DNA of 64,000 nucleotides, taken from the NCBI RefSeq assembly GCF_030655195.1, contig NZ_JAURWA010000030.1, forward strand, positions 1 to 64,000, in the 5' to 3' direction. Both the position numbers and the translations under genes were made by a program. Positions 1-64,000 of the stretch are shown here, piece by piece. The DNA comes from Patulibacter sp. Lineage in GTDB: Bacteria; Actinomycetota; Thermoleophilia; Solirubrobacterales; Solirubrobacteraceae. A model generated the notes under the pieces. The model saw only the letters and a program-made list of their open reading frames with translations. It ran no database searches and was not told the DNA's origin. The first letter of the stretch is position 1. Every line of letters begins with the position of its first letter.

Positions 1-47
1 GCCGCCCCCGCCCCGCCCGCCCCCGCCCGCCCCGCCCGCCCCGCCCC
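1..47 (-). other. G-run tract, predicted G-quadruplex on minus strand
   Basis: The first 47 bases contain only G and C. The plus strand is C runs of three to five separated by single Gs, so the minus strand carries more than four runs of three or more Gs with one-base loops, the classic intramolecular G-quadruplex pattern. It lies upstream of the oxidoreductase gene at 103. No coding potential is seen; any function is inferred. Confidence 0.5.
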
Positions 48-96
48 TCCGTCCCGTCGCCCCGGACACCGACGCTCCGCCCGGACGCCGGTACGA

Positions 97-107
97 GACA
101 CTGTGTC
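97..107. promoter_or_regulatory. Palindrome GACAC-N-GTGTC at the start of the oxidoreductase gene
   Basis: Perfect 5-bp arms around one base, overlapping the proposed GTG start and ending just before ATG 109. The same arrangement recurs at 20749-20759, and the same half-sites spaced by five bases occur at 28532-28546. A repressor site is plausible, but no regulator is identified. Confidence 0.3.
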
Positions 108-912
108 CATGACCGACAGCGACGCCGTCCCCGCCGCCTCGTCGACCGCCGCGGAGGGGGCGGCGGAGCCCGAGCGCGCGCTGGTCGTCTTCGCCAACCC
201 GGAGCCCACCTCGTTCGGGGCGTCGATGCGCGACCGGATCGTCGCCGGGCTGGAGGCGCAGGGCGTCGAGGTCGAGGTGTCCGACCTCTACGAGATGGGG
301 TTCGACCCGGTGGCGCGCGGCGAGGACTTCCGCGACCGCCGGTTCCCCGACCGCCTCTGGTACGACCGCGAGCAGCAGCACGCGGTCCGCGGCGACACGC
401 TCCCGGACGACGTCGCGGTCGAGGTCGAGAAGCTGCGGCGGGCCGACCTGGTGGTCCTCGTCTTCCCGCTCTGGTGGTTCTCGGTGCCGGCGATCATGAA
501 GGGCTGGATCGACCGCACGTTCGTCAAGGAGGTCGCCTACGGCAGCGCCCGGCGCTACGAGAACGGCGGCTTCGCCGGCAAGCGGGCGATGATCGTGACG
601 ACGACCAACGCCTGGCCGGGGATGCTCGAGCCCGACGGGCTCATGGGCGACGTCGAGATCGTGCTCTGGCCGCTGCAGAACGGCGTCCTCGCCTACACCG
701 GCTTCACCGTCCTGCCGGCGCTGGTCGCCAACGCGGTGGCGTTCGTCGACGACGACGCGCGCGCCGGGATCCTCGACGAGCTCGACGGACGGATCCGGGA
801 CTGGCGCACCGCCGAGCCGATCCCCTTCCACCGCTCGGACGAGGTCGGGGAGGACTGGCGCCTGCTCCCTGGCGTCGAGCCGCGGGTGATCGGGCACCGC
901 CGCCCGGCGTAG
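103..912 (+). CDS. Flavodoxin-fold NAD(P)H oxidoreductase (MdaB/KefF/NQO1-like)
   Basis: A soluble flavoprotein expected to transfer two electrons from NAD(P)H to quinones or similar acceptors. After about 25 low-complexity residues a flavodoxin-type beta-alpha start appears (ALVVFANPEPTSFGASMRD). The family hallmark PLWWFSVPAIMKGWIDRTF follows near residues 122-141, which in relatives shapes the FMN/FAD pocket and dimer face. At 269 residues it is close to the long members of the family. The start could be GTG 103 or ATG 109; neither has a clear Shine-Dalgarno sequence, and the 11-bp palindrome at 97-107 overlaps this point. It is monocistronic, convergent with the cupin gene. Flavin reductase activity for distant monooxygenases is possible but unsupported. 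Confidence 0.85.
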   Translation: MSMTDSDAVPAASSTAAEGAAEPERALVVFANPEPTSFGASMRDRIVAGLEAQGVEVEVSDLYEMGFDPVARGEDFRDRRFPDRLWYDREQQHAVRGDTLPDDVAVEVEKLRRADLVVLVFPLWWFSVPAIMKGWIDRTFVKEVAYGSARRYENGGFAGKRAMIVTTTNAWPGMLEPDGLMGDVEIVLWPLQNGVLAYTGFTVLPALVANAVAFVDDDARAGILDELDGRIRDWRTAEPIPFHRSDEVGEDWRLLPGVEPRVIGHRRPA

Positions 913-931
913 GTCGGTCGCCCCGGCCTGG

Positions 932-949
932 CCCGCCCCGCCCCGCCCC
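932..949 (-). other. Second C/G-run tract, predicted G-quadruplex on minus strand
   Basis: Four C runs (CCC, CCCC, CCCC, CCCC) separated by single Gs lie between the convergent genes ending at 912 and 1019. The minus strand therefore has four G runs with one-base loops. It mirrors the tract at 1-47, so gene 103-912 is bracketed by such elements. It may pause transcription at the convergent ends. Confidence 0.4.
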
Positions 950-1018
950 GGTCCGGCCCCGCCGCCCGGCGTGGGTCCGAGGCCGGCCGGGCTGGCGCGC
1001 CTGCCGCCTGGCGCAGGG

Positions 1019-1498
1019 TCAGTCGCCCGCCCCGGCCTCGCCGTCCCAGTAGTCGACGGCGCTGGTCCGCCGGACCATCACGTCCTCGCCGGCGACGCCC
1101 GTGTGGACCGCGATCTTGCCCGAGTCCGGGTAGGCGCTGGCGGAGGGGACGCCCACCGTCGACCACATGAGGACCCGGACCTCGTCGGCGGTGTCGTTCG
1201 TGACCCGGTGCGCGCCGGCGGGACCCTTCGGGAAGAAGACGAGGTCCATCGGCGCGTGTGCCGCCGAGCCCTCCGGCGTGCGGATCGTCGGACGGCCCGT
1301 GAGCACCAGCAGCCACTCCTCCTCGCCGTACTCGTAGTGGTACGGCGCGGTCGACTGGCCCGGTGGCAGGACGTAGAGGCTGGCCCCGCTCTCGGTCGCA
1401 CCCAGGCGACCGCCGACGCGCGCCATCAGGGCCCGGAAGCCCTCGGGGTCGGTGGCGTCGGCCTCGGGGACGACCTCGTCGAGGTTCACGTGCGGCAT
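1019..1498 (-). CDS. Cupin-domain protein
   Basis: A 159-residue single-domain cupin. The core has a GQSTAPYHYEYGEEEWLLVLTG segment near residues 47-68, resembling the first cupin motif with a His and two Glu as candidate metal ligands, and a second motif around FFPKGPAGAHRVTN. Small cupins of this layout are isomerases, dioxygenases or sugar-binding sensors, so the reaction cannot be named. The ATG at 1498 is used; no strong ribosome binding site precedes it. It is transcribed away from the large secreted protein gene at 1717, across a 218-bp region that carries paired direct repeats. Confidence 0.8.
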   Translation of the reverse strand: MPHVNLDEVVPEADATDPEGFRALMARVGGRLGATESGASLYVLPPGQSTAPYHYEYGEEEWLLVLTGRPTIRTPEGSAAHAPMDLVFFPKGPAGAHRVTNDTADEVRVLMWSTVGVPSASAYPDSGKIAVHTGVAGEDVMVRRTSAVDYWDGEAGAGD

Positions 1499-1590
1499 GG
1501 GCGGATCATGCCCGCATCACCCCGATCGGCGTGGCCCTGGACGAATGATGTCCGACGACCCGCAAGGCCCGGTGGTCACGGAGCCGTAAC

Positions 1591-1632
1591 GGTGTCCACT
1601 CGTGCACCGAACGGCGGTGTCCACGTGTGCAC
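1591..1632. promoter_or_regulatory. Pair of 17-bp direct repeats in divergent promoter region
   Basis: Two copies of GGTGTCCAC-NN-GTGCAC lie at 1591-1607 and 1616-1632, identical at 15 of 17 positions and 25 bp apart from start to start, so not an exact whole number of helical turns. The second copy is followed by TGGAC, which makes an inverted GTCCA/TGGAC pair. A possible -10 (TAGCCT at 1670-1675) lies downstream toward the gene at 1717. This looks like a cooperative operator for the secreted-protein gene, the cupin gene or both. Confidence 0.4.
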
Positions 1633-1716
1633 TGGACGGATGGCCCTGGTGGACGGAGGGGGGCCGATCTAGCCTGCTCGACGCTTCACCCCGTCCCCTG
1701 ATCACAGAAGGTCCAC

Positions 1717-4584
1717 GTGTTCCCAGCTGGTCCCCGACGCGACGTCCCACGGACGTCGGTCCTCCCACGGCTGCTCGTCGTCGCCGCACTCGCGCTCCCC
1801 GCGCTCGGCCTGCAGACCGGCGTCGCCGCCGCCGCGCCCGACCCGGCGTTCGGCCTGTCCGCCTTCGAGGGCACCGTCCTCCGGCCACCGGCACCCGACG
1901 ACGGTCCCGACGGGCCGCACTACGCCGACCTGGCCGGCGAGCACCCCGACACGGCGATCGTCGACTTCTCGATCGCGTCGAAGGACGGCGGCCCGGACTC
2001 CGAGCCCTCCGCGGTCGCGGACGAGATCCGCGTGGACATCCCCGCCGGCCTCGTCCCGAACCCCGCCGGGTTCCCGACCTGCACCAACGCGCAGCTCGAC
2101 GCCCAGGTCGCCTACGGCAGCGGCGAGCCCCTCGCCGAGGCCGACGCCTGCCCCGTCGGCTCGCAGGTCGGCTTCATCAACCTGACCGTCCGGGGCGACG
2201 TGCCGCTCTTCGCGGACATCTTCCCGGGCACGCCGGCGCGCCAGACGATGCGCGTGCAGCTGCCCGTCTACAACATGACCCGCGGCGCCGGCCAGGTCGG
2301 GCGCTTCGCGTTCCTGCCGGGCCAGGCCCCGGCGTCCCCGGCCCTCGAGGGCGACAAGTCCCGGGTCGACATCGTCGGCGGCGTCCGCCCGTCCGACAAC
2401 GGCCTCTACTTCACGATCAAGTCGCCGGAGAGCCTGCCGCTGCTGCGCTCCAAGCTCACGTTCTGGGGCACCCCCGGGCTGGCGACGCACGACGAGGACC
2501 GCGGCAAGACGCTGACGGAGGCGCCGAACATCGACGTCGTCCTCGGGCCGAGCAACGACGGCAAGGACATGAGCGGCCTGGACCGCACCGCCACGTTCCT
2601 CACGAACCCGACCCTCTGCGCCGGCAAGCTCCGCACCACGGTCCGCGTCCGGGCGTTCGACGGCCAGACGACGGACGGCGCGTTCGACACGCCCTACGGC
2701 GCGCTCGGCTGCGATTCCGTCCCGTTCTCGCCGTCGGTGGCGTTCTCGTCGTCCGAGCCGGTGCGTGCCGACTCGCCGACCGGCCTCGACGTCTCGCTGA
2801 AGGTCCCGCAGTCGTCGGGCACGAGCGAGCGCGGCTCCGCCCAGATCAAGGACGCGACCGTGACCCTGCCGGAGGGCTTCTCGATCTCGCCCTCCGCCGC
2901 GAGCACGATCGGCGTCTGCTCCGACGAGCAGCTCGGTCAGGGCACCGACAGCGCCGTCAGCTGCCCGGCCGCGTCGAAGGTCGGCACCGCGTCGATCAGC
3001 TCGCCGATCGTCGACAGCCCGCTGACGGGCTCCGTGTTCCTGGGCGCGCCGCTGCCGGGCGACCGCTACCGGCTGTTCCTCGTGGCCGAGGGCCACGGCG
3101 TGACGATCAAGCTCAAGGGCACCGTCCGCCCCGACCCCGCCACCGGCCGGGTCAGCGCGACGTTCGCCGACAACCCGCAGCTGCCGTTCTCCGAGCTTCG
3201 CCTGTCGTTCTCGGGCGGCCCGAAGGCGATCCTCGCCAGCCCCCCGGCCTGCGGTGACCTCGCCGGGTCCGCGGCTCTCACGCCGTTCTCGCGGCCGACC
3301 GCGTCGACGGTCTCCGGCTCCGTGCCGGTGAGCGGCTGCACCGGCGCGGCGTTCGCACCCGACGCCACCGCGGCGGTCGCGAGCGGGCGGTCCGGGACCT
3401 ACAGCCCCGCGGCGTTCGCCTTCTCGCGTCCCGACGGCCAGCCGACCCTCTCGGGTCTGAAGATCGCCCTCCCGGTCGGCATGACGGCCAAGGTCAAGGG
3501 CATCGCGCACTGCACCGACGCCCAGGTGGCGGCGGCCGCGTGCCCGGAGAGCTCGCGCATCGGCTCCGTGTCGACGCTCGCCGGTCCGGGCTCCGCACCG
3601 TTCCCGCTGACCGGTGCGGTCTACCTGACCGACGGGCACAACGGCGGCGACTTCGGCTCCGTCGCGATCATCCGCGCCCTCGCCGGCCCCTACGACCTCG
3701 GCAACGTCGTCGTCCGCCAGGCCCTGCGCATCGATCCGAAGACCGCGCAGGTCACGATCGACAGCGACCCGCTGCCGCAGATCGTCGAGGGCATCCCGCT
3801 GCGCCTGCGCAACCTCACCCTCGACGTCAACCGCAAGAACCTGCTGCGCAACCCGACGTCCTGCGGGACGGCGGGCGTCACGTCGACCCTCACCGGCGCC
3901 GGCGGTGCCACGTCGGTGAAGGCCCCGGGCCTGACGTTCTCGGGCTGCAAGGACCTGCCGTTCCGGCCGAAGATCACCGTCGGTCTGTCCAACCGGACGC
4001 AGGTCAAGAAGGGGAGGAACCCGCGGCTGACCGCGAAGATCACGCAGTTCGAGTCGGAGGCCGGCATCCGCAGCGCGCAGGTCGCGCTGCCCAAGACCCT
4101 GGCGCTCGCGGCCTCCAACGCCCAGGCGCTGTGCGCCAAGGCCGCCGCGGCGAAGAACGCGTGCCCGAAGGCCTCGATCGTGGGCTCCGCGTCGGCGACG
4201 ACGACGATCCTCGACCGGCCGCTGAACGGCCCGGTCTACTTCGTCAAGGGTGAGCGGACCACCGCGGCGGGCAAGGTCGTCGCGACCCTCCCGACGCTGC
4301 ACGTGCAGCTGCGCGGGCAGGCGTCGATCGACCTCGACGCCACGACGGCGGTCAACCACGGCCGTCTTGTGACGACGTTCGCGTCCATCCCCGACCAGCC
4401 GCTGCGATCGTTCACGCTGAACGTCGACGGCGGCAAGCACGGCATCATCGCGCTGACCCGGGACCTGTGCACGAAGGGCCCGAAGCCCAGGGCCAGCGCC
4501 CGCTTCGCCGCCCACAGCGGCAAGAAGGCGCCGACGCGCGCTCCGGTGGTCAGCACCGTCTGCAGGACGGCGAAGAAGAAGTAG
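1717..4584 (+). CDS. Large secreted protein with four internal Cys-pair repeats
   Basis: A 955-residue exported protein of unknown function. An Arg-containing N-terminus and hydrophobic core ending near AAAAP (about residue 40) form a signal peptide. Four related modules lie near residues 110-155, 385-468, 586-640 and 791-845. Each has the pattern of a proline-glycine lead, CxxxQ/A, about ten residues, a second Cys followed by xxSxxG, then a PLxGxVY/F strand, which suggests a Cys-Cys bridge in a beta-sandwich. The second module carries VAEGHGVTIKLKG, nearly identical in the paralogue at 10009. The C-terminus is basic (TAKKK) without LPXTG. The GTG start is chosen for the preceding AGAAGG. A structural surface or adhesive role is inferred. 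Confidence 0.85.
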   Translation: MFPAGPRRDVPRTSVLPRLLVVAALALPALGLQTGVAAAAPDPAFGLSAFEGTVLRPPAPDDGPDGPHYADLAGEHPDTAIVDFSIASKDGGPDSEPSAVADEIRVDIPAGLVPNPAGFPTCTNAQLDAQVAYGSGEPLAEADACPVGSQVGFINLTVRGDVPLFADIFPGTPARQTMRVQLPVYNMTRGAGQVGRFAFLPGQAPASPALEGDKSRVDIVGGVRPSDNGLYFTIKSPESLPLLRSKLTFWGTPGLATHDEDRGKTLTEAPNIDVVLGPSNDGKDMSGLDRTATFLTNPTLCAGKLRTTVRVRAFDGQTTDGAFDTPYGALGCDSVPFSPSVAFSSSEPVRADSPTGLDVSLKVPQSSGTSERGSAQIKDATVTLPEGFSISPSAASTIGVCSDEQLGQGTDSAVSCPAASKVGTASISSPIVDSPLTGSVFLGAPLPGDRYRLFLVAEGHGVTIKLKGTVRPDPATGRVSATFADNPQLPFSELRLSFSGGPKAILASPPACGDLAGSAALTPFSRPTASTVSGSVPVSGCTGAAFAPDATAAVASGRSGTYSPAAFAFSRPDGQPTLSGLKIALPVGMTAKVKGIAHCTDAQVAAAACPESSRIGSVSTLAGPGSAPFPLTGAVYLTDGHNGGDFGSVAIIRALAGPYDLGNVVVRQALRIDPKTAQVTIDSDPLPQIVEGIPLRLRNLTLDVNRKNLLRNPTSCGTAGVTSTLTGAGGATSVKAPGLTFSGCKDLPFRPKITVGLSNRTQVKKGRNPRLTAKITQFESEAGIRSAQVALPKTLALAASNAQALCAKAAAAKNACPKASIVGSASATTTILDRPLNGPVYFVKGERTTAAGKVVATLPTLHVQLRGQASIDLDATTAVNHGRLVTTFASIPDQPLRSFTLNVDGGKHGIIALTRDLCTKGPKPRASARFAAHSGKKAPTRAPVVSTVCRTAKKK

Positions 4585-4602
4585 CGGTCCAATCGCGCGG
4601 TA

Positions 4603-4632
4603 CGAGCCGGGGAGGGATCCCTCCCCGGCTCG
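4603..4632. terminator. Perfect 15-bp-arm palindrome, likely terminator
   Basis: A 30-nt sequence that is its own reverse complement (arms beginning CGAGCCGGGGAGG) lies 18 bp after the stop of the secreted-protein gene. The RNA would fold into a very stable hairpin. No U-tract follows, so termination would be of the GC-hairpin type common in actinobacteria, or the site could bind protein as a palindrome. Confidence 0.6.
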
Positions 4633-4672
4633 GCCGCGTGTCCGACGCCGGTTGCGCGGGCAATGGTTGGTC

Positions 4673-5341
4673 ATGACCACCATCGCGATCATCGGTGCCG
4701 GACGCGGGCTTGGGGCGGCCGTCGCCCGCCGCTTCGGCAAGGAGGGGCTCTCCGTCGCCCTCATCTCCCGCAGCCAGGAGCGGGCTGACGGCCTCGCCGC
4801 CGACCTGTCCTCCGAGGGCCTGACCGCCAAGGGCTTCGCCGCCGACGTGCGCGACCCCGACTCGATCGCCGCGGCGCTCGAGCAGGCGACGGAGACGCTC
4901 GGCCCGATCGAGGTCCTCCAGTACAGCCCGCTGCCGCAGAAGGACTTCATGCGGCCCGTGCTCGAGACGACGCCGAAGGACCTCGTCGGCCCGGTCGAGT
5001 TCTCGATCTACGGTCCCGTCGCCGCCGTCCACGCGGTCGTCCCGGGCATGCGGTTCCTGCCGGGCGAGAACCGCGGCACGATCCTCTTCGTCAACGGCGG
5101 ATCGGCCGTCAAGCCGGGCCGCAACGTCACCGGCACGAGCGTCGCGTTCGCCGGCCAGGCCGCCTACGCCCAGCTTCTCAACGAGGTCCTCGGCGAGGAG
5201 GGCATCCAGGTCTCGCAGCTGATCATCGGCGGCCGGATCGAGGAGGGCGACCCCGAGAAGGACCCCGACGTCCTCGCCGGGCTGCTGTGGGACCTGCACG
5301 AGAAGCGCGACCGCTTCCGCGTGCAGGTCAGCGCCGACTGA
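4673..5341 (+). CDS. Atypical short-chain dehydrogenase/reductase-like protein
   Basis: A 222-residue Rossmann-fold protein. The N-terminal nucleotide-binding turn is GAGRGLG (residues 8-14) rather than the classical TGxxxGIG, followed by an acidic FAADVRD strand end as in SDRs. The catalytic region is unusual: after NGGSAV the expected Tyr-x-x-x-Lys is YAQLL (YAQLLNEVL), so the active-site lysine is missing. A canonical SDR reaction is therefore doubtful, though NAD(P) binding remains likely. ATG 4673 is chosen over TTG 4652 because the beta-strand MTTIAIIGAG starts there. It is monocistronic between a terminator palindrome and a 440-bp regulatory gap. Confidence 0.75.
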   Translation: MTTIAIIGAGRGLGAAVARRFGKEGLSVALISRSQERADGLAADLSSEGLTAKGFAADVRDPDSIAAALEQATETLGPIEVLQYSPLPQKDFMRPVLETTPKDLVGPVEFSIYGPVAAVHAVVPGMRFLPGENRGTILFVNGGSAVKPGRNVTGTSVAFAGQAAYAQLLNEVLGEEGIQVSQLIIGGRIEEGDPEKDPDVLAGLLWDLHEKRDRFRVQVSAD

Positions 5342-5658
5342 CCCGGGGAGCCGATCCGTGGCGGCCCGCGACGCCCGTCGTCGCGGCCTCCCCACCGTCC
5401 GGATCCGGCGTCCGCCGACGCCTCGCTGCCCGGGGTGCCGAGGCGAACGGTGTTGCGCGTACACGACAACGAACGTCCAGACTGCGCCTGTCCGGCGACG
5501 GCGGTATCGCCGTTCACCGCGAGGGCCGCAGCGGGGTCAGGGGCCCCGGAAGGCCCATTCCGACTGGGGATGCGGCGGGTGTCGCGTCCCGGACGGCCGT
5601 CCACGGCCGCTGGCCCGAAACGGCCGGTCGGAGCCTCCCCCGACCATGTTCCGGGACC

Positions 5659-5674
5659 CCCCACGAACGTGGGG
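5659..5674. promoter_or_regulatory. Palindrome abutting a -35 box
   Basis: CCCCACG-AA-CGTGGGG, perfect 7-bp arms with a 2-base centre, ends one base before the TTGACA at 5676. The position directly upstream of -35 fits an activator or repressor site for the promoter that serves the secreted-protein genes. Confidence 0.45.
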
Positions 5675-5675
5675 T

Positions 5676-5705
5676 TTGACAAGGGTCACACAGGCTGGTT
5701 AGCGT
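5676..5705 (+). promoter_or_regulatory. Sigma70-type promoter TTGACA-N18-TAGCGT
   Basis: An exact -35 consensus (5676-5681) and an actinobacterial-type -10 TAGCGT (5700-5705) are separated by 18 bases. This is the best promoter match I find in the window. Transcription would start near 5711 and read into the secreted protein gene at 5782. Confidence 0.7.
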
Positions 5706-5781
5706 GGCGCCAGCCGGTTCAGTGCACATGTGTGTTGCACATCGGCCTCGGTTGTCCCCCTAGCCCCCAGGAGCCCCCTCC

Positions 5782-6714
5782 ATGTCGTTCCCCCTGCCGT
5801 CCGGCGCCGTTTCATCGTTCCCGAAGCGGCGCCCCGGTCGCCGTACGCGGCGTGCCGCGCTCGGCTCGATCGCCGTCGCCGGCGTGTCCGCACTGGCCGT
5901 CGCCGCCGCCCCCGCGAGCGCCGCGCCGACCGGGCAGTACGCCGACTTCGACCAGTGCCCGACGGGCAACGCGGCCGTCGTGACGTGCATCGTCTCCGAC
6001 ACGACGAGCGGCAACATCAAGCTCGGCAACCAGGACGTGCCGATCACCAAGCGGATCCGCCTGCAGGGCGGCATCGACATCGGCGACGAGATCACCGGCC
6101 AGAACGTCTTCTACGGCGCGAAGAACGGGCAGACCCTCGAGAAGACGGCGCTCGACGTGCCGGGCGGCCTGCTCGGCATCACCATCCCGCCGAGCGTCCC
6201 GCAGCCCGTCCGCGGCGCCCTGCAGAAGGCGATCGACACCGCCAACGGCGTGAAGGCCACGGCCGAGCTCGTCGGGCCCGTCGGCTTCAACTTCGCCAAC
6301 TACGCCAACGCCGAGGGCGTGGGCGTGACGCTGCCGATCCGGGTCAAGCTGGAGAACGCCTTCCTCGGGTCCAACTGCTACGTCGGGTCCGCCGCGAGCC
6401 CGATCACCATCCGGCTGACCAACGGCACGACGGCCCCGCCCGCCGGCGTCGCGCCGATCAGCGGCACGCTCGGATCGATCGACTTCCTCGACGACGCCAA
6501 CCTGCTCGTCAACACCGGTCTCACGCTCGTCGACAACACCTTCACCGCCCCGAAGGCCAAGGGCTGCGGCGGGGCGTTCTCCTGGGCCATCGACCCGGTC
6601 GTCGACCTGAAGATCGGCCTGCCGACGACGGCCGGCCAGAGCGTCGCGCGCTTCACCGGCGACGCCAAGCTCGGCAGCGCCTCGCGCGTCGTCGACAGCG
6701 AGTCCGGCAACTAG
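5782..6714 (+). CDS. Secreted protein of unknown function
   Basis: I do not recognise this 310-residue protein. The N-terminus (RRPGRRTRRAALGSIAVAG, then AAAPASAAP) is a signal peptide with a twin-arginine-like basic region; cleavage is expected near residue 43. The mature part is rich in Gly, Thr, Asn and short beta-prone segments, with four or five cysteines including the CPTGN...VVTC pair near the N-terminus and a lone Cys in SNCYVG. No catalytic motif or membrane segment is seen. The ATG has a CAGGAG nine bases upstream and follows the TTGACA/TAGCGT promoter. It is probably a structural envelope protein. Confidence 0.75.
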   Translation: MSFPLPSGAVSSFPKRRPGRRTRRAALGSIAVAGVSALAVAAAPASAAPTGQYADFDQCPTGNAAVVTCIVSDTTSGNIKLGNQDVPITKRIRLQGGIDIGDEITGQNVFYGAKNGQTLEKTALDVPGGLLGITIPPSVPQPVRGALQKAIDTANGVKATAELVGPVGFNFANYANAEGVGVTLPIRVKLENAFLGSNCYVGSAASPITIRLTNGTTAPPAGVAPISGTLGSIDFLDDANLLVNTGLTLVDNTFTAPKAKGCGGAFSWAIDPVVDLKIGLPTTAGQSVARFTGDAKLGSASRVVDSESGN

Positions 6715-6787
6715 CCGGACCGCCCCGGTCGCGACGGCGCGAGCCGGACGCGGCCGGCAGGACGGGCGCGAGCCCGAGAACGAGGAC

Positions 6788-6807
6788 GGGGCGGCCGAGG
6801 CCGCCCC
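6788..6807. terminator. GC hairpin downstream of the 5782 gene
   Basis: GGGGCGGCC-GA-GGCCGCCCC forms 9-bp arms about 70 bp after the stop codon. It lacks a U-tract. It may limit read-through into the next secreted-protein gene at 6910. Confidence 0.5.
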
Positions 6808-6909
6808 GCCGAGAGCTTCCCGGTCCGACGGCGCTGCAACGCCTCCCGGACCACATGACGAGAGCGACCCGCCGGGCCGCTCCAGAACACCGATCGAGGA
6901 TACGAGAGC

Positions 6910-7557
6910 ATGAACCTCAAGCACAAGGCCGCCGTCATCGCCACGGCCGCCACCCTCGGCCTGGCGGGCACCGCCACCGCCGCGTCCGCCTACTCCATCA
7001 CCTCGTCCGCCGGCGGCGCAGCCGTCCCGGTCGGCACGTCGTTCTCGAGCGCGGGTGGCGCGCTGAGCTTCCAGAACGCCGCCACGGGCGCGAACGTCGC
7101 GTCCTGCACGGCGTCGACCCTCAACGGCGTCACGGGCGGCTCGGGCACCAGCTCCCAGCTCGACGTCACGGGCGGCAGCTACACCGGCTGCAAGGTCGGC
7201 TCGCAGAACGTCTTCGTGACGGTCAACGCGTCCGCCGCGTCGCCGTGGTCCGTCGTCCCGACGAGCGGCACGACGAGCCCGTTCGCCGGCGAGGTCCAGA
7301 ACGTCAACGTGACCGTCCGCTGCGGCACGGCGACGGCGACCCCGGCCACCTACACGGGCACGCTGACGACCGGCGTCTCGGAGACGAACCAGACGGACGG
7401 CTCCAAGATCAGCCTGGCCGCCGCCGGCTCGCTGACGAAGTCCGGCTCGGGCTGCCCGTTCCTGCCCGCCACCGCGGCGGTCACCCAGGAGAACGTCCTC
7501 ACGTCGGTCGGTGGCGCCCCCGTCTCCGCGGCGAACAACCTCTGGCTCAACCCCTAG
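6910..7557 (+). CDS. Small secreted protein of unknown function
   Basis: A 215-residue exported protein, family not recognised. Signal peptide residues 1-28 are typical (MNLKHKAAVIATAATLGLAG... ATAASAY). The mature chain is almost entirely Ser, Thr, Gly, Ala, Val and Asn with four cysteines (ASCTAS, TGCKVG, VRCGTA, SGCPFL), spaced as if forming two disulfides in an all-beta fold. It has no charged active-site cluster. It starts at ATG with a GAG-containing leader (ACGAGAGC) just upstream. It lies between two other exported-protein genes on the same strand and may be a surface-layer or pilus-like subunit; that is a guess. Confidence 0.75.
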   Translation: MNLKHKAAVIATAATLGLAGTATAASAYSITSSAGGAAVPVGTSFSSAGGALSFQNAATGANVASCTASTLNGVTGGSGTSSQLDVTGGSYTGCKVGSQNVFVTVNASAASPWSVVPTSGTTSPFAGEVQNVNVTVRCGTATATPATYTGTLTTGVSETNQTDGSKISLAAAGSLTKSGSGCPFLPATAAVTQENVLTSVGGAPVSAANNLWLNP

Positions 7558-7666
7558 TCCCCAACGGGTCCGGCCGGCGCGCGCGTCGGCGGACCACACG
7601 GTCGTCCGACGGGGCGCGAGTCCCGTCGGTGGGCCGGGCGGCGCCCTGCGACGCACCGCCCGGCAC

Positions 7667-7700
7667 GCGCCGTCCCGTCACCCGGCGCCGTCCCGTCACC
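7667..7700. repeat. Tandem direct repeat upstream of the beta-propeller gene
   Basis: GCGCCGTCCCGTCACC occurs twice (7667-7682 and 7685-7700), identical over 16 bases with an 18-bp period. It lies 27 bp before the ATG at 7727 and so would fall in the leader or promoter. The role is unknown. Confidence 0.4.
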
Positions 7701-7726
7701 AGCCGCCTCCCGCCCGGAAGGACCCC

Positions 7727-10012
7727 ATGTCCCGCACGTCCCGCACCTCCGAATCACCGCGCCGCCGCCGCGCCGCGACCGCCCTGGGCCTCGCCCTCGC
7801 GGCCGGGGTCGCCGTCGGCCCGCCCGCCGTCGCGACCGCCGCCGACGCCCCGCCGGGCCGGGCGTTCGAGCGGGTCACCCCGGTCGACACGAACGACGAC
7901 GGCGTGAAGGACTACGGGGGGCAGTTCTTCCGTCCGGTCGACGACGACACGGTCATCTCGGGAGGACCGGTGGCTCCGTCGCCGCACGGCGCGGCATCGC
8001 CTGGCGGCCTGTCCGCGCTGGCGCTCTCTCGTCGCACGAGCACCGGCTGGACGAGCGAGCCGCTCCTGCCGCCGACCGCGCCGTCAGGCGCGACCTACCA
8101 GCCCGAGGCCACGAGCCTCGACGGCGCGAGCCTCGTGCTGTTCCGGAAGAACGGACAGTTCACGACGGGCCCGACCATCACCGTTCCCCAGCAGCTCATC
8201 CACCGCGGCCCCGGCGGGGACTTCACGGTGCTGGACGACATCGGGGACCCGTCGAAGGCCCCGCCCGGCGAGGCCGAGAGCATCGCGTTCGGCGGCATGT
8301 CGGCCGACGGGAGCACCGTCGCGTACTCGGCAACGAAGGCCCCGACGGGACTCGGCGACGAGGCGGGAGTCCCCGAGGCGCGACGCTTCCAGGTCTACCG
8401 GTGGCGCGCCGACGGCACGCAGTCGGCCATCGGGGTCGACGCCTCGGGTCTCCCGCTGAGTGCCTGCGGGGTCTCGATGCCGGGCGAGACGTACGACTTC
8501 AACACCGCGGGCGGCTCGCGGGGGTTCGCGACCAACGCGCTGTCGGCGGACGGCAGGACCGCGTTCGTTCAGAGCCCGTCGCCGGCGCAGACCGTGGGTG
8601 GTGGGGCCTGCGCGGGGGAACCGAGCCAGGTCTGGTCCACCGGCGACGACGGTCCGGCGGAGATCTCCGCGCCCCGCGCGGGGGCGACGCCGCGCGACGC
8701 GACCTTCTTCGGGGCCTCGCCGGACGGCGCACGCGCGTACTTCGCGACGACGACCGCCATCGCCGCCTCCGACCCCGACGACCGCTCGAACGACCTCTAC
8801 CGGTGGGACGCCCCGGCCGGCGGTGAGCCGGCCGTCAGGACGTGCGTGAGCTGCGGGCTCGGCGGCGCGGTGGCGGGCGACGCGATCGTCTCCCCGGACG
8901 GCAGCCGCGTCTTCTTCTCGCTGCGCAACGGCACGGCGACGGACCTCTGGGTCTCCGACCGGTCGGGGACGCGCGTGGCGGTTCGTGCGACGCCCGACGT
9001 CGCCGTAGGCTCCCTGTACTCCCTCACGCGGTTCGCGACGTCCTACGACGGCTCGACCTTCGTCTTCCAGAACACCAGGAGGGTTCCGGCCGACCCGGTC
9101 ACGACGGGCCGCGGCGGGGCGCTCTACCGCGGCGTCGTCGGGGCCTCCGCCGTCGACGTCACGTGCCTCAGCTGCGCCGGTGCGGACGGGCGCGAGCCGC
9201 GACCGGCCCGGCTCCCGGGGTCCGGGGCCTTCGGCGCGTTCGGTCCGCCCGGTGCCGTCACCCGCGGCGTGACCGCGGTGTCGGACGACGGCCGAACGGT
9301 CGCCTTCACGTCGAGCAGCCCCTTCACGGGCCCCGACTCGACCGACCTGAGCGGTCAGGCACCCGTGGCGGCCTACCTCTGGCAGGACGGCTCGATCGGC
9401 ACGCTCGCGGCACTCGACGCCACGAGGTCCGACGCGCTGGGAACGACCCGCACCGGCGACTCGGCGTTCGCGCTCACCGCGCAACGGCTCACGCCCGATG
9501 CGCAGGACGACAGCCACGCCATCTACGTGGCCCGCCGGGGCGGCGGGTTCCCGCCCCCCGCTGCCCTGGCGCCGCCGTGTGCCGGGGACGCCTGTCGCCC
9601 TGCGGCTGCAGGCGGCCCCACCCCGCCTGCCCCGGGAAGCACGGTCCCCGCCACCGTCGGCAACGCTCCGGCCCCCCGGGCAGAGCCCGTCCCGCGGGTC
9701 GTGGTCACGACCCCGTCGGCGACCGCGCGCCGCGCCCTCGCCGCCGGTCGGACCGCGTCCGTGCGCGTCCGGGTGACGACCGCCGGGACCGTCCGCCTGC
9801 GGGCGACGGCGCGCATCGCAAGACGGACGCGCACGGTCGCATCCGCCTCGCGGCGAGCCCGCGTCGGGACGTCGAGCATCCGCGTGAAGCTCAACGCGGC
9901 GGGACGCCGCGAGCTGCGTCGCCTGGGGCGCCTGCGCGTGACGCTCACCACCACCCAGTCCGGGGCGCCCACGCGCCGCGTCACCTTCACCATCGTCCGG
10001 AAGGCCCGGTGA
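7727..10012 (+). CDS. Secreted beta-propeller-like protein with C-terminal basic beta-sandwich
   Basis: A 761-residue exported protein. A signal peptide with an RRRR region (ESPRRRRAATALGLALAAG) is cleaved near ATAADAP. Residues about 45-610 contain repeated blade-like segments of the form SxDGSTVAYSA, SPDGARAYFAT, SPDGSRVFFSL, SYDGSTFVFQN and SDDGRTVAFTS, which resemble TolB/WD40-like (PD40) propellers that bind ligands or peptides. A Pro-rich linker leads to a C-terminal Ig-like domain rich in Thr and Arg (ARRALAAGRTASVRVRVTTAG to TFTIVRKAR). ATG 7727 has GGAAGG upstream; the frame extends further 5' only through unlikely sequence. The stop overlaps the next gene (GTGA), so the two are probably translated together. 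Confidence 0.85.
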   Translation: MSRTSRTSESPRRRRAATALGLALAAGVAVGPPAVATAADAPPGRAFERVTPVDTNDDGVKDYGGQFFRPVDDDTVISGGPVAPSPHGAASPGGLSALALSRRTSTGWTSEPLLPPTAPSGATYQPEATSLDGASLVLFRKNGQFTTGPTITVPQQLIHRGPGGDFTVLDDIGDPSKAPPGEAESIAFGGMSADGSTVAYSATKAPTGLGDEAGVPEARRFQVYRWRADGTQSAIGVDASGLPLSACGVSMPGETYDFNTAGGSRGFATNALSADGRTAFVQSPSPAQTVGGGACAGEPSQVWSTGDDGPAEISAPRAGATPRDATFFGASPDGARAYFATTTAIAASDPDDRSNDLYRWDAPAGGEPAVRTCVSCGLGGAVAGDAIVSPDGSRVFFSLRNGTATDLWVSDRSGTRVAVRATPDVAVGSLYSLTRFATSYDGSTFVFQNTRRVPADPVTTGRGGALYRGVVGASAVDVTCLSCAGADGREPRPARLPGSGAFGAFGPPGAVTRGVTAVSDDGRTVAFTSSSPFTGPDSTDLSGQAPVAAYLWQDGSIGTLAALDATRSDALGTTRTGDSAFALTAQRLTPDAQDDSHAIYVARRGGGFPPPAALAPPCAGDACRPAAAGGPTPPAPGSTVPATVGNAPAPRAEPVPRVVVTTPSATARRALAAGRTASVRVRVTTAGTVRLRATARIARRTRTVASASRRARVGTSSIRVKLNAAGRRELRRLGRLRVTLTTTQSGAPTRRVTFTIVRKAR

Positions 10013-13000
10013 CCGCCGTGCGTCGTCACACGAACATCCGCAACGCGATCCGGGGGGCCACGGTCGCCGTGGCGGCCTCGGTCCTCTTCACCTGCACCGC
10101 CGGCACGGCCTCGGCGGCGGGAGACGACCTCGCGAGCGTGTCGGTGCAGCCGTCGTCCCTGGTCGCCGGCGCCCACAGCGACGTGGACGTCGACTTCGAC
10201 ATCGCCACGACGGACTTCCCGGCGTCTCCGGACTTCGGCTTCCCGTTCGACTCGCTGACCTATCCCAACGGGGAGCTCCGCGATCTCGACCTCGACCTGC
10301 CGGCCGGCCTGCTCGGAGATCCGCTCGCGACGCCCACCTGCACGACCGCCCAGCTGCGTGACTCGTCGCGCGGCCTCTGCGACCCCGCCGCCCAGGTCGG
10401 CTTCATCGAGACGCGGATCCAGCAGCAGAGCTACGAGGACGGCTCCAACGGCGTGGAGCTGTCCCGGGACCCCGTCTACAACATGCAGCGTGGGCCCGGC
10501 CAGCCCGCCCGGCTCGCCATCCCCGTCCAGAACGGCGTCGCCATCCTCCAGGTCCACCTGCGCACCCGCGAGGACGGCGACCAGGGGATCACCGCGGAGA
10601 TCCGGGACGTCCCGAACTCGCTGAACATCGTCGGGGCGAACCTCGTCCTGTGGGGCACGCCGTCCGCGGCGGCCAACGACGATCAGCGCCTCTGCCCCGA
10701 CCCGGCGACGAGCCAGGACGCGAAGCCCTGCGACCCGCCGGCGACCCGCAGCCTGAAGCCCTTCATGGTCAACGGCACCCGCTGCGACGTCGCCCGTCCG
10801 GCCGAGATGCGGATCACCACGTGGGGCGCCCCGGACGTCGTGTCGCGCCGCCAGTCGACGCCGATCGGCTTCACCGGCTGCGGCGAGGTGCCGTTCGCGC
10901 CGACCTTCGGCGCCACGCCCGACACCCGCGCCGCGGGCCAGCCGGCCGGCTACGCGTTCGACCTGAACGTCCCGCAGACCAGCGGCGCCGACGAGCGCGC
11001 CACCCCGCACGTCAGGGACGTGACCGTGGCGCTGCCCGAAGGCACGGCGATCTCGCCCTCCGCCGCGAACGGCCTGGCCGCGTGCTCGGACGAGCAGCTC
11101 GGGCGCGGCACCCGCAACGCGGCGGCCTGCCCCGACGCGTCGAAGATCGGTTCCGTCTCGGTGGCGAGCCCGATCGTCGAGTCGCCCCTCACGGGCTCCG
11201 TGTACCTCGGGACGCAGAAGTCGAACGACCCGGCCTCGGGCGACATGTACCGGGTGTTCGTCGTCGCCGAGGGCCACGGCGTCCGGATCAAGCTCCTCGG
11301 CCGGATCAGCGCGAACCCGCAGACCGGGCAGCTAACGGCCTCGTTCGCCGGCAACCCGGAGCTGCCATTCAGCGCGCTGAACCTGCGCTTCGACGGCGGC
11401 CCCCGTGCCCCTCTCGTCAACCCCACCACCTGCGGCACGAAGACCACGCGCGCCACGATCACCTCGTGGGCCGGGCAGACGGTCACCTCGGACAGCTCGT
11501 TCGTGATCGACCAGGGCTGCCCGACCGGGGCGTTCAACCCGTCCTTCACGGCCGGGACGCTCTCGCCGCTGGCCGGTGCGTACTCGCCGTTCACCACGAC
11601 GATCACCCGCGGTGACGGCGAGCAGGAGCTCTCGCAGGTCGCGCTCGATCTGCCCTCGGGGCTGCTCGGTGACCTGGGCAGCGTCCCGGTGTGCGCCGAG
11701 GCGCAGGCCGCGGCCGGCACGTGCGGTGCCGCGTCGCGGGTCGGCTCGACCACGGTGCAGGCCGGCTCCGGCCCCAAGCCGTTCTCGCTGCCGGGCACCG
11801 TCTCGCTCGGCGGTCCGTACAAGGGGGCGCCGTTCTCGCTGTCGATCGCGGTGCCCGCCAAGGCCGGCCCGCTCGACCTCGGGCTCGTCGTGGTCCGCGC
11901 GCCGCTGAACGTCGACGCCGCGAACGGCAAGGTGTCGACCCCGGTCGATCCGCTGCCGACGGTCGTCGGTGGCGTGCCGCTGAAGCTCCGGTCGGTCTCG
12001 GTCACCCTGGACCGCCAGAACTTCATCTTCAACGCGACGAACTGCAACGCCCAGGCGATCGGCAGCACCCTGACCGGCACGGGCGGCGGAGTCGCGAAGC
12101 CGTCGGTCCGCTACCAGGCGGACGGCTGCGCGAACCTCAAGCTGGCGCCGTCGCTGAAGCTCGACCTCTCGGGCTCGAAGGACCTGAAGAAGGGCGGCAA
12201 CCCCAAGCTGACCGCCGACCTCGGGCAGACCTTCGGCCAGGCATCGATGAAGTCGGTGCAGGTCACGCTGCCGCTGCTCTCGTCGCTGAAGCCCGAGAAC
12301 GCCAAGGCGCTGTGCACCCCGGCGCAGGACGCCGCCGGCGCCTGCCCGGCCGCGTCGATCGTCGGTCGGGCGTCGGCCCGTACGCGGGCGCTGCACGAGC
12401 CGATCGGCGGGCCGATCTACTTCGTGGAGGGCACGAGGACGACGGCGTCGGGCAAGGTCGTCAAGACGCTGCCCAAGCTGCTGCTGAAGCTCAGCGGCGA
12501 CGGCGTCTCGCTCGACCTGCGGGCCGACACCTCGGTCGACTCGACCGGTCGCCTGATCACCACGTTCCCGAAGGTGCCGGACGTGCCGATCGAGGACTTC
12601 CACCTCGAGATCGACGGGGGCGAGAACGGCATCCTCACCGCGGTGGACGATCCGTGCACCGCCGACCGCCGGGCGAAGGTCCGCTTCGACGGGCACAACG
12701 GGGCGCGCAACGAGCGGGGCCTGACGGTCATGACGCCGCAGTGCGGCCTCCGCGCAGCGATGAACACCAGCCCGACGCGGGTGAAGTTCTCCTACGCCAA
12801 CGTCGGCGCCGGTCGCCTGACGGTGTCGGGCCGGGGGCTGCGCACCACGAGGCGGACGATTCGCTCGGCCACCAGCGCGACGGTCGTCGCGCCGCTGACC
12901 GCGTCGGTCCGGCGCCGGGTCGCGTCCGGCCGCACGGTGCGGCTGCGCCTGACGGCCTCCTTCCTGCCCAAGGGCGCGAAGAAGACCCAGAAGGTCACCA

Positions 13001-13038
13001 AGACGGTCGCCGTCCGCGGGGTCAAGAAGCGCCGCTGA
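10009..13038 (+). CDS. Large secreted protein, paralogue of the 1717 gene product
   Basis: A 1009-residue exported protein with the same architecture as the product of 1717-4584. A signal peptide ends near TASAAGD. Cys-pair modules lie near residues 97-135, 342-430, 547-585 and 754-800, for example PTCTTAQLRD...CDPAAQVGF and ALCTPAQDAAGACPAASIVG. The middle module has VAEGHGVRIKLLG, matching the paralogue. A C-terminal extension of about 85 residues (RVKFSYANVGAGRLTVSG onward) resembles the basic Ig-like tail of the preceding gene and ends RGVKKRR. GTG 10009 overlaps the upstream stop and has GGAAGG four bases before it; GTG 10018 is less well placed. It likely forms a cell-surface layer with its neighbours. 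Confidence 0.85.
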   Translation: MTAVRRHTNIRNAIRGATVAVAASVLFTCTAGTASAAGDDLASVSVQPSSLVAGAHSDVDVDFDIATTDFPASPDFGFPFDSLTYPNGELRDLDLDLPAGLLGDPLATPTCTTAQLRDSSRGLCDPAAQVGFIETRIQQQSYEDGSNGVELSRDPVYNMQRGPGQPARLAIPVQNGVAILQVHLRTREDGDQGITAEIRDVPNSLNIVGANLVLWGTPSAAANDDQRLCPDPATSQDAKPCDPPATRSLKPFMVNGTRCDVARPAEMRITTWGAPDVVSRRQSTPIGFTGCGEVPFAPTFGATPDTRAAGQPAGYAFDLNVPQTSGADERATPHVRDVTVALPEGTAISPSAANGLAACSDEQLGRGTRNAAACPDASKIGSVSVASPIVESPLTGSVYLGTQKSNDPASGDMYRVFVVAEGHGVRIKLLGRISANPQTGQLTASFAGNPELPFSALNLRFDGGPRAPLVNPTTCGTKTTRATITSWAGQTVTSDSSFVIDQGCPTGAFNPSFTAGTLSPLAGAYSPFTTTITRGDGEQELSQVALDLPSGLLGDLGSVPVCAEAQAAAGTCGAASRVGSTTVQAGSGPKPFSLPGTVSLGGPYKGAPFSLSIAVPAKAGPLDLGLVVVRAPLNVDAANGKVSTPVDPLPTVVGGVPLKLRSVSVTLDRQNFIFNATNCNAQAIGSTLTGTGGGVAKPSVRYQADGCANLKLAPSLKLDLSGSKDLKKGGNPKLTADLGQTFGQASMKSVQVTLPLLSSLKPENAKALCTPAQDAAGACPAASIVGRASARTRALHEPIGGPIYFVEGTRTTASGKVVKTLPKLLLKLSGDGVSLDLRADTSVDSTGRLITTFPKVPDVPIEDFHLEIDGGENGILTAVDDPCTADRRAKVRFDGHNGARNERGLTVMTPQCGLRAAMNTSPTRVKFSYANVGAGRLTVSGRGLRTTRRTIRSATSATVVAPLTASVRRRVASGRTVRLRLTASFLPKGAKKTQKVTKTVAVRGVKKRR

Positions 13039-13051
13039 CGCCGGCCGACGA

Positions 13052-13083
13052 CCGCCCGGCCCCCGCTGCGACGGGCCGGGCGG
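13052..13083. terminator. Hairpin after the 10009 gene
   Basis: An 11-bp perfect stem (CCGCCCGGCCC with GGGCCGGGCGG) around a 10-base loop begins 14 bp after the stop codon. It has no U-tract. It probably ends the 7727-10009 transcript before the glutaredoxin gene. Confidence 0.65.
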
Positions 13084-13136
13084 CCGTGGGTCACCTGCCC
13101 GGCGGCCCTGCGGACGTCTGCGAGACTCGGTCTTCG

Positions 13137-13412
13137 ATGAGTGCGCACGCCGAAGTGACGGTCTATGCGGCCCGGACGTGTCCGTACTGCGTTCGCGCCG
13201 AGAAGCTCCTGAAGAGCAAGGGCGTCGCCTACCGGCGGGAACGGATCTGGCTGTTCCTGCCCGGCGGTCGGCGACCGCTCGTCGAGCGCTTCGGCGCCGA
13301 GCACACGACCGTGCCGCAGATCGTGATCGACGGCGAGCACGTGGGTGGCTGCGACGACCTGGTCGCCCTGGAGCAGAGCGGCCGGCTGGACGAGCTGCTC
13401 GGTCGCGCGTAG
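13137..13412 (+). CDS. Glutaredoxin
   Basis: A 91-residue thiol-disulfide oxidoreductase of the thioredoxin fold. The dithiol active site CPYC is at residues 14-17 after the strand EVTVYAAR. The cis-proline motif appears as TTVPQIVIDG, followed by VGGCDDL, the conserved GGxxDL glutathione-site loop with an added Cys. The segment RIWLFLPGGRRPLVERFG is longer and more hydrophobic than the usual loop between helix 2 and strand 3. Length and motifs fit classical small glutaredoxins or mycoredoxin-like proteins. ATG 13137 is preceded by no obvious ribosome binding site. It faces the GH15 gene tail to tail. Confidence 0.9.
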   Translation: MSAHAEVTVYAARTCPYCVRAEKLLKSKGVAYRRERIWLFLPGGRRPLVERFGAEHTTVPQIVIDGEHVGGCDDLVALEQSGRLDELLGRA

Positions 13413-13464
13413 GGCGCCGGCGGTTCGGAGCATCGCCGCCACCGGGCCACCTTGATCGACCTGC

Positions 13465-13485
13465 GGATCAGAAGCCCGCTGATCC
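13465..13485. terminator. Hairpin between convergent glutaredoxin and GH15 genes
   Basis: GGATCAG-N7-CTGATCC forms a perfect 7-bp stem in the 92-bp gap. It could serve both strands as a terminator. It is weaker than the other hairpins and lacks a U-tract. Confidence 0.35.
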
Positions 13486-13504
13486 CGGCCCGCGCCGCCA
13501 CCCC

Positions 13505-15433
13505 TCACCCCATCGCGCGGTCCAGGTTGTAGGCCGCGCTGATCAGGCTGAAGTGGGTGAACGCCTGGGGGAAGTTGCCCAGCTGCTCGCCCGTCAGGCT
13601 GACCTCCTCGGCGTACAGGCCGATGTGGTTGGCGTAGGTGAACATCTTCTCCAGCGCCAGCCGGGCGTCCTCGAGGCGACCCGCCCGGGTGAGGGCCTCG
13701 ACGTACCAGAAGGAGCAGATCGAGAACGTGCCCTCGCTGCCCTCCGCGCCGTCGGGCGAGGCCTCCGGGTCGTAGCGATGCACGAGGCTGTCGGACACGA
13801 GGTGCTCCTCGATCGCCCCGAGCGTCGAGAGGAACCGCGGGTCCGTCGGCGAGCAGAACTTGACCATCGGCATCAGCAGCACCGAGGCGTCGAGGACCCC
13901 GTCGGCGTAGTGCTGCACGAAGGCGCCGTGCTCGCCCTTGTCCTGCTTGAAGCCCCGGTCCATCACCTGGCGGTAGATCTCGTCGCGGACCGACGTCCAC
14001 CGCTCGAGGTCGGCCGGCAGCCCGCGCTGGCGGGCCATCCGGACCATCCGCTCGATCGCGACCCAGCACATCAGGCGCGAGAAGACGTGGTCCTGTCGAC
14101 CGCCGCGGGTCTCCCAGATCCCCTCGTCGGGCTGGTCCCAGTGGTCGCAGACCCACTCGACCACGCGCGTGAGGTCGAGCCAGGTCTCCCACGAGACCGG
14201 GGTGCCGTACTTGTCGAACAGGTAGACGGAGTCGATGAGCTCGCCGTAGATGTCGAGCTGCAGCTGCGTCGCGGCGCCGTTGCCGATCCGCACCGGGGTC
14301 GATCCGGCGTAGCCCTCCAGGTGGTCGAGCTCCTCCTCGTCCATCTCGGGGTCGCCGTCGATCCGGTACATCGTCTGCAGCGGCCCGGACTCCGGCAGGT
14401 CCTCGTCGGCCACGCCGTCCGTGGCGCGGAAGCGGTCCGCCAGCCAGCCCATGAACGCGTCGGCCTCGGCGGTGAAGCCCAGGCGGATCAGCGCGTAGAT
14501 CGTGAACGCGGCGTCGCGCATCCAGACGTAGCGGTAGTCCCAGTTGCGCTCGCCCCCGAGCTCCTCCGGCAGCGCGGCGGTCGGCGCGGCGATGATCGCG
14601 CCCGTCGGCTCGTACGTCAGCAGCTTCAGGGTCAGCGCCGAGCGGTGGATCATCTCGCGCCAGCGCCCGGTGTAGGTCGAGCTCTCGAGCCAGTCGCGCC
14701 AGTAGTCGACGGTGTGCCGGAACAGCCGCTCGGCGTTCTCCGGGCGATGGGCGACCGGGCGGTCCGACGTCCCGCCCTCGCCGCCTCCGTCGGACCCGTC
14801 GGTGCCCTCGCGCTCGACGACGTGCAGCACGAAGGTCGCCTCGTCGCCCTCCTCCAGCGAGAACTCGGCGGAGGCGTCGCGGTCGCCGAGCTCCAGCGGC
14901 ACGCTCGACCCCAGCGCCAGCTCCAGGTCGCCGTCGGAGAAGCGGGCGCCGTGCTCGTCCGCCCGCACCTCGTGGGTGCCGCGGGCATAGTCGAACCGCG
15001 GGGCGATCGTCGTCGCCAGCGACATCTGCCCGCGGACGCAGACGACCCGTCGGACGATCCGCTGGCGGTGCTCGACGCTGCGCCCGTCCTCGTCCGTCGC
15101 GCTCGATCCGCCGCCGCCCGTCGAGCGGTGCAGCGGCATGAAGTCCTGCACCTCGACGACGCCGTTCTCGGTCAGGAACCGGGTGATCAGGACGTTGGAG
15201 TCCGGGAAGTAGAACTGCCCGGTGCTCGACACGTCGCAGGTCGGCCACATCCGCCAGCAGCCGGCGTCGGGGTCCAGCAGCGACCCGAACACGCTCGGGG
15301 CGTCGAAGCGCCCCGGGCAGAACCAGTCGATGGTGGCGTCCGTCCCGACGAGCGCGGCGGTGCGCAGGTCGCCGATCAGGCCGTGGTCGGCGATCGCCAG
15401 GGACGGGTGCGCCGCCCCGGGGCGGGCGCTCAC
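13505..15433 (-). CDS. GH15-family glycoside hydrolase (glucoamylase or trehalase type)
   Basis: A 642-residue cytoplasmic enzyme expected to hydrolyse an alpha-glucoside; actinobacterial relatives with this N-terminal layout include trehalases. Residues 10-50 carry IADHGLIGDLRTAALVGTDATIDWFCPGRFDAPSVFG, typical of bacterial GH15 proteins with an N-terminal beta-sandwich. The (alpha/alpha)6 barrel shows NWDYRYVWMRDA near 296, the candidate acid Glu in GIWETRG near 440 and the candidate base Glu in EGTFSICSFW near 566. No signal peptide is present. Its GTG start overlaps the zwf stop (GTGA), so it is translationally coupled to zwf; glucose released here would enter the pentose phosphate pathway after phosphorylation. 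Confidence 0.92.
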   Translation of the reverse strand: MSARPGAAHPSLAIADHGLIGDLRTAALVGTDATIDWFCPGRFDAPSVFGSLLDPDAGCWRMWPTCDVSSTGQFYFPDSNVLITRFLTENGVVEVQDFMPLHRSTGGGGSSATDEDGRSVEHRQRIVRRVVCVRGQMSLATTIAPRFDYARGTHEVRADEHGARFSDGDLELALGSSVPLELGDRDASAEFSLEEGDEATFVLHVVEREGTDGSDGGGEGGTSDRPVAHRPENAERLFRHTVDYWRDWLESSTYTGRWREMIHRSALTLKLLTYEPTGAIIAAPTAALPEELGGERNWDYRYVWMRDAAFTIYALIRLGFTAEADAFMGWLADRFRATDGVADEDLPESGPLQTMYRIDGDPEMDEEELDHLEGYAGSTPVRIGNGAATQLQLDIYGELIDSVYLFDKYGTPVSWETWLDLTRVVEWVCDHWDQPDEGIWETRGGRQDHVFSRLMCWVAIERMVRMARQRGLPADLERWTSVRDEIYRQVMDRGFKQDKGEHGAFVQHYADGVLDASVLLMPMVKFCSPTDPRFLSTLGAIEEHLVSDSLVHRYDPEASPDGAEGSEGTFSICSFWYVEALTRAGRLEDARLALEKMFTYANHIGLYAEEVSLTGEQLGNFPQAFTHFSLISAAYNLDRAMG

Positions 15434-16980
15434 GCGTCGGAGCCCGCGTCCGGCAGGCGCCAGCCGCGGGGGCGCGGCAGCTCGATCGCCTCGTCCGGAC
15501 CCCAGGAGCCCTTGGCGTAGGGGAGGGGCGAGCGGCCCTCCTCACCGGCGGCGTCCAGCGCCGGGGCGCAGACCTCCCACAGGCGCTCGATCTCCTCGGC
15601 CTTGGTGAAGAGCGTGTGGTCGCCCTTCATCACGTCGTGCAGGAGGCGCTCGTAGGCCTCGAGGCCGTGTTGGCCGTAGAAGTCCTGGTCGATGTCCAGG
15701 CGCAGCGCCGCGCCGGCGAGCTCCATCGTCGGGCCGGGGACCTTCGCGAGCAGCTCGATCGAGACGGTCGGCTCCTCCGACAGCTCGAAGACGACCTCGT
15801 TCGGTCGTGCGCGGTGCTGGCGGTCGACCCCGCCGCGGCCTCCGTCGTCGGTGGCGGTGCCGTCGGCCGCGTCGCCGCCGGGGAACCCGTCGTCCTCACC
15901 GGCGTCGCCGTAGAGCGGGAACATCCGCATCGGCGGCTCGCGGAACCCGACGGTCACGGTGCGCCGGCCCTCCGCCAGCGCCTTGCCGGTGCGCAGGTAG
16001 AACGGCACGCCCTGCCAGCGCCAGTTGTCGACGTGGGCCTCGAGGGCGACGAACGTCTCGACGTCGGAGTCGTCGGCGACGTCCTCCTCGTCGCGGTAGC
16101 CCTCGTACTGGCCCAGGACGACCCTGTCCGGGTCCAGCGGACGGAGCGCCTGGAAGAGCTTCGTGCGCTCGGCGTGCAGCGCGTCGGCGGTCAGCGCGAC
16201 CGGCGGCTCGAGCGCCACGAAGCCGAGCAGCTGCAGCAGGTGCGTGACGATCATGTCGCGGAACGCGCCCGTGCCCTCGTAGAACGACGCGCGGCCCTCG
16301 ATCGTCAGCTTCTCCGGCACGTCGATCTGCACGTAGGCGATGCGGTCGCGGTTCCAGATCGGCTCGAACAGCCCGTTGGCGAAGCGGAACGCCAGGATGT
16401 TCTGCGCCGCCTCCTTCCCGAGGAAGTGGTCGATCCGGTAGATCTGGTCCTCGTCGAGCGTCTCGTGCAGCGCGGCGTTGAGGTCCTTGGCGGACTGCAC
16501 GTCGTGCCCGAACGGCTTCTCGATCACGAGCGCCGCGTCCTTCGCGATCCCGGTCTTGCCGAGCATCCCGACCATGTCGCCCATCGCCGACGGCGGGACG
16601 GAGAGGTAGACGAGCCGCTCGCCCTGCGCGTCGATCTCCTCCTCGGCGGCCTTCACGGCCTCGGCGAGGTCCTCGCCGTCGTCGGCGGAGGAGACGACGA
16701 ACGAGATCCGCTCGGAGAACTCCTTCCACCGCTCGTCCGTGAGCTCCTTGCGACCGAACTCCTCCAGCGCGGAGTGGATCTTGTCGCGGAACTCGTCGTC
16801 GCTGCCGGGGGAGTGGCGGCCCGAGCCGATGATCCGGAAGTCCTCCGGCATCAGCCCGGCCAGCATCAGGTGGAAGAACCCGGGGTAGAGCTTGCGCTTG
16901 GCCAGGTCGCCGGTGGCCCCGAAGAGCACGAGGACCCGGTTCTCGGGACGCTGGGGCGAGGCGGAGGAGGAGTCGGGCAT
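15430..16980 (-). CDS. zwf: Glucose-6-phosphate 1-dehydrogenase
   Basis: Oxidises glucose-6-phosphate to 6-phosphogluconolactone with NADP, the first step of the oxidative pentose phosphate route. It has 516 residues, near family length. The nucleotide site GATGDLAKRK is at residues 20-29. The substrate site RIDHFLGKE (near 179) includes the phosphate-binding His and Lys, and the second conserved His lies in RDMIVTHLLQ. Oddly, an acidic Gly-rich stretch of about 30 residues (355-393, DAGEDDGFPGGDA onward) interrupts the segment before the NEVVFELSEE strand; relatives have only a short turn there. The start is ATG 16980, just downstream of a long region with palindromic repeats. Confidence 0.96.
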   Translation of the reverse strand: MPDSSSASPQRPENRVLVLFGATGDLAKRKLYPGFFHLMLAGLMPEDFRIIGSGRHSPGSDDEFRDKIHSALEEFGRKELTDERWKEFSERISFVVSSADDGEDLAEAVKAAEEEIDAQGERLVYLSVPPSAMGDMVGMLGKTGIAKDAALVIEKPFGHDVQSAKDLNAALHETLDEDQIYRIDHFLGKEAAQNILAFRFANGLFEPIWNRDRIAYVQIDVPEKLTIEGRASFYEGTGAFRDMIVTHLLQLLGFVALEPPVALTADALHAERTKLFQALRPLDPDRVVLGQYEGYRDEEDVADDSDVETFVALEAHVDNWRWQGVPFYLRTGKALAEGRRTVTVGFREPPMRMFPLYGDAGEDDGFPGGDAADGTATDDGGRGGVDRQHRARPNEVVFELSEEPTVSIELLAKVPGPTMELAGAALRLDIDQDFYGQHGLEAYERLLHDVMKGDHTLFTKAEEIERLWEVCAPALDAAGEEGRSPLPYAKGSWGPDEAIELPRPRGWRLPDAGSDA

Positions 16981-17619
16981 CGTGACCCCATGTTCCCGAT
17001 CGGGGAGCCCGGGACGCGGGGGACGGGCGATGCGGGGGTTCGGTGGGGCGGTGGGCGGCGTGGGGCGGCGGGCCGTGGCGGGCGCTCGTGGGGGCGGGAC
17101 GGGGGTGCCGGGTGTCGCCGTGTTCCGGGATACGTTGCCTGGGTGCACGTTCTGGGGAACGCGGCGCGGGTGATGCGGGCACCGGGGGTCGGGCGGGCTC
17201 GTGTTCCAAGAATGCGATGCCGGGGCGCGTCTTTCTGGAACCCGGCGTGTGTGGTCCCCGCGGCGAGCGTCGTGTTCCAAGGACGTGATGCTGGGGCGCG
17301 CCTTTCTGGAACCCGGCGTGCGTGGGCCCCGCGGCGAGCGTCGTGTTCCAAGGACGCGATGCCGGGGCGCGCGTTCTGGGAACACGGCGCCTGGTGACCG
17401 GTGTGGGTCGGCCACCGGGGCCGACGCCCGCGCGTCACCGGCGCAGCGTGCTGCCGCCTGTCGGTTCCGGGCCTGGAAGCACCCGGCGACATGCCGCCCC
17501 GGTCGGGTCTCCAGGACGCTCGGTCCGGTCCACGTCGTACCGTGGCGGGTCGCCGCCCGGCGGTCGCCGGGTCCGCCCGTGCCCACGGGCCCTCCCGCCT
17601 GCGCCCCGGGCCCTTCTGC
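16981..17619. other. 640-bp gene-free region holding the repeat array
   Basis: The divergent gap between zwf and the putative lipoprotein gene. Its centre is the 71-bp repeat array at 17120-17413. Open frames crossing it on both strands encode the repeated residues of the array and have no domain, so I do not call them. The 140 bases next to zwf and the 200 bases before 17620 show no clear promoter. Confidence 0.5.
17120..17413. repeat. REP-like array: three 71-bp units plus one degenerate copy, each a hairpin
   Basis: Units begin at GTGTTCC at 17201, 17272 and 17343 (period 71), with a degenerate unit at 17120 (period 81). Each unit contains an imperfect palindrome: a left arm GTGTTCCAAGGACGCG, a loop ATGCCGGGG (one base changed in unit 2) and a right arm CGCG...TTCTGG(G)AAC. 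Unit 3 has the cleanest outer arms, GTGTTCC with GGAACAC (17343-17349 and 17379-17385). The spacer between hairpins, with CCCCGCGGCGAGCGTC, is also conserved. Tandem palindromes in an intergenic region are typical of REP/BIME elements. No transposase of the REP-associated type is visible in the window. Confidence 0.8.
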
Positions 17620-18642
17620 ATGCACGTTCCTCACCTCCTCCCCACGGCCGTGGTGGCCGCGACCCTGGCGCTGGTCGCGACCGGCTGCGGGCTGGACACG
17701 TCGGAGGACGTCGTCGGACCGGAGGTCGACGCCGCGCGCGACGCAGCGGTGGTGCCGGGGGTCGCGACCGGCGAGGCGACGACGGGCCCCGCGCCCACCG
17801 ATGTTGCGGGCGCGCCGTCGGCCGCCGGACGGGAGCCGACGTCGACGACCGCGGCGGCACCGACCGCCGGCCAGACGCAGCCGTCCGCGGCGGTGCCGGC
17901 CGCGGGATCGGTACCGACGACCGCGGGGGCGCCGGCCGCCGACCTGACGGCGACGTCCGCCGGCCCGGCCCCGACGAGCACGGTGGCACCGATCGCCGGC
18001 CTGACGTCGTCGACCGCCGGGACGCCGACCGCCGGGTCGCGGACGGCCGCGCCGCCCCCCGGGACCCGGGCACGGACGACCGCCGGGACCGCCCCCGCCG
18101 CCCCGACGCGCCTGCACACCCCGAGTCTCGTCGGCCTGCCCGCGTCGGCCGCGCCCCTGCGGCTGGGCGCCTCGGGGTTCCGGTCCGAGTACGGGCGGCG
18201 CTACGACGTCGTCCGGCAGTCGGGGCGGACCGCGGTCCTGCGCGCGGGGCACCGGGCGGACCGGCCCGTCACCGCGCAGACGCCCGCCCGGCCCGCGTCG
18301 GTGCGCCCTGGCGACGTCGTCGCGACGGCCACGACCCGGACGCCGGTCCCGGGGGGCCGGCGACCGCGGCTGATCACGGTCCGCTGGGGGACGTTGCGCC
18401 TCCGGGACGATGTCCTCGAGATCGGCGGACTCGGTCGGATGGCCGACTGCGACCGCCTCGACCACGTGCAGCTCGGGCCGCGCGGCGCGGCGTCGCGCAC
18501 CGTCCGCGTCTGGGTGATCGCCCCGCCGGACGAGCCGCGTGCCGGGTGCACGCGCCGGCAGCCGCGGGTGATCCGCCTGCGACCCGGCGCCGGCTGGGAC
18601 CGGGACACGGTCGCCGTCGACGTCGCGGCCGACCGGCGCTGA
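17620..18642 (+). CDS. Putative lipoprotein with Ala/Thr/Pro-rich stalk
   Basis: A 340-residue predicted exported lipoprotein. The signal peptide LLPTAVVAATLALVATGC has a lipobox (VATGC) with Cys23 as the lipidation site. Residues about 50-165 are a low-complexity Ala-Thr-Pro-Gly stalk built from loose repeats of TAGxPTxxS. The C-terminal 175 residues (GLPASAAPLRLGASGFRSEYG onward) look globular, with three cysteines (ADC, GC) and many Arg; I recognise no family. ATG 17620 is picked because the signal peptide begins there, though no Shine-Dalgarno sequence is evident. Codon bias is like its neighbours. It is convergent with the hydrolase at 18694. Confidence 0.55.
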   Translation: MHVPHLLPTAVVAATLALVATGCGLDTSEDVVGPEVDAARDAAVVPGVATGEATTGPAPTDVAGAPSAAGREPTSTTAAAPTAGQTQPSAAVPAAGSVPTTAGAPAADLTATSAGPAPTSTVAPIAGLTSSTAGTPTAGSRTAAPPPGTRARTTAGTAPAAPTRLHTPSLVGLPASAAPLRLGASGFRSEYGRRYDVVRQSGRTAVLRAGHRADRPVTAQTPARPASVRPGDVVATATTRTPVPGGRRPRLITVRWGTLRLRDDVLEIGGLGRMADCDRLDHVQLGPRGAASRTVRVWVIAPPDEPRAGCTRRQPRVIRLRPGAGWDRDTVAVDVAADRR

Positions 18643-18693
18643 GCGGCGCGGCCCCGGCGTCCGCCCCCGCCTCGCCGCCCGCCCCGCGCACCC

Positions 18694-19521
18694 TCACCCC
18701 CCGGCGAACCCCAGGACCAGCTGCGCCGTCTCGAGCGGCACGTCGAGCTGCGGGCAGTGGCCGACGCCGTCCAGCTCGATCCAGTCGGCGTGGGGGAGCC
18801 AGTCGCGGCGGAAGCGCTCCGCGGTGGCCGGCCAGGGGAGCAGCCGGTCCTCGGTGCCCCAGGCGATGCGCACCGGGCAGGTGATGCGCTCGGCGTCCAG
18901 GTCGTAGCCCTCGCGGGCGGCGAACTCCAGCAGTGGTGCGGCGTCGCAGCGGGCGACGCCGAGCAGCTGGTGGGCCAGGAGCTCGGCGGGCAGGTGCTCG
19001 TGGTTCTCGGTCAGGAGCGCGGTCGCGCGCCGGCGGCCCTCCGGGGTCGACAGGAGCGACCGGGCGTGCGGGGCGATCGACCGCGCCTGCCGCTGCAGGT
19101 CGCCCTGCGACGACAGGAGCCCGCGGTACGAGACGTCGCCCGCCGGCCAGCCGCCCGCCGGGGCGAAGGCGACGACCGACCGCGCCCGGCCGCGGGCGGC
19201 GAGCTGGAGCGCCACGAACCCGCCGAGCGAGTTGCCGACGAGGTGCGCGGTCGGGAACCCGGCCTCCTCCATCGCCCGCTCGACCGCATCGGGGAGGGTC
19301 GCCGCGTCCACCCGGTCCGGCAGGGGCGGCCCGCCCGCGTGGCCGGCGAGGGTCACGGCGAGGACGTCGTGCCCGCGCTCCAGCGCCGGCAGCACGAGCT
19401 CCCACACCCGCCAGGTGTCGAGGAACCCGTGCAGGAGGACGAGGGGCGAACCGGACCCGCCACGGTGCGACGCGGTGAACACAGCCGCCCGCAGGTCGTC
19501 GTCCCCGCCCGCGTCCCCCAC
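18694..19521 (-). CDS. Alpha/beta-hydrolase
   Basis: A 275-residue cytoplasmic hydrolase of the epoxide hydrolase/esterase type. The oxyanion-side motif is LVLLHGFLDTW (residues 27-37). The nucleophile elbow is GNSLGG with Ser as nucleophile, the acidic residue lies in WGTEDRLLPW, and the catalytic His is in GVGHCPQLD, so the triad is complete. Between them a helical cap (about residues 125-205) is present. It starts at GTG 19521, three bases after the stop of the upstream dehydrogenase gene, so the two form an operon. The substrate cannot be told. Confidence 0.88.
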   Translation of the reverse strand: MGDAGGDDDLRAAVFTASHRGGSGSPLVLLHGFLDTWRVWELVLPALERGHDVLAVTLAGHAGGPPLPDRVDAATLPDAVERAMEEAGFPTAHLVGNSLGGFVALQLAARGRARSVVAFAPAGGWPAGDVSYRGLLSSQGDLQRQARSIAPHARSLLSTPEGRRRATALLTENHEHLPAELLAHQLLGVARCDAAPLLEFAAREGYDLDAERITCPVRIAWGTEDRLLPWPATAERFRRDWLPHADWIELDGVGHCPQLDVPLETAQLVLGFAGG

Positions 19522-19524
19522 TCC

Positions 19525-20664
19525 TCAGCCCTTGGGGTGCGGGTACTCCGCCGAGCGGCCCTGGAACGACAGGATGCGCGGGTTCTGGACGCGACCCTCG
19601 CGGATCTCGATCGCGCGCCGGATCGTCTCGCTGCGGTCCCACTCGGCCGGGCCGGCGGCCACGATCGGCAGGTACTCCAGGAGCGCCTCGCTGTTCTCCC
19701 ACGTGGAGGAGTCCCAGAGGAACGACGGACTGTGGTCGACGGCGTAGTAGTGGACCCCCTCGCCGACCTCGATCATCGGGTCGGCGAACGAGGTGGGCCG
19801 CGCCCACTCGAAGCCCATGCCCTCGTCGCACGAGACGTCCACGATCAGCGAGCCGGGCTGGAACAGCGGCAGGTCGTCGCAGGTGGCGAACGTCAGCGGG
19901 TCGTCGGTGTCCTGGAGGATGCAGTTGACGACGATGTCGTAGCCGGCCAGCTCCTTCGCCAGCGGCAGCGGCGCCGGGCCGGCGGACGGCAGCATCATCA
20001 GGCCGGCCTCGTCGCGCTCGAACTGCTGCATCCGCACCGAGGCGAACGGCGACGCGACGGAGGACACGCTGCGCTGCGTCAGGACCGTGACGTCGGAGAC
20101 GCCGAGCGCCGAGAGGCCGCGGACCGCGCCACGCGCGGTCGCGCCGAAGCTGATGACGGCCGCGCGCAGCCGGCGGCCGTAGTCGCCCGTCGCGCCGCGC
20201 AGCTGCATCGCGTGCAGGACGGAGCAGTACCCCGCCAGCTCGTTGTTCTTGTGGAACACGTGGACCGAGAAGTTGCCCTCCTTGGTCCAGTGGTTCATCG
20301 CCTCCCACGCGATCAGGGTCAGGCCGCGGTCGATCGCCAGCTGGGTGAGCGCCTCGTCCTGCACGCAGTGCGGCCAGCCCCACACGACCTGGCCCTCGCG
20401 CAGCCCCTCGAGGTCGGCGACCAGGGGCTTGGGCAGGAGGATGACGTCGCTCTCCGCCAAGAGTTCCTCGCGGCTGCACATGCCGGCGACGAGGGGCTCG
20501 AGCTCGGCGTCGGAGCGGCCGAAGCGCTCGCCGTAGCCGTGCTCCAGCGTCATCCGCGCGCGCAGCTCGGGGGCGATGCGCTCGATGTGCGCGGGGTGGA
20601 TCGCCAGTCGGCGCTCGTCGGCCTTGCCGGAGGACGAGACGACACCGATGGAGAGCTGAGGCAC
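19525..20664 (-). CDS. Alanine dehydrogenase/PNT-fold oxidoreductase, N5-(carboxyethyl)ornithine synthase-like
   Basis: A 379-residue NAD(P)-dependent enzyme of the alanine dehydrogenase/transhydrogenase/saccharopine dehydrogenase superfamily. The N-terminal half has RRLAIHPAHIERI and ILLPKPLVADLEGLREGQVVWGWPHCVQD, which match the pyruvate/2-oxoacid lobe of the family. WEAMNHWTKEG and the Rossmann segment AVISFGATARGAVRGLSALG (a G-x-T-A-x-G variant of the dinucleotide loop) follow. The combination is closest, from memory, to N5-(1-carboxyethyl)ornithine synthase, which condenses ornithine and pyruvate reductively. It starts at GTG 20664 with a -10-like TAGACT six bases before, which suggests a leaderless mRNA. 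Confidence 0.75.
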   Translation of the reverse strand: MPQLSIGVVSSSGKADERRLAIHPAHIERIAPELRARMTLEHGYGERFGRSDAELEPLVAGMCSREELLAESDVILLPKPLVADLEGLREGQVVWGWPHCVQDEALTQLAIDRGLTLIAWEAMNHWTKEGNFSVHVFHKNNELAGYCSVLHAMQLRGATGDYGRRLRAAVISFGATARGAVRGLSALGVSDVTVLTQRSVSSVASPFASVRMQQFERDEAGLMMLPSAGPAPLPLAKELAGYDIVVNCILQDTDDPLTFATCDDLPLFQPGSLIVDVSCDEGMGFEWARPTSFADPMIEVGEGVHYYAVDHSPSFLWDSSTWENSEALLEYLPIVAAGPAEWDRSETIRRAIEIREGRVQNPRILSFQGRSAEYPHPKG

Positions 20665-21211
20665 CCCACGAGTCTACGGGCGGGTGTCGGGCGGCCCCGG
20701 CAGGCGTGGCGCAGAAACGCTCGCCTACGTAGGAAATCACCACGGATCGACACCGTGTCAGATGTGTGCGGTGTCCGCGAAACCCCTGTTGTACAGCGGT
20801 CCTCCGGTGCTCGGCGCGGCTTGTACGCGATGGATCACATTCGTCTTGATCTACGTATTAGGTTCGAGCCGTGCAGCATCCACGGACACCACCGGTGGGG
20901 CCACGGAACGACGTGTCGGACGTCGTCCCGGGCCCCGCGACACGCCGGGCCCGCCGACCTTGGTGGTCCACGTCGCGTCTGCTCGCGTTCTCGTGAGCCC
21001 GTCCGTCGTCGCCGCGTCCTCCGGGACGCGGGACGTGCGCCGACCGGCCTGACCGCCGGCCCGCACCTGCCGCCCGACGTCCGGTCGGCTCCCCGTCCCG
21101 GCCCCCTCGAGGGCCGGCCGAGGAGTCCGCCGGACGTCACCGCCCGTCGGCGGCCGTCCTCCGGGGCGACCGACCCCGGGTCTCGTCCGATCATCCACAA
21201 GGGATCTGTCC
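20665..21211. other. 547-bp divergent intergenic region
   Basis: No credible gene. It contains a perfect palindrome CCTACGTAGG (20724-20733), the 11-bp palindrome GACACCGTGTC (20749-20759), and a relatively AT-rich island around 20840-20866 (with TTGATC, TACGTA and TAGGTT) that is the likely promoter zone of the beta-helix gene. A 10-bp palindrome CCCTCGAGGG lies at 21104-21113. Confidence 0.45.
20671..20676 (-). promoter_or_regulatory. -10 element TAGACT of a leaderless transcript
   Basis: On the minus strand TAGACT is followed by six bases and then GTG 20664, so transcription should begin at the start codon itself. No Shine-Dalgarno sequence is present. No recognisable -35 is seen. Confidence 0.5.
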
Positions 21212-23635
21212 ATGAAGACCTTCGCCGTGCGGCCATCCGTCGCACTGATGGCGGTCGCGGGGAGCCTGGCCTTCGCGTCATCGGCCGGAGCGGCAACGCT
21301 CGCGGTCGACGACGACGGAGCCGACTGCCCCGCCGCGCCGTACACCTCGATCCAGTCCGCGGTCAACGCCGCGGTCCCGGGAGACACCGTCGCGGTGTGC
21401 GCCGGGGACTACGCCGAGGGCCCCGGCACGGTGGGGAGCAACGCGCTCCTCATCACCAAGAGCCTGACGCTCAAGGGCGCCGGCGCCGACCTCGTCCACA
21501 TCTCGCCGAAGGCGTCCTCCACGGCCGGCGGCCGGATCATGGAGACGACCCCGGACCTGCGCAACGGCCTGGGCGACATCGTCGCCGTCGTCGGCGCGCC
21601 GACCCGGCCGATCACGGTCGACATCAGCGGCGTCACGGTCGACGGCTTCGACCCCGACGACAAGCCGATCGTCGTCGAGGCCGGCGTCGTCTACCTCGAC
21701 GCCAAGGGCTCGATCAACCGCAGCCGCGTGACGAACCTCGTCACCTCCGAGGCCGACACCGCCTTCCAGCAGGACGGTGGCTACCGCGGCTCGCAGCCCG
21801 GCATCGGCATCGTGCAGACCTCGTCGACGCGCAACGCGCTGAACGACGGCACGCGCACGCTGAAGATCGAGCTGACGCGCGTCGACAAGTACAACCGGTT
21901 CGGCGTCCTCATCGACGGCGCGACCAACGACACCCCGCCGCTGACCCCGTCGGGCGTCATCAACCGCGGCGAGATCACGGCGAGCCAGATCGTCGGCCGC
22001 ACGCAGTGCATCAACTTCGCCGGCACCGGCAACTGCGGCAGCCGCGGCACGGTCGACAACCTGACCACCGGCCCGCTGTTCGGGCAGGACGGCGTTCGGG
22101 TCACCGCCGGCTCGCGTGCGCAGATCTCCGACTCGCTGATCTCGCAGAACCTCGTCAACGGCACCGGTGCCCCGGTCCGCCCGACCGTCGCCAACGGCGA
22201 CACGATCACCGCGCCGGGCAGCAACAACGGCAACCTCAACCTCGGTGCGGGCATCCGCCTGATCGGGGCGTTCCTCACCACGCCGCCGGTGTCCTCGGGC
22301 CTGAACCGGACGTACAACACGTCGGTCACGCGCTCGAACATCATGGACAACGCCTATGGCGCCCTGAACCTCCAGGCCGACGGCGCCACCGCCAACACCG
22401 GCACGAAGAACAACGCCGGCGGCGCGTCGAACGTCTTCCTCGCCGAGAACAACTGGTGGGGCCTGCGGGTCACCTCCCGCGCGGCCGGCGCCCCGGCCAA
22501 CTCCGGCCCCGCGATCTCGCCGACGGCCAACCAGCCCTGGCCGGAGAACCCGGTCAACGGCACCGCGGCCACGGACTCCGACGACCCGGCGGGGATCACC
22601 TCGACGGCCGTCGACATGTTCCCGTTCCGGAGCGGCGTCGCGTCGACGCCCGACACGGGGCAGTTCACCCTCGCCAACGCGCCGCTCCCGATGGACGACG
22701 CGGCGCCGACCGGCGTCTCGATCGTCGCGAGCGCGCCGACGGTCGCCCCGGGCGGCAGCATCACGCTGACGGCCACGGGCGAGGACGACTACGGCGTCAA
22801 GCGGATCCGCTTCTACGACGGCGGCACGCTGATCGGTGAGACGACCGCGAAGAGCCCGACGACGACGGTCGCCCTCCCGGCGGACGCCGCCTGCGGCAGC
22901 ACGCGCTCCTACACCGCGCTGGTCGGCGACTCGCTCGGCCAGACCACGGGCTCGGCCCCGGTCGTCGTGACGGTCGCCTGCCCGGCGCCCGCCCCGGCCC
23001 CCGGTCCGGGCACCTCGCCCGCCCCGGCTCCGGCCCCGGCACCCGCCCCGGCCCCGGCCCCGGCGGTCCCGACGATCTCGTTCGGCGTCAAGCCCACGAC
23101 GATCCCGGGCTCCGGCTCGACGGTCTCCCTCGCGGTGTCCGCCGCGGCCGGCGTCCAGCGCGTCGAGGTCCGCCTCGGCGGCCGCCTCGTCTGCACCGAG
23201 ACGAAGGCGCCGTACAGCTGCAAGATCAAGCCGACGGGCGCCGACGTCGGCGTCCAGGCGCTGACCGCGACGATCGTCGACAAGAACGGCAGCACGTCGG
23301 TCGTGACCTCCCGGGTGACGGTCGCGAAGTTCAAGCCGACGCTCCGCTCCAAGGTCACGAAGAAGAAGGTCGGCAGCCGTCTGCGCCGCACCTTCAAGGC
23401 CACCCTCGTCCTGCCCAAGGGCGTGACCAAGGCCCAGGGTTGCAAGGGCACGGTGACCCTCGTCGTCCGTCGCAACGGCCAGTCCGTCATCAACCAGCAG
23501 GTCAAGGTCTCCAAGTCCTGCACCGTCACCCGCTCGGTCACCGCCGCGCGGTCCGGCCAGAAGTTCACCGTGAGCGCGCGCTACGGCGGCAGCTCGGTGC
23601 TGGCCTCCAAGTCCATCAGCCGGAGGTTCTCGTGA
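21212..23635 (+). CDS. Secreted parallel beta-helix protein with Pro-Ala linker and basic C-terminal domains
   Basis: An 807-residue exported protein. A signal peptide ends at AGAATL. Residues 30-470 look like a right-handed parallel beta-helix: YTSIQSAVNAAVPGDTVAVCAGDYAEGP is the usual first-rung motif of pectate-lyase-like/NosD-type proteins, and Asn-Gly-rich rungs follow. About residues 495-590 form an Ig-like domain (PTGVSIVASAPTVAPGGSITLTATG onward). A (PA)n/(AP)n linker near 590-620 leads to a second Ig-like domain and a Lys/Arg-rich tail ending SISRRFS. The catalytic residues of lyases cannot be identified, so a binding or structural role is as likely. The stop overlaps the M14 gene start (GTGA). 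Confidence 0.85.
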   Translation: MKTFAVRPSVALMAVAGSLAFASSAGAATLAVDDDGADCPAAPYTSIQSAVNAAVPGDTVAVCAGDYAEGPGTVGSNALLITKSLTLKGAGADLVHISPKASSTAGGRIMETTPDLRNGLGDIVAVVGAPTRPITVDISGVTVDGFDPDDKPIVVEAGVVYLDAKGSINRSRVTNLVTSEADTAFQQDGGYRGSQPGIGIVQTSSTRNALNDGTRTLKIELTRVDKYNRFGVLIDGATNDTPPLTPSGVINRGEITASQIVGRTQCINFAGTGNCGSRGTVDNLTTGPLFGQDGVRVTAGSRAQISDSLISQNLVNGTGAPVRPTVANGDTITAPGSNNGNLNLGAGIRLIGAFLTTPPVSSGLNRTYNTSVTRSNIMDNAYGALNLQADGATANTGTKNNAGGASNVFLAENNWWGLRVTSRAAGAPANSGPAISPTANQPWPENPVNGTAATDSDDPAGITSTAVDMFPFRSGVASTPDTGQFTLANAPLPMDDAAPTGVSIVASAPTVAPGGSITLTATGEDDYGVKRIRFYDGGTLIGETTAKSPTTTVALPADAACGSTRSYTALVGDSLGQTTGSAPVVVTVACPAPAPAPGPGTSPAPAPAPAPAPAPAPAVPTISFGVKPTTIPGSGSTVSLAVSAAAGVQRVEVRLGGRLVCTETKAPYSCKIKPTGADVGVQALTATIVDKNGSTSVVTSRVTVAKFKPTLRSKVTKKKVGSRLRRTFKATLVLPKGVTKAQGCKGTVTLVVRRNGQSVINQQVKVSKSCTVTRSVTAARSGQKFTVSARYGGSSVLASKSISRRFS

Positions 23636-26600
23636 CGTCCCGTCGCATGAAGGCCACGCGAGCGCTGCTCGCCGTGGCCGCAACGGCGCTCGCCGGATCG
23701 GCCGCGCTGCCCGCAGCGTCGGTCGCCGCCGACGCGCCCCCCACGCAGTGCTCCGCCGCGCCCACCTTCGACGCCGGCGTGCTGTCGTGGGACAAGTTCT
23801 GGGCGGCGACGAAGGTCGCCATCGCCTCGAACAGCGCCGCTGACTGGGCGGCGGTCAAGGCGACCGACCCGTCGGTCCAGGCGACCCTGACCGGTCTGGC
23901 CCCGAAGGCCGTCCCGGCCCTCGGTACCGGTGCCGCACAGGCCGGCGGTGGCGCCGAGTCCGGCGGCGTCGGCGGTGCGACCCCGCAGGGCCGCAACCAG
24001 AGCGACGTGAACCTCGCCTACGCGGACTACCTCGTCCGCGTCACGGCCGACAACCCGCGCGTGAAGGTCATCAACAAGGAGATCGGCAAGTCCTCCCTGG
24101 GCCGCCGCATCGCCTTCTACGTGGTCGGCACGCCGGTCAACATCAACAACCTCGACGGCCCGAACGGCGACGCGGCGTACTGGCGCGGCGTCCGCGCCGG
24201 TGACATCCCGGAGGAGGACGGCCTGGAGGCCGCGGTCTCCAAGCCGGCCTTCGGCTGGATCACGGCGACCCCGCACGGTGGCGAGTCCGCCGCCGGCGAG
24301 TCGATCACGCGTGAGCTCTACGAGCTCGCCGCGCGCACCGACTGCGGCAACGTCAAGCGCCTGGTGAACATGGACCTGTTCATCCAGCTCGTGCGCAACC
24401 CCGACGGCCGCGACGCCGTCCAGCGCACCACCGCGTTCGGGTTCGACCCCAACCGCGACTTCGGCACGCGGAACTACGTCGAGAACAGCGAGTTCATCCC
24501 CAAGATGAACGAGTACCCCGGCCTGTTCTTCATTGACGCCCATCAGCAGGGCGGCTCGGCGTACTTCTTCCCGCCGAACGAGGACCCGGTCCACCACGAG
24601 ATCTCGAGCTTCACGCTCGACACGGTCCAGAACAAGATCGGTCCGGCGCTGCAGGGCGCGTTCAACGACACGTCGACGCTCTACAACAACTACAGCCAGT
24701 ACGACCTGTTCACGCCGGAGTACGGCGACACGGTCCCGTCGCTGATCATGGGCGCGGCCGGCATGACGTACGAGAAGGGCAACGCCGAGGTCTACTCCAA
24801 GCAGGTCTACGACCACTACCTCGCGATCGACACGACGATCAACACGATCGCCAACGACAAGATCAAGACCACCCAGGACTGGGTGCGCCAGTGGCAGGAC
24901 GCCGTCTCGCAGGGCGCGGACTGCACCCTGCAGCCGAACAAGCTGGTCTCGCCGCTGCACGACGAGCTGACGCCGATCCCGGCGGACAAGCGCGTCTGCG
25001 GCTACTTCTTCCCGCCGGACCAGCACACCGGTGACGTCGGGAAGCTGATCGACGAGATGCAGGAGACCGGCGTCAAGGTCTTCAAGCTCAACAGCGCGAC
25101 GACCCTCTCGGGCGTCAAGGAGTACGGCAAGGACGCGAAGACCGCGACCCTGCCGGCGGGCACGCTCTACATCCCGATGGCCCAGGGCATGAAGCACTGG
25201 ATCCAGTCGGTCATGGGCGAGAACCCGTTCATCCCGTACCCGTACTACTACGACGTCGTGACCTGGTCCTACGGGATGCAGCGCGGCCTCGCGGGCTCCG
25301 GCTTCCTGACGGAGAAGGGCTCGGTCCCGACCGACATCACGCAGGTCGGAGCGCTGGACCTCGGCACCGCACCCACCGAGGCGTCGCCGGTCTACGCGTT
25401 CAACACGGACTCGGCGAAGGGCCTCGTGCTCTCCGCCAAGCTCCTGGGCAAGGGCGTCGCGGTCTCCCGCGCGACCACCGCGTTCACCGCGGCGGGCAAG
25501 CGGTTCTTCACCGGCGCGGCGCTCGTCCGGGCCACGTCGCTGACGGCAGCGGGCGTCGACATCAAGGCGCTGGCCGCCGAGCAGGACACCCCGGTCTCCG
25601 GCCTTGGCAGCTTCCCGGTCGCCACGAAGGCGATGACGAAGCCGAAGATCGGCCTCTTCACGGGTTCGGCCGCGGTCCCGGGCAACCCGCTGTACCCGAC
25701 GACGGCGACCGATCCGAGCCCGAGCACCACGGGCGCGATCGGTGTGAACGCCGGACACTGCGCGGCACCCGGAGCTCCGACGGGCGCCACCTCGTTCTGC
25801 GAGGCGCTGTTCACGCTGCGGGTCAAGGACGACATGCCGGCCGACAGCGTCGTGCCGATCACGTCGACGCAGGTCAACGCGGGTGAGCTCGTCACCGGCG
25901 GCTACACCGCGATCATCGGCGCCGGGGCGAACATCACCGGCACGACGGCGACGGCGGTGCAGGCCTTCGTCAACGGGGGCGGCCGCTACGTCAACTACGG
26001 CACCAGCGGTGCGACGGGTGCCCGCAACGCCGGCCTGAGCAACGTCACGCAGACGACGGTGCAGTCGAACATGAAGACGCCGGGCTCGACCTACGACGCG
26101 ACGTTCGACACCAGCGACCCGGTCGCCTGGGGCTTCGACCTCGGCGGCTGGATCTACCGCGCCTCCTCGACGGACCCGATGTTCGACGCGGCGTCCCTGA
26201 CGGGCACCACGCCGAATCCGGCCTCGACGGCGGCGGTCAGCTACGCGACGGACCTCAACTCCGCCAAGTCGCTGAACGGGCAGAAGTACGGCCTGTCGGT
26301 CAACGCCACGGGCCCCGGCCTGCTGGACGGCCGCCCGGCGGTCATCAGCAGCTCGCCCGGCCAGGGTCACGCGACGGTGTTCGGCTGGAACCCGTTCTAC
26401 CGGGCCTGGAAGGACCAGGACGAGCGTCTGGTCCTGAACGCGGCGATGTACCCGACGACGGCGACGGTCCCCGCCGACACCGCGGCCGTGGCGAAGGCCG
26501 CTGCCGCTCCGGACGCCCCGGCGCCCGTCGCCCTGACCGCGAAGACCACGGTCGAGGAGAACGCGCCGGTGAAGAAGGCGGACCTGCCCAAGCCGGTCCA

Positions 26601-26880
26601 GTCCAAGAAGCAGGCCCAGCACGACACGACGAAGGACTTCCAGCTCGTCGTGAAGGCGAAGTACAAGGCCAAGCTGAAGAAGGCCGTCAAGGCCGCGAAG
26701 ATCCCGAAGGCGATCCGCAGGAAGATCGTCTTCAAGACCTCCGGCAAGAAGGTGAAGCTCGTCACGCTGTCGATCAGGAACGGCCGCACCGACGACTTCC
26801 ACGATCGCCAGGAGTGGGTCACGAGCCTGATGGACCAGGTGAAGAAGCAGAAGGTCAAGGTGAAGGTCGGCCAGATGTAG
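23632..26880 (+). CDS. Secreted M14-family zinc carboxypeptidase
   Basis: A 1082-residue exported metallopeptidase expected to cleave C-terminal residues or peptidoglycan-type peptides. After a signal peptide (to about SVAADAP), the M14 domain shows zinc ligands HGGE (near 214-217) and the His of IDAHQQGG (near 303). Substrate-site motifs NPDGRD and FDPNRDFG come between them, and a candidate catalytic Glu lies in MTYEKGNAEVY (near 378). The following 600 residues include a Rossmann-like AIIGAGANITGTTATAVQAFVNGGGRYVNYG segment as in glutamine-amidotransferase-like accessory domains, and a Lys-rich tail. GTG 23632 has GGAGG five bases upstream and overlaps the beta-helix stop, indicating coupled translation. 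Confidence 0.92.
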   Translation: MTSRRMKATRALLAVAATALAGSAALPAASVAADAPPTQCSAAPTFDAGVLSWDKFWAATKVAIASNSAADWAAVKATDPSVQATLTGLAPKAVPALGTGAAQAGGGAESGGVGGATPQGRNQSDVNLAYADYLVRVTADNPRVKVINKEIGKSSLGRRIAFYVVGTPVNINNLDGPNGDAAYWRGVRAGDIPEEDGLEAAVSKPAFGWITATPHGGESAAGESITRELYELAARTDCGNVKRLVNMDLFIQLVRNPDGRDAVQRTTAFGFDPNRDFGTRNYVENSEFIPKMNEYPGLFFIDAHQQGGSAYFFPPNEDPVHHEISSFTLDTVQNKIGPALQGAFNDTSTLYNNYSQYDLFTPEYGDTVPSLIMGAAGMTYEKGNAEVYSKQVYDHYLAIDTTINTIANDKIKTTQDWVRQWQDAVSQGADCTLQPNKLVSPLHDELTPIPADKRVCGYFFPPDQHTGDVGKLIDEMQETGVKVFKLNSATTLSGVKEYGKDAKTATLPAGTLYIPMAQGMKHWIQSVMGENPFIPYPYYYDVVTWSYGMQRGLAGSGFLTEKGSVPTDITQVGALDLGTAPTEASPVYAFNTDSAKGLVLSAKLLGKGVAVSRATTAFTAAGKRFFTGAALVRATSLTAAGVDIKALAAEQDTPVSGLGSFPVATKAMTKPKIGLFTGSAAVPGNPLYPTTATDPSPSTTGAIGVNAGHCAAPGAPTGATSFCEALFTLRVKDDMPADSVVPITSTQVNAGELVTGGYTAIIGAGANITGTTATAVQAFVNGGGRYVNYGTSGATGARNAGLSNVTQTTVQSNMKTPGSTYDATFDTSDPVAWGFDLGGWIYRASSTDPMFDAASLTGTTPNPASTAAVSYATDLNSAKSLNGQKYGLSVNATGPGLLDGRPAVISSSPGQGHATVFGWNPFYRAWKDQDERLVLNAAMYPTTATVPADTAAVAKAAAAPDAPAPVALTAKTTVEENAPVKKADLPKPVQSKKQAQHDTTKDFQLVVKAKYKAKLKKAVKAAKIPKAIRRKIVFKTSGKKVKLVTLSIRNGRTDDFHDRQEWVTSLMDQVKKQKVKVKVGQM

Positions 26881-26899
26881 CCGACCGGCACCGGCAGGA

Positions 26900-26928
26900 C
26901 GGCGGGGCGCGACCGACGCGCCCCGCCG
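26900..26928. terminator. Hairpin 1 between convergent genes
   Basis: A 12-bp perfect stem (CGGCGGGGCGCG with CGCGCCCCGCCG) around the 5-base loop ACCGA, 20 bp after the peptidase stop. It is usable on both strands. No U-tract. Confidence 0.75.
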
Positions 26929-26935
26929 GCAGGAC

Positions 26936-26972
26936 CACCGCCCCCGGCCGCCTCGTGCGTCCGGGGGCGGTG
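26936..26972. terminator. Hairpin 2 between convergent genes
   Basis: A second 12-bp perfect stem (CACCGCCCCCGG with CCGGGGGCGGTG) around a 13-base loop lies directly after hairpin 1. The tandem pair probably separates the peptidase and hydrolase transcripts in both directions. Confidence 0.7.
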
Positions 26973-27048
26973 TGCGTCCGGGGACCCTCCCGCTCAGGTG
27001 GTCGTGCTCGGCCGAGACTCCAGGCCGGCCGCCCCGGGGAGGAGCGGC

Positions 27049-28458
27049 TCAGGCCCCCTGGTCCGTCAGCCAGGCGTCCATCGCCCGGCGGAACGCCTCG
27101 TGGGTGCGGCCCAGGGTGACCGCGTGGCCCGTGTCGGGCAGCTCGACGAGCCGGACCTCGCGCGAGCGCGGGTACGCCGTGTTCGCCTGGAGCTGGTTGG
27201 TCGGGGGAGAGAAGAGGACATCGTCCTGGCCCGAGATCACGAGCACCGGCGAGGTGATCGCCGTGCGCGTGGCGACCTGGTCGACGACGAGGCCCTGCGC
27301 CGCCGAGAGCAGGTCCCCGCAGGCGTCGACGTTGCGCCGCCGCAGGGTCGCTGCCGCCACCGCCGGGTCGATGTCGTGGAAGTGGCCCGCCGCGAAGTCC
27401 GCGTCCGTGCGGCCGAACGCCGCGTAGTTCGGGGCGCCGGTCGTGCCGTTCGGACGCGGCGCGGTCACGCAGTCCGCGCCGGCGACCGCGAAGGTCGTCA
27501 GGGCGAACGGCGACGGCACGTCGGTGTAGCTGACCACCGCGAGCGCGTCGGCGCTGCCGAACGAGTACTGGGAGACCTGCGCGATGAAGCCACCGAGCGA
27601 GTGGCCGGCGAGCACGACGCGCCGGAACGCCGGCACCCCGTCACGGCCGGTCGAGCCGGAGACCTTCCCGGAGCGCAGGGCGCCGATCACCTGGTCGGCC
27701 ATGTCGGCCTGCGCCGGGATGCACGTCGCGTTCCCGTCGCCGAGCTGTCCGTTCGACGGGTTGCCCAGCCGGTCGATCACCACGGACGCGTGGCCCGCCC
27801 GCGCCTGCTCGAGGCCGTAGTCGTAGCCGGGCACGTCCCCGAAGCGGAAGAAGAAGCTCGAGTAGCCGACACCGTGCAGGTAGAGCGCGACCGCGGGCCG
27901 CGCTGCATCGAGCGTCGCCCGCGGGGCCACGAGCGAGCCCTTCACGGTGTAGGTCTTCCCGTCGGGCGCACCCAGGCACGGGGTCGCGGTGCGGTTGCGA
28001 TTGACCACCGGCACGCTGATCGGCACGTCGACGATCTCGCCGACGCCGATCCGCGCGTAGACCGGCGGGCCGTGCGACCCGGTCCGCGTGCGGGTGCGGA
28101 CCCGCAGGTCGCCCGTCGCGGAGGCCGACGTGCCGATCACCGCGCTCATCGTGCGCCGGCGCGCCCCGAGGGTGATCGTCCGCAGCGGCTTCCAGACCCC
28201 GGCGTCGCAGCGCTCGACGACGACCGCGGAGCCCTTCCGCGCGGCGCGGCCCCGGGCCGACGCGGCGGGCGCGACGGACAGGCGCAGCGCCGCACCGGTG
28301 GCGACGCGCCGGACCGCCGCGGTGGTCCCGCAGACCGCGGCGGTGGCCGCGGACCCGCCGGTCAGCGTCGTGCGTGGAGCGGCCGACGCGGCGGTCGGCG
28401 CGGCCGCGGCGAGCACCGCCCCGGACGTGAGCAGGAGGGCGAGGACGCGGGACGGCAC
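27049..28458 (-). CDS. Secreted alpha/beta-hydrolase
   Basis: A 469-residue exported hydrolase. A signal peptide (LALLLTSGAVLAAAAPTAASAAP) is followed by about 120 residues of an Arg/Thr-rich beta domain. The hydrolase core begins with ALYLHGVGYSSFFFRFGDVPGYDYGLEQARAG; the nucleophile is the Ser of LAGHSLGG and the final His lies in ELPDTGHAVTLG. An acidic residue occurs in VISGQDDVLFSP, so the triad is complete. Such proteins are lipases or esterases; the substrate is unknown. The GTG start has a TAGGGT hexamer six bases before and no Shine-Dalgarno sequence, so the mRNA is probably leaderless. It closes the secretome region. Confidence 0.88.
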   Translation of the reverse strand: MPSRVLALLLTSGAVLAAAAPTAASAAPRTTLTGGSAATAAVCGTTAAVRRVATGAALRLSVAPAASARGRAARKGSAVVVERCDAGVWKPLRTITLGARRRTMSAVIGTSASATGDLRVRTRTRTGSHGPPVYARIGVGEIVDVPISVPVVNRNRTATPCLGAPDGKTYTVKGSLVAPRATLDAARPAVALYLHGVGYSSFFFRFGDVPGYDYGLEQARAGHASVVIDRLGNPSNGQLGDGNATCIPAQADMADQVIGALRSGKVSGSTGRDGVPAFRRVVLAGHSLGGFIAQVSQYSFGSADALAVVSYTDVPSPFALTTFAVAGADCVTAPRPNGTTGAPNYAAFGRTDADFAAGHFHDIDPAVAAATLRRRNVDACGDLLSAAQGLVVDQVATRTAITSPVLVISGQDDVLFSPPTNQLQANTAYPRSREVRLVELPDTGHAVTLGRTHEAFRRAMDAWLTDQGA

Positions 28459-28464
28459 GACCCG

Positions 28465-28470
28465 ACCCTA
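28465..28470 (-). promoter_or_regulatory. -10 element TAGGGT of a leaderless transcript
   Basis: The minus-strand TAGGGT is separated by six bases from GTG 28458, placing the transcription start at the start codon. The -35 region is poor. Confidence 0.5.
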
Positions 28471-28529
28471 CGGGCGGCCGACGCGTGCGGGAAGCACGGA
28501 AGGCGTGCACCGCGGGGCGCCCCGGCTCC

Positions 28530-28559
28530 CGGACACCGACGGTGTCGTGGCGGGATACT
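28530..28559 (+). promoter_or_regulatory. Promoter CGGACA-N18-GATACT with embedded palindrome
   Basis: A weak -35 (28530-28535) and a -10 GATACT (28554-28559) lie 18 bases apart, with seven bases then ATG 28567, again a leaderless geometry. The 15-bp palindrome GACACC-GAC-GGTGTC (28532-28546) overlaps the -35 and spacer, where a repressor would block polymerase. It would control the catabolic genes that follow. Confidence 0.5.
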
Positions 28560-28566
28560 CGGGCTC

Positions 28567-29604
28567 ATGGACGTGACTCCGCCCGAGCCTCCGGCCCTGC
28601 TTCCCGGCATCGACGTCCCCGCGGTCGAGGCCTGGTGGACCGGGCGCGTCGCCGGAGGGGCCGCGCCACTGGCCTTCGCCCGGATCGCCGGCGGGCGCTC
28701 CAACCTCACCTACCGCGTCACCGACGCAGCCGGTCGCGTGAGCGTCCTGCGACGCCCGCCGGCCGGGGCGGTCCTGGAGTCCGCGCACGACGTGCTGCGC
28801 GAGGCCCGGATCGTCGGGGCGCTCGCGTCCGGCGCGGTCCCCGTCCCCGTGGTCCTCGGGGTCTGCGACGAGCCGACGGTGACGGGTGCGCCGTTCTACG
28901 TCATGGACCACGTCGACGGTGCCGTCCTGCACGACGACGCCGCGATGCTCGCGGGGTTCGCCGAGCGCGACCGGCCGACCGTCGCGCGGTCGATGATCGA
29001 CGGGCTCGCGGCCCTGCACGACCTCGACGTCGACGCGGCCGGCCTGGGCGACCTGGGCCGGCGCGAGGGCTACGTCGCCCGGCAGCTGGACCGCTGGCAC
29101 CGCCAGTGGGAGGCCTCCCGCACCCGTGAGGTGCCGCTGATCGACGAGGTCCACGCCCGGCTCTCCGCGGCGGTGCCCGAGCAGCAGCGCGTCTCGATCG
29201 TCCACGGCGACTACCGGCTGGGCAACGTGATCCTCGGCCCCGACGGCGCCCTGCGCGCCGTGCTGGACTGGGAGCTCTGCACCCTGGGGGACCCGCTGGC
29301 CGACGTCGGCTACACCCTGGCCTGGTGGGTCGGTGCCGACGAGGCGGCGACCCACCCGCTCGGCCGTGGGCCCAGCAGCGTGCCGGGGGTCCCCGGCCGC
29401 GACGTGCTGCTGCAGCGGTACGCCGGGGCGACCGGCCTCGACGTCTCGCGGATCGACTTCTACGTCGCGTTCGCGCTGTGGAAGATCGCCTGCATCATGG
29501 AGGGCGTCCGCGAGCGGGACCTGCGGACGCGGCCCGACGAGGCGCCGCCCGAGACGCAGGTCCCGGCGCTTGTCGAGTCGGCGCTGCGGGCGCTCGGCGG
29601 CTGA
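28567..29604 (+). CDS. Phosphotransferase family protein (ACAD10/FadE36-like kinase fold)
   Basis: A 345-residue protein of the aminoglycoside-phosphotransferase/choline-kinase fold. The glycine-rich loop region is ARIAGGRSNLTYRV (about 37-50). The catalytic loop is IVHGDYRLGNVILG, with Asp as base and Asn as metal ligand, and LDWELCTLGDPLADVGY supplies the second metal-binding Asp. Members that sit beside acyl-CoA dehydrogenases, as here (next gene 73 bp downstream), resemble human ACAD10/11 and mycobacterial FadE36; in ACAD10/11 this domain phosphorylates 4-hydroxyacyl-CoAs before elimination. That role would fit the dehydrogenase, hydratase and racemase genes that follow. The start is ATG 28567. 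Confidence 0.88.
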   Translation: MDVTPPEPPALLPGIDVPAVEAWWTGRVAGGAAPLAFARIAGGRSNLTYRVTDAAGRVSVLRRPPAGAVLESAHDVLREARIVGALASGAVPVPVVLGVCDEPTVTGAPFYVMDHVDGAVLHDDAAMLAGFAERDRPTVARSMIDGLAALHDLDVDAAGLGDLGRREGYVARQLDRWHRQWEASRTREVPLIDEVHARLSAAVPEQQRVSIVHGDYRLGNVILGPDGALRAVLDWELCTLGDPLADVGYTLAWWVGADEAATHPLGRGPSSVPGVPGRDVLLQRYAGATGLDVSRIDFYVAFALWKIACIMEGVRERDLRTRPDEAPPETQVPALVESALRALGG

Positions 29605-29664
29605 CCCGGCGGCGCCCGGAGCCGACGCCCCGAACAAAAGGGTGTACTGCGGGACGGTCCCTGG

Positions 29665-29670
29665 TACTGT
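29665..29670 (+). promoter_or_regulatory. -10 element TACTGT of a leaderless transcript
   Basis: TACTGT, then seven bases, then ATG 29678 of the acyl-CoA dehydrogenase gene, with no Shine-Dalgarno sequence. An 11-bp palindrome GGGAC-G-GTCCC (29651-29661) lies just upstream and could be an operator. The -35 is not evident. Confidence 0.5.
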
Positions 29671-29677
29671 CGCCCGT

Positions 29678-30880
29678 ATGCCCGCCGACCGCCTGCTGCC
29701 CTCCTCCGAGGCCGAGGAGCTCGTCTCCCTCGCCCGCGACCTGGCCGCCGGCGAGCTCGCGCCGCACGCCGCACAGGCCGAGGCGGACCACGCGTTCCCG
29801 CGCTCGACGTTCGCCCACCTCGGCGAGCTCGGGCTGCTCGGCATGCCCTACGACGAGTCCTACGGGGGTGCCGGGCTGGGCTACGAGGTCTACCTCCAGG
29901 CGCTCGAGGAGCTCGCCGGCGCCTGGGCGAGCGTCGCCATCGGCGTCTCCGTCCACGTCATGTCCTGCTATCCGCTGGCGACGTTCGGCACGGACGAGCA
30001 GCGCGCCCGGTGGCTCCCGGACATGGTGGGCGGCTCGCTGCTGGGCGGCTACTGCCTGTCGGAGGCCGACGCCGGCTCCGACCCGGCCGCGATGCGCTGC
30101 CGCGCCGAGAAGGTCGACGGCGGCTACCGCCTGACCGGCAGCAAGGCGTGGGTCACCCACGGCGGCGAGGCCGACTTCTACTCCGTGTTCGCACGCACCT
30201 CGGACCACCGCTCGCGCGGCATCTCGTGCTTCCTCGTCCCGGCCGACGCCGAGGGCCTGAGCGCCGGGCACCCCGAGTCGAAGATGGGCCTGACCGGCTC
30301 GACCACCGCGACGATCGAGCTCGACGGCGTCTTCGTCGAGGACGGGCGGCTGCTCGGCGACGAGGGCCAGGGCCTGCAGATCGCGCTGTCGGCGCTGGAC
30401 TCCGGGCGCCTGGGCATCGCGGCGGCCGCCGTCGGCCTCGCGCAGTCGGCGCTGGACCACTCCGTCCGGTACGCGAGCGAGCGCGAGACGTTCGGCAAGC
30501 CGATCATCGAGCACCAGGGCCTCGGGTTCCTGCTCGCCGACATGGCCGCCGCCGTCGACTCGGCCCGCGCGACGGTGCTCGACGCCGCCCGCCGCAAGGA
30601 CCTCGGCCGTCCGTTCGCGCGGCAGGCCTCCGTCGCCAAGCTGATCGCCACCGACGCCGCCATGCGCGTCACGACCGACGCCGTGCAGGTCCTCGGCGGC
30701 GCCGGCTACACGACCGACTTCCCGGTCGAGCGGTTCATGCGCGAGGCGAAGATCATGCAGATCTTCGAGGGCACCAACCAGATCCAGCGGATGGTCATCA
30801 GCCGTCACCTGCAGCGCGACGAGGGCGGCGCGGCGCAGACGATCAGCGCCTCCCGGACGGCCGGCGCGAAGGCGGCCTGA
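29678..30880 (+). CDS. Acyl-CoA dehydrogenase
   Basis: A 400-residue FAD enzyme that introduces the alpha-beta double bond into an acyl-CoA thioester and passes electrons to ETF. The three-domain layout is complete: helical N-terminus (LGELGLLGMPYDESYGGAGLGY), FAD/substrate segment YCLSEADAGSDPAAMRC and GSKAWVTHGG, and C-terminal helices with RETFGKPIIEHQGLGFLLADM. The catalytic base is the Glu of IFEGTNQIQRMVISRHL near 374. The start ATG 29678 has a TACTGT hexamer seven bases before. It leads a tight run of genes (one-base gap to the hydratase/isomerase gene). Chain length specificity cannot be read. Confidence 0.94.
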   Translation: MPADRLLPSSEAEELVSLARDLAAGELAPHAAQAEADHAFPRSTFAHLGELGLLGMPYDESYGGAGLGYEVYLQALEELAGAWASVAIGVSVHVMSCYPLATFGTDEQRARWLPDMVGGSLLGGYCLSEADAGSDPAAMRCRAEKVDGGYRLTGSKAWVTHGGEADFYSVFARTSDHRSRGISCFLVPADAEGLSAGHPESKMGLTGSTTATIELDGVFVEDGRLLGDEGQGLQIALSALDSGRLGIAAAAVGLAQSALDHSVRYASERETFGKPIIEHQGLGFLLADMAAAVDSARATVLDAARRKDLGRPFARQASVAKLIATDAAMRVTTDAVQVLGGAGYTTDFPVERFMREAKIMQIFEGTNQIQRMVISRHLQRDEGGAAQTISASRTAGAKAA

Positions 30881-30881
30881 G

Positions 30882-31685
30882 GTGGCGGTCACGGCTCCGG
30901 CGATCGCCGTCGCGGTCGACGGCGGTGTCGCGACGCTGACGCTCGCCCGCCCTGACACCGGCAACGCGATCGACCCCGTGCTCGCGCGCGAGCTGCGCGA
31001 GGCGGCCGAGGGACTGGCCGCCCGCGACGACGTCCGTGCGGTCCTGCTGCGCGCCGAGGGGAAGATGTTCTGCGTCGGCGGCGACGTCGGCTTCTTCGCC
31101 TCCGCACCCGACCGCCACGCCGCGCTGCACGCACTGGCCGGCGACCTGCACGACGGGATCCGCGCCCTCGTGGCCCTCGACGTCCCGATCGTCGCCGCCG
31201 TCCAGGGCGCCGCCGCGGGCGCGGGGATGAGCCTCGCCTGCGCGGCCGACGTCGTGATCGCCGGCCCGGCCGCGTCGTTCACCGTCGCCTACACGGCCGT
31301 GGGACTCTCGCCCGACGGCGGGCAGTCCTGGACGCTGCCGCGCCTGGTCGGCGTCCGCCGGGCCGCCGACATGATGCTGCGCAACACGCGGGTGAAGGCC
31401 GACGAGGCGCTGCGCATCGGACTGGTCACCGAGGTCGTCGCGCAGGACGCGCTGCTCGAGCGCACGACGACCGTGGCGCACGAGCTGGCGGCGGGTCCGA
31501 CCGGGGCGCTGGCCGCCACCCGTCGCCTGCTGCGCGCGTCGGCGACCGCCACGCTCGACGAGCAGCTCGACGCGGAGCGCGAGAGCATCGCCGTCCGCGG
31601 GGCGACCGCCGAGGCGGGGGAGGGCATCGCCGCGTTCCTGCAGCGCCGGCCGGCCGACTTCCCCGGGGTCGGCACCACCGGCTGA
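30882..31685 (+). CDS. Enoyl-CoA hydratase/isomerase family protein, PaaG-like active site
   Basis: A 267-residue crotonase-fold protein. The oxyanion-hole segment RAEGKMFCVGGDVGFF and VQGAAAGAGMSLACAADVVIAG are typical. The two glutamates of true enoyl-CoA hydratases are missing: the first position is Ser in GAGMSLA, and the second region reads GLSPDGGQSWTLPRLVG with Asp. That PDGG signature is seen in PaaG-type isomerases and delta3-delta2 enoyl-CoA isomerases, where the Asp is the proton shuttle. Isomerase activity is therefore more likely than hydration. The start is GTG 30882, one base after the dehydrogenase stop. Confidence 0.88.
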   Translation: MAVTAPAIAVAVDGGVATLTLARPDTGNAIDPVLARELREAAEGLAARDDVRAVLLRAEGKMFCVGGDVGFFASAPDRHAALHALAGDLHDGIRALVALDVPIVAAVQGAAAGAGMSLACAADVVIAGPAASFTVAYTAVGLSPDGGQSWTLPRLVGVRRAADMMLRNTRVKADEALRIGLVTEVVAQDALLERTTTVAHELAAGPTGALAATRRLLRASATATLDEQLDAERESIAVRGATAEAGEGIAAFLQRRPADFPGVGTTG

Positions 31686-31809
31686 GCGCCGGCGCCGCGC
31701 GTCTCCCCGGCATCGACGGGGCGGCCGCGGTGCCGGTCGCAGCACCGCCGGCCGAGCGCCGGATCCGCGCGGGCCGCACGCCCGCGCACCACCACGAGAA
31801 GGAGCAGGG

Positions 31810-32571
31810 ATGCAGATCAAGGGAGCAGGGGCGATCGTCTTCGGCGGCGCATCGGGACTTGGCGAGGCGACCGCCCGCCGGCTGGCCGCCGAGGGCGCGC
31901 ACGTCGTCATCGCCGACCTGGCGGAGGACCGCGCCGAGAAGCTCGCGTCCGAGATCGGCGGCCTCGGGGTCCGCTGCGACGTGCTCGACGAGGAGTCCGT
32001 CCTCGCCGCGATCGCCGCCGCGAAGGAGGCCCCGCGCGGCCTGCGCATCTCCGTCGTCTGCGCCGGGCTGGGCACCCCCGCCAAGCTCCTGGGCCGCGAG
32101 GGCCCGACGCCGTTCTCGAAGTTCGAGTCGGTGATCAAGGTCAACCTCCTCGGCACGATCAACGCGCTGCGCCTGGCCGCCGGCGAGATCTCCGGGAACG
32201 AGCCCGACGAGGCCGGCGAGCGTGGCGTCTGCGTGCAGACCGCGTCGATCGCCGCGTACGACGGGCAGATCGGCCAGGTCGCCTACGCCGCGTCCAAGGG
32301 CGGCGTCGTCGGCCTGACGCTGCCGATCGCCCGCGAGCTCTCCGCCCACGCCATCCGCGTGGTGACGATCGCCCCGGGCCTGTTCGAGACCCCGATGCTC
32401 GCCGGACTGCCGCAGAAGGCGCAGGACGCGCTCGGCGCCAGCGTCCCGTACCCCGCACGCCTGGGCAAGCCCGACGAGTACGCCGACCTGGTCGAGCACA
32501 TCGTCACCAACCCGATGCTCAACGGCGAGGTCATCCGCCTGGACGGCGCGCTGCGGATGGCGCCGCGATGA
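31810..32571 (+). CDS. SDR, 3-hydroxyacyl-CoA dehydrogenase type-2-like
   Basis: A 253-residue classical short-chain dehydrogenase. The cofactor motif is GGASGLGEA (residues 12-20) and the strand end IADLAED favours NAD. The catalytic set is intact: Ser in QTASIAAYDGQ and YAASK near 155-159. The C-terminal TIAPGLFETPMLAGLPQKAQDALGASVPYPARLGKPDEYA closely resembles HSD17B10/type-2 3-hydroxyacyl-CoA dehydrogenases, including the substrate loop. It would oxidise the 3-hydroxyacyl-CoA produced in beta-oxidation. AGAAGGAG precedes ATG 31810. It lies 124 bp after the hydratase gene and before the CoA transferase gene. Confidence 0.9.
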   Translation: MQIKGAGAIVFGGASGLGEATARRLAAEGAHVVIADLAEDRAEKLASEIGGLGVRCDVLDEESVLAAIAAAKEAPRGLRISVVCAGLGTPAKLLGREGPTPFSKFESVIKVNLLGTINALRLAAGEISGNEPDEAGERGVCVQTASIAAYDGQIGQVAYAASKGGVVGLTLPIARELSAHAIRVVTIAPGLFETPMLAGLPQKAQDALGASVPYPARLGKPDEYADLVEHIVTNPMLNGEVIRLDGALRMAPR

Positions 32572-32618
32572 GCCCTGAGACGACCGCGTCCGCCCCGGCC
32601 CGCCGGGAGGGCTGACCC

Positions 32619-33866
32619 GTGGCCGGACCGCTCTCGGGGGTCCGCGTCGTCGAGCTGGCCGGGATCGGTCCCGGCCCGTTCGCCGCGATGCTGCTCGCCG
32701 ACCTGGGGGCCGACGTGCTCCGGGTCGAGCGGGTCGACGCCGCCCGGCGGGGCGGTCCCGGCGGCCTCGAGCTGACGGTCCTCAACCGCAGTCGGCGCTC
32801 CGTGGCCGTCGACCTGAAGTCCCCCGACGGCGTCGCGACGGTCCTCGACCTCGTGGCCCGTGCGGACGCGCTGATCGAGGGCTTCCGGCCCGGCGTGGCC
32901 GAGCGGCTCGGCCTGGGGCCCGACGACTGCCACGCCCGCAACCCGGCGCTCGTCTACGGCCGGATGACCGGCTGGGGCCAGAGCGGCCCGCTCGCCCCCA
33001 CCGCCGGCCACGACATCAACTACATCGCGCTGTCGGGCGCGCTCGCCGCGGTCGGCCCGGGCGCCGACGGCGAGGCGCCGGTCGTGCCGCTCAACCTCGT
33101 CGGCGACTTCGGCGGCGGGTCGCTGTACCTCGCGCTCGGGATCGTCAGCGCCGTCCTCGCCGCGCGCGCCGACGGGCTCGGCCAGGTGGTCGACGCGACG
33201 ATGGTCGACGGCGCCGCGAGCCTGATGACCGCCTTCTACGGGCTGCACGCGAGCGGCCAGCACTCCCCGCCGCGCGGCTCGAACGTCCTCGACGGCGGCG
33301 CGCCCTTCTACGGCGTGTACCGCACGAGCGACGACCGCTGGGTCTCGATCGGCGCGCTCGAGCCGCAGTTCTACGCGACGCTGATCCGGCTGCTCGAGCT
33401 GGGGGACGCGCCCGAGATGGCCGCCCAGCACGACGTGTCGACCTGGCCGGCGATGCGCGAGCGCTTCGCCGCGACGTTCGCGTCGGAGACCCGCGAGCAC
33501 TGGTGCGGGATCCTCGAGGGCACCGACGCCTGCTTCGCGCCGGTGCTCGAGCTGGACGAGGCGCCGGAGCACCCGCACAACGTCGCGCGCGACGTCTTCG
33601 TGACCGTCGACGGCGTGCCGCAGCCGGGTCCCGCGCCGCGGTTCTCGCGCACCGCGCCCGCCACGCCGACGGCCGCACCGGCTCCGGGCGCCGACACGCT
33701 GGCGGGCCTGCGCGAGTGGGGGATCGCGGCCGACGAGCTCGACCGGCTGCAGGCCGCGGGCACGATCCACCAGCCGGATGTCACGGGCGGCGCAGGGTCG
33801 CCCGGAGCGGACGAGGTCCGTGACACCCGACACACCACCGATCCGAGCGGGGGTAGCATCGGATGA
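32619..33866 (+). CDS. Alpha-methylacyl-CoA racemase (family III CoA transferase fold)
   Basis: A 415-residue protein that should interconvert 2R- and 2S-methylacyl-CoAs, as needed to degrade branched or sterol side chains. The family III start PLSGVRVVELAGIGPGPFAAMLLADLGADVLRVE is complete. The racemase catalytic pair is present: His in AGHDINYIALSG (near 127) and Asp in NLVGDFGGGSLYLALG (near 156), which separates it from formyl-CoA transferases. NRSRRSVAVDLKSPDG forms the CoA site. GTG 32619 has a GGGAGGG upstream. The stop overlaps the regulator gene (ATGA), so the two are coupled. Some tail residues are Ala-Pro-rich. Confidence 0.9.
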   Translation: MAGPLSGVRVVELAGIGPGPFAAMLLADLGADVLRVERVDAARRGGPGGLELTVLNRSRRSVAVDLKSPDGVATVLDLVARADALIEGFRPGVAERLGLGPDDCHARNPALVYGRMTGWGQSGPLAPTAGHDINYIALSGALAAVGPGADGEAPVVPLNLVGDFGGGSLYLALGIVSAVLAARADGLGQVVDATMVDGAASLMTAFYGLHASGQHSPPRGSNVLDGGAPFYGVYRTSDDRWVSIGALEPQFYATLIRLLELGDAPEMAAQHDVSTWPAMRERFAATFASETREHWCGILEGTDACFAPVLELDEAPEHPHNVARDVFVTVDGVPQPGPAPRFSRTAPATPTAAPAPGADTLAGLREWGIAADELDRLQAAGTIHQPDVTGGAGSPGADEVRDTRHTTDPSGGSIG

Positions 33867-35110
33867 CCATGACCAGCAAGATCGCGGCCGTCGAGGACGG
33901 CTGGAGCCCGTCCACGCAGGCCATCGACGACGCCGGCCTGCGGGCGCAGGTCGCCGAGGTCCTCGGCCGTGCGGCGCGCGTCCTCGAGGGCGCCGACGCC
34001 CCGGCGGAGGAGGAGTCCCCCGATCTGTCGAGCGCGTGCTCGCGCATCGACGACGCCACGCTGGCGCTGACCGCGTCCCTGCGCTCGGGCGGTTCGTCGA
34101 TCCGGGCGCGCGGCACCACGCGCGACGAGGTCGTCGACCTGATGCTCGACCTGCGCGACGTCGCCGCCCGCCTGGGCGAGGCGCAGGAGGTCGCCCGACA
34201 GGAGTCCTTCGGCCGCGTCCGCGACGCGATGGCGCTCCTGCGCGGCGTGAACACCGTGGAGCAGATGCTCGACCAGGCCCCGATCGCGGCGGCCCGGCTG
34301 GGCTTCGACCGCACGTTCATCTCGGCGATCCAGGACTCGTACTTCGTCCCCCGCACCTGCTTCATCAAGGGCGACACGGAGTGGGCCGCCGCCGTCGTGC
34401 GCGCCGGCCAGGACCAGCCCCGCCGGCTGGACCGCACGCTGCTGGAGACCGAGATGGTCCGCCGCCGTCAGCCGATCCGGGTGCTCGACGCCCAGAACGA
34501 CCCGCGGGTGCACCGCGAGATCGCCGACGTCTCGATGTCGCGCAGCTACGTCGCCGCGCCGGTGATCGTGCAGGACAAGGTCATCGGCTTCGTCCACGCG
34601 GACTACTACGCCCAGCGCCGCCTGGTGGGGGCGACGGACTCCGACCTGCTCTGGATGTTCACCGAGGCGTTCGGGTTCGCCTACGAGCGGATCGCCTACG
34701 GCGAGCGGATCGCGGCGCTGCGCAGCTCGTACATGCGCACGATGGCCGACGCGGAGCGCAACTTCGCCCGTGCGATCGAGGAGGAGATCTCCTTCGACGA
34801 GCACCTCGTCGCCCCGCAGCACGCCGACGAGGACGGGGTCTCCCGCCCCGCGGCTCCGATGCCGATGCACCGGCCCGTCTCCGGCGAGCGCTCCGCGCTC
34901 GACGCGCTGCTGACGCGCCGCGAGCTCGAGGTCCTGCGCCTCATGGCCTCGGGGGCCACGAACGACGGCATCGCGTCGCGGCTGGTGATCTCGCACGGCA
35001 CCGCCAAGACGCACGTCAAGCACATCCTGCGCAAGCTCTCGGCGGCCAACCGCGCCGAGGCCGTCTCGCGCTACTTCCAGCTCGAGCACCGCACCCAGAT
35101 CCCCAGCTGA
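33863..35110 (+). CDS. GAF-domain LuxR-family transcriptional regulator
   Basis: A 415-residue DNA-binding regulator. Residues about 120-280 form a GAF-like sensor (LLRGVNTVEQMLDQAPIAAARLGFDRTFISAIQDSYFVPRTCF onward, to PVIVQDKVIGFVHADYY). A helical linker leads to a LuxR-type helix-turn-helix near 346-405 (LTRRELEVLRLMASGATNDGIASRLVISHGTAKTHVKHILRKL), which is complete. The ligand is unknown; because the gene is coupled to the AMACR gene it probably senses a lipid-derived or aromatic inducer of this region. ATG 33863 (ATGA overlap) is preferred, with a second ATG six bases on. It ends before two strong hairpins. Confidence 0.88.
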   Translation: MTMTSKIAAVEDGWSPSTQAIDDAGLRAQVAEVLGRAARVLEGADAPAEEESPDLSSACSRIDDATLALTASLRSGGSSIRARGTTRDEVVDLMLDLRDVAARLGEAQEVARQESFGRVRDAMALLRGVNTVEQMLDQAPIAAARLGFDRTFISAIQDSYFVPRTCFIKGDTEWAAAVVRAGQDQPRRLDRTLLETEMVRRRQPIRVLDAQNDPRVHREIADVSMSRSYVAAPVIVQDKVIGFVHADYYAQRRLVGATDSDLLWMFTEAFGFAYERIAYGERIAALRSSYMRTMADAERNFARAIEEEISFDEHLVAPQHADEDGVSRPAAPMPMHRPVSGERSALDALLTRRELEVLRLMASGATNDGIASRLVISHGTAKTHVKHILRKLSAANRAEAVSRYFQLEHRTQIPS

Positions 35111-35121
35111 CGGGGTGGGGC

Positions 35122-35145
35122 GTTCCGCCGGTGGTCCGGCGGGAC
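35122..35145. terminator. Hairpin after the LuxR gene
   Basis: GTTCCGCCGG-TGGT-CCGGCGGGAC, a 10-bp stem with one G-U pair, starts 12 bp past the stop codon. It is the first of two hairpins between convergent genes. Confidence 0.6.
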
Positions 35146-35162
35146 GTCGGATCCGTCGCGGC

Positions 35163-35196
35163 GGGCGGGGCGGGGCGGGACGTCCGGTCCCGCCCC
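35163..35196. terminator. Second hairpin, fused to a G-run tract
   Basis: GGGGCGGGAC-GTCCG-GTCCCGCCCC (35172-35196) is a perfect 10-bp stem between the convergent LuxR and aldehyde dehydrogenase genes. The left arm is part of a four-run G tract (35163-35179) that could form a G-quadruplex on the plus strand, so hairpin and quadruplex are mutually exclusive. Confidence 0.6.
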
Positions 35197-35226
35197 TCCG
35201 GCCGCGCCCGCCCCGGTCCCGGCGGC

Positions 35227-36750
35227 TCAGCTCGACGGCGGCGTCGACAGCAGCGCGTCGAAGATGTGCCGGTCGAGCTTCGTGGTCAGGTCGACGTGCA
35301 CGTGCTTGGCCTCGGTGTACTCGTCCAGCGCCCCCGGACCGAGCTCTCGGCCGACGCCGGACTGGCGGTAGCCGCCGAACGGCAGCGCCGGATCGATCTG
35401 GTGCCAGTTGTTGATCCAGATCGTCCCGGCCCGCAGGCGGTCGGCGACCTCGATCGCTCGCTCGTAGTCCGTCGACCACACGCCGGCGGTCAGGCCGTAC
35501 TGCGAGGCGTTGGCGATCTTGATCGCCTCGTCGACCGAGGAGTAGCGGATGACGCAGAGGACCGGCCCGAAGGTCTCCTCGCAGGCGATCTCCATGTTGT
35601 TCTTCACGTCGGTGAGGATCGTCGGCTGGATCCAGAAGCCCTTCTCGAACTCCGGGCCCTCCGGGACGCCGCCGCCCAGCGCCACCGTGACGCCGTCCCG
35701 CTTGGCCCCCTCGATGAAGCCGAGCACCCGCTCCTGCTGGCGCTTGGAGACGACCGGGCCGAGGTCGGTGTCGAAGTCCGACGGGTCGCCGAGCTTGATC
35801 GTGCTCGCGCGCTCGACGAGCCGGCGGACGACCTCGTCGTGGATCGCGTCGGGGACGAGCAGGCGCGTACCGGACTCGCAGATCTGTCCCGAGTAGAGCA
35901 TGCAGCCGAAGAGGATCCCGTCGACCGCGACGTCCAGGTCGGCGTCGTCGAGCAGCACCGCGGCACCCTTGCCGCCGAGCTCGAGGGAGACCTTCTTGAC
36001 GGTGCCCGAGGCCAGGCGCATGATCTCGCGCCCGATCGCCGTGGAGCCGGTGAACGCGACCTTGTCGACGTCGGGGTGCGACGCCAGCCGCGCACCGACC
36101 TCGGCGCCCTCGCCGGTGATGACGTTGAAGACGCCCTTGGGCACGCCGCACTCGTGGGCGATCTCGGCCAGGCGCAGCAGCGACCGCGGCGTCTTCTCGT
36201 CGACCTTCACGACGATCGAGTTGCCGGCGGCCAGCGCCGGGCCGATCTTCCAGATGCCCAGCAGCAGCGGGAAGTTCCACGGCACGATCGCGGCGCAGAC
36301 GCCGACGGGGTCGCGGCGGATCCGGTTGCTCGACGCCGTCGGGTACGCGGCGGTCGGGATCTGCGTCTCGAACGGGTAGGTCGCGGCCTGCTCGGCGAAG
36401 TAGAGGAAGTGGGGGGCGGCGAGGCCGACGAGGAACCCCATCGCCTGACGGATCGTCGCGCCGTTGGCGGAGATCTCGAGCTCGCAGAGCTCGTCGGCCT
36501 CCTCACCCAGGCGGTCGGCGATCGCCCGCATCACCTGCGAGCGCTCCTCCGGCGACTTGCGGGACCACGAGCCGGAGTCGAAGGCGCGGCGCGCGGCCTC
36601 GACCGCGCGGTCGGCGTCGTCGACCGTGCCCTTCGCGGCGGTGCAGACCAGCTCCTCGGTGGAGGGGCTGATGATCTCGAACTGCTCGTCGGCGTCGACG
36701 TGACCCCCGTCGATGAACATCTGGTGGTGACGCACGCTGGTCGTGGACAC
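35227..36750 (-). CDS. Aldehyde dehydrogenase
   Basis: A 507-residue NAD(P)-dependent aldehyde dehydrogenase. The cofactor region has PWNFPLLLGIWKIGPALAAGN and FTGSTAIGREIM. The general base Glu lies in VSLELGGKGAAV (near 265) and the catalytic Cys in GQICESGTRLLV (near 298); EETFGPVLCVI is the usual late motif. All key residues are present. GTG 36750 has AAGGAG seven bases upstream. It follows the SCP2 gene on the same strand (32-bp gap is on its 5' side), and an alcohol dehydrogenase lies divergently upstream, so the pair could take an alcohol to an acid. The substrate is unknown. Confidence 0.94.
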   Translation of the reverse strand: MSTTSVRHHQMFIDGGHVDADEQFEIISPSTEELVCTAAKGTVDDADRAVEAARRAFDSGSWSRKSPEERSQVMRAIADRLGEEADELCELEISANGATIRQAMGFLVGLAAPHFLYFAEQAATYPFETQIPTAAYPTASSNRIRRDPVGVCAAIVPWNFPLLLGIWKIGPALAAGNSIVVKVDEKTPRSLLRLAEIAHECGVPKGVFNVITGEGAEVGARLASHPDVDKVAFTGSTAIGREIMRLASGTVKKVSLELGGKGAAVLLDDADLDVAVDGILFGCMLYSGQICESGTRLLVPDAIHDEVVRRLVERASTIKLGDPSDFDTDLGPVVSKRQQERVLGFIEGAKRDGVTVALGGGVPEGPEFEKGFWIQPTILTDVKNNMEIACEETFGPVLCVIRYSSVDEAIKIANASQYGLTAGVWSTDYERAIEVADRLRAGTIWINNWHQIDPALPFGGYRQSGVGRELGPGALDEYTEAKHVHVDLTTKLDRHIFDALLSTPPSS

Positions 36751-36782
36751 GGTCTGACTCCTTCGCTCGCGGTCCCCGGCGC

Positions 36783-37184
36783 TCAGGCCGCGGCCTTGTC
36801 CTTGTCCGCGACGAGGTCGCGGTAGATCGGGAACAGCGGCTTCGTCAGCGGGACGAGCTTGAGGATCTTGTTGACCGGGCCCTTGGCCTTGACCTGGCCC
36901 TTGGCCAGCCCGACGGCGAGGTTGTACTCGCCGCGCCAGAACTTGTCGCCGATGTCGGCGGGCATGTAGAGCTTGACGTCGGCGTCGTCGTTCTCCTCCT
37001 CGTCGAGGACCTCGACCTTGCCGTCGCGCATCTTGATCAGGACCTTCGCGTCCGGATCGGAGTAGTAGACCTGCAGGTCGATCTCGGCGGAGGCGAGCTT
37101 GGGGCCGACCTCGGTCTCGTTGGACTTGCGGAACACGCCCCCGAGGTACTTGAGGGCTTCGTCGGCGTCGTTGAAGAACGGCAT
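36783..37184 (-). CDS. SCP2 sterol-binding domain protein
   Basis: A 133-residue single-domain sterol-carrier-protein-2-like protein. The core AEIDLQVYYSDPDAKVLIKMRDGKVEVLDEE and the ADVKLYMPADIGDKFWRGEYNLAVGLAKGQVKAKGPVNKILKLVPLTKPLFPIYR stretch match the SCP2 lipid-binding fold, including the terminal helices that close the hydrophobic tunnel. It probably presents a lipid or sterol-like ligand to the neighbouring dehydrogenases. ATG 37184 is chosen for the GGGAG six bases upstream; longer forms only add low-complexity residues. It shares a promoter region with the divergent alcohol dehydrogenase gene. Confidence 0.88.
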   Translation of the reverse strand: MPFFNDADEALKYLGGVFRKSNETEVGPKLASAEIDLQVYYSDPDAKVLIKMRDGKVEVLDEEENDDADVKLYMPADIGDKFWRGEYNLAVGLAKGQVKAKGPVNKILKLVPLTKPLFPIYRDLVADKDKAAA

Positions 37185-37493
37185 GGGTGCTCCCTGTGGT
37201 GTCGTCGGTGCGGGAAGCGCCCGGTGGCGGACTCCCCGCTCCACGCTACGTCCGGGCCCTGCGCCCGCGCATCGCTCGCGGGGGGCATCCTCCTCCCCCG
37301 TTCTGCGCGTCCGGGGCGCTCGGGGCCCGAGGCCCGGTCGATCGGGTGCCACCCCCGGGCACGGGATCGACCGCACCCCTCCGGCACTCGCCCGCCGTCC
37401 GGGCGACGAAGCTCACCCGAACGGTCCATGGTTCCGCCGAGGGGCCCGGGTTAGCGTCGGAACGTCCGTAGTTCCGAGAGTCCGGGAGGATTC
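37185..37493. promoter_or_regulatory. 309-bp divergent promoter region with two GAAC/GTTC palindromes
   Basis: No gene is seen. Two related inverted repeats flank a -10-like TAGCGT (37452-37457): GAAC-N8-GTTC at 37419-37434 and GGAAC-N7-GTTCC at 37459-37475. They also align as direct repeats (AACGGTCCATGGTTCCG and AACGTCCGTAGTTCCG). Their centres are about 40 bp apart, four helical turns. This looks like a two-site repressor control of the alcohol dehydrogenase gene and perhaps the SCP2-aldehyde dehydrogenase operon. Confidence 0.5.
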
Positions 37494-38594
37494 GTGAAGG
37501 CCACCGCAGCAGTGCTCCGTGAGATCGACCAGCCGCTCTCGATCGAGGAGATCGACGTCGCCGAGCTCCAGGACGACGAGGTGCTGATCGACATCAAGGG
37601 CGCGGGCATCTGCCACACGGACATGACCGGCATCGACGGCACCGTGCCGCTGCCGCTGCCCACCGTGCTCGGGCACGAGGGCTCGGGCATCGTCTCCGCG
37701 GTCGGCTCCGCGGTCACCAACGTCGTCCCGGGGGACCACGTCGTCCTCAGCTTCGGGCACTGCGGCGAGTGCGACGTCTGCACCGGCGGCCGCCCCGCCT
37801 ACTGCGAGCTGTTCGCCCCCCTGAACTACTTCGGCACGCGCCTGGACGGCACGACGACCCTGCACAAGGGCGACGAGGAGATCCACGGCAACTTCTTCCA
37901 GCAGTCCTCCTGGGCCTCCCGAGCGGTGGCGAAGGCGACCAACACGGTCAAGGTGCCCGAGGACGCCCCGATCGAGCTGCTCGGCCCGCTGGGCTGCGGC
38001 ATCCAGACCGGCGCCGGCACGGTCCTCAAGGTCCTCCGGCCGAAGGCGGGCCAGGGCATCGGGATCTTCGGCCTCGGCGGCGTCGGTCTCGCCGCGCTGA
38101 TGGCGGCCAAGGCGGCCGGCTGCGACCCGATCGTCGGCATCGACACCAACGCGGAGCGCCTCGAGTTCGCCAAGGAGCTCGGGGCCACCCACGTCTTCAA
38201 CCCGAAGGAGTCCAAGGACCTCGTCTGGGACATCCAGCAGGTCACGCCGACCGGCCTGGACTTCTCCTTCGACACCGTCGGCACCGAGGGCGTCGTCCGT
38301 CAGACCCTCGAGGTCCTGCGCTCGCCGGGTCACGCCGCGACCGTCGGCTTCCAGGGCCTCGAGAACAACATCTCGATCGACCAGGGCCACCTGATGCTCG
38401 GCCGCACGCTGTCGGGCGTCATCGAGGGCGACGCCGACCCCCAGCAGTTCATCCCCGAGATGATCGAGCTCCACCGCGCCGGGAAGTTCCCGTTCGACCG
38501 GCTGATCCAGACGTTCCCGTTCGCGGAGATCAACGAGGCGATCAAGTCCTCCGCCGACGGCCGCGTGATCAAGCCCGTCGTCGTCTTCGACTGA
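37494..38594 (+). CDS. Zinc-dependent alcohol dehydrogenase (MDR class III type)
   Basis: A 366-residue NAD-dependent alcohol dehydrogenase. Catalytic zinc ligands are Cys in GICHTD, the His-Glu of GHEGSG and Cys in LGPLGCGIQTGAG. The structural zinc lobe is complete with four cysteines in HCGECDVCTGGRPAYC. The Rossmann motif GLGGVGLAALMAAKAAG is followed by VGIDTNAERLEFAKELGATHVFN, whose Asp favours NAD. Layout and the Ala-Gly-rich active site resemble aryl/benzyl and long-chain alcohol dehydrogenases. GTG 37494 has GGGAGGA four bases upstream. Two operator-like palindromes surround the proposed -10. It ends 15 bp from the convergent P450. Confidence 0.94.
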   Translation: MKATAAVLREIDQPLSIEEIDVAELQDDEVLIDIKGAGICHTDMTGIDGTVPLPLPTVLGHEGSGIVSAVGSAVTNVVPGDHVVLSFGHCGECDVCTGGRPAYCELFAPLNYFGTRLDGTTTLHKGDEEIHGNFFQQSSWASRAVAKATNTVKVPEDAPIELLGPLGCGIQTGAGTVLKVLRPKAGQGIGIFGLGGVGLAALMAAKAAGCDPIVGIDTNAERLEFAKELGATHVFNPKESKDLVWDIQQVTPTGLDFSFDTVGTEGVVRQTLEVLRSPGHAATVGFQGLENNISIDQGHLMLGRTLSGVIEGDADPQQFIPEMIELHRAGKFPFDRLIQTFPFAEINEAIKSSADGRVIKPVVVFD

Positions 38595-38609
38595 CGGGCG
38601 GCGGTCCGC

Positions 38610-40067
38610 TCAGCGCGGGCGGACCGCCATCCGCAGGCCGCCCTTCGGGCCCAGCGTCGGGGTGAAGCTCAGGCGCAGCGGGTCCGCCGGGTCGGGATCG
38701 AGCAGGACGCGGGAGAGCACGGTGGCGACGATCGCGCGCAGCTCGTACTCCGCGAACCGCTTGCCCAGGCAGATGCGCGAGCCACCGCCGAACGGGACGT
38801 AGGCGCCCTTCGGCAGGGCATCGACCTCGCCGCCGGGCAGGAACCGGTCGGGTCGGAACGCCATCGGCTGCGGGTAGAGCTCCTCCAGGTGGTGGGTCGC
38901 CCAGCTCGAGTAGTGGACGGCCATCCCCGCCGGGATCTCGACCCCGGCGACCTCGACGTCGCGCAGCGTGCGCCGCGGGCCGACCCAGGCGGCGGGGTAG
39001 CGGCGCAGCGCCTCGGACAGCACGCGCTCGAGCACCGGCAGCGCCGTGCCGTCGAGCTGCCTGGCCGTGGGGACGCCGTCGACCAGCTCGCTGTCGAGCT
39101 CGGCGAGCAGCTCGTCGCGCACGCCCGTGTTGCGACCGACCTCGTGGGCGAGGAACGAGAACGTCGCCGTCGTCGTGTCGTGGCCGGCGAAGAGCAGCGT
39201 CATCAGGTGGTCGCGGACGAGGCCGGGGGGCAGCGGTCGGCCCGCCTCGTCGGTGGCCGCGACGAGCATGCCCAGGACGCCCGGACCCGGGTCGTCGGCG
39301 GCGCGGCGCCGGTCGATCTCGTCGCGGACGAGGCCGTCGAGCTCCGCGCGCGCCCTGCGCATGTCGGCGTAGGGCGTGCGGGGACCGCGCAGCATCTGCA
39401 GCGGCAGCGGCCGGCCGTGGAACGCCAGCGCCCGCTCGAACGCGTGGGCGAAGCGCCGCTCGACGTCGGAGTCCGTGCCGATGCCCGCCAGCACGCGCAG
39501 CGCGATCCGCATCGCCAGCTCGCGCACCCATCCGTTGATGTCGACCCGCGTCCCGGGCTGCAGCTGCGCGGCGCCCTCCACGGCCTCGTCGAGGATGCCC
39601 TGCGCCAGGCCCCCGACGGTCTTCGCGTGGAACGCCGGCAGGAGCATCCGCCGGGACTGCTGGTGGTACGGGCCGTCGATCGCGAAGAAGCTGTCGCCGA
39701 GCAGCGGCCAGAGGTCGCCGAAGCGGCTCTCGCGCCAGCCGAACGCGTCGGCCTGCTTGACGAGGATGTCGTGATTGGCCTCGGCGCCGATGCCCCAGAC
39801 GACGGCCTGGTGGGCCAGGCGCAGGGTGAAGACCGGGCCCAGGCGCCGCTCGTGCTCCAGCAGCATCTCGAGCGGGGCGGTGGTCACCGCGAGCGTGTTG
39901 CGCAGGCTGGGGCCGAGGTTGCCCTTCGGCAGCGGGACCCGCCGGCGGGCGGTGCGCTCGCGGCCCAGGTCGCGCAGGACCTCGCGCGTGATCCGCCGGT
40001 CGACCGGCTCGGGGGCCGGCGCGCTGGGGGCGGCCCGTGGGCTGGGGGTGGGGGTGGTCGTGCTCAT
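38610..40067 (-). CDS. Cytochrome P450
   Basis: A 485-residue haem monooxygenase. The I-helix oxygen-activation motif is LFAGHDTTTATFSF (near 288-301), the K-helix ExxR is EALRRYP (near 352), and the haem-binding loop is FGGGSRICLGKRFAEYEL (near 425) with the proximal Cys. The order and the phrase KGNLGPSLRNTLAVTTAPLEMLLEHERRLGPVFTLRL resemble CYP102/CYP110-type bacterial P450s acting on fatty acids or terpenoids, but substrate is not readable. ATG 40067 has GGAGGAG upstream. It is divergent from a TetR gene, with one TetR-type operator 19 bp before the start codon. Confidence 0.93.
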   Translation of the reverse strand: MSTTTPTPSPRAAPSAPAPEPVDRRITREVLRDLGRERTARRRVPLPKGNLGPSLRNTLAVTTAPLEMLLEHERRLGPVFTLRLAHQAVVWGIGAEANHDILVKQADAFGWRESRFGDLWPLLGDSFFAIDGPYHQQSRRMLLPAFHAKTVGGLAQGILDEAVEGAAQLQPGTRVDINGWVRELAMRIALRVLAGIGTDSDVERRFAHAFERALAFHGRPLPLQMLRGPRTPYADMRRARAELDGLVRDEIDRRRAADDPGPGVLGMLVAATDEAGRPLPPGLVRDHLMTLLFAGHDTTTATFSFLAHEVGRNTGVRDELLAELDSELVDGVPTARQLDGTALPVLERVLSEALRRYPAAWVGPRRTLRDVEVAGVEIPAGMAVHYSSWATHHLEELYPQPMAFRPDRFLPGGEVDALPKGAYVPFGGGSRICLGKRFAEYELRAIVATVLSRVLLDPDPADPLRLSFTPTLGPKGGLRMAVRPR

Positions 40068-40085
40068 CCGTCGCTCCTCCGCAAA

Positions 40086-40105
40086 GTGACAGGCGGTCCT
40101 GTCAC
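40086..40105. promoter_or_regulatory. TetR operator-like palindrome, site 1
   Basis: GTGACAGG-CGGT-CCTGTCAC, perfect 8-bp arms, lies 19 bp upstream of the P450 ATG. The core TGACAG-N6-CTGTCA is shared exactly with site 2 at 40121-40138, which marks both as binding sites of the adjacent TetR regulator. Confidence 0.75.
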
Positions 40106-40119
40106 GAAGGATCCTGGCG

Positions 40120-40139
40120 GTGACAGGGCCGTCTGTCAA
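40120..40139. promoter_or_regulatory. TetR operator-like palindrome, site 2
   Basis: TGACAG-N6-CTGTCA (40121-40138) with flanking G and A, centred 34 bp from site 1 and ending 11 bp before the proposed GTG start of the regulator. It would allow the repressor to control its own gene. Confidence 0.7.
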
Positions 40140-40149
40140 GATCCGCGTC

Positions 40150-40794
40150 GTGCCCGCCTCCGACCAGGCGCCCACCGGGCGCCGCTACGGCGGGCTGACG
40201 GTGGAGCAGCGACGGGCCGAGCGCCGGTCGCGCCTGGAGGCCGCGGCGCTCCAGATCGCCGGCACCCGCGGGTGGGCCGAGGCGACGATGACCGAGATCT
40301 GCCGGGTCGCGGGTCTGACGGAGCGGTACTTCTACGAGAGCTTCCGCACCCGCGAGGAGCTCTACGGCGCGCTGATCGACGACCTCGAACGCGAGCTGCG
40401 CGAGGCCGCCTTCGACGCGATCTCGGGGGAGGACCTGACGCCCGAGGGGCGGGTCGAGGCGGCGATCCGCTCGATCGTCGAGCTCTACGTCCGCGACCCG
40501 TACCGGGGACGGGCGGCCCTCATCGAGGGGATCGGCGTGCGGGACCTAGAGGAGCAGCGGCGCCGGGCGCTGACCGGCCTGTTCGCGCTCCTGGCCGAGC
40601 GGTGGACCATGTTCTTCCCCGACGTGGGAGCCGACGCCGGGGAGCGCGCGGTGCGCGCCACCGCGATTGGCGGCGCGGTCACCGCGCTCCTGTCCGGGCG
40701 CCTCGACGGCCACCTCGAGGTCGACGACGACGCCCTGGTGCGGACCGTCGTGGCGACCGTGACCGCGATCGCCGCGGCGCCCACGGCCGACTGA
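40150..40794 (+). CDS. TetR-family repressor
   Basis: A 214-residue regulator. The N-terminal HTH is RLEAAALQIAGTRGWAEATMTEICRVAGLTERYFYESFRTREELYGALIDDL, a complete TetR_N domain; the C-terminal 150 residues form the usual ligand-binding helices (VEAAIRSIVELYVRDPYRGRAALIEG onward). Its divergent neighbour is a P450 and two identical-core palindromes lie between them, so it most likely represses both genes until a P450 substrate-like ligand binds. GTG 40150 is chosen because an upstream GTG at 40120 would lie inside operator site 2. There is no Shine-Dalgarno sequence; a CAAGAT seven bases before hints at leaderless expression. Confidence 0.88.
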   Translation: MPASDQAPTGRRYGGLTVEQRRAERRSRLEAAALQIAGTRGWAEATMTEICRVAGLTERYFYESFRTREELYGALIDDLERELREAAFDAISGEDLTPEGRVEAAIRSIVELYVRDPYRGRAALIEGIGVRDLEEQRRRALTGLFALLAERWTMFFPDVGADAGERAVRATAIGGAVTALLSGRLDGHLEVDDDALVRTVVATVTAIAAAPTAD

Positions 40795-40850
40795 CCGCCG
40801 AGGCGTGGCCCGCGCGACGCCGTCCGCGCGCCCGGCGCGTCCGCCTGCAG

Positions 40851-41267
40851 TCAGCCCGCCGGCAGATCCTGGGGGTACGTCGGCCGCCCGGACTCGATCG
40901 CCGCGACCCACTCCTGCGCCGAGTCGGTCCAGACCTCGACCGCCGGGGCGAAGCCGGTCCGGTCGTCGAGCGTGCCGGCCTTGACGATCGTCACCCCGGG
41001 CTGCTCCGCGAGCTGGGTGAAGAGCACGGAGCCGCAGGTGCCGCAGAACGACCGCTCGCGGTCCTCGCCCGTGCCCGTCCCGGTGGTGTGGAACACCGTC
41101 GGCGTCCCGGCGACGGTCACCGCGTCCTTGGGGAACAGGAGGTTCGTCGAGAACGCCGCCCCGCTCTGGCGCTGGCAGTCGTCGCAGTGGCAGAGCGCGA
41201 CGACGATCGGGTCCGCCTCGACCTCGTAGCTGATGGTGCCGCAGACGCAGCGTCCGGTACGGGACAT
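40851..41267 (-). CDS. GFA/CENP-V domain zinc protein
   Basis: A 138-residue protein of the glutathione-dependent formaldehyde-activating (GFA) family fold. The zinc ligands are all visible: RCVCGTI (CxC), ALCHCDDCQRQSG (CHCxxC) and SFCGTCGSVLF (CxxC). Family members include S-hydroxymethylglutathione synthase-like and mitomycin-resistance-like proteins, but most are uncharacterised, and actinobacteria usually lack glutathione, so the formaldehyde role should not be assumed. GAGGAGG precedes the ATG at 41267. It is 14 bp downstream of, and on the same strand as, the second P450 gene (41281-42567). Confidence 0.9.
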   Translation of the reverse strand: MSRTGRCVCGTISYEVEADPIVVALCHCDDCQRQSGAAFSTNLLFPKDAVTVAGTPTVFHTTGTGTGEDRERSFCGTCGSVLFTQLAEQPGVTIVKAGTLDDRTGFAPAVEVWTDSAQEWVAAIESGRPTYPQDLPAG

Positions 41268-41280
41268 GGGTCCTCCTCGG

Positions 41281-42567
41281 TCAGGCGGTCGGGGTCCACG
41301 CCGCCTGGGCGGCGTGGATGCCGTTGATGAAGTTGTTGACCTGGAGCTCGGGCTCCGCGGTCAGGTGGAGGTCCGGCATGCGGGTGTAGACCTCGCGGAG
41401 CGTCGCCTTGATCATCTGGCGGCCCAGCGCCGAGCCGATGCAGAAGTGCGGGCCGCCGGCGCCGAAGCCCAGGTGCTTGTTCGGCGTGCGCAGGATGTCG
41501 AAGCGCTGCGGGTCCTCGAAGACGTCCTCGTCGTAGTTGCCCGAGCAGTACCACATGACGATCTTGTCGCCGGCCTTGATCTCCTGATCGCCGATCGTGC
41601 CGTCCTTGACCGCGGTGCGGCGGAAGTGCTGGACGGGGGAGACGAAGCGGAGGATCTCCTCGACGGCGCCGTCCAGCCGGCCCTCCATGTCCTCCTTGAG
41701 GAGGGCGAGCTGGTCGGGGTTCTCGTGGAACAGCCGGAACGCGTGGCCGATCGAGTGCCGGGTCGTGTCGTTGGCGGCGGACCCCAGCAGCGAGAAGAAC
41801 GCGGCGATCTCCCAGTCGTCGAGGACGCGGTCCTCGAACTTCGCGTTGACGACCCAGGAGACGAGGTTCTCCTCGGGGTTCTCGCGGTACCAGTCGGCGC
41901 GCTTCATCGCGATCTCCTGGATGCGGTCGGCCTCCTCCGCGAACGTCGTCAGGGCGTCGCGGCCCAGCGCGCAGTTCGGGTCGTCCCACGCGAGCATCCG
42001 CTCGGCGGCCTCCATGATCGTGTGCATGTCCTCGGAGCCGGGGTCGACGCCGAAGAAGAACGCGAAGATGCGGCCGGGCAGCATCTTGGCGTAGAGGTCG
42101 ACGATGTCGCCCTCGCCCAGCCCGATGATCTCGTCGACGAGCTTCTTCGCCTCGCCGTCGATCCAGCCGTCCATCTTGCGGACGTTCCGCGGGGTGAACG
42201 CCTGCGAGACGATGCCGCGCACCTGGCGGTGCTCCGGGCCGTCCATGGCCAGGAACGACGTGGTGGCGAGCGTGACGACCTCGGGCATGTCCTCCATGAG
42301 GACGCCCTTGCCGGAGACGAACGTCTCGACGTCGCGGGAGACCTGCTTGCAGTCGGCCCACTTCGTGACGGCCCAGAAGCCGACGGCGTCCTCGCCCGGG
42401 GGCAGGAGCGAGCTCTCGTAGGCGCGGTGGAACGAGACGGGGAAGTCCTTGCGCAGCTTCGCGAAGGCCTTCTCGCGCTCGGCGAAGGGCTGGGCCCAGA
42501 ACTCGCGGGCGCCGAGGTCGAGTTCCGCGGGCCACTCGGTCGGGGCGGGGGCGTCGATCGTGCTCAT
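41281..42567 (-). CDS. Cytochrome P450, CYP125/CYP142-like
   Basis: A 428-residue P450. The haem loop FGAGGPHFCIGSALGRQMIK (Cys near 374) is of the GGxHFCxG type common in mycobacterial CYP124/125/142 enzymes that oxidise the terminal carbon of sterol and methyl-branched side chains. The I helix reads LLGSAANDTTRHS near 261 and the ExxR is EEILR near 305. FLAMDGPEHRQVRGIVSQAFTPRNVRKM is the usual C-helix region. The start ATG 42567 has GGGGGAG upstream. With acyl-CoA dehydrogenase behind it on the same strand and an acyl-CoA synthetase nearby, oxidation of a hydrophobic side chain to an acid is a reasonable inference. Confidence 0.92.
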   Translation of the reverse strand: MSTIDAPAPTEWPAELDLGAREFWAQPFAEREKAFAKLRKDFPVSFHRAYESSLLPPGEDAVGFWAVTKWADCKQVSRDVETFVSGKGVLMEDMPEVVTLATTSFLAMDGPEHRQVRGIVSQAFTPRNVRKMDGWIDGEAKKLVDEIIGLGEGDIVDLYAKMLPGRIFAFFFGVDPGSEDMHTIMEAAERMLAWDDPNCALGRDALTTFAEEADRIQEIAMKRADWYRENPEENLVSWVVNAKFEDRVLDDWEIAAFFSLLGSAANDTTRHSIGHAFRLFHENPDQLALLKEDMEGRLDGAVEEILRFVSPVQHFRRTAVKDGTIGDQEIKAGDKIVMWYCSGNYDEDVFEDPQRFDILRTPNKHLGFGAGGPHFCIGSALGRQMIKATLREVYTRMPDLHLTAEPELQVNNFINGIHAAQAAWTPTA

Positions 42568-42661
42568 GCCCCAGTCTCCCCCGGGGCGACGGCGCTCGAC
42601 CATCGGCCCCAGGGGGGATCTCCGCGTTCCGAACGGGGGACAGGACCCCGTCCGGCCCGCC

Positions 42662-43906
42662 TCAGCCCGTGACGTCGCGGCCGATCAGGTGCCGCGCGAT
42701 GACCCACTGGAGCACCTCGTTGGCGCCCTCGAAGATCTCGAGGATCTTGGCGTCGCGGTAGATCTCCTCGAGGCGGTACTGCTCGCCGGTGGCACCCATC
42801 TGCCGGGCGAAGCCGTAGCCGCCGTGGACCTGCAGCGCGTCGCGGGCGACGTCGTTGGCCAGGCGCGTGGCGTAGCTCTTGGCCATCGACGCCTCGGGCT
42901 CGCCGGAGCGGTCGCCCAGGTCGATCCGCATCGCGGCCTTCTGGTAGAGCGAGCGGGCGCACTCGATCTCGGTCGCGTGCGCGGCGAGGCGGTACTGCCA
43001 GTGCTGCATCTCGCCGATCAGCTTGCCGAACAGCTTCCGCTCCCGGACCCGCTGGACCGCCAGGTCGAGGGCGGCCTGCGCGACGCCGACGCCCGCCGCG
43101 GCGATGCCGACCCGGCCGGCGGCGAGCGAGCCGAGCGCGACGCCCAGGCCGCGACCCGGCTGCCCGAGGCAGTGCTCGTGCGGCACGTGCACGTCCTCCA
43201 GCACGATGTCGGCCGTGATCTGGCCGTGGTGGCCCATCTTCGTGTCGGGCGGGCCGATGCTCACGCCGGGGTTGTCCTTCAGCGGGATCAGCAGCATCGT
43301 GCACGCGTCCTCCTCGCCGTCCCGGCAGAGCATGCAGACCCAGTCCGCGACGATCGAGTTGGTGATCCAGCGCTTGCGGCCGGTGACGGTGAACCCGTCC
43401 TCCGTGCGCGTGGCGACGGTCTTCAGGGCCGACGGCGTGAGGTCGGACGACGCGTCGGGCTCGGTGGTCGCGAACGAGAAGACGTTCTCGCCCGAGATCA
43501 GCTTCGGGAGCAGCTCCTCGCGGATCGGGTCCTGCGCCCAGCGCAGCGTCTGCGCCACGAGGATGCACTGCCCGTCGTAGACGCCGGCGAGGCTCGAGCT
43601 CTCGTACGCGATCTCCTCCGTCGCGATGCAGGTGCCCAGCGTGCGGTGGGTGAGGCCGGCGCCGTGCTCGCCCTCGAACGGGTACGCGAAGACGCCGGCG
43701 GAGGCCAGGCCCTTGAACGCGGTCCAGGGGAACGCGTCGGGCGTCTCGAGCTGCCGGCCGATCTCCCGCGCGGTCGGGGCCAGGTGCTCGGCGACCGCGG
43801 CGCGCACGTCCGCCCGGACCTCGCGGACGTCCTCGGGCAGGAAGACGTCGTGCCAGAGCCGGTCCTGGGTGCGCTCGGGCGAGGTCGCGGGAGGAGAGAT
43901 GGACAT
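42662..43906 (-). CDS. Acyl-CoA dehydrogenase
   Basis: A 414-residue FAD acyl-CoA dehydrogenase. Signature segments are FATTEPDASSDLTPSALKT and TGRKRWITNSIVADWVCML in the middle domain, ERKLFGKLIGEMQHWQYRLAAHATEIE in the C-terminal helices, and LQVHGGYGFARQMGATGEQYRLEEIYRDAKILEIFEGANEVLQWVIARHL, whose Glu (in FEGANEV) is the candidate catalytic base. It starts at ATG 43906 with GGAGA nine bases upstream; ATG 43915 is too close to that site. It lies upstream of the P450 gene on the same strand (94-bp gap) and divergent from an acyl-CoA synthetase, so substrate activation and the first oxidation are likely co-controlled. Confidence 0.94.
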   Translation of the reverse strand: MSISPPATSPERTQDRLWHDVFLPEDVREVRADVRAAVAEHLAPTAREIGRQLETPDAFPWTAFKGLASAGVFAYPFEGEHGAGLTHRTLGTCIATEEIAYESSSLAGVYDGQCILVAQTLRWAQDPIREELLPKLISGENVFSFATTEPDASSDLTPSALKTVATRTEDGFTVTGRKRWITNSIVADWVCMLCRDGEEDACTMLLIPLKDNPGVSIGPPDTKMGHHGQITADIVLEDVHVPHEHCLGQPGRGLGVALGSLAAGRVGIAAAGVGVAQAALDLAVQRVRERKLFGKLIGEMQHWQYRLAAHATEIECARSLYQKAAMRIDLGDRSGEPEASMAKSYATRLANDVARDALQVHGGYGFARQMGATGEQYRLEEIYRDAKILEIFEGANEVLQWVIARHLIGRDVTG

Positions 43907-44125
43907 GGTGTCCATTCTCCGGGTCGGCCCGCCCCGGCGCAACCACCGTCCGGGCGGTCTTCGCACCCCCGGGGCGGGATCCGAGGGCCCGGCCCGGACG
44001 ATCGGGTGGGGCCCGGCGCTCGAAATACCCCGTGCGGGAGAGCAGGACCCGCCGCCGGAGCGATGGCGCGCCGACGCTCGCGTGGGAGGGTCGGACCTCC
44101 ACCCGCGATCGACGGAGCCGTCGTC

Positions 44126-45664
44126 ATGCACCCTGGGAACTTCCCGCCCGACAACACCGCCATCGTCATGGCCGACTCCGGACGGACCGTGACCTACGGG
44201 GAGCTCGACGCCGCCGCGAACCGCATCTCGCACCTGCTCCGCGACTCGGGCCTGCAGCCGGGCGACCACGTCGCCCTGATCGCCGAGAACGACGTCGCGT
44301 TCCTCGAGCTGCTGTGGGGCGCGCACTACGCGGGCCTGCTCTACACCGCGATCTCCACCCGGCTGACCGCGCCGGAGGCGGCCTACATCGTCGAGGACTG
44401 CCAGGCCGGCGTGCTCGTGGTCTCCGCCGCCTACGCCGAGCTGGGCGTGCCGCTGGCGGGCCTGATCCCCGAGGGCGTGAAGCGGTTCTCGATCGGCGGC
44501 GCGATCGACGGCTACGACGCGATCGAGCCCGAGCTCGAGGGGCGCCCCGACACGCCCCTCGAAGACCGGATCGGCGGCCGCGACATGCTCTACTCGTCCG
44601 GCACCACCGGCCGGCCGAAGGGCATCAAGCCCAAGGACGTCGACGTGCCGATCGACGAGGCCGCGGTCATCGTCACCCCGATCCTGCGCGACATGCTCGG
44701 CGTCGGCACCTCGTCGGTCTACCTGACCCCGGCACCGATGTACCACGCGGCGCCGCTGCGGTTCACGATGGCCGTGCAGCAGCTCGGCGCGACCGTCGTG
44801 CTGATGGAGAAGTTCACCCCCGAGGGCGCGCTCGAGGCGATCGCCCGGCACGGCGTCACGCACACGCAGATGGTCCCGACGATGTTCGTCCGCCTGCTGC
44901 GCCTGCCGCAGGACGTGCGCGACGCGGCCGACGTGTCGAGCCTGAAGGTCGTCCTGCACGCCGGCGCCCCGTGCCCCGTCGACGTGAAGCAGCAGATCAT
45001 CGACTGGTGGGGCCCGATCGTCCACGAGTACTACGCGTCGACCGAGGGCTGCGGCCTGACCTGGACGACGAGCGACCAGTGGCTCGCGCACCCCGGCACC
45101 GTGGGCAAGGCCGTGATCGGCGTCGCCCACGTCGTCGGCGAGGACGGCGAGGAGCTGCCGGCCGGCGAGGCGGGGCGCGTCTTCTTCTCGGACGGCCCGA
45201 AGTTCGAGTACCACAACGATCCGGCCAAGACGACGGAGGCGCACGACGCCCGCGGCTGGGCGACGTGCGGCGACATCGGCCGGATGGACGACGAGGGCTT
45301 CCTCTACCTCACCGACCGGGCCTCGTTCATGATCATCTCGGGCGGCGTGAACATCTACCCGCAGGAGTCCGAGGACGTCCTGATCTCGGACCCCGCCGTG
45401 CTCGACGCCGCGGTCTTCGGCGTGCCCAACGCCGACTTCGGCGAGGAGGTCAAGGCGGTCGTCCAGCTCGTCGACCCGTCCGCCGCGAGCGAGGAGGAGG
45501 GAGAGCGCCTCATCGAGCTCTGCCGGTCGCGCCTCTCGGCGATCAAGTGCCCCCGGTCGGTCGACTTCCGCGCCGAGCTCCCGCGCCACGACACGGGCAA
45601 GCTCTACAAGCGCCTGCTGGTCGACGAGTACCGGGCGGCCACGCCGGCGCCCGCCGCGGGCTGA
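44126..45664 (+). CDS. AMP-dependent acyl-CoA synthetase
   Basis: A 512-residue ANL-superfamily ligase that activates a carboxylic acid with ATP and CoA. The phosphate loop is MLYSSGTTGRPKGIK (near 152-166). The A5 motif is YYASTEGCG, the hinge/A8 region is GWATCGDIGRMDDEGFLYLTDRASFMIISGGVNIYPQESEDVL, and the C-terminal catalytic Lys is in PRHDTGKLYKRLL. All are intact, and the domain order is standard. The FadD3/FadD17-like tone suggests a fatty or steroid-derived acid, but the acyl group is not determined. ATG 44126 has a GGAG eight bases before. Two hairpin repeats follow the stop. Confidence 0.92.
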   Translation: MHPGNFPPDNTAIVMADSGRTVTYGELDAAANRISHLLRDSGLQPGDHVALIAENDVAFLELLWGAHYAGLLYTAISTRLTAPEAAYIVEDCQAGVLVVSAAYAELGVPLAGLIPEGVKRFSIGGAIDGYDAIEPELEGRPDTPLEDRIGGRDMLYSSGTTGRPKGIKPKDVDVPIDEAAVIVTPILRDMLGVGTSSVYLTPAPMYHAAPLRFTMAVQQLGATVVLMEKFTPEGALEAIARHGVTHTQMVPTMFVRLLRLPQDVRDAADVSSLKVVLHAGAPCPVDVKQQIIDWWGPIVHEYYASTEGCGLTWTTSDQWLAHPGTVGKAVIGVAHVVGEDGEELPAGEAGRVFFSDGPKFEYHNDPAKTTEAHDARGWATCGDIGRMDDEGFLYLTDRASFMIISGGVNIYPQESEDVLISDPAVLDAAVFGVPNADFGEEVKAVVQLVDPSAASEEEGERLIELCRSRLSAIKCPRSVDFRAELPRHDTGKLYKRLLVDEYRAATPAPAAG

Positions 45665-45702
45665 GGCCCGGCCCGTCCGAGGTCGCGCGCGGTCGCCGAC
45701 CC

Positions 45703-45799
45703 ACGCAGGGACGTGCCGTGGGGCGGCACGCGTCTGCGTCGGAGGTGCGCCGCGGCGGACCGCCGCAGGAACGTGCCGCCGGGCGGCACGAACCTGCGG
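45703..45799. repeat. Pair of 37-nt REP-like hairpins between convergent genes
   Basis: Two elements of identical length, 45703-45739 and 45763-45799, start 60 bp apart. Each reads CGCAGG-NN-GTGCCG, a five-base loop ending GGG, then CGGCAC and CTGCG. The second is a perfect palindrome with a paired-loop mismatch of AA/AA (CCGCAGG, CGTGCCG; CGGCACG, CCTGCGG). They lie between the convergent acyl-CoA synthetase and MFS genes and may act as terminators in both directions. Duplication of the whole hairpin points to a repeat family rather than a simple terminator. Confidence 0.75.
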
Positions 45800-45823
45800 C
45801 GCTCGGCGCCGCGGGTGGGCCGA

Positions 45824-47437
45824 TCAGTCCCCGACGCCTGCCGGCACGCGCGCGTCGTCGTGCGTCGCGCCGCGCTGCGAGCCCGGGTAGTCCGAGTGGC
45901 CCTTCGGGTCGCTCGGCAGGCCGCGGAGCGCCGCGGCCAGGGCGGGGGAGTCGAAGGCCGGCTCCTCGCCGCCGATCCAGCGGTCGATGTCCGGGTGGTG
46001 CGGCTTCGCGCGCGCCAGGACGAACAGGTAGACCGCGACGAACGCGCCGCCGGCGGCGATGCCGAGGCAGATCCACAGGGCGGTGCGGGTGCCCGTCGCC
46101 GGGTCGCCGCCGACGGTCAGGGCGATGTGCGCCAGGACCGGCGCGACGCTGAACGCGGCGACCGCGCGCAGCAGCTCGATCAGGGCGAAGATCCGCGCGA
46201 TGTTGTTCGACGGGAGCGAGAAGCCCGCGATGAACAGCGCCGGGGCGACGGAGGCGCCGACGCCGAAGCCCAGCAGGCCCGACCCGACCCAGACGAGGCT
46301 CTCGCCGCCGCGGGCGACGCCGGAGAGGATCGCGGCCGCGCCGGCGATGCAGACCAGGCCGGTCAGGGCGATGACCTTCGTCCACTTCGTGTGGAACAGC
46401 AGGCCGAACATGCCCGCCGCGAGCACCGCGCCGGCGAACTGGGGCAGGAACAGCGTGCCGATGTGGCCGGGATCGGTGCCCTTGGCCAGCAGCGCGCCCT
46501 GGGTCAGCTCGATCACCGCGACCGACGAGGCGCCGGCCGTGATCGCGACGATGATCCCGACGACCGGGAACGTCGAGGCCAGCTGCTTCACCGGCATCAG
46601 CGGGCGCTTCGCCGTGTACTGCTGGACGACGAGGATCACGATCAGCGAGATGCCCAGCAGCATCGGCAGCATCACCCAGGTCGAGACGAACGCGTGCGAC
46701 GTCAGCTCGGCCGAGGCGAAGAACGTCAGGCCGCAGCCCGCCGCGGCGAGCAGCAGCGCGCCCGGGGCCCACGGCGCGTCGGGGTTCATCGGGTCCTGGT
46801 CGTGGAAGGTCAGGAGCGACAACAGGAACGCGCCGGCGCCCAGGCCGGTGACGATCCAGAACAGCGGGCGCCAGGCGTGCTCGCCCGCGCCGGCGACGAC
46901 CCCGCCGATGACCGGGCCGAGCGCGACGGCGCCGAAGATGCCCATGTTCATGACCATCGCGGTCGAGGTCAGTCGCTTCGGCGGCCAGCCGATGACGAGC
47001 GGCGGGACCGCGGCGATCAGCATCAGGCCGGTCGTCAGGCCCTGCAGGATGCGGCCGGCGACGAACAGCCCGGAGGTCGGTGCCCAGGCGGCGAGCACGG
47101 ACCCGATGACGAAGAGCCCGGCGTAGCCGACGAGCAACCGTCGCCCGCGCAGGTGGACGGTGAGCTGCAGCGCGATGACCGCGCCGACGGCGTAGGCGGC
47201 GTTGCTCATCCCGTTGGTGAGGGAGAGCGCCTGCTCGCCCAGGCCGACGTCGCGGCCGACCTGCGCGCCGACGGCGCCGACGGTCGTCGAGAGGACGAGG
47301 TACGGGACGAGGGCGAGGACGACGAGGAACGCGGCGGACCAGTACGAGTCGGCGAACGGCCCGCGGACCTGCCAGCCCGTGGTGTGGTGGCGGTCCGGCA
47401 CGCCGGAGGGGGCGGGCGCGGTGGCGGCGGTGCTCAT
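45824..47437 (-). CDS. MFS transporter, DHA2-like with about 14 membrane segments
   Basis: A 537-residue integral membrane transporter. About 14 hydrophobic helices are visible, starting SAAFLVVLALVPYLVLSTTV and ending TALWICLGIAAGGAFVAVYLFVLA. Between helices 2 and 3 the MFS loop motif is HLRGRRLLVGYAGL, and motif C-like GPVIGGVVAG is in helix 5, the signature of drug/H+ antiporters. The C-terminal 60 residues are hydrophilic and cytoplasmic. The likely role is export of a toxic or hydrophobic compound. The start ATG 47437 overlaps the stop of an 18-codon frame, which in turn overlaps the membrane protein gene upstream, so the three are coupled. Confidence 0.9.
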   Translation of the reverse strand: MSTAATAPAPSGVPDRHHTTGWQVRGPFADSYWSAAFLVVLALVPYLVLSTTVGAVGAQVGRDVGLGEQALSLTNGMSNAAYAVGAVIALQLTVHLRGRRLLVGYAGLFVIGSVLAAWAPTSGLFVAGRILQGLTTGLMLIAAVPPLVIGWPPKRLTSTAMVMNMGIFGAVALGPVIGGVVAGAGEHAWRPLFWIVTGLGAGAFLLSLLTFHDQDPMNPDAPWAPGALLLAAAGCGLTFFASAELTSHAFVSTWVMLPMLLGISLIVILVVQQYTAKRPLMPVKQLASTFPVVGIIVAITAGASSVAVIELTQGALLAKGTDPGHIGTLFLPQFAGAVLAAGMFGLLFHTKWTKVIALTGLVCIAGAAAILSGVARGGESLVWVGSGLLGFGVGASVAPALFIAGFSLPSNNIARIFALIELLRAVAAFSVAPVLAHIALTVGGDPATGTRTALWICLGIAAGGAFVAVYLFVLARAKPHHPDIDRWIGGEEPAFDSPALAAALRGLPSDPKGHSDYPGSQRGATHDDARVPAGVGD

Positions 47438-47490
47438 GCTGCGACCTCCGGGGTGGGGGTGAGGGACGGGTGGGCGCCGACGGAGCTCAT
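47434..47490 (-). CDS. 18-residue coupling mini-ORF between membrane protein and MFS genes
   Basis: An ATG at 47490 overlaps the stop of the upstream gene (ATGA), and its own stop overlaps the MFS start (ATGA). The peptide MSSVGAHPSLTPTPEVAA ends in the same PxPEVAA-stop-ATG block as the upstream gene (both share CCGGAGGTCGC-N-GCATGAGC). The repeated block includes a GGAGG ribosome binding site. It looks like a duplicated translation-coupling junction; whether a peptide is made or matters is not known. Confidence 0.45.
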   Translation of the reverse strand: MSSVGAHPSLTPTPEVAA

Positions 47491-47924
47491 GCAGCGACCT
47501 CCGGAGCCGGCACGGACGACCGCGGACCCGATCCGTTGCGGGCCGGCGCGTTGCGCGGGTCCGCCGCCGCGGTCAGGGCGGCGAGGTGGGCCTGGCGGCT
47601 GCGCTCGTGGAGCACGAGGCCGGCCGCGGCGAGGACGGCGAGGGCGCAGCCGCCCCCGAAGGAGATCCAGCGCAGCGCACCGTCGTCGAAGACGCGCGAC
47701 TCGACGACGGTCCAGACGCCGACGAGGGCGACGAGGACGTCGAGCCACCGCTGGGCCGCGCCGCGGTGCAGATCGGCGAAGCCGACGGCGGCGATCGTGA
47801 ACGCGGCGGCGCCGACGCCGAGGGCGATCCACCCGGCGTTCGCGAACCCGAAGGTCAGCGAGGCGGTCAGGAGGGTCCCGCCGAGCACGGCGAGGAGGAG
47901 GTTCGTGGTGAAGCGTGGACTCAT
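47487..47924 (-). CDS. Small four-helix membrane protein
   Basis: A 145-residue predicted integral membrane protein, family not recognised. Hydrophobic segments are near 8-25 (LLLAVLGGTLLTASLTFGF), 29-48 (WIALGVGAAAFTIAAVGF), 60-75 (WLDVLVALVGVWTVVES) and 85-105 (WISFGGGCALAVLAAAGLVL). A charged C-terminal tail with Arg and Ala ends PAPEVAA. The layout resembles SPW-repeat or small accessory membrane proteins. ATG 47924 has GGAG six bases before. As the first gene of a coupled set with the MFS exporter it may be an accessory subunit or a membrane sensor; this is inferred from position only. Confidence 0.7.
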   Translation of the reverse strand: MSPRFTTNLLLAVLGGTLLTASLTFGFANAGWIALGVGAAAFTIAAVGFADLHRGAAQRWLDVLVALVGVWTVVESRVFDDGALRWISFGGGCALAVLAAAGLVLHERSRQAHLAALTAAADPRNAPARNGSGPRSSVPAPEVAA

Positions 47925-48243
47925 GCAGGTCTCCGTGGGGGCACCCTGCGAAAGGGAGGACGAAGGTCGTTGTACCCCACACGCAACCTCGGGACGTGTG
48001 AGACGGGACATCCGTCGCCGCGCCGCTCAGCCCGACGTGGCGCCGGTGCGCAGGCTTGGCGGTTCGACGCTCGGACGCCCACCGCAGAGCCTCCTCGGCG
48101 GGCCTCCGCCTCGGACGACGGCGCCGGGAGGTGTCGCTCCCTGCACCGCGGGGTGCCGCCGTATGCGGACGGCCTACGCGGCGGACCCGAACGTCGGTCG
48201 ACTCGGGTGGCCCGGCGGGGGGTGGTCGGGCACGATCGACGGG
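47925..48243. promoter_or_regulatory. 319-bp divergent region upstream of the MFS set and the diguanylate cyclase
   Basis: No gene is seen. An inverted repeat CACACG-N11-CGTGTG (47978-48000) lies 54 bp upstream of the membrane protein ATG and is a candidate operator. No clear -10/-35 pair is visible on either strand. Confidence 0.35.
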
Positions 48244-49437
48244 ATGGAACCCGTCCGACCACCGCTCGGCCCGCTCCCCGGGTCGACGGCGTCCGAGGTG
48301 ATCGACTCGACGCTGCTGCTGATCCCCGACGCGGCGGTGTGGCTCGACGAGGACGACCGGGTGCGGGCGGCCAACGCCCGGGCCCGCGAGATGTTCCGCG
48401 GCGACGTCGTCGGTCGCGCGCTCACGGCGCTCGTGACCGCGGCGGACGGAGCGGACCTCGGCCGTGGGGTCGGGGTCCGCTGCGACGGGATCCCGTTCGC
48501 CGTCGAGACGAGCGTCGGACGCGCGCCGGGCGGGACGCTCTGCACGTTCCGCGAGCCCCCGGCCGCGGCGGTCCCGCAGCTGGCGCAGCGGCACTTCGTC
48601 GCGGCGTTCGAGACCGCGCCGATCGGCATGGCCCTCTTCAACCCCGACGGCGAGTACATCCGGGTCAACGGGGCGCTCGCGACGATGCTCGGCCGCGACG
48701 CCGCCGCCCTGCTCGGCCGGCGCGACCAGGAGTTCACGCACCCCGACGACCGGCGGAGCGACGTCGTGGCGGCCTGGTCGATCCTCCGCGGCGAGCGCAG
48801 CACGCACCAGTGCGAGAAGCGGTTCGTCCGTCCCGACGGCACGGTCGTCTGGGCCATCGCCAACCTGGCGTTCCTCCGCGACGAGCTCGGTCGGCCGATC
48901 AGCTGGATCGGCCAGTTCCAGGACATCACGGCCCGCAGGCGCACGGAGGAGGGCCTGCAGCGGATGGCCGACCACGACCCGCTCACGGGCCTGCTCAACC
49001 GCCGGGCGTTCGACCGCGAGCTGCACCGGCTGCTCGGCGACGAGCACGGCCCCGGCGGCGGGCTGCTCGTCCTGGACCTCGACGGGTTCAAGGCGGTCAA
49101 CGACGCCCACGGTCACCGCGCCGGGGACGACGCGCTCGTGCGCTGCGCGGACGGCCTGCGCGGCGCGACGCGCGCGGGCGACCTGGTCGCCCGGCTGGGC
49201 GGCGACGAGTTCGCGATCTTCGCCCCGGCGCTGGGCGCCGGCCTGCCGGGCCTGGTCGCCCGCATCCACGACGCCGTCGACGCCGCGGCGGAGGCCACCG
49301 CCCTGGGCGTCTCGGTCGGCGTCGCCACCACGGACGACGTCGGGCGCCGCCCCGACGCCCTGATGGCCGCCGCCGACGCCCGGATGTACGAGGCGAAGGC
49401 GGGCGCGCGCAGCGGGCGGGCGGGCGCGGGGCGCTGA
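48244..49437 (+). CDS. Diguanylate cyclase with two PAS domains
   Basis: A 397-residue signalling enzyme that makes cyclic di-GMP from GTP. The N-terminal 115 residues look like a degenerate PAS domain (LIPDAAVWLDEDDRVRAANARAREMF). A second, canonical PAS/PAC pair follows (FETAPIGMALFNPDGEYIRVNGALATMLG to WIGQFQDITARRRTEEGLQRM). The GGDEF domain begins DHDPLTGLLNRRAF and carries an intact active site RLGGDEF near 318, with LDLDGFKAVNDAHGHRAGDDAL before it. No EAL domain or membrane segment is present, so it is a soluble sensor. I see no RxxD inhibitory site at the usual place. ATG 48244 lacks a strong ribosome binding site. Confidence 0.93.
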   Translation: MEPVRPPLGPLPGSTASEVIDSTLLLIPDAAVWLDEDDRVRAANARAREMFRGDVVGRALTALVTAADGADLGRGVGVRCDGIPFAVETSVGRAPGGTLCTFREPPAAAVPQLAQRHFVAAFETAPIGMALFNPDGEYIRVNGALATMLGRDAAALLGRRDQEFTHPDDRRSDVVAAWSILRGERSTHQCEKRFVRPDGTVVWAIANLAFLRDELGRPISWIGQFQDITARRRTEEGLQRMADHDPLTGLLNRRAFDRELHRLLGDEHGPGGGLLVLDLDGFKAVNDAHGHRAGDDALVRCADGLRGATRAGDLVARLGGDEFAIFAPALGAGLPGLVARIHDAVDAAAEATALGVSVGVATTDDVGRRPDALMAAADARMYEAKAGARSGRAGAGR

Positions 49438-49494
49438 GCCGGGAGGGCGCTCGGGGCCGGCACGCTTCCGAGGGCGCCGGCGGTCGGCGGGTGC

Positions 49495-50259
49495 TCAGGC
49501 CCCGACGAGCGCCGAGGGCCGCGGCCGTGCGGCACCGAACGGGATCCGCCGCACCACGGGGAGCCCCACGTCGCGCGGGTCCAGGGCGTCCGGCTCGGGG
49601 TCCGAGCACACGAGCAGGCGGGCGGGACGCAGGCCGATCGCGGCGATCGAGGCGGCGAGCACCTCCAGCGCGGGGGAGGCCTCGGGGACCCCCAGCGGGC
49701 GTCGTCCGACGCGGCCGCGCGGCCGAGGTCCGGGTGGCCGGGGGGCGTGCGTCCCGGGGTCGGGGCGCGTCGGCGCGGGCCCCGCGGCAGCGAGCATCGG
49801 ATCGCGTTCGTCGCGGTGGAGGACGAGGAGGCCCGCGCCGTCCTCGCGCAGGCGGCGGAACGCACGCACGAGATCGTCGTCGCGCGTTCCCGGCCTCCCG
49901 TCCTCGCCGGACGGGCGCAGGCGGTGCAGCCGCACGAGCGGGGCGATCGAGGCGAGCGGATCGCCGACCAGCGCGAGCAGGCTGGTCGCCCCGAGGTGCA
50001 CGTCCGGCACGGCGATCAACCGCACGTCGCCGAGGCCGAGGTGCTCGAGCGGCCCGAGCGGGTGGCCGGGCGGGAGCGGGTCGGGTGCGGGGCGCGCGAG
50101 CGGCCCGGGAGGTGCGACGACGGCCGCGCCGCCGTGCCCTGCGGTCCCGGACCGCGTCCCCGTCGCACGGGTCCCGGACCCGGTGGTCCGGGTCGCCGCC
50201 GCGGACCCGGTGACCGCGGCGCGCTCCGCCGCACCCGTCCCGGCGAGCGTCGTGCTCAT
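49495..50259 (-). CDS. GTP cyclohydrolase II (RibA)-like protein lacking the zinc cysteines
   Basis: A 254-residue protein, Pro-Arg-rich at the N-terminus. Residues about 70-245 follow the order of RibA: GDVRLIAVPD (start strand), PLVRLHRLRPSGED (in RibA LARVHSECLTGD), TRDDDLVRAFRRLREDGAGLLVLHRDERD (RibA [20 protein letters not shown], then LLYHRQEGRN), and AASIAAIGLRPARLLVCSDP...VGLPVVRRIPFG (RibA MFKLLGVNEVRLLTNNP...AGINIVERVPL). The three zinc Cys of the enzyme are replaced (HSEC becomes HRLR; RCDC becomes TRDD), so GTP ring opening is unlikely. A Pro-rich insert separates the halves. It overlaps the LysR gene (ATGA) and is divergent from a flavin monooxygenase cluster; a flavin- or nucleotide-binding role is inferred. 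Confidence 0.6.
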   Translation of the reverse strand: MSTTLAGTGAAERAAVTGSAAATRTTGSGTRATGTRSGTAGHGGAAVVAPPGPLARPAPDPLPPGHPLGPLEHLGLGDVRLIAVPDVHLGATSLLALVGDPLASIAPLVRLHRLRPSGEDGRPGTRDDDLVRAFRRLREDGAGLLVLHRDERDPMLAAAGPAPTRPDPGTHAPRPPGPRPRGRVGRRPLGVPEASPALEVLAASIAAIGLRPARLLVCSDPEPDALDPRDVGLPVVRRIPFGAARPRPSALVGA

Positions 50260-51200
50260 CGGGCCACCGCGACGGCGGCGGCGACCGGGGGCACCGTCGC
50301 CTCGACGTAGGTCGCCGCGTGCTCGACCAGCAGGCGGTGCAGGTCGCCCGTGGCCGTGGCGGCCTCGGCCGAGCGGCGGCGGACGAGCATCAGGAGGACC
50401 TCGGCGTCGTCGCCCTCGATCGGGCGGTGGACGAGGACGCCCGAGCGCTCCAGCGGGTCGCCGACGACGCTGAACGTCGGCAGGACGGTGACGCCCAGGC
50501 CCTCGGCGACGAGCAGCTTGCCCATCTCGGCACCGTCGGTCGCGTAGGACACGACGGGGGTACGGCCGGCGAGCAGCCGGTGGACGTAGCGGTGCATCAC
50601 GTACCCCGAGCGCATCGCGATCAGGGGCTGGGTCAGGAGATCGTCGACGGTGACCCTGGGCAGCGCCGCGAGCGGGTTGTCGGCACGCATGCAGACCACC
50701 GGTGCCGCCCGCAGGATCTCGGTGCTCTCGAGCTCGGGGGAGGGATCGTCGCCGTCGAGGAGGTTGACCAGGCCGAGGTCGAAGGACCCGTCGAGCAGGG
50801 ACCGGTGGATCGCGTCGCCCTGCGCGGTGATGACCTCCACCTGCGTCTGCGGGTGCTCGGTGCGGAACGCCCGGATCGCCGGGGTGACGAGCGGGACGGT
50901 CGCCGCGTTGACGGTGCCCAGGCGGACGACGCGGCTCGAGCGGTGCTGGTCGTCGGCGGCGCGACGCAGGCGGTCGGCGGCCTCGAGCACGCGCAGGATG
51001 TCGGGGAGGAGCTCGCGGCCGGCGTCGCTGATCGTGGTGCCCGACCGGCGCCGCTCGAGGATGTCCACGCCGAGCTCCCGCTCCAGGTTGCGGATCGTGA
51101 CGCTGAGCGCGGGCTGCGAGATGTGTAGCTCCTCCGCAGCGGCGCGGAACGAGCCCAGGCGGGTCACGGCGGTGACGTATTCGAGCTGTTCGATGCGCAT
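50256..51200 (-). CDS. LysR-family transcriptional regulator
   Basis: A 314-residue activator/repressor. Residues 1-60 are a winged HTH (MRIEQLEYVTAVTRLGSFRAAAEELHISQPALSVTIRNLERELG). Residues 95-295 are the two-lobed periplasmic-binding-like effector domain (VRLGTVNAATVPLVTPAIRAF, then FDLGLVNLLDG, and YVMHRYVHRLLAGRTPVV). It starts at ATG 51200 and its stop overlaps the RibA-like gene. It faces the ABC importer gene across a 142-bp AT-richer gap that contains a palindrome of LysR-box type, so it most likely regulates the importer and monooxygenases and its own operon. Confidence 0.9.
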   Translation of the reverse strand: MRIEQLEYVTAVTRLGSFRAAAEELHISQPALSVTIRNLERELGVDILERRRSGTTISDAGRELLPDILRVLEAADRLRRAADDQHRSSRVVRLGTVNAATVPLVTPAIRAFRTEHPQTQVEVITAQGDAIHRSLLDGSFDLGLVNLLDGDDPSPELESTEILRAAPVVCMRADNPLAALPRVTVDDLLTQPLIAMRSGYVMHRYVHRLLAGRTPVVSYATDGAEMGKLLVAEGLGVTVLPTFSVVGDPLERSGVLVHRPIEGDDAEVLLMLVRRRSAEAATATGDLHRLLVEHAATYVEATVPPVAAAVAVAR

Positions 51201-51226
51201 GGGGACCTGACGAAGGGTAAAGCACT

Positions 51227-51243
51227 AAATCGGATCGGGATTT
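51227..51243. promoter_or_regulatory. LysR-box-like palindrome
   Basis: AAATC-N7-GATTT, inside an AT-rich island unusual for this DNA, lies 27 bp upstream of the LysR start and about 100 bp upstream of the binding-protein gene. The extended arms (ACTAAATC and GATTTGAG) match at six of eight positions. Symmetric A/T half-sites around a 7-base centre fit LysR-type sites. Confidence 0.5.
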
Positions 51244-51342
51244 GAGCAAAAGACTATCGGGCCGTCGCGATCCTCTATTGGACGGGCGGTTCCACGTGTC
51301 GTTCCATTCGCCGTCCGTTCCACCGAAGCAGCAGACGAACCG

Positions 51343-53031
51343 ATGCCCTCACCACTCAGCCCGACCGCCTCAGCGCCGCTGACCGCCCGCCTCGCCGCGG
51401 CGGCCGCCGCCCTGATCACCGCCCTCGTGCTGACCGCCTGCGGCGGCTCCGGCTCGACGACCAACGCGTCGGCGACCGACGACGCGGCGGCGAAGCCCAC
51501 CCGCGGCGGCACCATCGAGTACGCCCACCAGCAGGAGCCCCCGTGCATCTCGGGCGGCTGGGTCGAGCAGGCCTACATCTCGCGTCAGGTCTTCGACTCG
51601 CTCGTCTCCCAGGTCGGGAAGGGCAGGATCGTCCCCTGGATCGCGACGAAGTGGAAGGTCTCCAAGGACCAGCTGACCTGGACGTTCGACCTCAAGCCGG
51701 GCGTGAAGTTCTCCGACGGCGACGCCCTGGACGCCGAGGCGGTCAAGGCGAACTTCGACTACTGGCTGGACCCGAAGACGATCAACGGCACGGTCGCCGC
51801 CTACATCGGCGAGTACTACGACTCCAGCCGGGCCGTCGACGCGACGACCTTCCAGCTCAAGCTGAAGAAGCCGTACTCGCCGCTGCTCTCCGCGCTCTCG
51901 CAGGGCTACTTCGGCCTGCACTCGCCGTCGTCGCTGAAGCAGCCGGCCGACGTCCAGTGCGTCAAGCCCGTCGGCTCCGGCCCCTTCGTGATCGAGAAGT
52001 GGAACCGCGGCCAGAACGTCGAGTTCGTCCGCAACCCGACGTACAACTCCGCCCCGCAGAACGCCAAGAACCAGGGCCCGGCGTACGTCGACCGCCTGAA
52101 CTGGAAGTTCGTCAAGGAGCCCGCCACGCGCTGGGGCTCGCTGACGACCGGGCAGAACCAGGTCATCTACGACATCCCGTCCGTGGACTGGCAGGAGGCG
52201 AAGGCCGAGTACCAGGTCGAGAAGTACACGACCCCCGGCCGGCCGCAGACGCTGTCCCTGAACGTCACCAAGGCGCCGTTCGACGACATCCGCGTGCGGA
52301 AGGCCCTGGCCTACGCGCTGGACCGCAAGGCGGCGGTGGAGAACGCGTTCGGCGAGGCCGCCGACTTCAACGGCAACCCCGCCCTGTCGAAGTCGACGCC
52401 GAACTACGACGCGTCGCTCGAGAACGCCTACACGTACGACCCGGACAAGGCGAACGCGCTGCTCGACCAGGCCGGCTGGAGCACGAAGAACGCCGACGGC
52501 ATCCGGACGAAGGGCGGCAGGCCGCTGAAGGCCGTCATCGACTACGGCGCCGGCTCGATCATCAACGCCGACGGCGCGACGCTGCTGCAGACGCTGCAGG
52601 AGCAGGCCAAGCAGGTCGGCTTCGAGATCGAGCTCAAGCCGCTGACGCTGACGCAGCTCTTCGGCGGCCAGTTCTCCACGCCGACGAGCTACGACGCCCG
52701 GCCCGGCTACTGGACGAGCCCGACCGCCGGCGTCCTCTACATCGTCTGGCGCCAGAACCTGAAGGACCGTCCGAACGGCAACAACACGTCCTTCTACAAC
52801 GATCCGGGCCTCGAGCGGACGATCGGCGAGGCGAACTCGACGCTCGACCCGCAGGAGCAGCAGGCGCTCTACTCCAAGGCGCAGAAGCGGATCTCCGACC
52901 AGGCCGCGGCGATCGGGCTCTACACCCGCACCTCGTCGCTGGCGATCGACCGGTCCAAGCTCCGCGACGTGTGGCTGGAGAGCTCGCAGGGCGAGCCCGT
53001 GTTCTCGGACGCCTGGCTCGTGAAGCCGTGA
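51343..53031 (+). CDS. ABC transporter substrate-binding lipoprotein, family 5 (peptide/nickel type)
   Basis: A 562-residue extracytoplasmic receptor for an ABC importer. The signal peptide ends in the lipobox LTAC with Cys33. The SBP_bac_5 core is clear: KWKVSKDQLTWTFDLKPGVKFSDGDALDAEAVKANFDYWLDP near 105-147, the hinge VGSGPFVIEKWNRGQNVEFVRNPTY, and IRVRKALAYALDRKAAVENAFG. Ligands of this family are oligopeptides, nickel chelates, opines, or small sulfur and aromatic compounds. The neighbours (monooxygenases of the NtaA/DszA type) suggest the last. It opens a run of overlapping genes and is controlled by the divergent LysR. Confidence 0.93.
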   Translation: MPSPLSPTASAPLTARLAAAAAALITALVLTACGGSGSTTNASATDDAAAKPTRGGTIEYAHQQEPPCISGGWVEQAYISRQVFDSLVSQVGKGRIVPWIATKWKVSKDQLTWTFDLKPGVKFSDGDALDAEAVKANFDYWLDPKTINGTVAAYIGEYYDSSRAVDATTFQLKLKKPYSPLLSALSQGYFGLHSPSSLKQPADVQCVKPVGSGPFVIEKWNRGQNVEFVRNPTYNSAPQNAKNQGPAYVDRLNWKFVKEPATRWGSLTTGQNQVIYDIPSVDWQEAKAEYQVEKYTTPGRPQTLSLNVTKAPFDDIRVRKALAYALDRKAAVENAFGEAADFNGNPALSKSTPNYDASLENAYTYDPDKANALLDQAGWSTKNADGIRTKGGRPLKAVIDYGAGSIINADGATLLQTLQEQAKQVGFEIELKPLTLTQLFGGQFSTPTSYDARPGYWTSPTAGVLYIVWRQNLKDRPNGNNTSFYNDPGLERTIGEANSTLDPQEQQALYSKAQKRISDQAAAIGLYTRTSSLAIDRSKLRDVWLESSQGEPVFSDAWLVKP

Positions 53032-54035
53032 GCACCGCGGTCCTCGACGACCGGCCGGCCCCGCCGGACGCGCAGCTCCTGCGCGCCCGGCTGCGCCGGC
53101 CGGCGAGGGTCGCCGTCCGCATCCTCAGCGCGCTCGGCGTGCTGTGGGCGGCCGCGACCTTCACCTTCTTCGTGCAGTCCGTCCTGCCCGGCGACCGCGC
53201 CACGCTGATCATCAACCAGGACACCGGTCAGACGATCGAGCGCAGCGCCGCCGAGCTGGCCCCGATCAACGAGCGCTTCGGCTTCGACGACTCGCTGGTC
53301 ACCCAGTACGGCCACTACCTGACCGGCTTGGTGCAGGGCGACCTGGGCACGTCCTACCGGCTCAAGCAGCCCGTCACGACGATCATCTCCGAGCAGATCG
53401 GGCCGACGCTGCTCCTGACGTTCTCGGCGCTGGCGCTCGCCTGGATCATCTCGATCGCCCTGACGGTCGCGACCGCTCGCCGCGGCCGGATCGCCTCGTC
53501 GGTCGCGTCGGGCTTCGAGGTCGTCACCGCCGCGCTCCCGCACTACTGGCTCGGCGTGATCCTGCTCGTGGTCTTCGCGATCGACCTGCAGTGGTTCCCC
53601 GTCGAGGGCGGCACCGGGTTCGTGGGGCTGGTCCTGCCGGCGCTGACCCTGGCGATCCCGCTGGCCGGGTTCCTCGGCCAGGTGACGCGCGAGCAGTTCG
53701 AGCGGACGCTCGACGAGCCGTTCGTGACCTCCGCCCGGGCGCGCGGCATGAGCGACCTGGGCGTGCGCGTCAAGCACGCCCTGCGCCACGCCGTCCTGCC
53801 CGCCATCACCCTGTCGGGCTGGGCGCTCGGCGCGCTCTTCTCCGGGGCGGTCGTGGTGGAGCTCGTCTTCGCCCGGGCCGGCCTCGGGCAGGTGCTGGTC
53901 GACGCGGCCAGCGCGCGGGACATCCCCCTCGTCTCCGGCGTCGTGATGCTCGTCGCGCTCGTCTACGTCATCGCCAACCTGATCGTCGACGCGCTCTACG
54001 TGGTCGTCGACCCGCGGCTGGGGAAGGCCGCATGA
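53028..54035 (+). CDS. ABC transporter permease, DppB/NikB type
   Basis: A 335-residue inner-membrane subunit with about six helices. The first is LSALGVLWAAATFTFFVQSVLPGD. The family signatures are the QYGHYLTGLVQGDLGTSYRLKQPV loop, and the EAA-type cytoplasmic loop ARGMSDLGVRVKHALRHAVLPAITLSG that couples to the ATPase. The GTG start overlaps the binding-protein stop (GTGA) and the stop overlaps the next permease (ATGA). With the DppC-like partner it forms the channel of the importer. Confidence 0.93.
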   Translation: MSTAVLDDRPAPPDAQLLRARLRRPARVAVRILSALGVLWAAATFTFFVQSVLPGDRATLIINQDTGQTIERSAAELAPINERFGFDDSLVTQYGHYLTGLVQGDLGTSYRLKQPVTTIISEQIGPTLLLTFSALALAWIISIALTVATARRGRIASSVASGFEVVTAALPHYWLGVILLVVFAIDLQWFPVEGGTGFVGLVLPALTLAIPLAGFLGQVTREQFERTLDEPFVTSARARGMSDLGVRVKHALRHAVLPAITLSGWALGALFSGAVVVELVFARAGLGQVLVDAASARDIPLVSGVVMLVALVYVIANLIVDALYVVVDPRLGKAA

Positions 54036-54919
54036 GCACCGCGACCCCCACCTTCTCCGGCGGCGCCCCGACCCCCGGCGCCGTCGCGAGCGCCGCGTGG
54101 TCCCGCGTCCGGACCTGGCGTCCCGGGCTCGTCCTGGCCGGCCTCGTGCTGCTGTTCTTCGTCGTCGCCGCGGCCGTCCCGTCGCTCCTGGCGTCGGGCT
54201 CCCCGACCGACATCGACCTGCGCGGCGCGCTGCGGGCCCCGTCCCTGGAGCACCTGCTGGGCACGGACCAGAACGGGCGCGACCTCTACACGCGCGTCGT
54301 CTACGGCGCCCGGGAGTCCCTGCTGATCGGCCTGGGCGCCACCGCGCTCTCGACGTCGATCGCCGTGGTCCTCGGCGTCAGCGCCGGGCTGGCCGGCGGC
54401 ATCGCCGACGCGATCATCAACCGCTTCCTCGAGGTCCTCTTCTCGTTCCCCGTGCTGCTCCTGGCGCTGCTCTTCGTGACCGTCTTCGGCGCGAGCGCGA
54501 CGACCCAGATCGTCGCCGTCGGGATCGGCACCGCGCCCGGCTACGCCCGCCTGATCCGCGGGCAGGTCATCGCGGTCCGCGACTCGGGCTACGTCGAGGC
54601 GGCCGGGGCGCTCGGGCACTCCTACGCCCGGATCGTCCGGCGCCACGTCCTGCCCAACGCGATGCGGCCGCTGGTCGTCGTCGTGACCCTCGGCGTCGGC
54701 CAGGCGATCGTGTGGGCCTCCGGCCTCGCATTCCTCGGGCTCGGCGTCGCCCCGCCGTCGCCGGAGTGGGGCGCCCTGCTCGACGCCGGCAAGAACTACG
54801 TGCAGAAGGCCTGGTGGCTCGAGGTGATGCCGGGGCTCGCGATCGTCGCGTTCGCGCTCTCCGTCACCACGCTCGGCCGCGCGCTGCAGGCACGCCTCGA
54901 AGGAGGGACGGAGCGATGA
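54032..54919 (+). CDS. ABC transporter permease, DppC/NikC type
   Basis: A 295-residue inner-membrane partner of the preceding permease. The family N-terminus has LVLAGLVLLFFVVAAAVPSLLASG, then HLLGTDQNGRDLYTRVVYGARESLLIGLGATALSTSIAVVLG, the DppC hallmark. The EAA loop is EAAGALGHSYARIVRRHVLPNAMRPLVV. The order and lengths are normal. It starts at ATG 54032 (overlap ATGA) and ends overlapping the ATPase start, so subunits are made in sequence. Confidence 0.93.
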   Translation: MSTATPTFSGGAPTPGAVASAAWSRVRTWRPGLVLAGLVLLFFVVAAAVPSLLASGSPTDIDLRGALRAPSLEHLLGTDQNGRDLYTRVVYGARESLLIGLGATALSTSIAVVLGVSAGLAGGIADAIINRFLEVLFSFPVLLLALLFVTVFGASATTQIVAVGIGTAPGYARLIRGQVIAVRDSGYVEAAGALGHSYARIVRRHVLPNAMRPLVVVVTLGVGQAIVWASGLAFLGLGVAPPSPEWGALLDAGKNYVQKAWWLEVMPGLAIVAFALSVTTLGRALQARLEGGTER

Positions 54920-56643
54920 GCACCACCACCCGGCGGTCCGCACCCGTGTGGCCCACGGAGGCCCCCGCCGACCTCGACCGCACGCTGCTGCGGGTGGAGG
55001 ACCTGCACGTCGGCTTCGGCGACGCGCGGGATCCGACGCCCGTCGTCAAGGGCGTGTCGTTCACCCTGGAGCGCGGGCGCTGCCTGGCGATCGTCGGCGA
55101 GTCCGGGTCCGGCAAGTCCGTCACGGCGCGCACGATCGTCGGGCTGACGGGCGGCCGCTCGCACGTCCGGGCGGGTCGCCTGGAGCTCGCCGGCCGCGAC
55201 CTGCGTGGCCTCGGCGACCGCGGCTTCCGGGCGATCCGCGGCCAGGACGTCGGCTTCATCCTGCAGGACGCCCTGGTCTCGCTCGACCCGCTGCGGCCCG
55301 TCGGACGGGAGATCGCGGAGGCGCTGAGGCTGCACGGCTGGGGGACCCGCACGTCCCGCCACGAGAAGGTCGTCGAGCTGCTGACCCAGGTCGGCGTCCC
55401 CGACGCGGAGCTCGTGGCGTCGCAGCGGCCCGACGAGCTGTCGGGCGGGCTGCGCCAGCGCGCGCTGATCGCCTCGGCGCTCGCCCTGGACCCCGAGCTC
55501 GTCATCGCCGACGAGCCGACCACCGCGCTGGACGTCACCGTGCAGGCCCAGATCCTCGAGCTGCTCGAGGCCACGAAGGCGCGGGGCAGGACGCTGATCC
55601 TGATCAGCCACGACCTGGCCGTCGTCTCGCGCATGGCGGACGACATCGCCGTCATGCAGGGCGGGGAGATCGTCGAGCAGGGCGACGCCCGCGAGGTCCT
55701 CGCGAACCCCCGTCACGCCTACACGCGGGCGCTGCTGGACGCCGTCCCGTCGGAGCACTCCCGTGGCCAGCGGCTGTCGCCGGGGCGGGACGCGGCGGTC
55801 TCGGTGATCGGGTCGGCGCGCGCCGCCGCTCCCGACGCGACCGTCCCGGTCCTCGAGGCCACCGACCTGGTCAAGCGCTACCGCGGGCCCGACGGGATCG
55901 AGCGCACCGTCGTCGACGGCGTGTCGTTCCGGCTCGAACGTGGGAAGACGCTCGGGGTGGTCGGCGAGTCCGGCTCCGGCAAGACCACCACGGCGCGCAT
56001 CGCGTTGGCCCTGACGCGGCCCGACGGCGGCGAGGTGCTGTTGGACGGGGAGCCCTGGAGCGGCCTCAAGGAGAAGGAGCGCCGCGCCCGTCGCCGGCAG
56101 GTCAGCGTGATCTACCAGGACCCGCTGTCGTCGTTCGACCCGCGCTGGTCGGTCGAGCGGATCCTGCGCGACACGCTGGCCCCGGAGGCCTTCGCCGACG
56201 ACGCCGCCCGCGGGCGCCGCGTGGGCGAGCTGCTGGAGCTCGTCGGCCTGCAGGACGAGCACCGCCACCGTCGGCCGCTGCAGCTCTCGGGCGGCCAGCG
56301 GCAGCGGGTGGCGATCGCCCGGGCGCTGGGCCCGGACCCGGCCGTGATCGTCTGCGACGAGCCCGTCTCGGCGCTCGACGTGTCGATCCAGGCGCAGGTG
56401 CTCGACCTGCTGGAGGACCTGCAGCGCGAGCTCGGCGTGAGCTACCTGTTCATCTCGCACGACCTCGGCGTGATCCACCACATCAGCGACCACGTGCTCG
56501 TCCTGAGCAAGGGGAGGGTCGTCGAGCAGGGCCCCGCCGACGACGTCTTCCGGCGCCCGCAGGAGCCCTACACCCAGGCCCTGCTCGCGGCGGTCCCGCG
56601 GTTGCAGCGGCCCGGCTCCCGCACCGCGGCCGCCGCCGACTGA
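54916..56643 (+). CDS. Fused double ABC ATPase, DppD-DppF type
   Basis: A 575-residue cytoplasmic protein with two complete nucleotide-binding domains, normally two separate subunits. Domain 1 has Walker A GESGSGKS near 61, the signature LSGGLRQR near 175 and Walker B LVIADEP. Domain 2 has Walker A GESGSGKT near 351, signature LSGGQRQR near 458, and VIVCDEP. The linker between them (about 285-315, Ala-rich) is short. The second half carries EPYTQALLAAVP, the usual C-terminal oligopeptide-ABC motif. It starts at ATG 54916. A hairpin at 56648-56676 follows before the monooxygenases. Confidence 0.94.
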   Translation: MSTTTRRSAPVWPTEAPADLDRTLLRVEDLHVGFGDARDPTPVVKGVSFTLERGRCLAIVGESGSGKSVTARTIVGLTGGRSHVRAGRLELAGRDLRGLGDRGFRAIRGQDVGFILQDALVSLDPLRPVGREIAEALRLHGWGTRTSRHEKVVELLTQVGVPDAELVASQRPDELSGGLRQRALIASALALDPELVIADEPTTALDVTVQAQILELLEATKARGRTLILISHDLAVVSRMADDIAVMQGGEIVEQGDAREVLANPRHAYTRALLDAVPSEHSRGQRLSPGRDAAVSVIGSARAAAPDATVPVLEATDLVKRYRGPDGIERTVVDGVSFRLERGKTLGVVGESGSGKTTTARIALALTRPDGGEVLLDGEPWSGLKEKERRARRRQVSVIYQDPLSSFDPRWSVERILRDTLAPEAFADDAARGRRVGELLELVGLQDEHRHRRPLQLSGGQRQRVAIARALGPDPAVIVCDEPVSALDVSIQAQVLDLLEDLQRELGVSYLFISHDLGVIHHISDHVLVLSKGRVVEQGPADDVFRRPQEPYTQALLAAVPRLQRPGSRTAAAAD

Positions 56644-56647
56644 GCCC

Positions 56648-56676
56648 GCGGCGGCGCCCTCGCCCGGCGCCGCCGC
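56648..56676. terminator. Hairpin between importer and monooxygenase genes
   Basis: GCGGCGGCGCC-N7-GGCGCCGCCGC, a perfect 11-bp stem five bases past the ATPase stop. It sits inside what looks like one operon, so it may reduce read-through or set different mRNA levels rather than stop transcription completely. Confidence 0.55.
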
Positions 56677-56706
56677 ACCCCGTCCCCCACCCCTCCCGGA
56701 GTCCCC

Positions 56707-58119
56707 ATGACCACCGAGCAGCGCCCCCTCCACTTCGCCGCGTTCGTGATGAACACGGCCTCCCACATCACCCACGGCCTCTGGCGCGACCCCCGGGGGG
56801 AGCAGCTGCGGTTCAACGAGCTGGACCTCTGGGTCGACCTGGCGAAGACCCTGGAGGCCGGCGGGTTCGACGCGATCTTCTTCGCCGACGTCGTCGGCCT
56901 CTACGGCGACTACCGCGGCGGCTGGGACTTCCACGCCGAGCTGGGCCTGCAGATCCCGAGCAACGACCCGCTCGTGATCCTCTCCGCGCTGGCGTCGCAC
57001 ACGAAGCACCTGGGCCTGGCGTTCACCGCCGGGCCGATCCAGCAGCCGCCGTTCAACTTCGCCCGTCAGGTCGCGACGCTGGACCACGCGTCGAACGGGC
57101 GGATCGCCTGGAACGTCGTCTCCAACCTGCTGGGCTGGAGGAACTTCGGCCACGAGGAGCGCTACGGCCACGACGACCGCTACGCCCTGCTCGACGAGTA
57201 CCTCGACGTCCTCTACAAGCTGTGGGAGGGCTCGTGGGATGACGGAGCGCTCCTGCAGGACCGCACGTCCGGGCGCCACGCGGACCCGTCGAGGATCCAC
57301 AAGATCCACCACGAGTCGAAGCACTACCGCGTCGAGGGCCCCGCCCTGGTGGCGCCCTCGCCGCAGCGCACGCCGCTGATCTTCCAGGCCGGCTCCTCCC
57401 CCGTCGGGCGCGACTTCGCCGCCCGCCACGCCGAGGCGCAGTTCATCGCCTCGCCCGACCCCGACAACGCGCGGACGCTGATCGACGACACCCGCCGGCT
57501 GGCGGAGCAGCACGGCCGTCACCGGGACGACCTGAAGTTCTTCCAGGGCCTCTCGTTCGTCGTCGGGTCGAACGAGGCGGAGGCCCGCGAGCGGGAGCAG
57601 GAGCTCGAGGAGCGGGTCGACATCGACGGCCAGATCGCCCACTTCGGCGGCAGCGTCGGCATCGACCTGGGCGGCTACGACCCCGACACCCCGATCGACC
57701 AGGTCCACACGGAGGGCGGCCAGTCCGGCCTGACGTGGCTGCGCGAGAGCACCGGCGGTCGCACCCCGACGCTCGAGGACATCGTCCGACTGCGGGCCCG
57801 CGGCGGCCGCGTCGTCGGTACCCCGGAGCAGATCGCCGACCGCCTGGCGGCGTGGCGCGACGCCGGGGTCGACGGGATCAACGTCGTCAACGCCACGATC
57901 CCGGGCTCCTACGTCGAGTTCATCGACCACGTCCTCCCGGTGCTGCGCGAGCGGGGCCTGGCGGCGGCGACCCCCGACCCGGACGCGCCGGCGCAGACCC
58001 TCCGCGCGCGGCTCTTCGGCGGCGACCTCTTGAGCGACCGGCACCCGGCGGCGATCTACCGCGGGGCGTTCTCGTCCGCCTCCGACGCGCCGGCGCCCGC
58101 GCCGATCGCGGCCGACTGA
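56707..58119 (+). CDS. FMN-dependent monooxygenase, NtaA/SnaA/DszA family, copy 1
   Basis: A 470-residue luciferase-like enzyme that should use FMNH2 supplied by a partner reductase to oxygenate a small substrate. The family shows FAAFVMNTASHITHGLWR at the start, then GGFDAIFFADVVGLYG, SNDPLVILSALASHTKHLGLAFT, PPFNFARQVATLDHASNGRIAWNVVSN and LWEGSWDDGALLQDRTSGRHADPSRIHKIHH, all hallmarks of NtaA/DszA. Compared with copy 2 a short loop after WNVVSN is remodelled (LLGWRNFGHEERYGHDDRY instead of ALENGARNFGLDGLTEHDERY), which lies near the substrate site. GGAG five bases before ATG 56707 is the ribosome site. The substrate (alkylated sulfone, aminopolycarboxylate or other) is not determined. Confidence 0.93.
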   Translation: MTTEQRPLHFAAFVMNTASHITHGLWRDPRGEQLRFNELDLWVDLAKTLEAGGFDAIFFADVVGLYGDYRGGWDFHAELGLQIPSNDPLVILSALASHTKHLGLAFTAGPIQQPPFNFARQVATLDHASNGRIAWNVVSNLLGWRNFGHEERYGHDDRYALLDEYLDVLYKLWEGSWDDGALLQDRTSGRHADPSRIHKIHHESKHYRVEGPALVAPSPQRTPLIFQAGSSPVGRDFAARHAEAQFIASPDPDNARTLIDDTRRLAEQHGRHRDDLKFFQGLSFVVGSNEAEAREREQELEERVDIDGQIAHFGGSVGIDLGGYDPDTPIDQVHTEGGQSGLTWLRESTGGRTPTLEDIVRLRARGGRVVGTPEQIADRLAAWRDAGVDGINVVNATIPGSYVEFIDHVLPVLRERGLAAATPDPDAPAQTLRARLFGGDLLSDRHPAAIYRGAFSSASDAPAPAPIAAD

Positions 58120-58124
58120 CCGAC

Positions 58125-58164
58125 CGCCGGACCGGACGGGCGCCCCGCCCGACCGCGTCCGGCG
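58125..58164. terminator. Compound hairpin between monooxygenase copies 1 and 2
   Basis: Outer arms CGCCGGAC (58125-58132) and GTCCGGCG (58157-58164) enclose an inner GGGCG-CCC-CGCCC stem. It lies six bases after the stop of copy 1. It may stabilise the upstream mRNA or attenuate transcription. Confidence 0.45.
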
Positions 58165-58194
58165 CCCTTCCGACCCGCCTCCGAGGACCACCCG

Positions 58195-59601
58195 ATGCCC
58201 CAGCCCCGCCCCCTCACCTTCGCCGCGTTCGTGATGAACACGGCCTCGCACATCACCCACGGCCTCTGGCGCCAGCCGCACGGCGAGCAGCTCCGCCACA
58301 GCGAGCTCGACCTCTGGGTCGACCTGGCGAAGACCCTCGACCGCGGCGGCTTCGAGGCGATCTTCTTCGCCGACGTCGTCGGCCTCTACGGCGACTTCCG
58401 CGGGGGCTGGGACCACCACGTGGAGCTCGGGCTGCAGATCCCGAGCAACGACCCGCTGGTGATCCTCTCCGCGCTGGCGTCGCACACCGAGCACCTGGGT
58501 CTCGCGTTCACGTCCGCCCCGATCCAGCAGCCGCCGTTCAACTTCGCGCGTCAGGTCGCGACGCTGGACCACGCCTCGGGCGGCCGCATCGCCTGGAACG
58601 TCGTCACCAACGCGCTCGAGAACGGCGCCCGCAACTTCGGCCTCGACGGCCTGACCGAGCACGACGAGCGCTACCGCTGGGCCGACGAGTACCTCGACGT
58701 CCTGTACAAGCTCTGGGAGGGCTCGTGGGACGAGGGCGCCCTGCTGCAGGACCGCGCGTCCGGGCGGCACGCGGACCCGTCGAGGATCCACAAGATCCAC
58801 CACGAGAGCGAGCGCTACCGCGTCGAGGGCCCGTTCCTGGTGGCGCCGTCCCCGCAGCGCACGCCGCTGATCTTCCAGGCCGGCAGCTCGCCCGTCGGTC
58901 GGGCGTTCGCGGCGCGGCACGCCGAGGCCCAGTTCATCCAGAGCCCCGATCCCGACGGCGCCCGGCGGCTGATCGACGACACCCGGCGGCTCGCGCAGGA
59001 GCACGGGCGCCACCCCGACGACCTGCGGTTCTTCCAGGGCCTGTCGTTCGTCGTCGGCTCGACGGAGGAGGAGGCCCGCCGGCGTGCGGAGGAGCTCGAC
59101 GGCCAGATCGACGTGGCCGGCCAGATCGCGCACCTCGGTGGAGGCGTCGGCGCGGACCTCGGCGACCTGTCCCACGACGCGCCGATCGACGAGATCGAGA
59201 CGGAGGGCGTGCGGTCGATCCTCCAGTGGATCGCCGAGGGCGTCCCGCACCGCCGCCCGACCGTCGGTGACATCGCCGTCTTCAACGCACAGCGCAGCCG
59301 CGTCGTGGGCACCCCGGAGCAGATCGCCGACCGCCTCGCCGCCTGGCGCGACGCCGGCGTCGACGGCGTGAACGTCATCAACGCGACGATCCCGGGCTCC
59401 TACGTCGAGTTCGTCGACCACGTCCTGCCGACGCTGCGCACCCGGGGCCTCGCGGCCCCGGCGCCCGAGCCCGGCAGCCCCGCGAAGACCCTGCGCGGCC
59501 GCCTCTTCGGCACCGACCGCCTCAGCGACCGCCACCCGGCCGCGCGCTACCGCGGCGCGTTCACCCCGCAGTCCGCGCCGACCTCGATCGCGGCGGACTG
59601 A
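58195..59601 (+). CDS. FMN-dependent monooxygenase, NtaA/SnaA/DszA family, copy 2
   Basis: A 468-residue paralogue of copy 1, collinear for its whole length with long identical blocks (FAAFVMNTASHITHGLWR, LGLQIPSNDPLVILSALASHT, IFQAGSSPVGR, VVGTPEQIADRLAAWRDAGVDG), so the two arose by tandem duplication. It keeps the standard family loop NALENGARNFGL that copy 1 has changed, and differs again in the late segment between 330 and 400 (GVPHRRPTVGDIAVFNAQRSR). All conserved FMN-site residues appear intact. GAGG precedes ATG 58195. The pair may act on related substrates or form a heteromer. Confidence 0.93.
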   Translation: MPQPRPLTFAAFVMNTASHITHGLWRQPHGEQLRHSELDLWVDLAKTLDRGGFEAIFFADVVGLYGDFRGGWDHHVELGLQIPSNDPLVILSALASHTEHLGLAFTSAPIQQPPFNFARQVATLDHASGGRIAWNVVTNALENGARNFGLDGLTEHDERYRWADEYLDVLYKLWEGSWDEGALLQDRASGRHADPSRIHKIHHESERYRVEGPFLVAPSPQRTPLIFQAGSSPVGRAFAARHAEAQFIQSPDPDGARRLIDDTRRLAQEHGRHPDDLRFFQGLSFVVGSTEEEARRRAEELDGQIDVAGQIAHLGGGVGADLGDLSHDAPIDEIETEGVRSILQWIAEGVPHRRPTVGDIAVFNAQRSRVVGTPEQIADRLAAWRDAGVDGVNVINATIPGSYVEFVDHVLPTLRTRGLAAPAPEPGSPAKTLRGRLFGTDRLSDRHPAARYRGAFTPQSAPTSIAAD

Positions 59602-59605
59602 CCGC

Positions 59606-59666
59606 CGTCCCGAGCACCCCGGCACCGCGGCCGCGAGCCGTGGCGTCCCGAGCACACCGGTACCGC
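59606..59666. repeat. Paired 23-bp direct repeats upstream of monooxygenase copy 3
   Basis: Two copies starting CGTCCCGAGCAC (59606-59628 and 59644-59666) agree at 21 of 23 positions with a 38-bp period. They lie between the stop of copy 2 and the GTG of copy 3. A regulatory role or a slippage duplication are both possible. Confidence 0.5.
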
Positions 59667-59711
59667 AGAAGCGTCCCGTCCCACCCCACCGACACCGAAG
59701 CCGAGCCCCAC

Positions 59712-61163
59712 GTGACCGACCGCCAGACCGACCCGCCCCGCCGCCTGCGCCTGAACGCGTTCACGATGAACGTCGTCTCGCACATCGTGCAGGGGCAGTG
59801 GACCCGCCCCGACACGCGGCAGCGCGACTACACGAGCCTGCAGCCGTGGGTCGAGCTCGCCGGGCTGCTCGAGCGCGGTCGCTTCGACGCCGTCTTCTTC
59901 GCGGACGTCGTCGGCGCCTACGACGTCTTCGAGGGCTCGCGCGACGCGGCGGTGCGCAACGCCGTCCAGTTCCCGGTGAACGACCCCAGCGCACTGATCC
60001 CCGCGATGGCGCTGGTCACCGAGCACCTGGGTCTGGCGTTCACGCTCTCGATCCTGCAGGAGCACCCGTTCAGCTTCGCCCGGCGGGCGACGACGCTCGA
60101 CCACCTGACGGACGGCCGCGTCGGCTGGAACGTCGTCACGTCGTACCTGGAGAACGCCGCGCGCAACCTCGGCTACGGCGGGCTGCCGCTGCACGACACG
60201 CGCTACGACCGCGGCGACGAGTACCTCGACGTCCTCTACAAGCTGTGGGAGGGCTCGTGGGAGGACGACGCCGTGGTCGACGACCGCGAGCGCGGCATGT
60301 ACGCCGATCCCGCGAAGGTCCACGAGATCGGGCACCGCGGCCGGTACTACGACGTCGTCGGCCCGCACCTGTCCGAGCCCTCGCGCCAGCGCACCCCGGT
60401 GCTGTTCCAGGCCGGCTCGTCCGAGCGGGGCCGCGAGTTCGCCGCCCGCCACGCCGAGGCGACGTTCATCGCCGCACGCAACGTCCGTGGCGCGCGGGCC
60501 AACGTCGACGACCTGCACGAACGGCTGTTGCGCAACGGTCGCCGCCCCGAGGACCTGCTCGTCTTCCAGGGCCTCACGGTCATCACCGCCGCGACCGAGG
60601 AGGAGGCGCTGCGCAAGGAGCGCGAGGTGCAGGAGCAGCTGAGCGACGAGGGGACCTTCGCGGTGGTCTCGGGCTGGCTGGGCGCAGACCTCGGCGCGGT
60701 CGACCCGGACGCCCCGGTCGGCGACCTCCGGACGAACGCCCAGGAGGGCATCATCAAGGCCCTGGTGGAGTCCGCACCGGACCACACCTGGCGGTTCAAG
60801 GACCTCGTCAAGTCGATCGCCAACCAGCGGATCGTCGGCACCGCCGAGCGGGTCGCCGACGAGCTGCAGGAGTGGCACGAGGACGGCGGCATCGACGGCG
60901 TGAACCTGACCTACACGACGACACCGGGCTCGTTCCGCGACTTCATCGACGGCGTCGTCCCGGTCCTGCAGGAGCGCGGGATCGTGCAGCGCGAATACCG
61001 TGAGGGCACGTTCCGGGAGAAGCTCTTCGACGGCCGCGTCGGCCCGCGACTGCCGGACCGCCACCCGGCGGCGCAGTACCGGCGGGGCGTGGGCGCGACG
61101 GTGCCCGTCAGGCGTGGGCCGCAGGCAGACCGCGAAGTGCAGGCGGCCGGGGCGGCCGACTGA
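59712..61163 (+). CDS. FMN-dependent monooxygenase, NtaA/SnaA/DszA family, copy 3
   Basis: A 483-residue, more distant member of the same family. It keeps FDAVFFADVVGAYDVF, FSFARRATTLDHLTDGRVGWNVVTSYLENAARNLG, LWEGSWEDDAVVDDRERGMYADPAKVHEIGHRG and VLFQAGSSERGREFAARHAE, which is nearer the NtaA/DszA consensus than copies 1 and 2. The C-terminal 40 residues are Arg-rich and extra. GTG 59712 is chosen because the homologous N-terminus (LRLNAFTMNVVSH) is then at a normal distance; the upstream frame from 59640 runs through the direct repeats. No flavin reductase gene accompanies the three enzymes. Confidence 0.92.
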   Translation: MTDRQTDPPRRLRLNAFTMNVVSHIVQGQWTRPDTRQRDYTSLQPWVELAGLLERGRFDAVFFADVVGAYDVFEGSRDAAVRNAVQFPVNDPSALIPAMALVTEHLGLAFTLSILQEHPFSFARRATTLDHLTDGRVGWNVVTSYLENAARNLGYGGLPLHDTRYDRGDEYLDVLYKLWEGSWEDDAVVDDRERGMYADPAKVHEIGHRGRYYDVVGPHLSEPSRQRTPVLFQAGSSERGREFAARHAEATFIAARNVRGARANVDDLHERLLRNGRRPEDLLVFQGLTVITAATEEEALRKEREVQEQLSDEGTFAVVSGWLGADLGAVDPDAPVGDLRTNAQEGIIKALVESAPDHTWRFKDLVKSIANQRIVGTAERVADELQEWHEDGGIDGVNLTYTTTPGSFRDFIDGVVPVLQERGIVQREYREGTFREKLFDGRVGPRLPDRHPAAQYRRGVGATVPVRRGPQADREVQAAGAAD

Positions 61164-61211
61164 CGGCCGGGGGCGAGGTGGAGTGCCGCAGGCCACGGGC
61201 CGCCCGCCGGG

Positions 61212-61745
61212 TCACCCCGGCGTCGTGATCGCCCAGACCTGCTTGTCGTGGTGCCTGCCGCCGTTGAGCCAGGCCCGGCGCAGGACGCCCTCCAGCGTCA
61301 TGCCCAGGCGCTCGGCGACGGCCGAGCTGCGGTCGTTGTCCGCACGGCAGCGCCACTCGACGCGGACGAGCCCGCGGTCCTGCAGCGCCCAGTCGACGAG
61401 CACGCGGCAGGCGGCCGTGACCAGCCCGCGGCCCTCGGCCGCCGGCTCGAGCCAGCAGCCGATCTCGCACGAGCCGCCCCCCGCGTCGAAGGTCACGAAC
61501 ATGACGCCCCCGACGAGCAGGCCGTCCGCCCAGATCCCGTAGAGCCGCGCCCCGTCCTGCGCGGTGGCCGCGGCGTAGCGGACCAGCGTCGCGCGGGCCC
61601 CGTCGACGGTGCTGGTGACGAAGCTCGGGCCGACCCACGGCCGGATGTGCTCGCGGGCCCGGTCGAGGTGCGCGGCGAACTCCTCCGCGTGCCACGCCTC
61701 GAGCGGTCGCAGTTCGGCGTTCTCGGTCAGCGGTCGGGCGAACAA
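61212..61745 (-). CDS. GNAT-family N-acetyltransferase (RimJ/RimL type)
   Basis: A 177-residue acetyltransferase that transfers acetyl from acetyl-CoA to an amine or protein N-terminus. The fold is complete: NAELRPLEAWHAEEFAAHL at the start, strand pair YGIWADGLLVGGVMFVTFD, IGCWLEPAAEGRGLVTAACRVLVDWAL with the R/QxxGxG/A-like CoA loop (AEGRGLV), and ALQDRGLVRVEWRCRADNDRSSAVAERLGMTLEG. The start is read as TTG 61745, with AGGAG seven bases upstream, since no ATG or GTG fits the expected N-terminus. It is convergent with the third monooxygenase and lies downstream of the luciferase-like gene on the same strand. Confidence 0.85.
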   Translation of the reverse strand: MFARPLTENAELRPLEAWHAEEFAAHLDRAREHIRPWVGPSFVTSTVDGARATLVRYAAATAQDGARLYGIWADGLLVGGVMFVTFDAGGGSCEIGCWLEPAAEGRGLVTAACRVLVDWALQDRGLVRVEWRCRADNDRSSAVAERLGMTLEGVLRRAWLNGGRHHDKQVWAITTPG

Positions 61746-61844
61746 CGGTGGGCTCCTGGGACGAGGACGGGACCGGGCGGATCGTACGCCCGCCCGACCG
61801 CGCGTCGGCCGGCTGCTCGTCCGTTCGCCCACCCGGCAGCGGGT

Positions 61845-61908
61845 CCGTCTGTGAGCCGGCCCGCCTGTGAGCCGGCCCGCCTGTGAGCCGACCCTTCGGT
61901 CAGCCGAC
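61845..61908. repeat. 16-bp tandem repeat, about four copies
   Basis: The unit CCGCCTGTGAGCCGGC recurs at 61845, 61861, 61877 and (diverged) 61893, with a partial fifth running into the stop region of the luciferase-like gene. It forms a small minisatellite in the gap between two minus-strand genes. No function is apparent; slippage is the likely origin. Confidence 0.65.
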
Positions 61909-61915
61909 CCGCCGC

Positions 61916-62935
61916 TCAGGCCGCCGCGAGCGCGAAGGCCTCGGACAGCCGGCGGAACGAGGCGCGGCGCTCCTCGGGGTCCGGGGTGTTCGTGATCGCG
62001 ATGACCTCGTCGGCGCCGGAGGCCTCGACCGCGGCCTCGATGCCCGCGCGCACCGCGTCGACGCCGCCGACGACGTCGGCCCGGGTGTCCACGAACTCGG
62101 CCTCGGCCGCGCGCTCCTCGTCGGTCCAGCGGTGCGCGAGCGCGTCCTCGACGGAGACCATCGGCGAGCGGTCGCCCAGGCGCGCCCGGACCATCGACAG
62201 GTGCGACGGGGCGGCCAGCGCGCGGGCGTGCTCGTCGTCCTCGCCGACGGTGATCTTCAGGGCGAGGATGGCGTGCGGCCGGTCGCCGGGCCTCGCGGGG
62301 ACGAAGTCGCGGCGGTAGGCCTGCACCGCCTCGGCGGCGCCCTGCGTGTTGGTGTGCGCCGCGAAACCGTAGCCGAGGCCGCGCCGGGCGGCGGTGGCCG
62401 CCGAGCCGGCGGACGAGCCGAGGAGGAACACGGGCGGCAGCGGCACGTCCGTCGGGGCGGCGCGCGCGGTCGCGAGCGGGTGGCCCTCCGGCCACGGCTG
62501 CACCTCGCCGAACGCGAGCAGCTCGTCCAGCTGGTCCTCGTAGCCGGCGCCGTGGGCGTTGTCCGTGGGCCGGCCGAACGCGCGGACGATCGCCTCGTCG
62601 ATCGCGCCCTCGGACCGGCCGATGCCCAGGTCGATGCGCCCGGGGGCCAGGGCCTCGAGCGAGCGGAACTGCTCGACGACGTGGATCGGCCGGTGGTTGG
62701 GGAGGAGCATCGCCCCGGAGCCGATGCGGACGCGCTCGGTGACGTGGGCGAGGACGCCGATCAGGACCTCGGGGGCCGAGATCGCGACGCTGCCGATCGC
62801 GTGGTGCTCGGCGACCCAGAAGCGGTGGTAGCCCAGCTCGTCGGCCGCACGGGCCAGCGTCAGGGCGTCCTGGAACGCGTGGCCGGGGGCACCGCCGGTA
62901 CGGGTCGGGGCCTGGTCGAGGATCGAGAGGAGCAT
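61916..62935 (-). CDS. LLM-class (luciferase-like) flavin-dependent oxidoreductase
   Basis: A 339-residue TIM-barrel flavoenzyme of the bacterial luciferase superfamily, from a different subgroup to the NtaA-like genes nearby (MsnO8-like style). Typical segments are LARAADELGYHRFWVAEHHAIGSVAISAPEVLIGVLAHVTERVRIGSGAMLLPNHRPIHVVEQFRSLEALAPGRIDLGIGRSEG, then the FLLGSSAGSAATAARRGLGYGFA phosphate/FMN loop. The motif AEHH is the hallmark of the alkanal/alkane-type LLM enzymes. ATG 62935 is used. It is divergent from another LLM gene at 63220 and probably shares its control region; the reaction is not determined. Confidence 0.9.
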   Translation of the reverse strand: MLLSILDQAPTRTGGAPGHAFQDALTLARAADELGYHRFWVAEHHAIGSVAISAPEVLIGVLAHVTERVRIGSGAMLLPNHRPIHVVEQFRSLEALAPGRIDLGIGRSEGAIDEAIVRAFGRPTDNAHGAGYEDQLDELLAFGEVQPWPEGHPLATARAAPTDVPLPPVFLLGSSAGSAATAARRGLGYGFAAHTNTQGAAEAVQAYRRDFVPARPGDRPHAILALKITVGEDDEHARALAAPSHLSMVRARLGDRSPMVSVEDALAHRWTDEERAAEAEFVDTRADVVGGVDAVRAGIEAAVEASGADEVIAITNTPDPEERRASFRRLSEAFALAAA

Positions 62936-63219
62936 GGCTGGTTCGGTCTTCCGGTCGGTCGTCGCGAGGGATCCCCGCCCACCCGCATCCGGGACGCGAC
63001 GCGGTGCGCATCACCCGGTGGGGACGGAAACCGGATCGACATTCCCTACGGTCACGGTAGACCAGCCGGACGTGCTCCCCGTCCTCAACGGGGATCCCGT
63101 CCGCCGCCGTGCCGGCCGCGCCGATCCGGACACCGGGCCACCCACCGGGCGGCCCGCCGGCCCGCCCGCCGCGCCCTTCGCCACCGCCCCGCTCAGACCC
63201 CCTCGCCCCGATCGCCGCC
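62936..63219. promoter_or_regulatory. 284-bp divergent region between two flavoenzyme genes
   Basis: No gene is seen. A possible plus-strand promoter is TCGACA (63036-63041)-N16-TAGACC (63058-63063). The segment between contains CTAC-N7-GTAG (63046-63060), an operator-like inverted repeat that overlaps the -10. Divergent arrangement suggests joint control of both flavoenzymes. Confidence 0.35.
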
Positions 63220-64000
63220 ATGCCGACCCGCCCGCTCCTCCTCGCCGCGTCGCTCGCCGACCGCCGCGCGACCCCCGACCACGCCGCCCTGACGGCCCGC
63301 GCGCTCGTCGCGGAGCGCGCCGGGCTCGACCTCGTCGTCCTCGAGGCCGAACCGCTCGACCCGCTGCTCGTCGCCGCCCGGCTGGCGGCGCAGACCGCGA
63401 GCATCGGCATCGTGCCGGTCACGTCGGCGACGACCACGGAGCCGTTCCACGTGTCGACCGCGCTGGCGACCGTCGACGTCGTCGCCCGGGGTCGGGCCGG
63501 CTGGGTGCTCGAGGTCGACGCGGCGGACGACGTGCGCGGCACCGTCACGTGGGAGGTCCCGGGCGACGTTCCCGGTGACGCGGCCGAGCACCTCGAGGCG
63601 GTCCGCGCGCTGTGGGACTCCTGGGAGGAGGGCGCCGTGATCCGCGACACCGCGACCGACCGGTTCCTCGACCGCGACAAGGTCCACCACGTCGACTTCG
63701 AGGGCCGGCACCTCGCGGTGCGCGGCCCGTCGATCACCCCGCGCCCGCCGCAGGGCCATCCGCCGGTGCTCGTCCGCGTGACCGACGAGGCGACCTTCGA
63801 GCTGGCCCGGGCCCACGGCGATGCGCTGTTGACGACGGACCCCCACCTCGCCCGGGGCGGCGGCGAGGCGACCGACCGCCGCGACGGGGAGGCCGCCACC
63901 GGGCGCGACCCGGATGACGCCGCCGCCCCCGCCGGCGGCCCGGGCACCTTCGCCGGTCCCGTCCGTCTCCTCGAGGTCGACGTCGACCCGGCGGACCTCG
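63220..64000 (+). CDS. Partial LLM/NtaA-like monooxygenase, cut by window end
   Basis: An open frame from ATG 63220 runs without a stop to the window edge (260 codons). The N-terminus (LLLAASLADRRATPDHAALTARALVAERAGLDLVVLEAEPLDPLLVAARLAAQTASIGIVPVTSATTTEPFHVSTALATVDVVARGRAGWVLEV) is a much diverged LLM barrel. A later block ALWDSWEEGAVIRDTATDRFLDRDKVHHVDFEGRHLAVRGPSITPRPPQGHPPVLVRV is the NtaA/SnaA family signature. The canonical WNVV and FFADVV motifs are weak or replaced (GWVLEV). It is either a divergent enzyme or a decaying copy; the rest of the gene lies outside the window. Confidence 0.7.
   Translation, partial: MPTRPLLLAASLADRRATPDHAALTARALVAERAGLDLVVLEAEPLDPLLVAARLAAQTASIGIVPVTSATTTEPFHVSTALATVDVVARGRAGWVLEVDAADDVRGTVTWEVPGDVPGDAAEHLEAVRALWDSWEEGAVIRDTATDRFLDRDKVHHVDFEGRHLAVRGPSITPRPPQGHPPVLVRVTDEATFELARAHGDALLTTDPHLARGGGEATDRRDGEAATGRDPDDAAAPAGGPGTFAGPVRLLEVDVDPADL

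Follow-up and report, generated by a model that had tools for sequence, protein, structure and literature searches.

A degenerate RibA-domain protein beside a flavin-monooxygenase cluster of Patulibacter is probably a decayed member of a flavin-reductase-linked pseudo-RibBA module

We find that P0002, a 254-aa protein encoded beside a flavin-monooxygenase cluster of Patulibacter sp., is, as judged by sequence comparison, a descendant of GTP cyclohydrolase II (RibA), and that it should be catalytically dead as that enzyme. We consider it probable that P0002 belongs to a pseudo-RibBA module linked to flavin reductases, of which it would be a solitary and more decayed member, and that it persists as a relic or as a non-catalytic accessory.

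P0002 was delimited from the ORF list and a local profile at 49495..50259 on the minus strand of the window, i.e., the whole 64,000-nucleotide stretch of DNA that was analyzed. A low-complexity N-terminus (aa 1 to ~60) precedes a RibA-like region (aa ~76-240) that holds a Pro/Arg-rich insert (aa ~160-195). The TGA of a LysR-type regulator gene (50256..51200, minus strand; ORF list and Pfam) overlaps the ATG of P0002 as ATGA, and the regulator is divergent from an ABC importer on the plus strand. The importer comprises a substrate-binding protein (SBP_bac_5; 51343..53031; Pfam), permease 1 (53037..54035) and permease 2 (54032..54919), both assigned from position and conserved order without a Pfam scan, and an ATPase with two ABC domains (54916..56643; domain scan). 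Three monooxygenase genes follow on the same strand: LLM1 (56707..58119), an NtaA/DmoA-type FMN-dependent enzyme (TIGR03860, 458 bits against a cut-off of 279.7), and the luciferase-like LLM2 (58195..59601) and LLM3 (59640..61163), both from the domain scan. The start codons of permease 1, the ATPase, and LLM3 are uncertain. The arrangement described by the sequence-only reading, an overlap with a LysR gene and a divergent importer followed by three FMN-dependent monooxygenases, is thereby borne out, with the NtaA/DmoA model run on LLM1 alone of the three. EmoA and EppA, two EDTA-degradation proteins, presumably belong to the NtaA and SBP_bac_5 families, respectively. Further luciferase-like genes, an isochorismatase-domain gene, and a MarR-type gene lie beyond LLM3, and a PAS-GGDEF gene convergent with P0002 ends at 49437.

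To general models P0002 is barely visible as a RibA. The Pfam model GTP_cyclohydro2 (PF00925) matched aa 77-152 with 12.7 bits (E=0.095), under its cut-off of 23.3; an NCBIfam scan gave no match at E<=1, and a phmmer search of the PDB returned no RibA at E<=10, the best of its eight matches (E=0.023) falling on a low-complexity stretch. We therefore give most weight to a local profile of 20 family-level RibA and RibA-like domains from which P0002 was left out. Its members were 20 of the divergent PF00925 matches in a listing over 121 family genomes, minus L022 (a chance PF00925 match on an unrelated frame) and plus the genome's own RibA domain. P0002 scored 32.6 bits with this profile (E=5.5e-9; aligned aa 76-219). 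Once copies of the P0002 frame and known RibA-type ORFs had been set aside, the best other ORF (of 1484 with at least 150 aa) reached 8.0 bits, as did the best of 2000 shuffles. Hence, the resemblance of P0002 to RibA is beyond chance, and we rejected chance similarity as its source. Profiles split by type put P0002 nearest to eight RibA-like domains that have a flavin-reductase or importer link (27.1 bits), ahead of RibBA-type domains that retain most Cys (21.3 bits) and of a mostly Cys-less RibBA set scoring 13.1 bits (the Cys-less L011, L015, L016, and L019, together with L017).

Structure prediction was limited by its input. An AlphaFold2 (AF2) model built from an alignment that contained RibA and RibA-like rows, and so from biased input, had a mean pLDDT of 64.9 and kept the core strands of the RibA fold. 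Its best PDB fold match, biased by the rows supplied, was E. coli GTP cyclohydrolase II (2bz0, E=3.6e-4), followed, with the same bias, by Mtb RibA2 and H. pylori RibA. The single-sequence AF2 model was uninformative (pLDDT 37.9), and we give no weight to its top fold rows, which were AAA-type ATPases.

The active site of P0002 is gone. None of the zinc cysteines remains, the sole Cys being residue 218, so that the sequence-only description of a RibA-like protein devoid of zinc cysteines and carrying a Pro-rich insert proved accurate. In the E. coli enzyme we take these cysteines to be Cys54, 65, and 67, positions that agree with the alignment. The catalytic segment of the genome's own RibA, which in E. 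coli carries the presumed catalytic residues Tyr105 and Arg128 (a numbering that fits the chain), is absent or replaced in P0002. Because both the zinc site and the catalytic segment are missing, P0002 is not expected to act as GTP cyclohydrolase II, and we rejected an active enzyme on these grounds. There was also no match to a DHBP-synthase (RibB) domain in P0002 at E<=1. The RibB fusion that marks RibBX proteins is thus lacking, and we rejected membership of that group.

To place P0002 among its relatives, we turn to the divergent RibA domains of the group nearest to it, of which there are 11 in 146 family genomes (E<=1e-27, with up to 27 candidates scored per genome). A 12th match (G029:C494), a full-length RibA domain with 250.6 bits, was left out of this set. 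Across the phylum, a survey of 396 genomes (nine of the host's family, up to 10 candidates scored per genome) gave a single match above 110 bits, and that was in G025 of the family. Nine of the 11 relatives are fused to a flavin reductase or lie directly behind one. Four of them (L007, L008, L013, and L018) have a PF01613 flavin reductase fused ahead of the RibA-like domain, and in five (L065, L066, L134, L135, and L149) a reductase frame is followed by a same-strand gene with RibB-like and RibA-like halves. When aligned, these five RibB-like halves lack the His of the HTEA motif and keep PGH. The L088 protein, which carries neither a RibB nor a reductase domain, is encoded by the last gene of an importer operon; a same-strand reductase match lies 6.8 kb upstream of it. 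In L048, the contig end cuts off the RibA-like domain.

Loss of the zinc cysteines had been expected to be conserved among homologs, and it is not: 10 of the 11 relatives keep all three, and L018 keeps two. What is missing instead is the catalytic segment, for which none of the 11 has a counterpart to that of the genome's own RibA. We rejected the idea that Cys loss is a derived trait common to the group, since the closest group keeps its cysteines and the Cys-less set scores lowest with P0002 (13.1 bits). Two loci of one genus, L011 and L019, encode RibB fused to a Cys-less RibA-like domain beside distant flavin reductases (28-31% identical); in these the zinc site was probably lost independently. 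As a further observation, the flavin reductase match at L134:10096-10689 crosses two in-frame stops, and the ORF there is not a reductase frame. Given these stops, the copy may be broken or mis-assembled, or the alignment ends may overlap.

The surroundings of these domains are distinctive. In eight mapped related loci, a luciferase-like monooxygenase was found in seven, a PF01613-type flavin reductase in seven, and an importer in four, versus 0/20 for each of the three at the true RibBA loci of the family. Identical tblastn queries were used on all loci, and the control stretches were 4 to 20 kb long. For 7/8 versus 0/20, Fisher's p is 6.8e-6, with the reservation that the loci are related and not independent. 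The misses among the eight are L089, a module at a contig end that has no monooxygenase, and L048, where the contig stops at the RibA-like gene. At a looser threshold L134, L135, and L149 also show monooxygenase and reductase matches, the monooxygenase of L149 only weakly. Fifteen other divergent RibBA paralogs have a reductase in six cases and a monooxygenase in five. The recurrent tie of inactive RibA domains to FMN-monooxygenase loci, anticipated from the sequence alone, is therefore upheld.

The converse is different. A RibA-like domain occurs in 3 of 19 monooxygenase/importer regions (L048, L065, and L066), where the 19 (L048-L066) are the surroundings of LLM3 relatives plus two module contigs, and L065 and L066 were picked for having the domain. 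Since 16 of the 19 show none, the module is no constant part of such clusters. The nearest sister cluster of the P0002 locus, L048, has monooxygenases 81-87% identical and carries a RibA-like gene at the opposite end of the cluster, so that P0002 is at most a putative positional ortholog of it. Separately, we noted LuxR-type regulators, their receiver domain weak or not detected, adjoining three related clusters (L048:5801-6493, L065:8255-8911, and L050:3822-4502).

P0002 itself shares with the modules the closest profile and the monooxygenase/importer context, and has no adjacent or fused flavin reductase: on its contig (C113) no PF01613-type reductase was matched at E<=0.001. Three such reductases are encoded on other contigs of the genome. 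Two of these are 31-38% identical to ten module-type reductases, and the third is 21-26% identical or unmatched, versus 42-79% identity among the ten themselves. The genome also has a full RibBA on another contig (L115, G000 C63), in a 20-kb locus where monooxygenase, reductase, and importer matches are absent, and two further weak PF00925 matches.

Several observations bear on whether P0002 is a working gene. First, P0002 scores 0.03 bits per codon versus 0.58-0.92 in 16 neighbor genes, on which the table was trained. The P0002 frame is the best of the six overall and is not so in the N-terminal 60 aa or in the insert. Scored by synonymous choice alone, P0002 reaches 0.074 versus 0.33-0.53 in the neighbors; its two RibA-like parts score 0.141 and 0.228, the N-terminus and insert are negative, and the adjoining PAS-GGDEF gene scores 0.187. 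Low values also mark the RibA-like genes of three relatives (0.055-0.229 versus 0.18-0.43 for their neighbors), so low codon bias alone is no proof of decay. Second, no homolog of P0002 was found in 60 relatives, in a collection of genome contigs (exact short patterns), or in plasmids. A class-wide search (399 genomes, E<=0.01) hit 13 genomes including its own; the 12 other matches were weak or partial, and their loci gave at most 6.4 bits with the RibA-like profile. By these searches, a single genome encodes P0002. Third, the ATGA overlap and a frame unbroken over both RibA halves indicate some constraint. We take P0002 to be under weak constraint and most likely a relic or near-relic, next a residual accessory, and possibly a sensor acting with LysR. 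The sequence-only suggestions of a sensor, an FMN carrier, or a new enzyme are possible; given that P0002 occurs in isolation and has a weak codon signal, a relic fits at least as well.

We suggest the following course of events. An ancestral module would have consisted of a flavin reductase and a RibA-like domain, in some cases with a RibB-like half, and would have served as a non-catalytic accessory of the reductase by holding it, regulating it, or docking it to the flavin supply. The P0002 cluster would then have lost the reductase together with whatever RibB part there was, and the RibA part would survive as a weakly constrained ORF overlapping the LysR stop, as a near-relic or residual accessory. 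Descent, the missing parts of the active site, and the context of the relatives were observed above; from these we infer the function, the direction of decay, and what activity P0002 may have today. Signs consistent with decay are the weak coding signal, the lack of a P0002 homolog and of a reductase on the contig, and genome reductases whose identity to the module reductases does not exceed 38%. The module near LysR orthologs at L134 and L135 and the RibA-like gene of the sister cluster L048 also speak for this course of events.

Alternatively, P0002 might be a working non-catalytic accessory in trans that pairs, for example, with the true RibBA or with a distant reductase and channels flavin. 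Candidate partners exist in the full RibBA and the three PF01613-type reductases elsewhere in the genome, and in the alignment-based model the RibA fold is predicted to retain its core strands; however, the genome's reductases are distant from the module ones, and an interaction of P0002 with RibBA or a reductase is purely putative. We regard this as rather unlikely.

Still somewhat less likely, in our judgment, is that P0002 is a ligand-sensing partner of LysR: its retained RibA fold would bind a nucleotide or a flavin, and the protein would modulate the regulator co-translated with it. The ATGA overlap and the flavin-monooxygenase surroundings speak for such a role, and RibBX offers a precedent in which an inactive RibA domain is said to regulate its partner (PMC10012899, a partial secondary account). 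The LysR orthologs give a mixed answer. Six other genomes of the 146 encode one (60-66% identity). At two of these loci (L134 and L135) monooxygenases and a reductase/RibB-like/RibA-like set share one stretch, with the RibA-like module beyond the divergent monooxygenases and not behind LysR; L132 has a reductase and no RibA-like gene, and L133, L136, and L064 have neither on the DNA examined, two of these contigs being under 10 kb. The RibA-like gene is directly behind LysR at none of the six loci in other genomes, so that, of the loci examined, this genome's alone shows the adjacency, and the fixed RibA-LysR pair that had been proposed is not supported. At four of the six loci no RibA-like gene is present on the DNA examined, two of the four contigs being under 10 kb. 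At the level of genomes, the picture changes: four of the six LysR-ortholog genomes (G025, G154, G156, and G160) each have a module from the set of 11, versus 11 of 145 genomes overall (p 2.6e-4), with three of the four belonging to one genus. Placement, whose randomness had been named beforehand as grounds for refutation, is thus non-random in a loose sense only, at the level of genomes; adjacency to LysR is not repeated. This genome-level co-occurrence and the 3/19 count for regions pull in opposite directions. The weak coding signal and the Pro/Arg-rich insert, which interrupts the RibA domain, further argue against a sensor.

A combined version is less probable again. Here, a family-specific module of reductase and inactive RibA (in some cases RibB) would serve FMN-monooxygenase clusters, and in this genome the RibA part would have become a free-standing, zinc-free sensor or adaptor co-translated with LysR. 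Lastly, that P0002 is a spurious ORF, its frame open merely through 73% G+C, is very improbable: its codon statistics are far under those of the neighbor genes and the N-terminal 60 aa and insert look non-coding, but a profile match far above decoys and shuffles, in one frame over both RibA halves, contradicts this for the RibA-like part, and its start overlaps the LysR stop.

Returning to decay from a reductase-linked module, we compared P0002 with known systems. Earlier reports describe inactive versions of the first enzymes of riboflavin synthesis in scattered systems, namely RibBX and plant RIBA2. We take MelJ of Mycobacterium marinum to correspond to mycobacterial RibA1. In RibBX, RibB is fused to an inactive RibA-like X domain, which a partial secondary account describes as regulating RibB in Shewanella by an unknown mechanism (PMC10012899). 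The Acinetobacter RibBX structure (6mnz), to which a profile of the relatives (A1) matched with E=1e-7, resembles P0002 in having a RibA-derived domain that lacks zinc and catalytic residues. P0002 differs in having no RibB part and in overlapping a LysR gene, and its relatives differ in keeping Cys, lacking the catalytic segment, and being accompanied by a flavin reductase. Arabidopsis RIBA2 is likewise a RIBA paralog without the residues needed for zinc binding, but it is a bipartite plant protein whose other half is of RibB type, and the portion of its description available to us mentions no link to a reductase or monooxygenase (PMC3509567).

Our search of the open literature found no paper on a pseudo-RibBA/flavin-reductase module in the host's family, and one clear lead, mel2 of M. 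marinum. According to the available part of the mel2 report, MelF is a luciferase-like monooxygenase, MelJ resembles LuxH, and a map legend covering lux and mel2 jointly lists flavin-reductase, DHBP-synthase, and GTP-cyclohydrolase-II domains (PMC1793995). In these points mel2 resembles the family modules; unlike in the P0002 cluster, no importer is mentioned in that part of the report (PMC1793995). In an excerpted study, mycobacterial RibA1 was unable to replace RibA2 (PMC11302143). EDTA degradation combines an FMNH2-dependent monooxygenase, an NADH:FMN oxidoreductase, and an ABC importer (EmoA, EmoB, and EppA); in contrast to the P0002 cluster, the available portion of that source mentions no RibA-like gene for the EDTA/NTA genes (PMC7312458), and the window has no adjacent PF01613-type reductase. 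The repeated occurrence of inactive RibA domains fused to or behind reductases in monooxygenase loci gives a concrete context in which to ask how two-component monooxygenases obtain their reduced flavin. Within this set P0002 is the least preserved member seen, and so serves as a starting point more than as the subject of choice.

At the far end of the window, 63109-64000 (continuing as L024:3110-4252) encodes a divergent luciferase-like protein that matches profile positions 13-221 of 314 only, with 65 bits. This partial protein is followed by a full-length luciferase-like one, and the two genes overlap.
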